Shown piece by piece: positions 1-36,103 of a stretch of DNA of 36,103 nt (position 1 is the first letter of the stretch; each line of letters begins with the position of its first letter). Below the pieces are notes generated by a model. The model was given only the letters and a program-made list of their open reading frames with translations. It was not told the DNA's origin and searched no databases. The position numbers were made by a program, and so were the translations under genes. The stretch covers positions 1-36,103 of the IMG/VR virus record IMGVR_UViG_3300027987_000004, one strand, 5' to 3'. The stretch is from a virus.

Positions 1-402
1 GGTGAGGAAGCAATACGGTTCAAGCATTTCAAGGAGCAGTATCACAAGGAGAGATTGATTGAACCACTCAAGCAGTACAAGCTTGCCAAAGGGGCTGTCT
101 ATTCCACAAGTGCTGACCATCTACGGTCCCTCCGACCAAATCGAGAGACTAAGGCAGTCCTTCAACAGCTTGCTCGATACAGCGAGATTGACAAACTCAC
201 CGGGACTTATCTACGGAAACTCCCGGCACTTATTGAGACAATGGATTGGCCCGAAGATCGAATACACGGACAGTTTAACCAGTGTGTCGTTATCACTGGA
301 CGTCTGTCGTCTTCTAAGCCAAACCGGCAAAACGAACCCCCTGACGTGAAGCTGTACTTCGAATCGGAGTTCCCCGATGATACTGATTATAGCGGGGAGT
401 AG
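1..402 (+). CDS. DNA polymerase A, N-terminal fragment (5' partial)
   Basis: The frame is already open at base 1, so the start lies outside the window. The visible part is the thumb/early palm of a phage family-A DNA polymerase. It has the pattern LxGTYLxxLPxLI, then IHGQFNQ, then TGRLSSSKPNRQN, which in this family directly precedes motif A. The expected palm strand and catalytic Asp are missing: after VKLYFESEF the frame runs into a SLOG gene starting at 377 and stops at 400-402. The last residues (about PDDTDYSGE) are read through the start of that gene and are probably not ancestral. The rest of the palm and fingers resumes at 705 in another frame. The two parts probably act as a split enzyme. 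Family assignment is strong; whether the parts assemble is inference. Confidence 0.85.
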   Translation, partial: GEEAIRFKHFKEQYHKERLIEPLKQYKLAKGAVYSTSADHLRSLRPNRETKAVLQQLARYSEIDKLTGTYLRKLPALIETMDWPEDRIHGQFNQCVVITGRLSSSKPNRQNEPPDVKLYFESEFPDDTDYSGE

Positions 403-721
403 AAATGTCAGAATCACAGTGGAAGACATTGATCGTGTGCTACGATCCACCCGGAATCCTGTTACAGAAATCGTATCTGGCGGCGCGAGAGGGCCTGACA
501 CTACGGCTATTGCTTGGGCTGTTAGGGAAGGGATGCAACATGTTGTGTTCCATCCCGGATGGAAGCAGCACGGACGAGCAGCAGGGGGAGTGCGGAATCT
601 CAAGATGGCTAACTACGCCGACGCCCTGCTCGCCTTCTGGGACGGTAAATCTAACGGAACCCGCAATATGATTGAACACATGCGCGGTCTAGGTAAGCCG
701 GTCCATGTTGTTAAACGCTGA
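377..721 (+). CDS. SLOG-superfamily (DUF2493, YspA-like) protein inserted in the polymerase gene
   Basis: This is a complete 114-residue protein. It begins with the Rossmann-type strand MILIIAGSR and contains SGGARGPDTTAIAWA, then HPGWKQHGRAAGGVRN, then LLAFWDGKSNGTRNMIEHM and a final GKPVHVV. These are the conserved blocks of the DUF2493/YspA-like SLOG family, thought to bind nucleotide-derived ligands or to process nucleotides. The ATG has a GGAG site 7 nt upstream. The gene sits exactly between the two halves of DNA polymerase, overlapping the first by 26 nt and the second by 17 nt, in a third reading frame. It could serve nucleotide metabolism, tune the polymerase, or be a selfish insert; sequence alone does not decide. 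Confidence 0.85.
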   Translation: MILIIAGSRNVRITVEDIDRVLRSTRNPVTEIVSGGARGPDTTAIAWAVREGMQHVVFHPGWKQHGRAAGGVRNLKMANYADALLAFWDGKSNGTRNMIEHMRGLGKPVHVVKR

Positions 722-1469
722 TGTCAAAGGGCTCGAAGTGGTTGGATGCGCATGGCTGTCCGCTGATCCCGTCCTTCGGAAAGAAATCCTTGCGGGAGAA
801 GATGTTCATGGAAACAACCAACGAGATCTCAAACTCCCAAGCCGACTCATCGCAAAGAAGTTCAAGTTCCGATTCATCTACGGAGGTACAGCTTACTCTT
901 ACGCTCACGATCCGGACTTCTTCGGAGTCAGCCGAAGTGAAAAGTATTGGCAGCGGGTCATTGATGCGTACTATGAAAAGTATGCTGGAATTAGAGGCTG
1001 GCATAGCAGACTACTCGATGGAGTGGCGCGTACGGGGAGGCTCGATATGCCCACAGGACGGTTTTATGTCTTCGAGCGGGATGTTCGCGGTCAGCTACCC
1101 GAAACCTGCATCAAGAACTACCCCGTCCAAGGACTCGGAGCCGACCTCGTTGCAATATCAAGGGTTCGACTCCGAACCTACCTCAGACAAGACCACCTAC
1201 TACAGGAGGAAGTTCGACGAGGACGGGGGTACAAACTGGTAAACACCATACATGACTCCATCGTGGTTGACAGCCACCCGGATTCATGGTATAATATAGG
1301 CGTGTACTTGGAAAAGGCTGTGGAAGAAGTGCCTCAAAACTTCTCCAAACTGTTTGGGTGTGACTTCGACCTGCCGATTCTGGCAGAGCTGAAAATTGGC
1401 CCGAATCTTAACCAAATCAAGGAGATAAAGCTAGATGCTCATCAAGGTACTTGGCACTACGTCCAGTGA
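705..1469 (+). CDS. DNA polymerase A, C-terminal (palm/fingers) fragment
   Basis: The 254-residue product carries all three polymerase motifs of family A. Motif A is NADVKGLE near the N terminus, with its catalytic Asp. Motif B is on the O-helix, SRLIAKKFKFRFIYGG, with the Arg, Lys and Tyr-Gly in place. Motif C is TIHDSIVVD. The C terminus VPxNFSKLFG...FDLPILAELKIGPNLN matches the normal family end, so the active site is intact. The frame is closed upstream by TAG at 690-692, so ATG 705 is the first usable start; only a weak AGG precedes it. Translation may depend on coupling to the SLOG gene, which ends at 721. The last 35 nt overlap the SSB gene. A polymerase beginning just before motif A cannot work without the upstream fragment. 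Confidence 0.88.
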   Translation: MLLNADVKGLEVVGCAWLSADPVLRKEILAGEDVHGNNQRDLKLPSRLIAKKFKFRFIYGGTAYSYAHDPDFFGVSRSEKYWQRVIDAYYEKYAGIRGWHSRLLDGVARTGRLDMPTGRFYVFERDVRGQLPETCIKNYPVQGLGADLVAISRVRLRTYLRQDHLLQEEVRRGRGYKLVNTIHDSIVVDSHPDSWYNIGVYLEKAVEEVPQNFSKLFGCDFDLPILAELKIGPNLNQIKEIKLDAHQGTWHYVQ

Positions 1470-1938
1470 AGCAAAGTTTGGGAAGTACAAGAAGGTATAC
1501 CCGGTAGTTGATGTGAACTATGAGCGGGACGGCAAGACGGAGACTAAGACTCTTCGCGGATTTTCGTACCCGGAAGTAGTGAAGTTCTTTTCTGACCTCC
1601 AAAATTTCCCTACCGTTGTGGACGTCAAGTCCGAGAAGAACGACAAGGGGTTTTGGGATTGGGTAAAAGTAGAAGAGGCAGACGGTAACGTGGTAGACAC
1701 ACAAAAGAAATCGAGTCCGGAGGCATCCGGAGCCAAGAAACGGAATGTGTTTGAGGAACGGGATCTTCGTATTGCTCGTCAGTCCAGCCTAGAGCGGGCG
1801 ATTACGATTGAGTGTCACAACAATCAAAAGGGTGGCGTTGACCCGGATCGTTGTGTGGCTTTGGCTGAACAATTTGCGCAGTGGGTTCTGCGCCCTGATG
1901 TGTCGGTAGACGACCCATCTGATGACATCCCCTTCTAA
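1435..1938 (+). CDS. Single-stranded DNA-binding protein
   Basis: A 167-residue protein that probably binds ssDNA at the replication fork. Residues 1-85 form a beta-rich OB-fold-like region with alternating aromatic and basic residues (KKVYPVVDVNYERDGK, then FWDWVKVEE). A charged linker follows, and the protein ends in an acidic tail, VDDPSDDIPF. That closely resembles the DDDIPF-type C termini with which SSB proteins recruit partners. The start ATG has AAGGAG just upstream and overlaps the polymerase end. The position between polymerase and 5'-3' exonuclease fits. The OB fold is inferred from pattern, not proven. Confidence 0.75.
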   Translation: MLIKVLGTTSSEAKFGKYKKVYPVVDVNYERDGKTETKTLRGFSYPEVVKFFSDLQNFPTVVDVKSEKNDKGFWDWVKVEEADGNVVDTQKKSSPEASGAKKRNVFEERDLRIARQSSLERAITIECHNNQKGGVDPDRCVALAEQFAQWVLRPDVSVDDPSDDIPF

Positions 1939-2128
1939 GACTAAGTTTCGGTGGGCCGTCTTGGTATTGGACGGCCCCCAACTTATCGAGATGGAACCGG
2001 ATGAGAGGGGCAATCTTTACGGGGTAACTAAGGAAGCGGCAGTTCAAACCCTGATTGAGTGGCATCTTGATAAGATTGCCAGTCTGCAAGAAATCGATTG
2101 CTCACAAGATGACGAAACTACTGATTGA
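1922..2128 (+). CDS. Small hypothetical protein in replication operon
   Basis: A 68-residue, mostly acidic protein with no family I recognise. The N-terminal half is beta-like (FRWAVLVLDGPQLIEMEPDERG), followed by a helix (AAVQTLIEWHLDKIASLQ). It starts 17 nt inside the SSB end and overlaps the exonuclease start at 2109 by 20 nt. This is typical of the translational coupling across this operon and supports it being real. Function unknown. Confidence 0.55.
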   Translation: MTSPSKTKFRWAVLVLDGPQLIEMEPDERGNLYGVTKEAAVQTLIEWHLDKIASLQEIDCSQDDETTD

Positions 2129-2924
2129 TGGTGATCTAGTTGCGTTTCGTTGTGCCGCCTCGGCGGAGAACGATAACGAAGCTATCGCCATCTCGAGGGT
2201 AGAGGAATCCATCCGGCAGATCTGTGAGGCCTTGGGGACGATGGACTTCACCATCTTCCTCACAGGCCCGGACAACTTCCGAAAGGAGATCTGTCCTGAC
2301 TACAAGGCGAATCGAAAGGACAAGCCCAAGCCGAAGTTTCTGTCGGCGTGTGCGGACTTCTTAATTGAGAACTACGGGGCTGTTAGGTGCACCGGACATG
2401 AAGCGGACGATGCTCTAGGATACTCACAGACTAAGGACACCATTATCGTGTCCTACGACAAGGACTTGCGGCAGATCGCGGGGAAGCATTACGACTTCAC
2501 AAAGGGTGAACTCACGACTGTGGAAGAGAAACGCGGCCTGCGCACGTTCTACGAACAGATGCTCATCGGTGACAAGGGAGACAACATCGTGGGTGTCGCA
2601 GGTATTGGAAAGGCGAAAGCCCCCCGGTACCTAGAGGGCTGTGAAACCGAAGAAGAAATGTTCGATGTGGTTCGCGAACTATACAACGACGACATGCGGT
2701 TCCTTCGAAATGGGCAACTGCTTTGGATCTGGAAGACAAAGGGAGGGATATGGAACACGCCTTTACTTTCAAAGCTGGAAGGCAGTATAAAACAGTCGGA
2801 GGCAATCGAGTCCGAATCTATGCTAGAGATGGAGGCGGAGAGCATCCACTACATGGAGCCTATTGGGACGAACACCACCAACAATGGAACGCCTGCCAGT
2901 GGACCCTCGACGGATTCTACGTGA
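2109..2924 (+). CDS. 5'-3' exonuclease (FEN/T7 gp6-like)
   Basis: A structure-specific 5' nuclease that would degrade host DNA or remove primers. Metal-binding and helical-arch motifs appear in order: LLIDGDLVAFR near the N terminus, CPDYKANRKDKPKP, GHEADDALGYSQ, VSYDKDLRQI, and the helix-turn-helix block GDKGDNIVGVAGIGKAKA. ATG 2109 puts IDGD at residue 6, as expected; an upstream in-frame ATG at 2055 would only add residues read through the previous gene. The family-like part ends near WIWKTKGGIWNTP (about 2770). The last 50 or so residues are Ser/Glu/Thr-rich and lie entirely over the next gene in another frame, so they look like an acquired tail. Confidence 0.9.
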   Translation: MTKLLIDGDLVAFRCAASAENDNEAIAISRVEESIRQICEALGTMDFTIFLTGPDNFRKEICPDYKANRKDKPKPKFLSACADFLIENYGAVRCTGHEADDALGYSQTKDTIIVSYDKDLRQIAGKHYDFTKGELTTVEEKRGLRTFYEQMLIGDKGDNIVGVAGIGKAKAPRYLEGCETEEEMFDVVRELYNDDMRFLRNGQLLWIWKTKGGIWNTPLLSKLEGSIKQSEAIESESMLEMEAESIHYMEPIGTNTTNNGTPASGPSTDST

Positions 2925-3001
2925 ATGAAGAATGTCCAAGACAGCTAGACCTCGAAACAAATACAGATCAGGACTTGAGCGCGACATTGCTCACTTTCTA
3001 A
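2750..3001 (+). CDS. Hypothetical protein overlapping two nuclease genes
   Basis: An 83-residue protein starting MEHAFTFKAGRQYKTVGGNRV. The patterns KAGRxYKTxGGxxVRIYAxDGG, HGAYWD and WTLDGFY resemble a small beta-rich protein often found in phage genomes; its function is not known to me. It overlaps the exonuclease C-terminal tail by 175 nt in one frame and the endonuclease I start by 70 nt in the other. Of the overlapping frames between 2770 and 2924, this one has the more protein-like composition, so it is probably the original gene and the exonuclease tail the later addition. Confidence 0.6.
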   Translation: MEHAFTFKAGRQYKTVGGNRVRIYARDGGGEHPLHGAYWDEHHQQWNACQWTLDGFYVNEECPRQLDLETNTDQDLSATLLTF

Positions 3002-3339
3002 AGGGGAAACGGGTTGCGTTCGAATTCGAAACCATCAAAGTGCCGTTTACTCAACCCGCAGCAGAAAGAGTATACGTCCCCGACTTTATCATCCGAAAGA
3101 AAGGTAAAGTCGTGTGCGTTATTGAAGCAAAGGGAAAACTTGACTCCGACGGAAGAAAGAAACTCCTGTGGGTCAAAGAGCAACACCCCAAGCTTCGAGT
3201 GAAACTACTGTTCCAGTATGCCAATAACAAAATCAGAAAAGGGAGTAAAACTACTTATGCTGATTGGGCAAACAAGCACGGCTTCGAGTGGGCTGAGTTC
3301 AAGTCCGACGGAGTGCCGGAGCGTTGGTACAAGCAGTGA
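2932..3339 (+). CDS. T7 endonuclease I-like Holliday junction resolvase
   Basis: A 135-residue PD-(D/E)XK nuclease of the T7 gp3 type, which resolves branched DNA before packaging and degrades host DNA. The catalytic pattern is visible: SGLE (Glu), VYVPDF (Asp), VCVIEAKG (Glu and Lys), then LLFQYANNKIRKGSKTTYADWA, the conserved C-terminal block. Length is close to T7 endonuclease I. The conserved SGLE begins at about codon 13, so the start cannot move much downstream and the 70-nt overlap with the preceding gene is genuine. It ends in GTGA, overlapping the next start. Confidence 0.9.
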   Translation: MSKTARPRNKYRSGLERDIAHFLKGKRVAFEFETIKVPFTQPAAERVYVPDFIIRKKGKVVCVIEAKGKLDSDGRKKLLWVKEQHPKLRVKLLFQYANNKIRKGSKTTYADWANKHGFEWAEFKSDGVPERWYKQ

Positions 3340-3569
3340 AAATCAAGTTTAGGCTACCAGTTGTCACAGGCAAAGTCTACCAAATCGAAGGAGAACTAAC
3401 CGATGAGGAAGCGAACTCGCTCTTGGAGTTTTCTTTTCTTACTCTTCTTTCTCGCGGTATCAGTCCAGCTTCTCTTGGCCCCTCTGTACAGTCGGCTATA
3501 GAAGAGACACAAGCTGAACTAGACAAAGAAGGGGCAGATGATTCAACGGATGAAAGGAAACTACATTGA
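3336..3569 (+). CDS. Small hypothetical protein
   Basis: A 77-residue protein (VKIKFRLPVVTGKVYQIEGE...), with a beta-like N-terminal half, a helical middle (EEANSLLEFSFLTLLSRG) and an acidic tail. I chose GTG 3336, which overlaps the endonuclease stop as GTGA; a TTG at 3324 is a possible alternative. It overlaps the TTG start of the next gene by 4 nt. No family recognised. Tight coupling on both sides supports expression. Confidence 0.5.
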   Translation: MKIKFRLPVVTGKVYQIEGELTDEEANSLLEFSFLTLLSRGISPASLGPSVQSAIEETQAELDKEGADDSTDERKLH

Positions 3570-4186
3570 AAAAAATTCTTTTCCTAGACATCGAGACAGC
3601 AGCAATGCTGGTCAATGTCTTTCAATTAAAGCAACACGGGTGGATCGCTCCACACAACATCAAGGAGCAAAGCTATACAATGTGCTACGCCGCCAAGTGG
3701 AAGGGCAATCCCGAGATTGACTTCACCACAACCGCGCGTGGTCACAAGCGTATGCTTGAGCGTGTGCATTCCCTGTTGGAAGAAGCCGATGGCGTCGTCC
3801 ACTATAACGGGAAGAAGTTTGACATGCGCACCCTGAACGCAGAGTTTCTTCTACACGGGCTTCCGCCCATGAAGAACTACCCTGTGCAGATTGACCTGCT
3901 GCCGTTGATCCGGCGGACGTTCCTACTGCCTGCGTACAGCCTTGACTTTGTGTGCCAGTATTTGGGGTTGGGCAAGAAGGTAAAGAATCCCGCTGGATTG
4001 TGGGATGCTTGCCGAGAGGCCCGGTATTACCCCAAAGATAAGTGTTGGGAAAAGATGGAGAGATACAACACGCATGACATTCGACTGTTGGAGCGTCTCT
4101 ACAAGCATGTGCGTCCGTGGTTCCGTTACACCCACGGCTACAAGCGACTAAACGAATGGCTGGAAGGAAAACGAACTAACCCATGA
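3566..4186 (+). CDS. DnaQ/YprB-like 3'-5' exonuclease (RNase H fold)
   Basis: A 206-residue exonuclease with the three classical motifs: ExoI FLDIET at the N terminus, ExoII VVHYNGKKFDMRTL in the middle, and ExoIII YNTHDIRLLERLY near the C terminus. These supply the acidic metal ligands for 3'-5' hydrolysis. It may provide proofreading in trans or process recombination ends. The start is TTG 3566, with an AAAGGA site about 9 nt upstream; the conserved DIET begins at residue 8. It overlaps the previous gene by 4 nt and the next start (ATGA). Confidence 0.85.
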   Translation: MKKILFLDIETAAMLVNVFQLKQHGWIAPHNIKEQSYTMCYAAKWKGNPEIDFTTTARGHKRMLERVHSLLEEADGVVHYNGKKFDMRTLNAEFLLHGLPPMKNYPVQIDLLPLIRRTFLLPAYSLDFVCQYLGLGKKVKNPAGLWDACREARYYPKDKCWEKMERYNTHDIRLLERLYKHVRPWFRYTHGYKRLNEWLEGKRTNP

Positions 4187-4542
4187 ACTATGATCCAAAA
4201 CGGTTTGACCACCTGATCGACGAAACAATTACTAGTATTAGAAATCTCTCCACTATCAAGGGTGGGGAGTATGCTGTGGTTTCCGAAGATCGGCTATCCA
4301 ATTTCCGCAAACAAGCGGGAGAGTTGGGAGTGCCGATGGAACTCATCTGGAAGGTGTATGCACAAAAACATTGGGATTCCGTATCAACCTACGTGGCGGA
4401 TCTTGTTGGAGGGAGAGAACGGCCGCGTAGTGAGCCAATCTCAGGAAGAGTTGACGACCTTCTCGTCTACCTCATCCTCTTCAAAGCCATGTGTGACGAA
4501 CGAGCAGAACTACAGGAGAAGTACAAATGGACGCAAGTCTAA
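4183..4542 (+). CDS. Nmad1/DUF1599-like protein
   Basis: A 119-residue helical protein with the blocks KGGEYAVVSEDRLSNFRKQA, IWKVYAQKHWDSVSTYV, SEPISGRVDDLLVYLILFK and CDERAE. This order (Lys-Gly-x-Glu-Tyr-Ala, Asp-Arg-Leu-x-Asn-Phe, Lys-His, Glu-Pro-Ile-x-x-Arg-x-x-Asp) matches my memory of a phage family annotated as nucleotide-modification-associated domain 1. Members are often linked to nucleotide pools or base modification without a proven reaction. It overlaps its neighbours by 4 and 16 nt. The assignment is from memory of the pattern, hence moderate confidence. Confidence 0.6.
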   Translation: MNYDPKRFDHLIDETITSIRNLSTIKGGEYAVVSEDRLSNFRKQAGELGVPMELIWKVYAQKHWDSVSTYVADLVGGRERPRSEPISGRVDDLLVYLILFKAMCDERAELQEKYKWTQV

Positions 4543-4679
4543 ATACCCAGATGGACACCCTACCTCTGGGGCCGCAGTTTTGGTACCCCTTGTATGATGC
4601 TTTGTTGGACGCCAACTTCCTTACCGGCCTTGGGTGGCCGGTGCGTCAGAAAGTCTACCCTATCGAGGACGAAGCATGA
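4527..4679 (+). CDS. Small hypothetical protein (50 aa)
   Basis: A 50-residue protein, MDASLNTQMDTLPLGPQFWY followed by PLYDALLDANFLTGLGWPVR. It starts 16 nt inside the previous gene and ends TGA at 4677-4679, overlapping the next ATG as ATGA. An AGGAG sequence lies at 4513-4517, ten nt before the ATG. No family recognised and no membrane segment; the evidence is position and coupling. Confidence 0.5.
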   Translation: MDASLNTQMDTLPLGPQFWYPLYDALLDANFLTGLGWPVRQKVYPIEDEA

Positions 4680-4873
4680 GACTCGGCTGCTTTAGGCTTA
4701 CGAAGCCATCCCTACGCTGCCTTAAGGTCATTTGTGGAATTCCTCTGGTGATTTTGGCAGTTTGGTTTGTGGTGCTACCAATTGTATTGCTCTATGCTGT
4801 TACTCTTGGGGCCGTTGATGCTACCGAGTGCATTGATCGCGTTCTGGACAAGGCCGCGATGGGCACGTTATGA
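4676..4873 (+). CDS. Small single-span membrane protein
   Basis: A 65-residue protein starting at the ATGA overlap at 4676. A basic N terminus (RLTKPSLRCLK) is followed by one hydrophobic span (VICGIPLVILAVWFVVLPIV and beyond) and a charged C terminus. The positive N terminus predicts N-in topology. It is the first of three consecutive tiny membrane proteins joined by 4-nt overlaps, upstream of the HD phosphohydrolase and holin. A role at the membrane, such as lysis timing or superinfection exclusion, is possible but unproven. Confidence 0.55.
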   Translation: MRLGCFRLTKPSLRCLKVICGIPLVILAVWFVVLPIVLLYAVTLGAVDATECIDRVLDKAAMGTL

Positions 4874-5028
4874 ACGTGAAAGCCCTAATCGCTACATTAC
4901 TCACGTTGGGATTTGTATCCACTGTCTTTTGGTTGCCAGAGATTTTTCTGGGATTCATCCTTGTAGTTCTCTTGTTTGGGTTCGGAGGAGCAATCTACGT
5001 TACCTTTGACGCTTGGCTAGGGCGATGA
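4870..5028 (+). CDS. Small hydrophobic membrane protein (52 aa)
   Basis: A 52-residue protein almost entirely hydrophobic: residues 5-20 (ALIATLLTLGFVSTVF) and 23-42 (PEIFLGFILVVLLFGFGGA) form two probable spans separated by a short turn. Both ends are joined to neighbours by ATGA overlaps, which is strong evidence of co-translation despite the size. No family recognised. Confidence 0.55.
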   Translation: MNVKALIATLLTLGFVSTVFWLPEIFLGFILVVLLFGFGGAIYVTFDAWLGR

Positions 5029-5183
5029 ACAATGCGGCCCTTATCGGAGTATCTCTTGCACTTCTTCTATATCTTGTTACTAGTGTGGGGTATTATTACA
5101 CTGGGAGAGTTGGCATGGCGATTGTCTTTGCTGGCTACACAGTGGGTAACGTCGGTTTTATCCTTGACCAATTAGGATACTGA
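5025..5183 (+). CDS. Small hydrophobic membrane protein (52 aa)
   Basis: A 52-residue protein with two probable spans, residues 4-23 (AALIGVSLALLLYLVTSVGY) and about 30-47 (GMAIVFAGYTVGNVGFIL), split by a short polar turn (YYTGR). It is identical in length to the preceding small membrane protein and has the same two-span plan, so it could be a diverged duplicate or a paired subunit. It overlaps the HD gene start by 1 nt (TGATG). Confidence 0.55.
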   Translation: MNNAALIGVSLALLLYLVTSVGYYYTGRVGMAIVFAGYTVGNVGFILDQLGY

Positions 5184-5827
5184 TGGCAATCATTCGAACA
5201 CGGCCCCCCTCAGACGAGTACAATGTTGGATGGGACACCATCTACGGGGCACGGAAAGAAGAGCCCTCCTATGGGTTCATCACAACGTACACGGGAAAGG
5301 TCATCTACTTTGAGAAACCTGATCCTGCTTCTATTGACATCATTGACATTGCTCATGCTCTTAGTAACCAGTGTCGATTTGCTGGACATACAAAACGATT
5401 CATGTCTGTGGCAGAGCATTCTATCCTTGTCTCCCTGCAATGCCCGGAGTACGGGCTAGAAGGGCTGCTGCACGATGCCTCAGAGGCGTACATGGTGGAC
5501 ATGCCTACGCCGATCAAGAGGAAGATTAAAGACTACAAGGTATATGAAGACCGGCTGATGAGCGCCATCTTCACTCGCTTTCAGTTGAAGTACCCGCTGC
5601 CCCAAGAAGTGCACGACGCGGATCGGGCACAGCTTGTGCGGGAAGCAAAAGAATTGGTTACGCTGTCCGATTGGGCAGATAGCTACGAAGTCAAGATGCC
5701 CGGTCTTGCTCCTCGAGGGCTACGCCCCGAGGATGCAAAGAGCCAGTTCTTGAACCATTTTCGAAACTTGATGGAGAAACAACATGCTCGCAACCTTGCT
5801 CGCAGCGCTGCTGCCTATAGGCCTTGA
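5183..5827 (+). CDS. HD-domain phosphohydrolase (YfbR-like)
   Basis: A 214-residue HD-superfamily hydrolase. The metal-binding pattern is clear: FMSVAEHSILVS gives the first His, GLLHDASEAYMVDMPTPIK gives the HD pair, and a later Asp lies in the helix containing VHDADRAQLVREA. Close relatives act on deoxynucleoside monophosphates, so a role in nucleotide salvage beside the ribonucleotide reductase fits. The N-terminal part (TTYTGKVIYFEKPDPASIDI) is the usual lead-in of phage members. It begins at the 1-nt overlap with the small membrane gene and overlaps the holin gene by 44 nt. Confidence 0.8.
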   Translation: MAIIRTRPPSDEYNVGWDTIYGARKEEPSYGFITTYTGKVIYFEKPDPASIDIIDIAHALSNQCRFAGHTKRFMSVAEHSILVSLQCPEYGLEGLLHDASEAYMVDMPTPIKRKIKDYKVYEDRLMSAIFTRFQLKYPLPQEVHDADRAQLVREAKELVTLSDWADSYEVKMPGLAPRGLRPEDAKSQFLNHFRNLMEKQHARNLARSAAAYRP

Positions 5828-6176
5828 CGTTGTAAAGAATGTCGGCGCAGCCGCCAGCCGTAGATGGCTGGGGCTGACTGTCGATGATGAAATCAAGCTG
5901 TCACAGGCCAAAGTTGAATCGCTGAAAGCCCTTTCTGCATTGGAGAATCCGTATGGAGCCCCTTCTCAGTGGGTTGTTGACTTACGCGGGTCCTTTCGCT
6001 ACATCGCTGCTGGTGTTCTTATACTTGGTGGAGGGGCTCTGGCTCTTCTTGGAGCGACGCAAGGCGGTGTGGAAGGTAGCGGTCTTGTCGTCGCAGGGCT
6101 CGACTTGGCAAGCGCTCCTTTTGGCTTTATATTTGGAGAGCGCCTTGTCCTGAGTTTGAGGGACAAGAACCGCTAA
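5784..6176 (+). CDS. Putative holin (three-span, GTA-type)
   Basis: A 130-residue membrane protein. An N-terminal hydrophobic stretch (LATLLAALLPIGLDVV) is followed by an amphipathic helix containing KLSQAKVESLKALSALE, then WVVDLRGSFRYIAAGVLILG with a hydrophobic run, and a last hydrophobic segment ending FGFIFGERLVLSL. This order and the FRY/FGERL marks resemble the three-span holin family of gene transfer agents and phages. It would permeabilise the inner membrane for the endolysin at 9316. It overlaps the HD gene start-to-end and the next gene by 1 nt. Confidence 0.6.
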   Translation: MLATLLAALLPIGLDVVKNVGAAASRRWLGLTVDDEIKLSQAKVESLKALSALENPYGAPSQWVVDLRGSFRYIAAGVLILGGGALALLGATQGGVEGSGLVVAGLDLASAPFGFIFGERLVLSLRDKNR

Positions 6177-6199
6177 TGCAACTAGGGGAGACGGTTAAC

Positions 6200-6379
6200 A
6201 TGACGATTCCGTACAATGAGTTGTTGGAGAGACTAAAACAAGAAGATGAAGTGTCTCTCGTGGAGATGTTGGAAATCTATCCGGAAGACATTGTTGACCG
6301 TTTCCCCGACAAGATCGAGGCCAAGCTGGACAAGCTTCGAGAGGAATATGAAGAAGAACTGGAAACGCCCGAAGATTAA
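6200..6379 (+). CDS. Small acidic phage protein
   Basis: A 59-residue highly acidic helical protein (MTIPYNELLERLKQEDEVSL... ending EEYEEELETPED). The pattern ERLKxEDEVxLVEMLxIxPEDIVDRFxDKIE recurs in small phage proteins of unknown function. I chose ATG 6200, which has AGGGGAG nine nt upstream; an in-frame ATG at 6176 overlaps the holin stop but lacks such a site. Confidence 0.6.
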   Translation: MTIPYNELLERLKQEDEVSLVEMLEIYPEDIVDRFPDKIEAKLDKLREEYEEELETPED

Positions 6380-6399
6380 ACAGCATGAGGACTTCCTAA

Positions 6400-6765
6400 A
6401 TGACCGAACGAAAAGAGGGAGAGTACACCGTAATCGACGCGATCTCCTTGCCGACAGAGAAGCCCAAGAAGAGATCAAAGAGTACATCTCGTCCTCGGGT
6501 GACTACACACTACCCCCTAGCGGAGATAATCTGGAATGACGCTTCTGGACTTCGCCACGGGTGGTTGTATAAGGCTGACAAGCTGGAACCACAGCTCGTA
6601 CTGTCTGTGGGATTTATCATCGAAGAAGACGAGGATCATGTGGTATACGCCAGCGACACGGATTCAGAAGGCGCCCACAATGGTCGCACCCAGATCCCGA
6701 AGGGGATGATCAAGTCAATGCGGATTCTACGGAAGCCGACATACAAAAATGGAAAGGGAAAGTAG
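6400..6765 (+). CDS. Hypothetical protein (121 aa)
   Basis: The N-terminal 40 residues are polar and basic (EKPKKRSKSTSRPR) and probably disordered. From about residue 40 there is a beta-rich domain: AEIIWNDASGLRHGWL, then LVLSVGFIIEEDEDHVVYAS, then TQIPKGMIKSMRIL. That layout is common in small phage proteins of unknown role. A GAGGA site lies upstream of the ATG. The stop abuts the GTG start of the ribonucleotide reductase. Confidence 0.6.
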   Translation: MTERKEGEYTVIDAISLPTEKPKKRSKSTSRPRVTTHYPLAEIIWNDASGLRHGWLYKADKLEPQLVLSVGFIIEEDEDHVVYASDTDSEGAHNGRTQIPKGMIKSMRILRKPTYKNGKGK

Positions 6766-8442
6766 GTGGAGTTTCGGAGTTCCTTTGCTAACAATATCTT
6801 TCGGTTCAAGTATGCACAGGGTCCCAATGACAATTGGGCTGCGCTTGCTGAACGAGTGGTTGACGACGTTTGCGGGACAAGGGGTGGAACAACTAACCCT
6901 ATCATGTCCGAAGGAGACAGAAAGCAGCTTGTTGAGTACATTAGAACGTTCAAGTTCTTACCGGGCGGTCGTTATCTGTACTATGCTGGTAGACCCGCCA
7001 AGTATTACAACAACTGTTATCTCCTGCGAGCGGAAGAAGACACCCGAGAGGAATGGTCCGCACTAGCGTGGCGGGCAATGTCGTGCCTGATGACCGGAGG
7101 TGGAATTGGCGCGGATTACAGTAGACTTAGACCTAGTGGTAAGATGTTGGCTAGAACCGGGGGAATCGCTTCCGGACCAATTCCGCTCATGCACTGCATC
7201 AATGAAATTGGTCGGAATGTCATGCAAGGAGGGTCACGTCGTTCTGCGATATACGCCAGTCTCAATTGGCGGCATGAAGACGCGTCGAAGTTCCTCCAAG
7301 CAAAGAATTGGACACCCGAAGTACGACGGCTTAAAGAAACCGACTTCAACTTCCCCGCCAGCCTAGACATGACGAACATCAGCGTGAACTACGATACGTC
7401 GTCAATCAACGCGACGCAGGTGGATGGAAAGTGGGTGTACGACGGTAGTCCGCTGAGGAAGAACGAAATCTTTTTGGAGAACGTCCGGCAAGCCTGCAAG
7501 ACGGGCGAGCCGGGGTTCAGCTTCAACTTCGGACCAAAGGAAAATGAAACCCTGCGAAACGCCTGTACTGAGGTCACATCGGAAGACGATAGCGACGTAT
7601 GTAACTTGGGTTCTGTCAACGTTGCTCGACTCGAAACTCTTGATGAATTCCGAGACGTCGTGGCTCTTGCTTCCAAGTTCCTTGTTTGTGGGACACTTCG
7701 GGCTGACCTCCCCTACCAACGGGTGGCTGACGTTCGAGAAAAGAATAGACGACTCGGGCTTGGTCTTATGGGACTGCACGAGTGGTTACTCAAACGGGGT
7801 GAGAAATATGAAGTTACCCCAGAACTTCACAAATGGCTAAAGGTATACAAGAATGTTTCTGAAACTGCTGCTGTGGAACACTGTGACAGGTTGTTCATTA
7901 GCCGCCCTGTGGCTTTTCGGGCAATTGCACCCACTGGAAGTATTGGCATTCTGGCGGGAACCACTACAGGGATTGAGCCTCTCTTTGCTGTTGCTTACAA
8001 GCGTCGTTACCTTAGAGATGGGAGTCGTTGGCATTATGAGTACGTTGTGGACTCGACTGCGGACCTCCTGATAAAAGACCATGGAATCAAACCAGACAAA
8101 ATCGAAACTGCTCTCGATCTCTCCAGTGACCCTGAAAGACGAATCAAATTTCAAGCGGACGTTCAAGATTACGTTGACATGTCGATCTCCTCAACAATCA
8201 ATCTACCATCATGGGAGGGACAGTCTGAGGAGTCCCGAGAGCGTTTTGTGCGAAGCCTTGCTAAAGTTCTCGCTGGATATGCGCCACGACTGCGTGGATT
8301 TACATGTTACCCGGATGGAGCTAGAGGAGGTCAGCCGCTCACTTCCGTCCAATATGATGATGCTTTGAAGCACAAGGACGTCGTGTACGCCGAGGACGAT
8401 ATTTGTGACATCACCGGCAAGGGAGGAACCTGCGGTGGCTAA
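6766..8442 (+). CDS. nrdJ: Class II (adenosylcobalamin-dependent) ribonucleotide reductase
   Basis: A 558-residue reductase that makes deoxynucleotides for phage replication. Visible active-site residues are the first redox Cys (YNNCYLL, Cys84), the radical Cys and Glu (NACTEV, Cys267 and Glu269) and the second redox Cys (DVCNLGS, Cys279). The loop APTGSIGILAGTTTGIEP near residue 390 is the conserved nucleotide loop. Two further Cys near the C-terminal end (DICDITGKGGTCGG) could be the swinging redox arm. No metal-free radical subunit gene is nearby, which favours the B12-dependent class. It is shorter than many class II enzymes. GTG start directly after the previous stop, with AGGGAA upstream. 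Confidence 0.88.
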   Translation: MEFRSSFANNIFRFKYAQGPNDNWAALAERVVDDVCGTRGGTTNPIMSEGDRKQLVEYIRTFKFLPGGRYLYYAGRPAKYYNNCYLLRAEEDTREEWSALAWRAMSCLMTGGGIGADYSRLRPSGKMLARTGGIASGPIPLMHCINEIGRNVMQGGSRRSAIYASLNWRHEDASKFLQAKNWTPEVRRLKETDFNFPASLDMTNISVNYDTSSINATQVDGKWVYDGSPLRKNEIFLENVRQACKTGEPGFSFNFGPKENETLRNACTEVTSEDDSDVCNLGSVNVARLETLDEFRDVVALASKFLVCGTLRADLPYQRVADVREKNRRLGLGLMGLHEWLLKRGEKYEVTPELHKWLKVYKNVSETAAVEHCDRLFISRPVAFRAIAPTGSIGILAGTTTGIEPLFAVAYKRRYLRDGSRWHYEYVVDSTADLLIKDHGIKPDKIETALDLSSDPERRIKFQADVQDYVDMSISSTINLPSWEGQSEESRERFVRSLAKVLAGYAPRLRGFTCYPDGARGGQPLTSVQYDDALKHKDVVYAEDDICDITGKGGTCGG

Positions 8443-8623
8443 GACTAACAAAGTGTGGTTCACACGCTTCATCTCGGGCATGAAGGTAGGCTTCGAGATT
8501 GATACAGATGATTGTTGGGTGGAGGTTAACTTCGTGATCTTTAGCGTTGTCTACATCTGGGACTGGCGACAGTTCTCGATGGCGGACGAAGACAGAGCCA
8601 AGTGGCTCAATCCGGAAGAATGA
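8435..8623 (+). CDS. Small hypothetical protein (62 aa)
   Basis: A 62-residue protein (VAKTNKVWFTRFISGMKVGF onward) rich in aromatic residues, with beta-like segments WVEVNFVIFSVVYIWDW and an acidic end. I chose GTG 8435 because GGGAGGA lies 7 nt upstream. It overlaps the reductase end by 8 nt and the next start by 4 nt (ATGA). No family recognised. Confidence 0.5.
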   Translation: MAKTNKVWFTRFISGMKVGFEIDTDDCWVEVNFVIFSVVYIWDWRQFSMADEDRAKWLNPEE

Positions 8624-9018
8624 ATACTATGAAGTACTTACTGCTGAGTTTCCTGCTTCTAGTAGTTCCGGCGCAAGCCGCTGTACATGAATTCAAATTT
8701 TCGAAGATGGAGTGTCGTAACGTCGCTCTGAACATTGAGCGGGTGGGTGACTATCTGAGGGCACAGAAGATCTCGAAGACGACAGCTATCGAGGCGAATG
8801 ACCGTCAGTACAAGAAAGAACTCGCCGAGCGGCGCCTTCCTCGAAGGATGATTGAGACTCTCTACCGAGTAGTTCGTCTCGAGATTGAAGTGATTTACAA
8901 ACGGTACTATGACGATGTTACGCCTGCGGTTCGCGCGAAGCGGTTCTACAACTACTGCGTCGCGGCACGTGGGCATGTGATCTGGGATTACGAGGATGAA
9001 AAGGGTTCCAATTTTTGA
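8620..9018 (+). CDS. Exported hypothetical protein with signal peptide
   Basis: A 132-residue protein with an N-terminal Sec signal: MNTMKYLLLSFLLLVVPAQAA, basic then hydrophobic, with an AQA cleavage site. There is no lipobox Cys. The mature part is helical and basic with two Cys (MECRNVALNIE, then YNYCVAARGH) that could pair in the periplasm. It sits between the reductase and the endolysin, so a lysis or envelope role is possible. It is not a recognisable spanin, since there is no transmembrane anchor after the signal. Start at the ATGA overlap; an alternative ATG lies at 8632. Confidence 0.6.
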   Translation: MNTMKYLLLSFLLLVVPAQAAVHEFKFSKMECRNVALNIERVGDYLRAQKISKTTAIEANDRQYKKELAERRLPRRMIETLYRVVRLEIEVIYKRYYDDVTPAVRAKRFYNYCVAARGHVIWDYEDEKGSNF

Positions 9019-9319
9019 GAAGCAGACTCTAATCGGGGTGATGGGTAACAAGGACTACTGGCTTGTTATCCTAACCCCCGACGAGTTTCTGGACCTTTGC
9101 CCTCCCCTTACGGAGGGAGATGAAAGTGAGTTTCGTCTGAGTCTGATCCGTAAGCACACCCCTTGGAACGCTATTCCGTATCTCATCATTAAGGACAACA
9201 AGGTGGTTGCTATGGATGGTAGACACAGAGCATTGGTGTTGCAGGAATGGGGGGTTCCACACATGGTGGTGGAGATCCGAAACGAATGGCTAGAAGGACT
9301 ACCGAGGCCCTTGCTATGA
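8996..9319 (+). CDS. ParB/sulfiredoxin-fold-like protein
   Basis: A 107-residue protein with the mark IKDNKVVAMDGRHRALVLQEWG, whose DGRHRA element resembles the conserved DGxHR block of ParB/Srx-fold proteins. No helix-turn-helix or dimer domain follows, so it is not a partition ParB. Single-domain versions in phages can be nucleases, ATPases or unknown. It overlaps the previous gene by 23 nt and the endolysin start (ATGA). Confidence 0.55.
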   Translation: MKRVPIFEKQTLIGVMGNKDYWLVILTPDEFLDLCPPLTEGDESEFRLSLIRKHTPWNAIPYLIIKDNKVVAMDGRHRALVLQEWGVPHMVVEIRNEWLEGLPRPLL

Positions 9320-9807
9320 GTTACACCGCTGACTTCTGGAACGCCCTCCGCTTCACTGAGAAGTGGGAGGGCTTCTTTTCGGACGACAAGGCCGATCCCG
9401 GAGGCAAGACTAAGTATGGTATCTCTGATGCCGGTGACGGCACCATTGATGGCCTGATTGATCTTGACCGAGATGGTAAGGGTGATGTTAAGGTGGAAGA
9501 GTTGACCCTAGGACAGGCGTGTGAGTACCTGTGGCGCTGGTATTGGCAGGCAGCAGAATGTGCAGCCCTGCCGTGGCCCTACAATGCTTGTGTCTTTGAC
9601 GCTGCGGTTAACTGTGGGGTGGGACGCGCTAAGGCGTGGGACCGGCAAGCCAAGGGGGACTGGAAGAAATTCCTGATCATCAGGACGGACTTCTATCTGG
9701 CTTTGGTCGAGCGGCAACCCAACCTCAGAAAGTATCGTAGAGGCTGGATTAACCGCTGTGTGGATATGAAGAAGTTTTGTGAGATTGAACTGAGTAAGGC
9801 TGTCTAG
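9316..9807 (+). CDS. Endolysin, glycoside hydrolase 108 family
   Basis: A 163-residue muramidase-type lysozyme that would cleave peptidoglycan at the end of infection. The pattern EKWEGFF (catalytic Glu18) then DPGGKTKYGIS is the GH108 signature, followed by LTLGQACEYLWRWYWQ and FDAAVNCGVGRAKAW. An insertion at residues 49-63 (IDLDRDGKGDVKVEEL region) is a calcium-binding EF-hand/dockerin-like loop with Asp49, Asp51, Asp53 and Glu61/62. There is no signal peptide, so it depends on a holin. ATG 9316 overlaps the previous stop; the stop TAG shares CTAG with the convergent gene. Confidence 0.85.
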   Translation: MSYTADFWNALRFTEKWEGFFSDDKADPGGKTKYGISDAGDGTIDGLIDLDRDGKGDVKVEELTLGQACEYLWRWYWQAAECAALPWPYNACVFDAAVNCGVGRAKAWDRQAKGDWKKFLIIRTDFYLALVERQPNLRKYRRGWINRCVDMKKFCEIELSKAV

Positions 9808-12800
9808 TTGCCCATGAGGTACATCAGATCCTCAATGGCTTGTTCGGAACCATTAAGCGCAGCACGGGCTGTCTTCTCTTGAGGGGTCAGTTCTTGCTGC
9901 GCTTCTTTTACGAGGTTCTTGAGAGTCGTTTCTCCGCCCGGAAGTTCTAGGATCTTCACGGCAGCCTCTTCCATTCCCGTCTCGTCGCCCTTGATGTAGG
10001 CCGAGCGGAACTCGGAAACGTACTTCTTCTTCTCGTTCTCTCGAATGTCTTTGCGCTTCTCCTTCTCGAAGTTGCGCCTACGCTCGTAGGATTCCTCGAC
10101 AGTACGAGCCCCCAGCAAGTTCGCTAGACGTTCCTTCTGCCCTCGACGATAGACAAGCGGATGCTTGCTCTTCTTGGGGTCGTAGAAGTTTCCTTCCTCG
10201 TCAGTGTACTGCTCTTCCCATAGGTAGCGCAGCGGGCCTCTCGGCATCAGCTTATCTGCTACCGCTTCCCATCCAGAACTGTTGTCCTTGTTCGCAGCAC
10301 GGAAGGCCTCGTAGGCCATCCCTACCACCGGAGCGATGTTCCTCGGGACGAATTCAGCCGCCGCAAAGGAGGCTTGGAAGTCTAGCCCGAAGGCAGCGTT
10401 GAAGATGCCGGTCAGGGCTAGGTTCTCAGTGAACCCGGCGTTGGCTAGGCGAGTGGGATCCGTGATCACATCCGATAGCTTGGCGTTGGTTTGACGGTCG
10501 ATCACGCCCTGATCTTTCAGCACATCCACCACCGTCTCGTACTCCTGCACCAGCGGGAGTCCATAGAGTCCGGCAAACAGGATCTGCGACAGCAGCATCA
10601 TAGCAACCGGGATCACATAGGTCGGGTTGACACCCGCCTTGCTGGACTCCGCAATCACTTGTGCCAGCTGGCTGTAGTAGTTGTGCTTGAAGGTGGTCAG
10701 CGGGGACAGAAGCTGCCCCACCGGGCCGAGGGTTGTGTAGAGTAGCGGGCGGAACTGCGGGGCGTAGTTCACCATCTTCTCGTTAGTGAAGTTGGCGGCT
10801 AGGTCCGCAGCCTTGGCGGCATCCTTGATGCCCGCTTCCTTGACGGCGTGGTAGGCCTGAATGAAGAAGTGCTTACGAGCCTTGGCTTCCATGAGGCGGA
10901 TCATCTCTGCCCCGGTCACCCACTCTACCGTCTTGTTGTTAATCAGGCTCTCCCCGAACGTCTCGAACTGTTCAATGAACATGGGGTCGAAGACACCGTG
11001 CTTCTCAGCGTAGGCCAGAGCGTCCCGCATCTCCTTGCTCAGGCCCCCTTCATTGAAAGCCGACATGATGGAGTCGCCCATCCCCTTTGTGATGGCTTTC
11101 GTCATAGACAAGGGGTTGGCATTCATCTTGGCAGCAATCTCAGCATACGTCGCACTGATGAACTGAGCAGGCTGGAACATCTGCGTGGCGAGGAACTTGA
11201 TGTTGTAGAAGCCGAACAGGATCGAGAAGAACGCCTTCTTGGAGATCTGATTCAGCTTCCGCACCGAGTTCGCATCCATTCCCGGAAGTTCACCAACAAT
11301 GGCGCTCATGGAGTCAGCGATGACATTCAGCTTGGCACCCAGCTCGGACGGCTTACCTAGGAAGTTCCTCTCCCACACAGCCTTGATGGCAGCTTGGGCC
11401 TCCGCCTGATGGCGGAAGCGCGAGGAATCGGTAATCTCCTTGATGTACTTGTCCATCTGGCCGTACTCAGCATACTTGGCAAGGTTCTCGGCGTAGCCAA
11501 GAAAGTGAACCACGAAGTTGTCGAAGTTCTTCTTGGTACTCTTGTGTGGCTCAAAGCCGATGGCGCCCTCGACGCCCTTCTTTGTACGTCCATGGCGACC
11601 AACATAGGTCATGGGGTCGCCCTCCAGCATCCGCTGGATAGCTGACCGGATTTGATTCATCTTCGGGTCAGCAGCGTCGAAGCTGTCCATGATGTGTTCG
11701 AGGGTCATCATCACGGCCCCGTGTTCCTGTGCCTTGTCCCACTTGCCTCGCAGCGAGTCTTGGACTAGCCCAAACTTCATGTCCGGGTACATTCTCTCTA
11801 GCTCAGGAATCATCTTCTTGAGTTGACGCTTGCTGTCTGCCCAGAACCAACCGGCATTCTTGCCGTCTAGGGTTCCAGAGACGTAGTATCGGCCCTTGAA
11901 GATGCCGGGAGCCCACCCTTCCCTGTACGGGCGGGTGATGATCCCAAAGGCATCGTTGCCTTGTTTCAGGGCGTCATACATTTCCTTACTGACCTTCCGG
12001 TACTCCCTGAGTGCTGTGGCTACCTTCTCCGGGTAGCGACGCAAGTCAGCGTCGGTCAGATCCTTCAACCCCTCATGTTCTTTCAGTACGTCAAGGAAGA
12101 TCTTCTTGTTTTCTAGTCCGCTCTTCCGAAGATCGGTCATGGCCGCATACAACGGCGACTCTTTGCCAATCCACTTCCGAGTACGGGCTTGGGCAAGGAA
12201 GTGAGCCCGTTGAGTGGCAATACCACCCGCCTTGATCAAGGGATGGTTTGTGATTCTTCCCAAGTAGGCTAGTCCCGACACAGCAGCACGGAAGAACTTC
12301 TTCACGTTGCCCGGGTCAAGATCCTTGACGGAGGTGCGGTCGAAGACCTCTTCCAACTTCGTGGGGTCAGGAGGGGCAGACGAGTAGTCTTCCAATCCTT
12401 GACCCAGCGCAGTACGCATGACTTCCTCGTTGTGGAAGTCTGTGAACACCGGATCAACCGGCTGTTCCTTAAGCATGTCCCACGCGGTCTGAATTGTTTC
12501 ATCCGAGTAGGCATGGCCAAACTCTTCCCGTACTGCGTCCTTGAACTGTTGGAACTTGCGCGCCTTGCGGGCCTCAAACAAGTTCTTGATGGGCTCCATA
12601 GACAGGGCACCACCCTGACCAAACCCCTTCTTGCCAGTGCCACCCAAGGGACGGCGAGTGCCTTCCCTAGTGGTCTTACCCTGCTCCCTCCACTTCTCCC
12701 ACATGCGGACACCCGCATCGGACTGTGCCAACGAACGGTCAATGTCAGCAAACTGCTGGAAGATCTCATACATCCGGTCCGCCCCGTGGTACCCGTCTTT

Positions 12801-14279
12801 CATGCGTACCATCTCGGCTTGGAGGGCATCCCCAACCTTCTTAAATACGACGTAGCCCACCGGGTCTGTGCCTTCCCGCACGACCATGGAAACGTAATCC
12901 CCCGGCTTCTTCTTCACGAAGTCCAGATTGACAGTGTCCCCTACCTGCTTCATCACAGCCTCCGGGATCTCCCCTCTCGGGAACATCTGATACCGGCGTC
13001 CCTCGTGGTCGAAGGACCGGCTCTTGGTGAACAGCTCTGGGCTTACCGCCCCCCGCTGTCGCCAGCGTTGGGCCATTTTCTCGCCCCGCAGGGCTCGCTC
13101 GATCTTCTCGTACAGGGTCTTGGCAGCCGTGGTGATCTCAGCCCGCTTGGCCAGATCTACCGGCTCCGGACCTGCCCGACCGGCCTTTTCCACCACATCG
13201 GGGGTGGGATAGGCCATTTTGTCTTCCGGGGACCTCCAAGGCTGGAATTCGAGGCCAGCAGAGGGCTCAGGAGCGGTTTCTAGGCGCTCGGCTATACCTA
13301 GGCCTGCCCCTTCCCCTGCTTCGCGCAGGGAGGCTCTGGTGGCCTTCTGGGACATCTCCGGGATAGCCACCCCTTCCATGGGGGCTTGGTACTCCCTATT
13401 CAGGGCTTCCAGCTCCGGCGGGGTGGTCAGATCCCCCCGACCGTACTGAGGGGCCGTGGGGTCCTGCTCATCCAGCTCCCGCTGTAAAGCCTCATAAGCG
13501 TCTACCTCGGCCTTCTTCTTGGCCTCGGCCCTCTTGGCGTACTCGATCTTGTCGTAGATCCCTTGGATGTGGTCCAGCAGGGCCTTCGAGGGCTTGACAT
13601 TCATTTTGGAGATGATGTGGCGAATAGCCACCTCTCCGGGTAGGCCCATCTCGAGGGTGTACCGGACGGCGGACTGGACAGCGTTTTGGGCATCAAGGTT
13701 GGTAATACCAGCAGCGGTAACGATGTTGTCGGTGATGTCCTTCTCCATCGACTCGAAGCCCTTCATGCCTTCCTGTTGGACGTTGGCCACATCCTCCCCC
13801 TTGAAGGGGTGCCATGACCAATCCTCCGAGCGGCGTTCGAAGTTCTTCACCAGTTCGTTCAAGGCTGCGGGGTCTTCCCCGAAGATGGCCTGCTCGGCCA
13901 GCCCCGGCACGGCCATTAGGCCTGCCGCTGATTGCCCCGGGATGCCAGCAATGGCATTAGCCCCGGCCTTCCAGTTAGCCCCAGATGAGGCTGCCCTCTC
14001 CCAATCCTCCCCAAACTGCTCGGCGGTGTCGGCAGCACGACCAGTCCAGTTGTCTTGGAACCCGTGCATAGCTTCCCTGCCAGTGCCCACTAGGGCTCCT
14101 GCTGCCTCACCCACAGCACCAAAACCCTCACCAACGAGATCCAGCGCCTTCTGGCCGAATCCGCTTGAGGGTTGGTACAACTCTTCTGCTGCCTTCAGGA
14201 TGTCTGCTTCAGCGGCACCATCAGGACCCTCGAGGGTCATTATGCTACCGTCCGGTGCTTGTACCTTGTATTGTGCCAC
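9804..14279 (-). CDS. Giant internal virion/ejection protein (1491 aa)
   Basis: The largest gene of the window and the last of the virion operon. The N terminus MAQYKVQAPDGSIMTLEGPD is the small beta domain often found at the start of phage polyvalent proteins. Residues about 40-110 are Ala/Gly-rich. The middle contains long charged helices, and around residue 1040 onward helical repeats (KFLATQMFQPAQFISATYAE) with a hydrophobic stretch VIPVAMMLLSQILFAGLYGL. The C terminus is a charged coiled coil. Size, position after tail genes and amphipathic hydrophobic segments fit proteins packed in podovirus heads and ejected with DNA; specific enzymatic domains were not identified. GTG start with AGGAAGGA 4 nt upstream. 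Confidence 0.6.
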   Translation of the reverse strand: MAQYKVQAPDGSIMTLEGPDGAAEADILKAAEELYQPSSGFGQKALDLVGEGFGAVGEAAGALVGTGREAMHGFQDNWTGRAADTAEQFGEDWERAASSGANWKAGANAIAGIPGQSAAGLMAVPGLAEQAIFGEDPAALNELVKNFERRSEDWSWHPFKGEDVANVQQEGMKGFESMEKDITDNIVTAAGITNLDAQNAVQSAVRYTLEMGLPGEVAIRHIISKMNVKPSKALLDHIQGIYDKIEYAKRAEAKKKAEVDAYEALQRELDEQDPTAPQYGRGDLTTPPELEALNREYQAPMEGVAIPEMSQKATRASLREAGEGAGLGIAERLETAPEPSAGLEFQPWRSPEDKMAYPTPDVVEKAGRAGPEPVDLAKRAEITTAAKTLYEKIERALRGEKMAQRWRQRGAVSPELFTKSRSFDHEGRRYQMFPRGEIPEAVMKQVGDTVNLDFVKKKPGDYVSMVVREGTDPVGYVVFKKVGDALQAEMVRMKDGYHGADRMYEIFQQFADIDRSLAQSDAGVRMWEKWREQGKTTREGTRRPLGGTGKKGFGQGGALSMEPIKNLFEARKARKFQQFKDAVREEFGHAYSDETIQTAWDMLKEQPVDPVFTDFHNEEVMRTALGQGLEDYSSAPPDPTKLEEVFDRTSVKDLDPGNVKKFFRAAVSGLAYLGRITNHPLIKAGGIATQRAHFLAQARTRKWIGKESPLYAAMTDLRKSGLENKKIFLDVLKEHEGLKDLTDADLRRYPEKVATALREYRKVSKEMYDALKQGNDAFGIITRPYREGWAPGIFKGRYYVSGTLDGKNAGWFWADSKRQLKKMIPELERMYPDMKFGLVQDSLRGKWDKAQEHGAVMMTLEHIMDSFDAADPKMNQIRSAIQRMLEGDPMTYVGRHGRTKKGVEGAIGFEPHKSTKKNFDNFVVHFLGYAENLAKYAEYGQMDKYIKEITDSSRFRHQAEAQAAIKAVWERNFLGKPSELGAKLNVIADSMSAIVGELPGMDANSVRKLNQISKKAFFSILFGFYNIKFLATQMFQPAQFISATYAEIAAKMNANPLSMTKAITKGMGDSIMSAFNEGGLSKEMRDALAYAEKHGVFDPMFIEQFETFGESLINNKTVEWVTGAEMIRLMEAKARKHFFIQAYHAVKEAGIKDAAKAADLAANFTNEKMVNYAPQFRPLLYTTLGPVGQLLSPLTTFKHNYYSQLAQVIAESSKAGVNPTYVIPVAMMLLSQILFAGLYGLPLVQEYETVVDVLKDQGVIDRQTNAKLSDVITDPTRLANAGFTENLALTGIFNAAFGLDFQASFAAAEFVPRNIAPVVGMAYEAFRAANKDNSSGWEAVADKLMPRGPLRYLWEEQYTDEEGNFYDPKKSKHPLVYRRGQKERLANLLGARTVEESYERRRNFEKEKRKDIRENEKKKYVSEFRSAYIKGDETGMEEAAVKILELPGGETTLKNLVKEAQQELTPQEKTARAALNGSEQAIEDLMYLMGN

Positions 14280-14293
14280 AGTGTCCTTCCTAG

Positions 14294-15361
14294 TTATTGA
14301 ACTAGCTTAAACCCACCCGAACTTGTTTGGCCTCCGGACTTACCTTTCTTCATGCGTTCCAACATCTCTCCAAGAGAAAGGTTCTCAGAAGCGGCCCGCT
14401 CCAGAATCGGAAGGATCCGCTCTGCCCGGTTGATGCTGTCTTCCACTTGGGAACGAAGGTTGGGTTCGGAGATATTCATCGCTTGACGTTTCCAGTCGTC
14501 GATAGACTCCCGCAAGGAAGCAACATTGGGCTTGCTAATCTTGGCTTGATCCGACGGGATCAGGCGCTTCATCTCTTTCTGGATGTTGCTGGATAGGGTC
14601 TTCGCCCTAGAGTATTCCTGACGAGCGGTAGTAGTGGGGCTGTAGCTTCCTGCCTTGCCTACGATACGTGAACCATCCGCAGCCTCTGCCACATAGGCCT
14701 CGGCATCTGCCTGACGCATCATATGAGGATTGCCCTCTGCGTCGATGACGGTTACGTTCTCGTTTGCTTGTTCCCATTCCTTACGCGACTTCCAGTTCTT
14801 CTGGCGCTGGCCCTCGCCTGCCGCTTGCGTGAGGCGACGTTGCCTCTCCATCTCCACGGCATTCATCTGTTTCGGATCCATAGACGGATCTCCGATAGCG
14901 CCTGCCTCGTCCATGACAAGGCCTGCCCCCGGGCCGTACAGACCCTTCTCCCCGAAGAGGCGGTTGTATAGTTTGGCCGCTGCTTCTGGGTTGGTCTGAC
15001 GCATCCTCATAATGGCGGGCATCATCGACTTCATCAGATCGTTGCGCTTCTTCCGTAGTTCGAAGGTAGCGGTCTGGTTATCCAGTCCCTTCTTCGAGAC
15101 ATCGTAGCCTGCTTCCTCGCCAGCCAAGGGAGCCTTAGCTCCGTAATAGCTCTCGTCGTACTTGTACTTGGCAAGCCTTGAGTTGCGGGCTTCATCGAAG
15201 TCCCGCATCTTCTGCAAGCGCTGTTGAATGACTGAGAGGTTGCCAGCCTGTTCGATCTCTCGAAGCTTAGACTGTTCCCTCTCTTTCCGGGCAGCGTCAC
15301 GGCCAGCAATGTAGGGGTTGAAGTACCCCCCATTGTTCATGGTGTCAAATGGATCTCTCAT
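14294..15361 (-). CDS. Putative internal virion protein, coiled coil
   Basis: A 355-residue Gln/Arg/Lys/Glu-rich helical protein. Residues about 20-120 look like a long coiled coil (RKEREQSKLREIEQAG, LRKKRNDLMKSMMPAIMRM); a second helical stretch covers 245-335 (SSNIQKEMKRLIPSD and LERAASENLSLGEMLERM). There are no Cys and no export signal. It lies between the repeat protein and the giant ejection protein, the place where internal virion or portal-associated proteins are encoded in podoviruses. ATG start overlaps the previous gene by 4 nt. Confidence 0.5.
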   Translation of the reverse strand: MRDPFDTMNNGGYFNPYIAGRDAARKEREQSKLREIEQAGNLSVIQQRLQKMRDFDEARNSRLAKYKYDESYYGAKAPLAGEEAGYDVSKKGLDNQTATFELRKKRNDLMKSMMPAIMRMRQTNPEAAAKLYNRLFGEKGLYGPGAGLVMDEAGAIGDPSMDPKQMNAVEMERQRRLTQAAGEGQRQKNWKSRKEWEQANENVTVIDAEGNPHMMRQADAEAYVAEAADGSRIVGKAGSYSPTTTARQEYSRAKTLSSNIQKEMKRLIPSDQAKISKPNVASLRESIDDWKRQAMNISEPNLRSQVEDSINRAERILPILERAASENLSLGEMLERMKKGKSGGQTSSGGFKLVQ

Positions 15362-17007
15362 AGGTAGAGCCCTTCATACGGGTTGGTGGAAGTGCTTCCA
15401 CTGCCACTAAAGATGTTGGTAATGCCGTCCCACAGACCCTCAACAGTATTGAACAGGGAACTGTAGTCCGTTGTTCCCCCCGTGCTTCCTGAGAGATTCC
15501 CAAGAGAGCCAAGGGTGTTCATCCACTGGCTGGAGATAGCCGGGCCAAAGGACGAGAACATGTCTCCATAGACATTCGACGTCGGACGAGCCGCTGTATC
15601 GAAGGTCTTGATTGCGTCAAGGCTAGCGTCGTTCAACCCGGAAGCCAGTTCGTGTAGCATGTTGCCGGAGAACGTGTAGCCTTGGGCGGCTTGAGTATTC
15701 GTGACGTTGTTGGCAATGGCATCACCATATGCCGTGCCTCCGATACCCGAGGTACCCACGGATTTTGCCAGAGCATCCCAGAACGGATCCTTCCAGCGCA
15801 CCGCCTCGATGCCCATGTTGAGCATGTCTTCCATCTGATTGGAATAGTCATACGATGCCCACGCTCCGCCCAGCCCTCCAAGCAAGTCAAGCAGTCCGCC
15901 GGTACCAGAAGTACCACTCGTTCCACTAGTTCCACTAAGTAGAGAAGTGAGTGCTTGTAGCGGATCTCCCGTGAGAGTGCCTAGGGAACTCAAAGACCCC
16001 GAAGGCAGCCCAAGCGTTTCGGTGATCTGATCCCACAAACTAGGCTGTACGTTATCAAACACCTCCCCACCAAAAGGATCCGTATAGCTTGGATCAAGCA
16101 GTGTCGGGTCTACCGTGGTGGTAGTATCGAATATTTGGTTCCCAAATGGATCATTGTAGGCCGGGTCAAGTAGTGTTGAGGGATCTACCGTAGTAGTGGT
16201 GTCGAATACTTGATTCCCGAAGGGATCATTGTAGTTTGGATCAAGCAGTGTACTACCCGTGGTTGCCGTTGTAAGGGACGGATCCAGCAGGCTCCCTGCT
16301 TGATACCCCGCTTCCGGCATGATGGCATCAACAGCTTGCAACTCGGAAAGAGTACCGGCGTTCGCCAGTTCATCCAGAAAGGTAGTTGCGCCAGAGAGTG
16401 CTCCTTCTAGTGTACCCGTTGTCAATGCGCCGGTAATGGCCCCACCTAGGGCCGGGGCACCAAGAATGAGCATCATTCCCGGAGACGACATGAACTGCAT
16501 GAAGTCTGCCGCCATATCACCAATATCGAATAGGCTGCCGGTATCCAGATACCCCTTGTAGATGTCGTACATACCTGTCAGGGAAGCTTCTTTGGCTTCC
16601 GGACTTAGGGTTGTCCACGTAGACGCGATGGTGGGATCTTGGGCGAGATATGACAAGCCATCCCACATGTGAACCCCATAGATGCTCTCCGCTAGAGCAA
16701 TGTCTTCAGGGGTAAACCCAATTGCGGTTAGAGCATCGATTGTTTGTTGGTAGTTGTAGACATCTGTCTCATTGACGGTCTGCAACGACCCGATGTCCGT
16801 ATTGGCAACTACCGTGGGATCAGCAATAGGTGTAAACGCCTCTACTGTACCAACATCGTTGGTAACTGTAGAGTAGTTCGCCGGAGCCTGTACAATCCCT
16901 CCGTTGTATGGATCAGTCCACGTCCCGGTAGAGGGAGTGTAGATTGCTCCACCAATGCTATAGCTGGTCGCTGGTCCTAGATATTCGCCAGTGTATGAAT
17001 CATACAT
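15358..17007 (-). CDS. Repeat-containing virion-associated protein (549 aa)
   Basis: A Thr/Ser/Gly/Asp-rich protein beginning MYDSYTGEYLGPATSYSIGG. Its centre holds three tandem copies of a 25-residue unit LLDPxYNDPFGNQxFDTTTT (DNA about 16055-16255), followed by a short GTSGTSGTSGTGG linker. The N-terminal part is beta-like and the 160-220 region is hydrophobic and Gly/Ala-rich (MMLILGAPALGGAITGALTT). I chose ATG 17007, 8 nt after AGAGG, over an in-frame TTG at 17025. Placed among tail and ejection genes; function unknown. Confidence 0.55.
   Translation of the reverse strand: MYDSYTGEYLGPATSYSIGGAIYTPSTGTWTDPYNGGIVQAPANYSTVTNDVGTVEAFTPIADPTVVANTDIGSLQTVNETDVYNYQQTIDALTAIGFTPEDIALAESIYGVHMWDGLSYLAQDPTIASTWTTLSPEAKEASLTGMYDIYKGYLDTGSLFDIGDMAADFMQFMSSPGMMLILGAPALGGAITGALTTGTLEGALSGATTFLDELANAGTLSELQAVDAIMPEAGYQAGSLLDPSLTTATTGSTLLDPNYNDPFGNQVFDTTTTVDPSTLLDPAYNDPFGNQIFDTTTTVDPTLLDPSYTDPFGGEVFDNVQPSLWDQITETLGLPSGSLSSLGTLTGDPLQALTSLLSGTSGTSGTSGTGGLLDLLGGLGGAWASYDYSNQMEDMLNMGIEAVRWKDPFWDALAKSVGTSGIGGTAYGDAIANNVTNTQAAQGYTFSGNMLHELASGLNDASLDAIKTFDTAARPTSNVYGDMFSSFGPAISSQWMNTLGSLGNLSGSTGGTTDYSSLFNTVEGLWDGITNIFSGSGSTSTNPYEGLYL
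16055..16255 (-). repeat. Three tandem coding repeats, about 75 bp each
   Basis: Within the repeat-containing virion protein, three adjacent units encode LLDPNYNDPFGNQVFDTTTT, LLDPAYNDPFGNQIFDTTTT and LLDPSYTDPFGGEVFDN. The first two are nearly identical; the third has diverged. DNA-level similarity is high for the first pair, suggesting recent duplication. The unit could bind calcium or form a beta-solenoid rung. Confidence 0.8.
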
Positions 17008-17560
17008 CTTCTGTACCTCTCTCAATCATTGTTGCCGCTTTCTCCGGATCGAGCGGCCAATCGCAATCCTGCGCAAAACGCGCAAACGTGGTTTCTGGAT
17101 GTTGGAGCAAGTCCTTGAACTCCACTACCAGCAGCTTCTTCACATCTCGTCTATTCTTTAGGGTTCGTACCAATTCCTCAAATCGAGCGGGATACTCCTT
17201 GATCCACTGCTCAGGATTGTACATCCGGGCCTGCTTAGGATGTGACTCTTGGTAACTCTCCATAATCTCTGCCGGGTCGCGTTTCATTACGACAACGCTG
17301 TAGCCCGGTTCATGTACTGCCAGATGGCCAAGCCATCCCATAAGGAATTTGATTGCGTGGCCGTCGTACATAGTTGGAAACCCAACTCGGGTGAAGTCCG
17401 TAATGTGGGGTTCGTATAGACTACCGGGGTTGGCTTTCTCCCCCTCATTGAATTCTTTGTCCCGCAGAGGATTGTAGTACAGAGGAATTCCCCCTGCCTG
17501 CGCTCCGCTCATAGCCATCGAGGTTCCTGATCTCTGCATTCCGGTTACGATATAGATCAT
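17000..17560 (-). CDS. Sulfotransferase-like P-loop protein
   Basis: A 186-residue protein with the two PAPS-binding marks of sulfotransferases: the N-terminal 5'-phosphosulfate loop IVTGMQRSGTSM, and the 3'-phosphate block SVVVMKRDPAEIMESYQES near the middle. A later LLVVEFKDLLQHPETTFARF matches the usual C-terminal block. It would transfer sulfate from PAPS to an acceptor that cannot be predicted, perhaps a surface glycan or a virion protein. It lies directly downstream of the Gly-rich fibre gene. It is shorter than cellular enzymes, so other P-loop kinases or transferases remain possible. Confidence 0.7.
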   Translation of the reverse strand: MIYIVTGMQRSGTSMAMSGAQAGGIPLYYNPLRDKEFNEGEKANPGSLYEPHITDFTRVGFPTMYDGHAIKFLMGWLGHLAVHEPGYSVVVMKRDPAEIMESYQESHPKQARMYNPEQWIKEYPARFEELVRTLKNRRDVKKLLVVEFKDLLQHPETTFARFAQDCDWPLDPEKAATMIERGTEDV

Positions 17561-17566
17561 ATGTCC

Positions 17567-19279
17567 TTATACAAATCTGTATTCAGTTACAATAACAATA
17601 CCGGCTGCGCCAGCACTGCCTCCGTGGGCGGATTGACTTTGACCTGTTGCGCCCGCTCCTCCGCCACCACCATAATTTCCACCGGCTGTTCCGTTATGTG
17701 TCGAGGTTGATACCACACCAGCACCCCCACCTCCTAACAGACTGTCTCCGCCTTTGCCACCTAATCCTCGAGACGCGTTAGCAAAACCAATGCCCGGAAG
17801 GCCACCAGCACCCGTGACGTTAACATCACCGCTTGATCCCGTGCCTCCTGTCCCCGGCGTTTGGCTAGGAACAACAGAGGTGGATGAAGCACCAACGCCC
17901 CCGCCTGTACCTCCTGTTGCGGAACAATGCGCCCCAAACGAAGTGGTCCCTCCAGTACCTCCTGCGGTACCTGAGCCCCCGGCTGCTCCGGCGGCTCCGA
18001 TTGTTACGGTTTCGGTAGATCCAAGAGAAGCTGTCAAAACAAGTTTCCGGGAATAACCTCCGGCACCTCCTCCTGCCCCTCCATTGCTTTCTCCAGTACC
18101 CGTTGCCTCACAACCCCCAGAACCCCCTCCACCCCCAACCAACTCAATAAGGGCAGCAACAAGATTGCTGGGCTTCGTCCATGTCCCGCTTGCCGTGAAT
18201 ACCTGTTGGGACACCGTGAGGGTTCCACCACTAGCTGCGTCTTGGAAGGTCGGGAGAGCACTCGCACCATTGCTGGTCAAGACCTGTCCCGATGTCCCTA
18301 CGCTGGCGATACTCTGATGAGCGCCTGTGGCTGTCGTGCCTCCACAGATCACGGCATAGGCTGTAGCCGTGCTACGTCCTGTACCACCGTCCGCAACTAC
18401 AAGATCGGTGATGCCGGTAATCGTGCCACCCGTGATGGTAGCCGAGGCGGTAGACAACGCACTGATAGCTAGTGTTCCGGATGTCTCCGTAATCGTTGCC
18501 GCACCACTGTTCCAGTTTAGAACACTCCCCGCAGCCAGATGAATATCGGCCCCGAAGTACGCATCAGAGATGGTGATCACAGCGTGTTCGTGGCTGTTAA
18601 CGTAGATAATGCCCTGTGTGGCGTGGGCAGTGATCACCTGCCCCACTTCAATCCCGTAAGCGGGTTGGGTTGGAATCGTCGTCGTCAAACCCCCTGCCGT
18701 CTGAGACAGGTAGAGTTCGTCTCCCGCGACAAAGGCACTTGTATCGATGTTCCGCACATAACCGTGAATAACCACCGCCCCGTAGCCGTTGTTCGCTACT
18801 GCGTCTTGGAGAATCCCCAAGATTGTGTGATCCGTGTCGGCATCGGCAAGAGCGATCTCCGGGCGAGAACCTGTGGAGCCTGAGACCTTGACGACTTGTC
18901 CAGCCGTCATCGAAGAACCGCTCGTGTTCCTAGCGACGACCCATTGGTCTTGGGCTAGAGTCCACTTGTGAATCTCAGTGTTATAGTGTAGCTGGGTAAT
19001 ACCCGCGACATCTTGGGCGTGAATCCACACCTCATTGGCATCCGCATAACCGGGGTCCACAACCTCGGCTAGAAGGACACTATTCGTGTCTACATTGAGG
19101 TCCCCTGTCATGGCTCGTGTGCCATCGATCAGGAGATACTGGGTATGGTCGTCGTCTCCTAGGCCCGTCAACAGGCCGTGATCCAGCAGCCCAGCGAGGG
19201 TTGCTGCATCAACGGTGTCGGGCCAAGAAGAGCCATCTCCCCGTAGGAATTCCCCATCCGTGTAGATTCTCGACTTCAT
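17567..19279 (-). CDS. Tail fibre/adhesin with glycine-rich tip
   Basis: A 570-residue protein. The N-terminal part (residues 1-70, ending LIDGTRAMTGDLNVD) resembles fibre attachment segments. The central 80-330 is repetitive beta structure (TGGTITGITDLVVADGGTGR, common in fibres). From about 350, FTASGTWTKPSNLVAALIEL begins a C-terminal glycine-rich domain with many GGGG and TGGTGG runs. Such polyglycine sandwich domains carry receptor-binding loops in phage adhesins. This is the likely host-range determinant, and the adjoining sulfotransferase gene may be related to receptor chemistry. Confidence 0.75.
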   Translation of the reverse strand: MKSRIYTDGEFLRGDGSSWPDTVDAATLAGLLDHGLLTGLGDDDHTQYLLIDGTRAMTGDLNVDTNSVLLAEVVDPGYADANEVWIHAQDVAGITQLHYNTEIHKWTLAQDQWVVARNTSGSSMTAGQVVKVSGSTGSRPEIALADADTDHTILGILQDAVANNGYGAVVIHGYVRNIDTSAFVAGDELYLSQTAGGLTTTIPTQPAYGIEVGQVITAHATQGIIYVNSHEHAVITISDAYFGADIHLAAGSVLNWNSGAATITETSGTLAISALSTASATITGGTITGITDLVVADGGTGRSTATAYAVICGGTTATGAHQSIASVGTSGQVLTSNGASALPTFQDAASGGTLTVSQQVFTASGTWTKPSNLVAALIELVGGGGGSGGCEATGTGESNGGAGGGAGGYSRKLVLTASLGSTETVTIGAAGAAGGSGTAGGTGGTTSFGAHCSATGGTGGGVGASSTSVVPSQTPGTGGTGSSGDVNVTGAGGLPGIGFANASRGLGGKGGDSLLGGGGAGVVSTSTHNGTAGGNYGGGGGAGATGQSQSAHGGSAGAAGIVIVTEYRFV

Positions 19280-19639
19280 TTAGGTAACGTACCACCCTTG
19301 ATTGTTCTCGAAGTGTAAAGTCTCTCCCGCAGCCAGTGCGTGAGATATAATGATTCTGTCTGCGGTAGTGATGTTGATCTGAACCGTAACGGTAGCAGAC
19401 ACCGTATCCTTGTTGTAGATTGAGATGGACCGCACCATACGCCGAGCCCCCGGAATAGGGGCAGCAAGCATTGTTACGTCCGTTGCACCATTGGATGTAC
19501 CCGTGTTGGTAGCTTCTGCCACAATTCCAAGCATATAGAACTCTTGAGTGTAGTTGACCGCCCAATCTAACTCGTTGGTGGTTACCGCCCCTCCCAGATA
19601 CATCTCAAGAGAAGTAGTGTCGAGCGCTAGCACAATCAT
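19280..19639 (-). CDS. Small virion/tail protein (119 aa)
   Basis: A beta-rich protein with the pattern RRMVRSISIYNKDTVSATVTVQINI...HALAAGETLHFENNQGWYVT, which I associate with small fibre-attachment or decoration proteins of podoviruses. It ends immediately before the fibre gene and overlaps the tail protein upstream by 4 nt, supporting a tail role. No export signal. Confidence 0.55.
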   Translation of the reverse strand: MIVLALDTTSLEMYLGGAVTTNELDWAVNYTQEFYMLGIVAEATNTGTSNGATDVTMLAAPIPGARRMVRSISIYNKDTVSATVTVQINITTADRIIISHALAAGETLHFENNQGWYVT

Positions 19640-21357
19640 CGTTCAAGTACCTCAAATTCCAATTCGATAGCTTCGAGACGAAGCGGAGTATTGGAACTGT
19701 TAGTAATTTTGAAAGCCGGACGTCTCATTACTCCAAGTTCCGTAATGGTTCCTCGGTTGTCTGCCATATCCACTGTACGAGCAGTGTTGAAGTTCTGGTA
19801 GTCGTCATCGGACCACTGGATACTCACCGAGGCCGCAGACAACTGCTCATCGCCAATTAGAGTCAGTCTACGGACTCGCTTGTATCTTTGTGTTCCAAAG
19901 TCAGCGCGAGCCGTTTGGATAGTCATGGTGTACGACTGTGCATTATAGTCTTGCCACACCATATTGCTTCGATCCTGCCACCTATCTACATAACCGCCCG
20001 TATCATTTAGGGAGATCCAATAGACGGTGTCTTGAGTACCTGACGAAGCTCCAATCATGGTTTTGTTAAAATCGAGTTTAGTCCAAAGTTTGTTCTTGAT
20101 GTCATAACACATCGTATCCCGGGCGGTACTGGTGTCTTGATAGGTGACGAGGACATAGTCTCGACCAAAATACCGAATCAATCGAACGCCGGGGTTACTA
20201 CCCCCCGTGGTAATGAAGTTTTCTTGACGGGTAAGGTCGTCTGAGATTTGTTCCAGTTGGTGGGTGTCAATATTGTAGAGATATGTGTTGTACCCATTAG
20301 CAATTGCAACATAGTTGCGCAAGGAATGCAGAGTGTGATAACCCCCGGTGCTTCGATTTGCCGCAGGCACAGTTAGGGTCATCTCGGGCACCCGCTTCAA
20401 TACGGATCCTTGCGGGTTGCCTACGTTCTGGTAGAAACCAACTTCCTCTTCGGTCACAACCATGATCTTGTTTTTTACCACGACAATGCCACCGATCTGC
20501 GCTCCCCGCAAAGAGGTGGCTAGATAATTGGTAGCATGAAGAGTATGGTAATCGTTGTACTGTGTATTGTACAGCCGTCCCTTCTCATCGATGAAGAAGA
20601 TGTAGCCATCCATGAAACACGCATACGGACAAGTATTCGTATCCGGCATATTAGCACTCATCAGTTTCTGAAGATGCTCGCGTGTTACCGTAATCCCGGC
20701 ATTGGTTGCGGTTGCATTTACCGTGGTTGCGTCGTCGCTTCCCATCGTAATGGTGCCCGCTCCATAGTCCACGGCCTGAACACGCGCATTAGCCGGAATC
20801 CCGGTGCCACTGAGTAGTTGTCCAACCGCTACTTCTTGCGCAGTAAACACCCCACCAGTACAGTTTGTGAGGGTCGGCGATGCAGATGTGGTATCCGCCG
20901 TAAATGTAGTTGCCGTTTCATCATAGGTGATATTGAACAGATAGATCCCACCTGCTGGGGTTGCGCCAGTGATACCCGTTGCACTAAAAATGATCATCCC
21001 CGTCAAGGAGGCATCAATTGCTCCCTCGGTGATATATCCAACTCCTACACCCCCATCAATAGTGCCAATCTGACTGTTATTTCTGTACACAGAACCATCA
21101 GCCCAAGCAGAATACCAATAGTTATCTGACCCTGCGTGAATGTTGCTTCCTTTAACACCACTATTTGGTTGAGCCCCTCCGTTGTTCCACAAGCCCGGGC
21201 GCTTCTCAACGTAGATTTTTGTTTCCCCATCCACCGTTTGCAGTGGTCTTGCGAAACAGTTTGTATAAAGCTGGTCAATGGCACTCGTAGTCGCGTCAGT
21301 ACGCCGACTAGGATTTCCCGCCAACTTAATCCGTTTGACCTCTGTCTTAAGAGCCAT
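19636..21357 (-). CDS. Tail accessory/DNA-stabilization protein (P22 gp10-like)
   Basis: A 573-residue beta-rich protein (MALKTEVKRIKLAGNPSRRT onward). Regularly repeated Tyr/Asp/Trp motifs such as YWYSAWADGSVYRN, FIDEKGRLYNTQ, LRNYVAIANGYNTYLYN and YDIKNKLWTKLDF suggest beta-propeller blades, as seen in P22 gp10-type tail plug proteins. It follows the gp4-like gene as expected. I chose ATG 21357; a TTG 10 codons upstream would add residues read through the previous gene. Confidence 0.6.
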   Translation of the reverse strand: MALKTEVKRIKLAGNPSRRTDATTSAIDQLYTNCFARPLQTVDGETKIYVEKRPGLWNNGGAQPNSGVKGSNIHAGSDNYWYSAWADGSVYRNNSQIGTIDGGVGVGYITEGAIDASLTGMIIFSATGITGATPAGGIYLFNITYDETATTFTADTTSASPTLTNCTGGVFTAQEVAVGQLLSGTGIPANARVQAVDYGAGTITMGSDDATTVNATATNAGITVTREHLQKLMSANMPDTNTCPYACFMDGYIFFIDEKGRLYNTQYNDYHTLHATNYLATSLRGAQIGGIVVVKNKIMVVTEEEVGFYQNVGNPQGSVLKRVPEMTLTVPAANRSTGGYHTLHSLRNYVAIANGYNTYLYNIDTHQLEQISDDLTRQENFITTGGSNPGVRLIRYFGRDYVLVTYQDTSTARDTMCYDIKNKLWTKLDFNKTMIGASSGTQDTVYWISLNDTGGYVDRWQDRSNMVWQDYNAQSYTMTIQTARADFGTQRYKRVRRLTLIGDEQLSAASVSIQWSDDDYQNFNTARTVDMADNRGTITELGVMRRPAFKITNSSNTPLRLEAIELEFEVLER

Positions 21358-22324
21358 AAGGCACTTCGCCTTCGTAATTGGGTTCAAACTTGATCGAAAG
21401 AGTCTGGGTCACGGAAGCCAAGGCCTCCTGATACACGTTCTCCGCTTCCAACCACAGTCCTTTCCGTTCGGAAGCATCAATGCCATAGTTGCCAGCCGCT
21501 AGGGCAGCCAGATACATGACTACGGCCAAATGAAACGCTTGAGGGATGTCGAGGGTGTTGGTCGTTGCATCCAAGTCTTGGAAGGTGGTTCGATACGAAA
21601 ATTCGATGATCTGGTCTGCGCTGGAAGTCGTCCAGCGGGGATACCACCAAAAGGTACCCGTATTGAGTAGCGAATCGAAGAAGAGGGTGTGGGGAGTTCC
21701 TGTGACGGTTAGGTCCCCAAGCCGGTAGTAGTCCTTCTCCGATGAAAGATTGATGGGCCACCGAGCATTGTTGGTAAGATCCAAGATGTTCGCGTGGTAG
21801 ATCTGTAGGGGAGTTGAAATAAGGTTGCTAGCCGTGCCGCCATCGTAGACGAACACACGGTTCCCAGCAGCTGCGGTATCCGTTAAATTATCGGCAAGAG
21901 TGACCGTAGTACCAACAGCCGCCCCACTCTGGGTGGACCACTGGAACGTGCCGTCATCCAACTCAAGTCCTACCACGTAGGTATCGCCAAACCCGGAGGC
22001 ACTAGTCACCACAATATCCGCCTGTGAGGCCGTAGCCGCAGACGCAAGTGTGGTACTGGTGTAGCCATTCCAAGCTACCGTGCGGGTACCGTTGGCGATA
22101 TAGTTCTGCCCGGTCGTGGGCAGGATTGCTCCTCGCTTACGCGACCACAGCGGCATGTTTCTCCCCGCCAACCACTTCACCAGATAGTTGAACTTTCGGA
22201 GCAGTTCCGTCTGTTTCGCCGTGGCTACGGTTTCGCCCGTACCAAGAACTCCGATGTGCAACAGAGCATCTGTGATGAAGTTTGCGGCTGTGTTGTCGTA
22301 ATCATACGAGCCTGACGTCGCCAT
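21347..22324 (-). CDS. Tail accessory factor (P22 gp4-like)
   Basis: A 325-residue protein. The N-terminal pattern NFITDALLHIGVLGTGETVATAKQTELLRKFNYLVKWL is the helical connector signature of gp4-type adaptor proteins that attach to the portal and close the filled head. A beta-rich insertion follows, then FHLAVVMYLAALAAGNYGID. Order gp4-like, then gp10-like matches P22-type tails. Assignment is by pattern and position. Confidence 0.6.
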   Translation of the reverse strand: MATSGSYDYDNTAANFITDALLHIGVLGTGETVATAKQTELLRKFNYLVKWLAGRNMPLWSRKRGAILPTTGQNYIANGTRTVAWNGYTSTTLASAATASQADIVVTSASGFGDTYVVGLELDDGTFQWSTQSGAAVGTTVTLADNLTDTAAAGNRVFVYDGGTASNLISTPLQIYHANILDLTNNARWPINLSSEKDYYRLGDLTVTGTPHTLFFDSLLNTGTFWWYPRWTTSSADQIIEFSYRTTFQDLDATTNTLDIPQAFHLAVVMYLAALAAGNYGIDASERKGLWLEAENVYQEALASVTQTLSIKFEPNYEGEVPYGS

Positions 22325-22326
22325 TG

Positions 22327-22524
22327 TTACTTATCCTTTTTACGTTTCTTCAACCAATCCTGTACCGTCTTCGTCTCATAGATCCGAATGCATGTCCAGA
22401 TGATGGTGGCCAGCGCCGCAATTGCGGGTAACCAGCCCATGAGAGTGGAAACAACAGTAGACACGCTTAGAATATCCCCCACGGTTTTTGACGAATCTGT
22501 TAGGTGCATTTGCTGGATTTGCAT
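22327..22524 (-). CDS. Small holin-like membrane protein (65 aa)
   Basis: A 65-residue protein from ATG 22524, one base after the stop of the zinc-ribbon gene. Residues 20-50 form one long or two short hydrophobic spans (VVSTLMGWLPAIAALATIIWTCIRIYE), and the end is strongly basic (WLKKRKKDK). The block LPAIAALATIIWTCIRIYETKTVQ recurs in small phage holin-like proteins. It lies in the virion operon, separate from the plus-strand holin candidate, so it might be a second holin or regulator. Confidence 0.6.
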   Translation of the reverse strand: MQIQQMHLTDSSKTVGDILSVSTVVSTLMGWLPAIAALATIIWTCIRIYETKTVQDWLKKRKKDK

Positions 22525-22525
22525 T

Positions 22526-22831
22526 CTATATAGTCCCGTTGTTATCGTCGAAGGTTCCAGACGGAACGGAGGTTTCTTGTACCCCAGCTGATGTGTAATC
22601 TGGAGAACCGTCGATTTCACCTCGAGACGGACGCGACCACGTAGGTGCAATGTCTTCTCGGATGTCTTTAGGAAAATCCTGCGGGTTGCGGGGATCCCAG
22701 CACTTACCACAGACCATTAGACCTGTCCACTCCTTGCGGAGTTCATGGTTCTTGTATTTACGCCTACAGCGGTCGCAGTAGACGTTCCACGCGCCCAATT
22801 CAGCGTAGTCTTTAGGACCTCTTGGAACCAC
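22526..22831 (-). CDS. Zinc-ribbon protein
   Basis: A 101-residue protein with two CxxC pairs: YCDRCRRKYKNHELR and VCGKCWDPRNP, a zinc ribbon of the type common in phage virion operons. The C-terminal half is polar and probably disordered. GTG start at 22831 with GGGAGG nine nt upstream, overlapping the glycosyltransferase end by 20 nt. Role unknown; could bind DNA or a virion partner. Confidence 0.7.
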   Translation of the reverse strand: MVPRGPKDYAELGAWNVYCDRCRRKYKNHELRKEWTGLMVCGKCWDPRNPQDFPKDIREDIAPTWSRPSRGEIDGSPDYTSAGVQETSVPSGTFDDNNGTI

Positions 22832-23471
22832 GTTTGATTGCCTCCCTTAGACTGGCCTTGTATCGGAAATGCCCATCGTGTCCAAGTTGAATCGTTGGAT
22901 CCACGTAGAGCTGGTAACCTTGCTTTTTGGCCATCCGAAAGAAGTGCATGTCTTCCCCCACCTTGTTCTTGGAGCCGTCTTCCAACGTCTCCTTGTACAC
23001 GCGGAACATGTCGTCACTGGTGTCCTTAGCAATGTCTTCAATTACCTGACGCTGCATACAGACAAACCCTAAGCCCATACCGTCGGCTTTGTATAGCCCT
23101 AATTCCCCCGGTTCAATGTTCTTCACAATGAACTTCGGGTTATCGAAGTTTTTGGTAACATAGGCCGCACCAACCATTGGATAGTGCTGGGCAAGATACA
23201 ACAGACGCACAATGTGAGACGGATCTGGAACGATGTCGTCATCAATCCAGAGAACATGCGTACATTCGGTTTCCAAAAAAGAAAAGGCTAGAGACTCACG
23301 GGCAAACTGAATGAGCGAGTTGCCTTGCTCTTTCAGGAACTCATAAGTTACACCTAGCCTATCTAACTCCACCAGTGCATTGACCACGGCGGTCATCAGG
23401 TCAAGGGGAACCTTGCCTGATGCCGTCGGGATCGCAATAGCGAGTTTGCTATCTTTTACGTCTAGTTTCAT
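22812..23471 (-). CDS. GT-A fold glycosyltransferase
   Basis: A 219-residue protein of glycosyltransferase-2-like type. It has LAIAIPTASGKV at the N terminus, then FARESLAFSFLETECTHVLW and the metal-binding IDDDIVPDP, then MVGAAYVTKNFDNP and GMGLGFVCMQRQVIE, and near the end GEDMHFFRMAKKQGYQLYVD with a His for the catalytic loop (LGHDGH). It probably transfers a sugar from a nucleotide sugar; acceptor unknown, possibly virion proteins or surface glycans. ATG overlaps the previous stop (ATGA). Confidence 0.75.
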   Translation of the reverse strand: MKLDVKDSKLAIAIPTASGKVPLDLMTAVVNALVELDRLGVTYEFLKEQGNSLIQFARESLAFSFLETECTHVLWIDDDIVPDPSHIVRLLYLAQHYPMVGAAYVTKNFDNPKFIVKNIEPGELGLYKADGMGLGFVCMQRQVIEDIAKDTSDDMFRVYKETLEDGSKNKVGEDMHFFRMAKKQGYQLYVDPTIQLGHDGHFRYKASLREAIKRGSKRS

Positions 23472-24118
23472 CAGTGGTCTAGTGGCTGGGCAATGTACAA
23501 CTGAGCCTCCGCCCCCGTGCTATACGAGTTGACAACCAAACGCACAGCGGACGCCCCGAGAGGAGCAGCGCCCTGTACGTCGGCGGTCTTGCCGTCAAAC
23601 GCGGTAATCGGAATCCAGACTGCACTTTGTTGCGGGGTGGCAAAATCTCCAACCCGCGCCCCTAGAATCATCTGTACATCGTAGTCGATGGTTCCCGTAA
23701 TATCAACATGCAGAGAGGCCGCATTCGAGGAATGAGCATCTAGTTGATAGGTAGAGGTAACCACTTCATCGGACAAATCCACGTCCAGTGTGTTGGCTCC
23801 CAGAGTCGAAGAAACCGAGAGAGCCGTAAAGGTTTTGTAGTAGTTGGCCGACACAACGGTGCCTGCATTGGGTCCCGTCAGGGCTTCCGTCTGCGCCTTG
23901 CCGTCAGCATCCGTGCCCGTAAGGGTTAGGGTGATACCGGAAAGGTTGGCAGCCGAAGTGAAGTTGAGTTTGTGGGCAAGACCATCACTCATGGCCCCAT
24001 CCGCAGACCCAACATCCCAATCAGCATTTGTCCAAGGACCAGCTCCTGTGAGTCCCGCTACAAGAGTAGTCCCATCCGTGGCTTCGGCATCGACATCCAC
24101 ATCAAAGATCTTGAACAT
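23471..24118 (-). CDS. Virion protein, beta-rich (215 aa)
   Basis: A Thr/Ala/Asp-rich beta-sandwich-like protein without Cys. The middle (ITLTLTGTDADGKAQTEALT, then GTVVSANYYKTFTALSVSS) has the look of head or tail decoration modules found downstream of capsid genes. Joined to both neighbours by 1-4 nt overlaps. Function beyond structural protein cannot be told. Confidence 0.5.
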   Translation of the reverse strand: MFKIFDVDVDAEATDGTTLVAGLTGAGPWTNADWDVGSADGAMSDGLAHKLNFTSAANLSGITLTLTGTDADGKAQTEALTGPNAGTVVSANYYKTFTALSVSSTLGANTLDVDLSDEVVTSTYQLDAHSSNAASLHVDITGTIDYDVQMILGARVGDFATPQQSAVWIPITAFDGKTADVQGAAPLGASAVRLVVNSYSTGAEAQLYIAQPLDH

Positions 24119-24711
24119 TACTTATCCTCCTGCACGAACTCTGTGTACTCGATGATGAAGTCACACGTTCCAGTGATTGCCCCACCTGTAGTAATAGTGA
24201 TCGGCATATCCACGGAACCAATGTAGGGATGCTCAACTAGAGTCCCAACATCCGTGGTAACGTCAGAGCCAGCAACCAAAGTTGCCAGCAACACTCCTGC
24301 CGGAGCATAGGTTAGAGCATTGAGCGCTGGCGCTGCGAAGTAGGATTCGTTAGTTCCTACTGTAACCACATACCCCTTAGCGGGACGAAATCCGGCCGTC
24401 ACTTCCGAAGAAGCAATTAGCCCGTCGGGATCATCTCCTGCCCCCGAGGCAGCATTACCACCCAGACTCAGTGCGACACTAGACTGTGCCGTAACGGTGT
24501 TCATAGCCACCGAATGAATCATAAACGGAGCCTTGATGGTTAGACCAGTATTAAACTCCCCAGCCGCATCTGCCCCATCGAAGTGGATTGTAGCCGTCTT
24601 GTGCACGGGCTTGGTTTTTGCCCGACGCTCATAGTTATTGACGGAATCCGCGTTGCCACTGTACTTAGTGCGAAACGAAATCCCGCCTTTGTAGTTAGTT
24701 CCAGTAGCCAT
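24118..24711 (-). CDS. Virion protein, paralogue 2 (197 aa)
   Basis: Starts MATGTNYKGGISFRTKYSGN and is clearly related to the neighbouring upstream gene product: shared blocks are the N terminus, HKTATIHFDG, NDPDG/DDPDG, GTNESYFAA, LLATLVAGSDVTTDVGTLVE and FIIEYxxxV. Gene duplication followed by divergence. A head decoration or capsid-fibre role is likely given its position after the major capsid gene. It overlaps the next gene by 1 nt. Confidence 0.6.
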   Translation of the reverse strand: MATGTNYKGGISFRTKYSGNADSVNNYERRAKTKPVHKTATIHFDGADAAGEFNTGLTIKAPFMIHSVAMNTVTAQSSVALSLGGNAASGAGDDPDGLIASSEVTAGFRPAKGYVVTVGTNESYFAAPALNALTYAPAGVLLATLVAGSDVTTDVGTLVEHPYIGSVDMPITITTGGAITGTCDFIIEYTEFVQEDK

Positions 24712-24722
24712 TGGAACCTCCT

Positions 24723-25295
24723 TTAAACGGCTTCTGAGACGAGAACTTCGTACTCAACAATAATGTCGAAAACGGCAGTGTCCGTACCCGAAGAGCAGGT
24801 GTAGCTCAAAGGGTCAGCGGTTGCCAGTATATACGGGGCTTCCACATACGTTCCAACATCCGTTGTGACATCCGTGCCAGCAACAAACGTCGCCAGCAAG
24901 GCACCGCGAGTAGCCGCCGACAAGTACGACTCATTCGAGCCGGTTGTAACCGTCACTCCCGGACGCACAATCCCCGTTGCAGCCAGCGAGAGAAGACTCG
25001 CAAAGCCGTCAGGATCATTCGACGTACCTTCCGTACCGATGTCCACCGTTTCTCCGGCATCCGCCGTCAGAACGTTGATGTATACATCGGTGATACGGCT
25101 ATTAGCCGGAAAGGTAAACGCCGTAGTTTGCTCCGAGTTGTCCGCCTCGGAACCGATGCAGTGAATTACTGCTGTCTTCTTGACCATCTTGCTAGAAGCT
25201 GCATCTTTGTATTGCAGCTTGCTAGCCGTGTCAACGTTGCCACTATATTTGTTACGGGTGGCAATACCGTTTTTGAAGTTAGTGCCAGTAGCCAT
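24723..25295 (-). CDS. Virion protein, paralogue 1 (190 aa)
   Basis: Starts MATGTNFKNGIATRNKYSGN; its blocks KKTAVIHCIGSE, NDPDGFASL, GSNESYLSA, LLATFVAGTDVTTDVGTYVE and FDIIVEYEVLV match the adjacent paralogue. First gene after the major capsid gene and its terminators, with GTAGGAGAACAAA before the ATG. Beta-rich and without export signal; probably a structural or decoration protein. Confidence 0.6.
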   Translation of the reverse strand: MATGTNFKNGIATRNKYSGNVDTASKLQYKDAASSKMVKKTAVIHCIGSEADNSEQTTAFTFPANSRITDVYINVLTADAGETVDIGTEGTSNDPDGFASLLSLAATGIVRPGVTVTTGSNESYLSAATRGALLATFVAGTDVTTDVGTYVEAPYILATADPLSYTCSSGTDTAVFDIIVEYEVLVSEAV

Positions 25296-25340
25296 TTTGT
25301 TCTCCTACCAGCGGTTCTACCCGCCAGCACTAGCGTTATG

Positions 25341-25370
25341 GAAAAAGTGGCGGTTTTGGAGATCCGCCAA
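25341..25370 (-). terminator. Probable intrinsic terminator after capsid gene
   Basis: On the minus strand a stem TGGCGG (25369-25364) pairs with CCGCCA (25353-25348) around a 10-nt loop and is followed, after one C, by five T (25346-25342). This is a factor-independent terminator shape, with a short stem, about 75 nt after the major capsid stop. It would reduce expression of downstream tail genes relative to capsid. Confidence 0.6.
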
Positions 25371-25382
25371 CTCTTGTTACAA

Positions 25383-25403
25383 GGGCAAGGGTTTCCCCTG
25401 CCC
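25383..25403 (-). terminator. Hairpin between capsid gene and terminator
   Basis: In the minus-strand RNA a 9-bp stem (GGGCAGGGG with CCCTTGCCC, one G-U pair) closes on an AAA loop. No T tract follows, so alone it is not a terminator; it may be a 3' processing or stabilising hairpin of the capsid mRNA, acting with the terminator 15-40 nt further on. Confidence 0.5.
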
Positions 25404-25443
25404 ACCTAGCCTCCGAAGAAACTAGGGGAGTCGTACTTCCCGA

Positions 25444-26346
25444 TTACGCACCCGGCGAACCGTAGATACCACGCGGGTCCGTCCAGCCGAAGCTGTAACG
25501 GGCTTGCGCCATATACTTCAGGTTCTTGGTGTCGAAATCGTTATCCTCCGAGAAGGAATCAGCTTCCCGCTCGAAGTACTTCAGGCCATCAGGCGCGTCC
25601 GTGATAATGAACCACGCATCCGCATCCGTCAGGTAGTGGTTGACATGCACCCCACCCGGATACTTCGAACGAACCACGTTGACCGTGTTGTTCGCAGTAC
25701 CCACCTCGTACTCGGTCTTCATCAGCTTGGCAGCTTCGAATTCGAGTTCCGTCGGGACGATGAGTTTCTTGGGACGGACAGCGATTTTGAGGCCGCGGTC
25801 ATTCGTCCAATCACCCATGTCGATATACGCCTGCTCAAGGGCAGACTCCGACAGGTCAGAGGCAGTGGTCGGCTCGTTCTGCCACGTTCCACCCGCCACG
25901 TTGACGTGGAGGAGGGAACACAGTTCGAGGCCGTCGCCGCCGGTGTACGACGCGTTGAAGGCACGGTTGAGGATGTTCCCCGCAATCGTTTCCTTCGTCT
26001 GACGCATCGACATACCCAGCGCGCGAGCGCGCTTCTTGGCAATCACGTCGTACTGATCATCTGCGATCATGTTCTTCGTGATAATGAAGCCAAGGGCGTA
26101 CTCGACGTGCGAGTAGCGAGTGATGAAGCCTTGACGCATCGTGTCATAGGTGACCGACGCACCTTCACCAAGGATCTGCGCGAGGCCGAAGCCCGACACG
26201 CCGATGTCTTCTTCCCACGCCTTACGGCTGGTATGCTTGGTAAAGATTTGGCTCCACTCGACCGGGTGGTCGTTGTACCCTTCCCCGTACCACTTATTTA
26301 CGCCGGGGCGGAGGGCCTTTGCGAAATTACCAGTGTTGATAGGCAT
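25444..26346 (-). CDS. Major capsid protein (HK97-type fold)
   Basis: A 300-residue protein (MPINTGNFAKALRPGVNKWY onward). The sequence resembles Mu gpT-like major head subunits: an N-terminal arm, FTKHTSRKAWEEDIGVSGFG, then GFITRYSHVEYALGFIITKNM, a helical spine RARALGMSMRQTKETIAGNI, and a C-terminal block ADAWFIITDAPDGLKYFERE ending KYMAQARYSFGW. It is preceded by a scaffold-like gene and a small head protein and followed by terminators, as for an abundant coat protein. Confidence 0.85.
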   Translation of the reverse strand: MPINTGNFAKALRPGVNKWYGEGYNDHPVEWSQIFTKHTSRKAWEEDIGVSGFGLAQILGEGASVTYDTMRQGFITRYSHVEYALGFIITKNMIADDQYDVIAKKRARALGMSMRQTKETIAGNILNRAFNASYTGGDGLELCSLLHVNVAGGTWQNEPTTASDLSESALEQAYIDMGDWTNDRGLKIAVRPKKLIVPTELEFEAAKLMKTEYEVGTANNTVNVVRSKYPGGVHVNHYLTDADAWFIITDAPDGLKYFEREADSFSEDNDFDTKNLKYMAQARYSFGWTDPRGIYGSPGA

Positions 26347-26362
26347 TTGTTATTCCCTCCTA

Positions 26363-26962
26363 TTAGGTGCCAACGCCCAGAACGCCGAAGTTGTACTCAT
26401 GCTCGTTGAAGACCACTTCCCACACCGCATTCGTGCCGATTGCGTTGTCAGGACGCTTCGCCAAGCCGAGAACGCGAACGCTCAGGGTTGCCGTAGTAGT
26501 AACCGTCGAGCTATCCAGCTCGACACCCGAAAGGCCCGTAGTGGTGTTACCAGACGAGAAACTCGTCAGGTCACCGTTAAGACCAACCGCAGTGGCCGCA
26601 ATCGCGCCATCTTCCTGCACCTCAAACACCACGCTGGGGTCATCAACCACCAGACAGATAGTGTTCGTCGAAGCCACTCGATAAAGAATCGACTGGTCCG
26701 TTTGGCTAGGAAGACGCCCGACCATGACGCCGAGGAACTTGGCCGAGGCCGCAGCTCCTACGTCGCACAAGGGCATACCTTCGCAGTCAATACCGTTTAC
26801 GGTAGTGCCCGCGTCGCCAGCATCGCCGCCGTGAATGACCGGGTCACCAATGTAGATGGCATTCGCCGATTCGGCCAGATACATCCGAACCATACCATTC
26901 CACGGGTTCCCGTTAAGATGGCGAACGGGTTTCAGACCGAACGCTGCATCTTTGTTTGCCAT
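26363..26962 (-). CDS. Head decoration/structural protein
   Basis: A 199-residue beta-rich protein starting MANKDAAFGLKPVRHLNGNP, a start shared by many phage structural proteins encoded beside the capsid gene. It continues with VRMYLAESANAIYIGDPVIH and ends VWEVVFNEHEYNFG. Position directly upstream of the major capsid gene suggests a capsid-stabilising (decoration) protein. A CAGGAG site lies before the ATG. Confidence 0.65.
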   Translation of the reverse strand: MANKDAAFGLKPVRHLNGNPWNGMVRMYLAESANAIYIGDPVIHGGDAGDAGTTVNGIDCEGMPLCDVGAAASAKFLGVMVGRLPSQTDQSILYRVASTNTICLVVDDPSVVFEVQEDGAIAATAVGLNGDLTSFSSGNTTTGLSGVELDSSTVTTTATLSVRVLGLAKRPDNAIGTNAVWEVVFNEHEYNFGVLGVGT

Positions 26963-27021
26963 GTTATTCTCCTGTTGAAAAGGATTAAATCACGGGGCAA
27001 ATCAACACAGACAAGAGTCTG

Positions 27022-27588
27022 CTACTTCAATACTTCTCGGCGGTTTAGACCGATAACACTTCCGTAGCGCCCTTCTGCACTATTTGCATCCCGTACCATT
27101 TGTTGCTCGGCGTCGAGGAGTTTGTCCATCTTCGCCTTCTGATCCTCTTCATATAGTTCACGTGGAATTCGCATGAGGACTGCCCACATTCCACCGCCGA
27201 CTTGTTTGGCGACAGCTGACCCGAACTTTGGATTCTGGCCACCGTCAAAGGTCGTATCTCCCACGCGATGCCCACCAAGGACTGGCTCGTAGCCACCTTC
27301 CCTAGCCCGTTCAAGACGGTCGTTCTTGTCGTTGATCCACCGATACTGCCAGTTGGGATCTTGATCAAGAACGGACAACACGTTTCGCGGCCTCCCTAAA
27401 GGCACTCTTTTTGTCCGCTTCGGACTTGTTTCTTGTGTAGCTTTGGCTTTGATCTGCTCAAAGTTCTGTTGCGGGGTTTGTTCAACCTTGGCAGGCTTGT
27501 TGACTTCCTCACCTTTGCGAGGACGACCACGCTTGCGCTTCACAACAACAGGTTCAGTTGATTCGACAGGTGTCTGCTCTTCAGACAT
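27022..27588 (-). CDS. AT-hook-containing virion-module protein
   Basis: A 188-residue protein. Near the N terminus, KRKRGRPRKG is a canonical AT-hook (GRP flanked by basic residues), followed by a basic, Gln-rich linker and a second basic patch, RTKRVPLGRPRN. The rest contains LDQDPNWQYRWINDKNDRL and GGGMWAVLMRIPRELYEEDQ, a pattern seen in phage head modules. It may bind DNA minor groove in the head or during packaging. ATG overlaps the scaffold stop by 1 nt. Confidence 0.6.
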   Translation of the reverse strand: MSEEQTPVESTEPVVVKRKRGRPRKGEEVNKPAKVEQTPQQNFEQIKAKATQETSPKRTKRVPLGRPRNVLSVLDQDPNWQYRWINDKNDRLERAREGGYEPVLGGHRVGDTTFDGGQNPKFGSAVAKQVGGGMWAVLMRIPRELYEEDQKAKMDKLLDAEQQMVRDANSAEGRYGSVIGLNRREVLK

Positions 27589-28472
27589 TACTTAGCTCCT
27601 CTAGTCATTGCAATCTCTTTGAGGTACTGTTCCCGAGTCATTTCCCCCGAGTCCACCAGCGCCTTCATTACTTGTTTCTCCTCCGGGGTCAGTTGGATCG
27701 AAATCTTCCCACCCTTCGAAGGAGTCTTGCCGCGTACACCCATAGCCGGGGGTTCCCGCCTTGCCGGGGTTTCTGTCTTTTGAAGACGCTTCACCTTGCG
27801 GGTAGCGTGTTCAAGGACTTCCAACCGGGTTGGCGTATTACCCTTGGCGCGTTCTTTCTGGATGTAGGCCAGCATGAATCCGTTTGCAGCTTCGCGTAGA
27901 TCTTCGTCTTTGGTGTACCACTCGTTTCGAGCACCCCACTCTTTAACTTCGGCTACCGCCGCAGCTTGAGTCGGAGGGGCAGAGGGCGCAGCCACAGGCT
28001 TCATTTCGGCCTGTTGCCGTTGGAACTCTTCCTTTTCATGCTCGATCTCTTCGGAGATCTCTTCTGCTAGCACTGGGTCACCCTCTTTAAGGGCCAACTT
28101 GCGGTGCGCTTTCAGGTCTTCAATCGCCCGTTTATGGGCTGCTTCAAAGACTGATTCGTGGTGCTTCGCAAACGCTTTCAGTGCTTTATCGTACTGCTCA
28201 ACTCGTTTGTTGAGCGTCTTGATGGAACCGATCAGTTCCCCTCGGTCGTTAAACTCCCGAGCGGAGCGCCAATCATCTTCCTCATATCCTGCTGCAACCC
28301 AGTCTTTGAGCGGCATCCACCCGCTCGCAGCTGCCCGTTGTTCTGCATCGGTGAGTTCCTGTTCTTTCCCGGAACCGGCTTCGGATTCAGTTTCCGTTTC
28401 ATCCCCCTCTTCAGGAGGATCAATTGCTTCAATCTCTACTTCTTGCTCTTTACCTTGCTCTAGTTCACTCAT
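27588..28472 (-). CDS. Scaffolding-like head assembly protein
   Basis: A 294-residue, highly charged helical protein. Residues 1-45 are very acidic (EEGDETETESEAGSGKEQEL), 85-165 form a coiled coil (LNKRVEQYDKALKAFAKHHE), and the C terminus is basic then helical (LTPEEKQVMKALVDSGEMTR). Such acidic coiled-coil proteins encoded just upstream of the capsid gene are scaffolds. ATG 28472 overlaps the co-chaperonin gene end; longer upstream starts only read through that gene. Confidence 0.65.
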   Translation of the reverse strand: MSELEQGKEQEVEIEAIDPPEEGDETETESEAGSGKEQELTDAEQRAAASGWMPLKDWVAAGYEEDDWRSAREFNDRGELIGSIKTLNKRVEQYDKALKAFAKHHESVFEAAHKRAIEDLKAHRKLALKEGDPVLAEEISEEIEHEKEEFQRQQAEMKPVAAPSAPPTQAAAVAEVKEWGARNEWYTKDEDLREAANGFMLAYIQKERAKGNTPTRLEVLEHATRKVKRLQKTETPARREPPAMGVRGKTPSKGGKISIQLTPEEKQVMKALVDSGEMTREQYLKEIAMTRGAK

Positions 28473-28755
28473 CTTCGTCCTTAAAGAGAATGTCTTCGTC
28501 ATTGCAGGCGATGTACACTGTAGGATCATCATTGAATTGAATCCTTCGAGCGCCATACCTTGCAAACCAAACAATGTCGCCAACCTTGATTGGAGGCTTG
28601 CCCTGTTCGTACCCAAAGGCTACGAAGGCCGTATCCCCAATTGCGACTACTTCACCTGTTTCTGCTTCTAGTGCCAACTCCTTCTCTGACTTCGGGATTA
28701 CGATTCCACCCTTACTGACTGACTCAGTTTCAGGCTTCAGAAGCACCCGGTGCAT
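28465..28755 (-). CDS. GroES-like co-chaperonin
   Basis: A 96-residue Cpn10 homologue: MHRVLLKPETESVSKGGIVI matches the GroES start (DRVLVKxxE...SxGGIxIP). Further family blocks are TGEVVAIGD, KVGDIVWFARYGARRI and the C-terminal NDEDILFKDE. The mobile-loop region with SKGG is present. It probably caps host GroEL to fold the capsid or other virion proteins, as T4 gp31 does. I chose ATG 28755, with GAAGAGG upstream; a TTG at 28779 would add 8 residues. Confidence 0.8.
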   Translation of the reverse strand: MHRVLLKPETESVSKGGIVIPKSEKELALEAETGEVVAIGDTAFVAFGYEQGKPPIKVGDIVWFARYGARRIQFNDDPTVYIACNDEDILFKDEDE

Positions 28756-28972
28756 CAGAGGTTGCCTCTTCTTCGGCAAGTTCTACCCCCAATAGGTCAT
28801 GCAGGGCAACAAAGTATCCGCTGTGAAAGCGGTCTTCAGCTGGATCTACCCCTGCGGACGTAGCCAGCTTCATTTTTAGATTCTCCATGTGAACCTGCAA
28901 CTGATCCATCAAAGCGATTGTACACTTGTGCATCTTCCACTCTTGGAAGTCTGAACGTGTGATTCTACTCAT
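28730..28972 (-). CDS. Small hypothetical protein (80 aa)
   Basis: A helical 80-residue protein (WKMHKCTIALMDQLQVHMEN, then AEDRFHSGYFVALHDLLG) ending in an acidic, Ala-rich tail. It lies between portal and co-chaperonin, starts ATGA with the portal stop and overlaps the GroES-like gene by 26 nt. Resembles small head-module proteins of podoviruses; function unknown. Confidence 0.5.
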   Translation of the reverse strand: MSRITRSDFQEWKMHKCTIALMDQLQVHMENLKMKLATSAGVDPAEDRFHSGYFVALHDLLGVELAEEEATSDAPGASEA

Positions 28973-31086
28973 TGGGCAGCCTTACTCTCCTTTTCTTTAG
29001 CGGCAGCGCGATCTTTGTCCGCCTTTGCCATGTTTGCAGCAATCTCTGCGGCTTTCACGGCAGCGTTCTTGTCGATGCCATACTTCTTGGTCTTCTCAGT
29101 CAGGGCCACTTTCTGTAGTTCATGGTCCCTGTCTTCTTGTGCTCTCTGGCGCTCTTCCAGCTTGTCCAGCTGGGCAATCAAGCGATCCAGCCCTTCACCA
29201 GTTGTATCCTCCGGTGCCTCTCCCGGCTGCGGGGCCGCTTGCGCCTTGGCAAGAATGGCCTTCGCCAGTTTGAGGATGTCTTCTGTCAACTGTTGATCCT
29301 TCTTGAACTCCATCTCCGCCTTGAAGTGTTCATCCTCCTGCTTCAACTTCATAATCTCAGGCGGCGGAGGCGGTTGCTGTTCCGGTTGCTTGAGAAGCGC
29401 CGGAATGTTCTCGTATTCTTCCGACTCTAGCAGACGAGTCAGGGCCTCTTCCTTGTTTACGCCAAGCGGAATCAGTTGAATCAACTTGGTGTTCTTCTGG
29501 GCACGTTGAGATTGGGTAGCGATATTCGCATCCGCTCCCGGACAAATATCGTAGCCTTTCGCGTTGTACATGAATCCTTTGAGGTTTCCATCCATCAACT
29601 GGATGGCTTCTTCCGGAAGATCCAGCATAGCCATGATTTCTTCGTCTGTACGATAGATCTCGTTCAAACGGTAGATCTTCTTGAACTCCGAATCCATCGC
29701 TCGGAAGTTCCTCTTGTAGATCGCCGTGAACAACTTCATCCCCTGCTCCACCGTTTCCATTGTAGTGGTGGCCGGGGTGTTCTGTCCGGGCATCTTGCCT
29801 GTGAAGATCTCGGCTACTGAGGCCAGCTTGTTGCCGGACTCGATGATCATGCCTAGCAATTTGAACAGCACCTCGCTGGGCTCCCCAAGCGGGAGCGGGA
29901 AGATGTTGTCCTTGATCGTTGCTCCAGAAACGTTGACTTCTTTCCACTCACCCGGTCCCAGAGCCAAGCGGCCATTGCCGCCAATCCGTAGTCCCTTCCC
30001 GATGAAGCCGGACTGCAAGTTCCGCAGGGTTCCGGCATCCAGCATTTGGTTGATCAGGGTGTCAGCCGTTTTGTTCAGCGACCCCAGAAGTAGACCAAAC
30101 CCAACATCATAGAAACCGCCATCCGGCGATTTGATGAAGGAGAACTTGGTGAATTGTTGGATAGGCTTAATCCGGATGACCTCATCCTTTGCGTTGGTCT
30201 TGACGGATTTACTATCCCAGCGAGACACCATGCGCAGCAGTTTCTTGTTGCCATACTCAAGGAAGAAGATATACGGCTCCTTGTAGCCGTCTCCATCGAG
30301 ATCGTAGTACCCGTGTTGTTCTAGGATGAGATATGGTAGTGCAGCAGTATCACCAGAATCAGTGCTGTTAGTTCTATAGACCAGTTGTCGAGTACCAATG
30401 TCTTCAAGGTCTTTAGGTGCTCCAAGATGGTTCTCATCATCACCACAATCGAACAACTCAGCATTCTCATACTCCCGTACCATGTTCTCCGACATCGTGT
30501 AGACCTGCGTGATACGCTCGGCCTTCTCAAGAGACTTGGTGTAGTAGTCCACATACAAATCGAGAGGATGCACAAATTCAGAGCATACCTTCTCGTCTTG
30601 TTGGTCCCAATACGTCTTCTTGAAGGCGCAGCCCACGATAGCTTCGGTGATCAAGAGTTGATCCATCTCGTCTTCCCAGCCGTCCATTTGGAACAGAATC
30701 TGGGCCGACATGTCCTTGGTAACGAGTTTCGCAATGGCTGTCTTCTTCCCTTTGGGGTCGAAGCCCATAATCCGAGCGCCCACAATCTGGCCGTTACCGG
30801 GGACCAGCGAGGGATACGCACGAGCCGAAAACTGAATGGCAGCCGTCGAGAGCAGAGGATACTTCACGTTCGCGGCATTCTGCCACGGGAAGGACTTGTT
30901 CTCCACCACCTGCATGGCAAGCTTGGTCCACTCCTTGACTTGCTTCTCCCAATCAATACGGGATTGCACGTCCGCTAGGAACCCGTCGTACACTTGATCT
31001 TCAATTTCCGCGATCTGTTCTGGATCCAACTGATCCATCAGATTCGCTTTGTCCAACAGTGCTTCTAGCTTAATATCCGGTTTCAA
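28969..31086 (-). CDS. Portal protein (P22-type size, 705 aa)
   Basis: A large portal protein forming the packaging ring and the neck. N-terminal WEKQVKEWTKLAMQVVENKS with SFPWQNAANVKYPL, then GCAFKKTYWD and PLDLYVDYYTKSLEKAERIT, and KFSFIKSPDGGFYDVGFGLL with LLGSLNKTADTLINQMLDAG are portal marks. The C-terminal third is Gln/Lys/Glu-rich coiled coil (a barrel). TTG start, since GAGGGA lies 7 nt upstream; the first in-frame ATG would cut 16 residues. It overlaps the terminase end by 17 nt. Confidence 0.88.
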   Translation of the reverse strand: MKPDIKLEALLDKANLMDQLDPEQIAEIEDQVYDGFLADVQSRIDWEKQVKEWTKLAMQVVENKSFPWQNAANVKYPLLSTAAIQFSARAYPSLVPGNGQIVGARIMGFDPKGKKTAIAKLVTKDMSAQILFQMDGWEDEMDQLLITEAIVGCAFKKTYWDQQDEKVCSEFVHPLDLYVDYYTKSLEKAERITQVYTMSENMVREYENAELFDCGDDENHLGAPKDLEDIGTRQLVYRTNSTDSGDTAALPYLILEQHGYYDLDGDGYKEPYIFFLEYGNKKLLRMVSRWDSKSVKTNAKDEVIRIKPIQQFTKFSFIKSPDGGFYDVGFGLLLGSLNKTADTLINQMLDAGTLRNLQSGFIGKGLRIGGNGRLALGPGEWKEVNVSGATIKDNIFPLPLGEPSEVLFKLLGMIIESGNKLASVAEIFTGKMPGQNTPATTTMETVEQGMKLFTAIYKRNFRAMDSEFKKIYRLNEIYRTDEEIMAMLDLPEEAIQLMDGNLKGFMYNAKGYDICPGADANIATQSQRAQKNTKLIQLIPLGVNKEEALTRLLESEEYENIPALLKQPEQQPPPPPEIMKLKQEDEHFKAEMEFKKDQQLTEDILKLAKAILAKAQAAPQPGEAPEDTTGEGLDRLIAQLDKLEERQRAQEDRDHELQKVALTEKTKKYGIDKNAAVKAAEIAANMAKADKDRAAAKEKESKAAQ

Positions 31087-32587
31087 GGCACATTCCCTCT
31101 TGTTCAGGTGTCATGGATTTCTCCCATTCTAGCTGTCGTTTCGTCGTCTCTAGCTCTTCCCGTGTGGGAGACTCAATCATCTTGTCAACAATGAAGCCAA
31201 GGTGGCCTAGAGCGTCAACTTGGTCGTCGTAGCGGTCCCGAGGGAACCGAGTCATTTCTTCTTCCAGCTTACCGTACCATTCCGCGTTCTTGTCAAACTT
31301 GACTCCGCCAGCCCTCATCTTCGCCTGCATGGACCGTACACGAGTGTACTTGTCCTTAGAGGGAACTAGCAACTCGAGATTGGCGTAGATATTCTGTACG
31401 CGCATCTCTTCGTGCAGGTACGGTAGAATAGACTTACTAATCGCACCATCTTCAATTGCAATCGCTAACGGATTGTAGACCTTCTGTACTGCCAAGATCG
31501 TGTCCACAATCTGCTTCGCGTCCATCCGGTCCCTAATGATGTTGCGGATCTGAATCCGGTTCTCCGGATCCACACCGCCAATCACAAATACTGTCCAGTC
31601 TGCCTTTTGCTTCTCAGAAATGGCCAAGTCCACCGCCACATAGTAGTGCAGAGGAGACTTGAAGTCTTCTTCCTTGATAGGAGCAAAATCAGCTCTCTTG
31701 AACAGCGCGTTGGACTCGTCGATGGGCTGGTTCAGATACTCTTGGTAGTACACATCTCCAAGACCCTGATCCATCAATCCCTTGTAGATCTCCGCGAGAT
31801 CTTCTTTCGAGTGCTTCTCCGGCCACAGGAACTTGGTCCACTCTTTGTTATGAGCGCGATACTTGACCGACTTCCATTGGCCTCTGAGGGTAGTCCAAAC
31901 CTTCAACTCTTCAAAGACAGTTTTCTTGGAGTACTCAAGAGGCATGAGTGTCTCCAACAAAGAGTCGAGGTGAAGGACCGTGCCGACTACCCTCACGATA
32001 CCATCTTGGGCACGGCAGGGAAGAAGAGCACCATTGAACCAACGCTTAAACTTGTCGCGGCGATCCTTGTTGAGTACAATCTCGTCATTCTCGAGGTCAT
32101 CGCAGACAATCAAATCAGGGCGCTTCGAGCCCCACTTCAAACCACGAACTCGTTGTTCTGAGCCCTTGGCCATGATCCGGAACTGGTGCCCATCTTGAAA
32201 CTCACAGATGATGTCCGATTCCGTATCCTTTACAAACTTCGTGCGTCCCTTCTCATCCGTCGCCAGTCCGAACAGTTGTTGGATGTCCGTGTTGTCTTCC
32301 AGCTCCTTCCGGATGTCCTGTAAGAACAATACAGCTTGCGTCTCTGTGTCCGATACAATAAGGGCAAATTGACGCTGCCTGAATAAGACACACGCTAGAG
32401 TATAGCAATGGGTGATCGCCGTAGACTTTGCATGACCACGAGGAGCCGCAATGGCGACAAAACGCTCTTTGCTCGTACATAGTTCCCACCATTCTCTGTG
32501 GCAATCAGGAATCGGGGCTGGCTTGTCAAAGTTCTTAGCCAGTAGCGAGCCCACGAATCCCTCAAGAATTTCTGCATCGAGTTTCAA
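31070..32587 (-). CDS. Large terminase (packaging ATPase/nuclease)
   Basis: The packaging motor, about 505 residues. Walker A APRGHAKST and Walker B PDLIVCDDLE lie in the N-terminal ATPase; the linker holds VVGTVLHLDSLLETL. The C-terminal RNase-H-like nuclease shows YVAVDLAISEKQKADWT, IAIEDGAISKSILP and DRYDDQVDALG with its acidic residues. I chose TTG 32587, just after the previous gene's stop and preceded by GGAAG; further upstream starts read through that gene. It acts with the small terminase at 34238. Confidence 0.88.
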   Translation of the reverse strand: MKLDAEILEGFVGSLLAKNFDKPAPIPDCHREWWELCTSKERFVAIAAPRGHAKSTAITHCYTLACVLFRQRQFALIVSDTETQAVLFLQDIRKELEDNTDIQQLFGLATDEKGRTKFVKDTESDIICEFQDGHQFRIMAKGSEQRVRGLKWGSKRPDLIVCDDLENDEIVLNKDRRDKFKRWFNGALLPCRAQDGIVRVVGTVLHLDSLLETLMPLEYSKKTVFEELKVWTTLRGQWKSVKYRAHNKEWTKFLWPEKHSKEDLAEIYKGLMDQGLGDVYYQEYLNQPIDESNALFKRADFAPIKEEDFKSPLHYYVAVDLAISEKQKADWTVFVIGGVDPENRIQIRNIIRDRMDAKQIVDTILAVQKVYNPLAIAIEDGAISKSILPYLHEEMRVQNIYANLELLVPSKDKYTRVRSMQAKMRAGGVKFDKNAEWYGKLEEEMTRFPRDRYDDQVDALGHLGFIVDKMIESPTREELETTKRQLEWEKSMTPEQEGMCLETGY

Positions 32588-32588
32588 T

Positions 32589-32717
32589 CTACTTCCGTTT
32601 CTTTGGTTTCCAGCCAGTCTTACGCATTGTGCCGTACACAAAAGCGTCGGCGCGTTTACCCGTTAGGTGTTGTTTGGCTGCCTTCCTCTTGAGAGCTAGC
32701 TCCATCTTCTTGGGCAT
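32589..32717 (-). CDS. Small basic protein (42 aa)
   Basis: A 42-residue Lys-rich protein: MPKKMELALKRKAAKQHLTG, then KRADAFVYGTMRKTGWKPKK. The FVYGTxRKTGWKP pattern is found in very small phage proteins beside terminase genes. ATG 32717 lies just at the end of the methyltransferase gene and the stop is one base before the terminase TTG. Function unknown; probably nucleic-acid binding. Confidence 0.55.
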   Translation of the reverse strand: MPKKMELALKRKAAKQHLTGKRADAFVYGTMRKTGWKPKKRK

Positions 32718-33199
32718 TAGATTCTCCGTAGGGCAATGAACAGGGTCTGCCCGTTCTGTTGTACAATCTCTACTTTGAAATCCCCCTTGTACCACGGGGT
32801 GTAATCTGTTCTCGGACCATCCTCTTTGTACCGAACCCGTTCGAGAAAGCTGAACGTTCCTTCATTCAACACGCGTGTGTGACCCGGATCTCCCCAAGCC
32901 CAAATGGAGTCCCAATAGGGCACCGTGATATACATCATGCCGCCCGGCTTAAGGATTCTCCAAAACTCATCAAACTGTGCGAAGAAGAACTTCCAATCTC
33001 CCTGTTTCCCTGTATGCTCAAGTACCTCATACGCATGAATCTCATCGAATGCTTGGTCCCTGAACGGTAACGGGAGTTGGTCTAAATCGAATACTACATC
33101 TGGCTCTACAGCCTCATTCATGTCTAGTGTTACAGGGTTTTGGTAGGGCTTTCCGGGATTGAAGATCTTCTTCCCTTTCCCCTTCTTTCCAGAACCCAA
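32717..33199 (-). CDS. SAM-dependent methyltransferase-like protein
   Basis: A 160-residue short class I methyltransferase: motif I is at the very N terminus (MGSGKKGKG), followed by VTLDMNEAVEPDVVFDLDQL, IHAYEVLEHTGKQGDW and LKPGGMMYITVPYWDS. These match small phage methyltransferases. The N-terminal strand before motif I seems reduced because the start is TTG 33199, 8 nt after AAAGGA. The GMMYITVP and C-terminal VEIVQQNGQTLFIALRR are conserved. The substrate is not predictable. Confidence 0.65.
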   Translation of the reverse strand: MGSGKKGKGKKIFNPGKPYQNPVTLDMNEAVEPDVVFDLDQLPLPFRDQAFDEIHAYEVLEHTGKQGDWKFFFAQFDEFWRILKPGGMMYITVPYWDSIWAWGDPGHTRVLNEGTFSFLERVRYKEDGPRTDYTPWYKGDFKVEIVQQNGQTLFIALRRI

Positions 33200-33210
33200 G
33201 ATCAGTTCCT

Positions 33211-33480
33211 TTATTTTACACCTCCCCTAGAATCTCTTGCAAAGCTTCTATTGCTGCTACGAGAACGAACGCGAAGATTGCGAAGACTATTGCCACCCCC
33301 CTTATCGAGAGGTCTAGTATGGTCAACGTCTTTACCATCACCCTTCTTAACCCGACCCATCTTTTCGAGTATCTTACGGGCTTTGTTTCGTAGGACACGG
33401 CGACGAATGATTTCTTTACGTCCCTGGTACTTGTCATATTCCCTCCGGTAGTCGCGTTTACCGTTTGTCATGTAGGGCAT
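33211..33480 (-). CDS. HNH endonuclease
   Basis: An 89-residue HNH nuclease: a basic N terminus (RREYDKYQGRKEIIRRRVLR) and then DVDHTRPLDKGGGNSLRNLR followed by NRSFAR, which provide the DH, N and H/N marks. HNH proteins beside terminases can stimulate packaging by DNA cutting. The start lies 1 base after the stop of the previous gene (TGATATG). A second ATG at 33471 is possible. Confidence 0.75.
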   Translation of the reverse strand: MPYMTNGKRDYRREYDKYQGRKEIIRRRVLRNKARKILEKMGRVKKGDGKDVDHTRPLDKGGGNSLRNLRVRSRSSNRSFARDSRGGVK

Positions 33481-33481
33481 A

Positions 33482-34003
33482 TCAGCGTCCTAAGTATTCG
33501 TCAATCAGGAGCTCAACAGGATCTCGCTGTGCCATCCGTGCACGTTGAGCCCGGCGTTGCCGCATCATGTCCGACTGAGCGCTGCGCGTCCGCATTCTGC
33601 TCTCGTCTTCGGCATACCGATTCTGTGTTGCCTGATCAATCGGGAAAGTCCCCTTGTACGCGGCGTAGGGATCGTTGCCCGGCGCCATCGGCCTGTTCAT
33701 AGGAGCGGCGACGTTCACTGCCGGAGCGGGACGACGGTTGTACCCGCCTCTCTCGATGTCCGGCCAGTCGCCCACGTTCGGGCGCAGTGCCTCTGCCTTG
33801 TTTTGAAGGTCCAGAACTCGCTCTTTGATCCCCCGACGACGACCGAATTGACGGTACATCGGGTCTTGTGGACGCGGGGGTGTATCCGTATAGACATTCG
33901 GCCCACGCGGATCTATCCCAGACGGTTCTAGCCATACCCCCTCCTCGAAGGCCTTCTTGTTTTTACGCTCAGGGTCAAGAAGTGCTAGAATTTCTTCCAA
34001 CAT
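33482..34003 (-). CDS. Hypothetical protein (173 aa), Arg/Pro-rich
   Basis: A polar protein that looks largely disordered, with many Arg and Pro (RPAPAVNVAAPMNRPMAPGN) and a basic, helical C terminus (SDMMRQRRAQRARMAQRDPV). It lies between the Pro/Gly-Met-rich gene and the HNH gene. No family recognised. Could be a packaging or head-related protein by position. Confidence 0.5.
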   Translation of the reverse strand: MLEEILALLDPERKNKKAFEEGVWLEPSGIDPRGPNVYTDTPPRPQDPMYRQFGRRRGIKERVLDLQNKAEALRPNVGDWPDIERGGYNRRPAPAVNVAAPMNRPMAPGNDPYAAYKGTFPIDQATQNRYAEDESRMRTRSAQSDMMRQRRAQRARMAQRDPVELLIDEYLGR

Positions 34004-34005
34004 GG

Positions 34006-34377
34006 CTAGAGCATCTTCAAGATTTGGAGCAGCTTCTGGATCTTAGCATCTTCCGGATTGGTCATGCCTTGCATCGGCATTCCCGGCATCCCGCCTTGAG
34101 GCGGCATACCCGGAGGCATCCCTCCCGGACCACCCGGCCCCATCGGGGGCTGGCCTTGCGGTTGAGGGGCTCCGCCCATCGGAGGACGTCGCATTCCGCC
34201 AGCCATCGCTCCTTGCGGAGGCTGACCGCCCATTTGCTTACGCTGGGCTAGTTTCTGCTTCAGAACCTGTAGCATTTGAGGGGTCGGCTGACGACTCCCT
34301 CCGGCTTGTGGCCTCTGAGGCATTCCCCGACCCGGGGGCATTCCCCGGCCCGGCGGCATTCCGTTCGGTGGCAACAT
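34006..34377 (-). CDS. Pro/Gly/Met-rich low-complexity protein
   Basis: A 123-residue protein with repeats such as MPPGRGMPPGRGM and GGMPPGMPPQGGMPG around a helical middle (QMLQVLKQKLAQRKQMGG) and helical end (AKIQKLLQILKML). The ATG has GGAGAGG 6 nt upstream, so it is translated. It starts inside the small-terminase gene in another frame (140 nt overlap) and its composition follows the GGC/CCG-rich DNA. Function unknown. Confidence 0.55.
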   Translation of the reverse strand: MLPPNGMPPGRGMPPGRGMPQRPQAGGSRQPTPQMLQVLKQKLAQRKQMGGQPPQGAMAGGMRRPPMGGAPQPQGQPPMGPGGPGGMPPGMPPQGGMPGMPMQGMTNPEDAKIQKLLQILKML

Positions 34378-34888
34378 CTAAGACCTCTCCTTCGATTGTA
34401 CGTGGTTGACGAGCAAACTGAGCAAAGCGATCTGCAAGAGCAGCCAGCTTGTCAGAGATCTGCTCTTTGGATGAAATACTGGTCGGCTTGCCTCGTAGGA
34501 GGTTCCGACGTTGAATTAGTTCCGACGCGACCTTATTGGCCTCCTTCATGTAAACCGGCTTCCGGATGAAGCGGTTTTCCTTGGAGTTCCACATGTAGTC
34601 GCCATTCTCGAGGCGGTCCCCGATGACCTTCAGGCTATCGTTGACCAGCTTGGTCAGATGTCCGTCGATTTCCCGGTCCTCTTGGTCCCGAATTTCGGCG
34701 ATCAACTGCTGGTACCACTCCTCTTGCCTCCACTTTTTGATGGTCCCCGCCGCGATTCCGGTGGCTGCCTGAATCATGGTGGCGCTAAGGCCCATTGCGT
34801 CGGCTGTAGCTGCTTCTACTCGTTTTTCGTCACTCCACGCGAGTCCGTGGACCCGGTGTTTTCTATGCTTTTCTACATCAGCTGGCAT
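34238..34888 (-). CDS. Small terminase subunit
   Basis: A 216-residue DNA-recognition subunit. A helix-turn-helix (AMGLSATMIQAATGIAAGTI, then KKWRQEEWYQQL) is followed by a helical region with REIDGHLTKLVNDSLKVIGD, RLENGDYMW and PVYMKEANKVASELIQRRNL, as in phage small terminases. The last 45 residues (NAAGPGNAPGSGNASEATSR and on) are low complexity and lie over the next gene in another frame. It overlaps the protease gene by 11 nt. Confidence 0.75.
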   Translation of the reverse strand: MPADVEKHRKHRVHGLAWSDEKRVEAATADAMGLSATMIQAATGIAAGTIKKWRQEEWYQQLIAEIRDQEDREIDGHLTKLVNDSLKVIGDRLENGDYMWNSKENRFIRKPVYMKEANKVASELIQRRNLLRGKPTSISSKEQISDKLAALADRFAQFARQPRTIEGEVLDVATERNAAGPGNAPGSGNASEATSRRESSADPSNATGSEAETSPA

Positions 34889-35528
34889 CTTTTACCTTGT
34901 ACAGAAACTCTTTTAGTTGCGTCTGGATAAACGAAAGCTTGGGCAGAGCCTGAATACTGTAACCTCCAAGGCTCATGACCGCGATAGCGTGGGCAATCCC
35001 GACCAACCGCCACTCTCCCCTTTGCCACGAGAAGAAAGGACCTCCGGAGTTACCCGGGTAGAGTGGTACGGTAGTCAGAGACTTGCCCTCCCCCCATTCG
35101 GAGGTAGACAAGCCCATGTATTCGCCGTGTTCCACGACGAAATGCCCAACGGAGCTGGACAGAGGGAACCCGATAGACACCATGGGTTCCGTAAATTGAG
35201 GTACGTTGCCGACCGGAGCCCATTCCTTGAAGGGGTTTTGGGCCGGTCCCTTGATTTCCAGAAGGGCTAAATCCAACTCTCGATCCACCCGGACGGGCAC
35301 GAATACCCATTTCCGGTCAATCCAGAGCGGCTTTTCGTCGCCACTGACGCAGTGAGCTGCGGTCAGTACCTGTCGAGCGCCGATCTTAACCCCGGTGCAA
35401 TTGATTTCATCCATGGCGATGCCGACGGATACCACATATTGCAACGGTAGGGGGTCCTTAACGTAGTTTTCAACGTAGATGGCCGAAACAAAGGCCAGAG
35501 CGGCGAGCAGCGACAGCAAGCGAGCCAT
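34878..35528 (-). CDS. Secreted trypsin-like serine protease
   Basis: A 216-residue chymotrypsin-fold protease, first gene of the virion operon. The catalytic triad is visible: His59 in LTAAHC, Asp86 in DLALLEI, and Ser161 in PGNSGGP. Cys44 and Cys60 match the trypsin disulfide beside the His. Residues 1-20 form an N-terminal signal or anchor (MARLLSLLAALAFVSAIYVE), so it probably acts outside the cytoplasm or at the membrane. This is not one of the usual prohead protease folds. ATG 35528 has GGGAGG 6 nt upstream, in a hairpin (see the leader). Confidence 0.8.
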   Translation of the reverse strand: MARLLSLLAALAFVSAIYVENYVKDPLPLQYVVSVGIAMDEINCTGVKIGARQVLTAAHCVSGDEKPLWIDRKWVFVPVRVDRELDLALLEIKGPAQNPFKEWAPVGNVPQFTEPMVSIGFPLSSSVGHFVVEHGEYMGLSTSEWGEGKSLTTVPLYPGNSGGPFFSWQRGEWRLVGIAHAIAVMSLGGYSIQALPKLSFIQTQLKEFLYKVKDAS

Positions 35529-35628
35529 AGAGATCCTCCCGGCAGAAATACTGCGGGAGGTGATCAACCCTCCCGGCCTTCGACAGAAATCGAAGGACTT
35601 GCAAAGAGGGTGAAAATTCACCCTACTT
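35529..35628 (-). promoter_or_regulatory. Structured mRNA leader with alternative hairpins masking the ribosome site
   Basis: From the predicted start near 35628 to the protease ATG the leader holds: a hairpin at 35624-35607 (AGGGTGAA/TTCACCCT) at the 5' end; a hairpin at 35596-35577 (CCTTCGA/TCGAAGG, loop TTTCTG); then GGGAGG (35574-35569), CCTCCC (35560-35555) and CGGGAGG (35541-35535). The central CCTCCC can pair upstream or, as a 7+3 bp stem (CCTCCCG-CAG / CTG-C-CGGGAGG), with the ribosome binding site 6 nt before the ATG. The two pairings exclude each other. Regulation is inferred. Confidence 0.6.
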
Positions 35629-35633
35629 GTATT

Positions 35634-35662
35634 ATTATACCACAAAACCGAGCGTTTGTCAA
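35634..35662 (-). promoter_or_regulatory. Consensus sigma-70 promoter for virion operon
   Basis: On the minus strand TTGACA (35662-35657) and TATAAT (35639-35634) are both perfect, with a 17-nt spacer, the optimal length. The predicted start is near 35628. It points into the protease and the rest of the virion module and is the only strong promoter I see for it. An 8-bp-arm inverted repeat lies at +4 to +21 and could be an operator or a 5' stem-loop. Confidence 0.88.
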
Positions 35663-35722
35663 GGGGTAGACGAAAAAAGTTTCTTTCGGAGACGTTGAAC
35701 TTTCTTGAAGAGTACTTGTCTA

Positions 35723-35798
35723 ACTATAGTTACTATAGTTCTATACTACCCTGTTAGGGTAGTATCTATAGTTACTATAATTACTATAGTACTATAGT
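35723..35798. repeat. ACTATAGT palindrome array around a strong hairpin
   Basis: Four perfect copies of the palindrome ACTATAGT (35723, 35732, 35783, 35791) and two near copies (about 35765 and 35774) flank a perfect 10-bp inverted repeat, ATACTACCCT / AGGGTAGTAT (35744-35766, loop GTT). The flanks GTTACTATAG and CTATAGTTAC extend the pairing with one mismatch and a 4-nt bulge. Copies are 8-9 nt apart. This is the layout of an iterated protein-binding site, such as an origin or operator. Confidence 0.75.
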
Positions 35799-35834
35799 AT
35801 AGGAGGACTAGAAGAGCCCCCTGTCCGGAGGCTA

Positions 35835-35882
35835 GCGAGGGGTGGTCTAACAGGCCATGGGTTTCTGGGCCTCCACCCCGAG
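35835..35882. other. GC-rich hairpin
   Basis: CGAGGGGTGG and CCACCCCGAG form a stem with only the outermost base pairs imperfect, enclosing a second stem AGGCC/GGCCT around an ATGGGTTTCTG loop. No T tract follows on either strand, so it is not a simple terminator. It may be a structured RNA, a recognition element for packaging, or chance in GC-rich DNA. Confidence 0.45.
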
Positions 35883-35941
35883 CCCCTCAAGGTTCCCTTC
35901 AGAAGCGTTCTGAGCGCACCTGCGACCCCTGTGTACCCAGA

Positions 35942-35967
35942 CCCCTCCCTAGTCCCCAAAATGGCCC
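35942..35967 (-). other. G-quadruplex motif
   Basis: On the minus strand the runs GGG, GGGG, GGG and GGGG are separated by loops of 7, 4 and 1 nt, satisfying the standard four-run quadruplex rule. It lies upstream of the virion promoter. About 50 nt further right, a C5-T-C6-T-C3 tract (36015-36030) makes another G-rich minus-strand stretch. Confidence 0.7.
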
Positions 35968-36103
35968 ATATCGTCTCATTGGGCGTGTATCACCTATTGA
36001 TTGCCAAGGGTTTTCCCCCTCCCCCCTCCCTGAATTCCCGAGATACGCTCGGAGAGCGGGGCACCTCCATTACAATATAAGCACTTACTAATATACACTC
36101 CAT

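Follow-up and report, generated by a model that had tools for sequence, protein, structure and literature searches.

The viral contig analyzed here, 36,103 nucleotides that are taken at their full length as the window, probably encodes a family A DNA polymerase made of two subunits that re-associate non-covalently and go back to one ancestral gene fission, with the SLOG gene between them being a separately translated passenger. The elements involved, with the support for each in brackets, are as follows.

1-402, + strand: N-terminal piece of the family A DNA polymerase (PF00476, E 3.1e-17; alignment with complete N pieces of relatives)
377-402, + strand: overlap of the N piece and the SLOG gene, 26 nt (ORF coordinates)
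377-721, + strand: complete SLOG gene of the YspA/YAcAr family, DUF2493-like, 114 aa (PF10686, E 1.5e-9; phrog_289, E 3e-22)
705-721, + strand: overlap of the SLOG gene and the C piece, 17 nt (ORF coordinates)
705-1469, + strand: C-terminal polymerase piece, 254 aa, with motif A, fingers and motif C (PF00476, E 4.3e-19; predicted fold)
720-722, + strand: motif A catalytic Asp codon, D6 of the C piece, equivalent to Asp705 of E. coli Pol I (the same in all 45 aligned C pieces)
1251-1256, + strand: motif C His-Asp codons, H183-D184, equivalent to His881-Asp882 of E. coli Pol I (the same in all 45 aligned C pieces)
1435-1938, + strand: RQSSLERA protein, the next gene of the replication block, given as context only (kept behind the C piece in relatives, at 4900-5373 in L001 and 4705-5244 in L003)

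The three ORFs stand where an earlier note on this DNA had placed them: the N piece, SLOG and the C piece lie in frames 1, 2 and 0, every step being +1, and the two overlaps have the lengths that it gave. Complete, as also claimed there, the SLOG gene has its own ATG with a GGAG 7 nt upstream and matches PF10686 (YAcAr) with a score of 37.9 bits versus a cut-off of 28.2; in its part outside both overlaps, the other two forward frames contain 8 and 2 stops. The N piece, which comprises the thumb and the first palm strand with the GRLSSSKPNRQN motif and ends in VKLYFESEFPDDTDYSGE followed by the stop codon, is open at the 5′ edge of the contig; because the 36,103-base record, a whole virus contig, begins inside this piece, its first part is missing from the window, and the 3′-5′ exonuclease part lies beyond the edge. 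No second N-piece match occurs elsewhere in the 36,103-base window.

The two polymerase pieces match PF00476 in order, covering profile positions 44-132 in the N piece and 154-379 in the C piece, and these matches, as well as that of SLOG, are above the curated cut-offs and therefore far beyond chance. Motifs A (NADVKGLE), B (SRLIAKKFKFRFIYGG) and C (NTIHDS) are all found in the C piece, whose fingers residues R47, K51, F55 and Y59 correspond to R754, K758, F762 and Y766 of Klenow. D6, R47, K51, F55, H183 and D184 are invariant among the 45 aligned C pieces, in agreement with the previous observation that this piece carries all catalytic motifs, namely the motif A Asp, the motif B Arg/Lys/Phe and the motif C His-Asp; with all catalytic residues invariant, a dead polymerase is rejected.

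Folds were predicted for the pieces as separate single chains, using the 45-row alignment (A7) for the C piece and locus L169 (A8) for the N piece. The predicted C piece of the window has a pLDDT of 95.8, starts with the motif A strand (residues 2-8) and is placed by VIA-align on residues 648-876 of Bst Pol I (Z 23.3, rmsd 2.1, 216 residues); the predicted N piece of L169, with a pLDDT of 93.0, is placed on residues 313-644 of the same enzyme (Z 21.4, rmsd 3.2, 319 residues), its lowest stretch (residues about 361-370, pLDDT 62) being the GRLSSS loop, which would face the missing C piece. The predicted pieces thus tile Bst Pol I 313-644 and 648-876, that is, the large fragment minus about three linker residues, so that the statement that almost no polymerase residue is missing holds structurally, with the N piece being that of the SLOG-bearing L169. 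The cut had also been correctly assigned to the palm just before the motif A Asp, as Asp705 of E. coli Pol I is D6 of the C piece.

Relatives were gathered from a phage collection and IMG/VR, duplicates were removed and the spacing from the N-piece stop to the C-piece start was measured. Among the matches listed, the polymerase is split at one identical point in all 166 non-redundant relatives with both pieces readable, so that the junction, for which a search of related genomes had been suggested, recurs in every one of them; an intact polymerase is found in 0 of these 166 listed relatives, in a survey that took the best 80 loci per scan and could miss a rare intact member. C pieces begin with M-x-x-x-x-D (M-L-x-x-x-D) at one place, and N pieces end in ..F.SRY (..LF.SRY..). 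The split is present in the cultured, replicating isolates MEP401, MEP402 and Alcaligenes phage QDWS535, in the last of which the pieces overlap by 1 nt with no insert. In a tree of 62 representative C pieces and six outside sequences, the split rows form one side of a branch (SH-aLRT 98), corresponding to one change across the 62 C-piece rows; intact polymerases are those of HMO-2011, HTVC033P, Alteromonas phage H4/4 and Leaf. With the MEP401-type split clade the window has in common the cut point and the start of the C piece at the motif A strand, and in the tree it is placed within this clade. The existence of PHROG families for halves that end or start at the split point (phrog_12241, phrog_9556 and phrog_2573) hints at a recurrent split.

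The spacing between the pieces ranges from −17 to +3598 nt over the 166 loci (among the matches listed). It is at most 1 nt, with no insert, in 44 of the 166 listed loci, whose pieces overlap by 17, 14, 11, 4 or 1 nt or abut; the other listed loci comprise 24 with 2-60 nt, 65 with 61-350 nt and 33 with more than 350 nt, and a first, smaller count of 115 loci among the matches listed gave the same picture. Since the split exists in relatives without an insert and predates SLOG, SLOG did not split the gene, and the description of a polymerase split by it has to be abandoned; judged from the sequences, the order of events is fission first and tenants later.

The gaps contain 142 ORFs in 88 loci, which fall into 72 clusters (among the matches listed). 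The largest cluster is that of a small acidic protein with 44 ORFs, including gp14 of MEP402, which matches no Pfam or PHROG family; this commonest tenant (L006 4339-4572 and 43 other gap ORFs) is present in early-branching members too, and it may be an original third partner of the split polymerase. HNH-type nucleases (NUMOD3/HNH, HNH_3 and PHROG endonuclease families) occupy the gap of at least 14 loci, and further tenants include a C5 cytosine methylase and more in L008, a phosphatase-like protein in L166 and an RNA ligase fragment in L162. By eye, gap nuclease genes appear to have their own sigma70-like promoter (L090 3200-3290, L026 5470-5510 and L040 430-470), which in L090 reads TTGACA-17-TATAAT. 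Examined for a split by a homing endonuclease, the junction of the window has no nuclease, and its gap holds SLOG alone. SLOG is found in the gap of the window and of L169 only (2 of 166, among the matches listed); the two loci branch successively on the C-piece tree, and both SLOG genes overlap the C piece by 17 nt. The option of a selfish insert tolerated by reassembly is thereby met halfway: HNH nucleases do enter the gap in relatives, but the split came before SLOG and occurs insert-free.

In the two-subunit enzyme that we favor, the N subunit would supply the 3′-5′ exonuclease, the thumb and the first palm strand, and the C subunit, whose own starting Met lies on the strand of the motif A Asp, would supply the fingers and motif C. 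The cut would fall in the turn that links two strands of the palm, at the cost of hardly any residue, and the halves would re-associate non-covalently in the palm into a single active site, where the motif A and motif C Asp residues of the C piece would be brought together with the N piece's thumb and exonuclease. Fission would most simply have occurred once, in the ancestor of a clade of freshwater and marine phages (MEP401-type and allies), leaving the halves as adjacent, translationally coupled genes whose boundary would have become a site of gene gain and loss; on the branch of the window, a SLOG tenant with its own start would be translated between the halves and receive its stop from the motif A codons. 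The overlaps suggest such translational coupling, and the pieces and SLOG are probably translated separately. Re-assembly and activity of the pieces are likely by analogy, considering that gp43A and gp43B of Aeromonas phage 25 co-purify and are polymerase-active, and that the NrdA of Aeh1, which is split as well, has full activity (PMC2988022). Where the earlier note had proposed a two-subunit polymerase with a SLOG partner, the two-subunit part is supported by the conserved split, the variable gap and the complete predicted folds, and the partnership is unlikely.

The passenger role of SLOG is the weakest step of the argument. SLOG proteins include enzymes and nucleotide sensors, and for those of viruses a role against ADP-ribose-type immune signals has been proposed (PMC9503650); the copy in the window, whose GSR, SGGARGPD, PGW..GR.AG..RN and WDGKSNGT motifs are conserved in the alignment, is probably a passenger and not a part of the polymerase, its most likely function being to bind nucleotides or ADP-ribose derivatives in opposition to host defence. 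A single-sequence search for its close relatives gave one distant match, and a PDB sequence search with it gave no significant match. We regard it as improbable that SLOG is instead a working third subunit or regulator that has a nucleotide-type ligand and serves to tune or assemble the two-piece enzyme, as its intact motifs and the retention of its position and overlap in L169, at 50% identity in the equivalent place, might indicate. An independent one-ORF fusion of SLOG to polymerase A exists in Pseudoalteromonas phage PY6 and Vibrio phage 367.14, SLOG lies directly upstream of a PY6-type polymerase in L313 and L314, which belong to another phage group, and phage SLOG fusions to nucleic-acid enzymes are on record (PMC9503650). 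Against such a role speak the occurrence of SLOG in two of the 166 listed family members, close relatives being insert-free or carrying other genes, and the finding that the nearest polymerase relatives of PY6 begin to match at about residue 120-170 and have no SLOG. An enrichment of SLOG next to polymerase A is unconvincing, with a polymerase A match within 3 kb in six of the 80 nearest SLOG loci (best 80), about chance level by estimate. Similarly doubtful is the more specific proposal that SLOG, made between the halves, is a ligand-sensing accessory subunit that aids assembly or switches replication on a nucleotide or ADP-ribose signal of host defence; if true, the SLOG-polymerase fusion of unrelated phages would be the same ligand-sensing device in one chain, and a functional link would join replication to nucleotide signalling.

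Three readings in which the polymerase would be continuous after all are disfavoured. That a self-splicing intron, or what remains of one, occupies the gap and the halves are joined in RNA was proposed for MEP401 and MEP402 and left open there (PMC10580990), and some relatives do have group I introns inside the C piece (L155, E 1.9e-8; L094, E 1.1e-4); those matches lie at other places, however, and the window (1-2200) has no Rfam match even at E 10. At gathering thresholds, Rfam gave nothing in 14 sources, including the intron-like L178, and the laxer search was used because these thresholds missed L178, which looks intron-bearing; in window 1-2200 it revealed no group I catalytic core in the gap at up to E 10, with a limited sensitivity that also missed the likely intron of Bacillus phage Goe26 (L178). 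The gap is moreover almost entirely coding, both pieces have stop and start codons at the junction, and the 44 gapless listed relatives, which bear together with the insert-bearing ones on the question raised for MEP401, argue against an intron that we hold to be very improbable. The group I introns of the relatives are located near motif B of the C piece, at 6457-6777 in L155, together with an HNH gene, and at 2346-2577 in L094; the C piece of L283 is interrupted too.

Even less credible is one long polypeptide made through two +1 frameshifts, with SLOG as an inserted domain, to which the two successive +1 steps and the overlapping ORFs might point. The stop codon of SLOG, TGA at 719-721, is formed out of frame by the motif A Ala-Asp codons (GCT GAT), and an out-of-frame TGA at nt 15-17, composed of the last base of codon 5 plus the first two bases of the codon for Asp, is present in 69 of 168 C pieces; because the motif A codons spell this TGA, an upstream ORF in the right frame stops there. 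A spacing of −17 is the commonest one (19 of 166 loci, among the matches listed), and the 17-nt overlap reads as a by-product of the motif A codons and no sign of fusion. Spacings of every phase between −17 and +3598 nt in the listed relatives, many of them insert-free, likewise disfavor the frameshifted fusion that had been put forward as an option; the first gap ORF of L169 does not overlap the N piece, and an extra domain between those two palm strands would be near the active site. A base-call or assembly error in an ordinary polymerase gene, conceivable for one metagenome contig, has next to no likelihood, given that an indel cannot create a whole gene of 114 codons that has a match at Pfam level and that the same split recurs in 165 other listed loci, isolate genomes included.

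The proposed two-subunit polymerase of the window has several counterparts. For the MEP401-type phages (Zobellviridae; MEP401 ORF13/15), a polymerase in two parts, with a small ORF in its gap, was described in 2023, the split being present in most group I genomes of that study (PMC10580990); they belong to the same polymerase clade, are cut at the same point before motif A and have a small gene between the halves, but this encodes a 77-aa acidic protein whereas that of the window encodes SLOG, and the insert-free members found here argue against the intron that their authors left open. Gene 43 of the T4-like Aeromonas phages 25 and 44RR is likewise split into two polypeptides that must re-assemble (43A/43B), with a homing endonuclease or an untranslated spacer at the junction and fragments that co-purify and are active (PMC2988022); unlike the window, it encodes a family B polymerase with another fold and cut site, and no SLOG is present. 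Vibrio phage ICP2 likewise needs two neighbouring genes (gp50/gp51; L173 1744-3837) to encode its family A polymerase, which is cut about 20 residues further upstream, with the N piece ending in PNLQNISN and a stop and the C piece starting with MSDIKRCIISRF; because of this other cut site and its grouping with an intact polymerase in the C-piece tree, it probably represents a separate fission. In T4 topoisomerase (genes 39/60, mobA insertion), fission is associated with a mobile nuclease at the junction and the enzyme is re-assembled from fragments, but this is another enzyme and its nuclease is still there, whereas the junction of the window has none. PY6 and Vibrio phage 367.14 resemble the window in having a same-family SLOG beside a family A polymerase; unlike it, they have SLOG as the N-terminal part of a polymerase that is unsplit and distantly related, within a single ORF (L171 5001-7715 and L172 4938-7619, respectively), and Vibrio phage 97.13 matches in two pieces. 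A fixed split is unusual; that a phage polymerase becomes split is nothing new and has already been published for this clade, and our literature search found no report of a SLOG tenant, of a gap survey or of SLOG-polymerase fusions.

A replicative polymerase that is two-piece throughout a clade and cut beside its catalytic Asp amounts to a natural test of how divisible a polymerase is, and the gap, where nucleases and other genes are gained and lost, allows the proposed sequence of fission and then tenants to be tested.

Six divergent relatives share the same 6-nt insertion in motif A (L026 6001, L059 6001, L145 7016, L149 6034, L162 3891 and L167 6109), of the form CT[N-TA(A/G)-C(C/T)]N|GA, which yields D-x-x-x-L-STOP-L/P-E and leaves the remaining C piece intact. 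In L026, L059, L149 and L167, a nuclease gene is located just upstream, behind a truncated copy of the C-piece start, and these loci recall T4 gene 60, with its nuclease insertion and ribosome-bypassed stretch (PMC5009743). At the same motif A position, L030 (about 3650) and L040 (about 955) have a 4-nt insertion that shifts the frame behind DAKQL, with the same nuclease family upstream.
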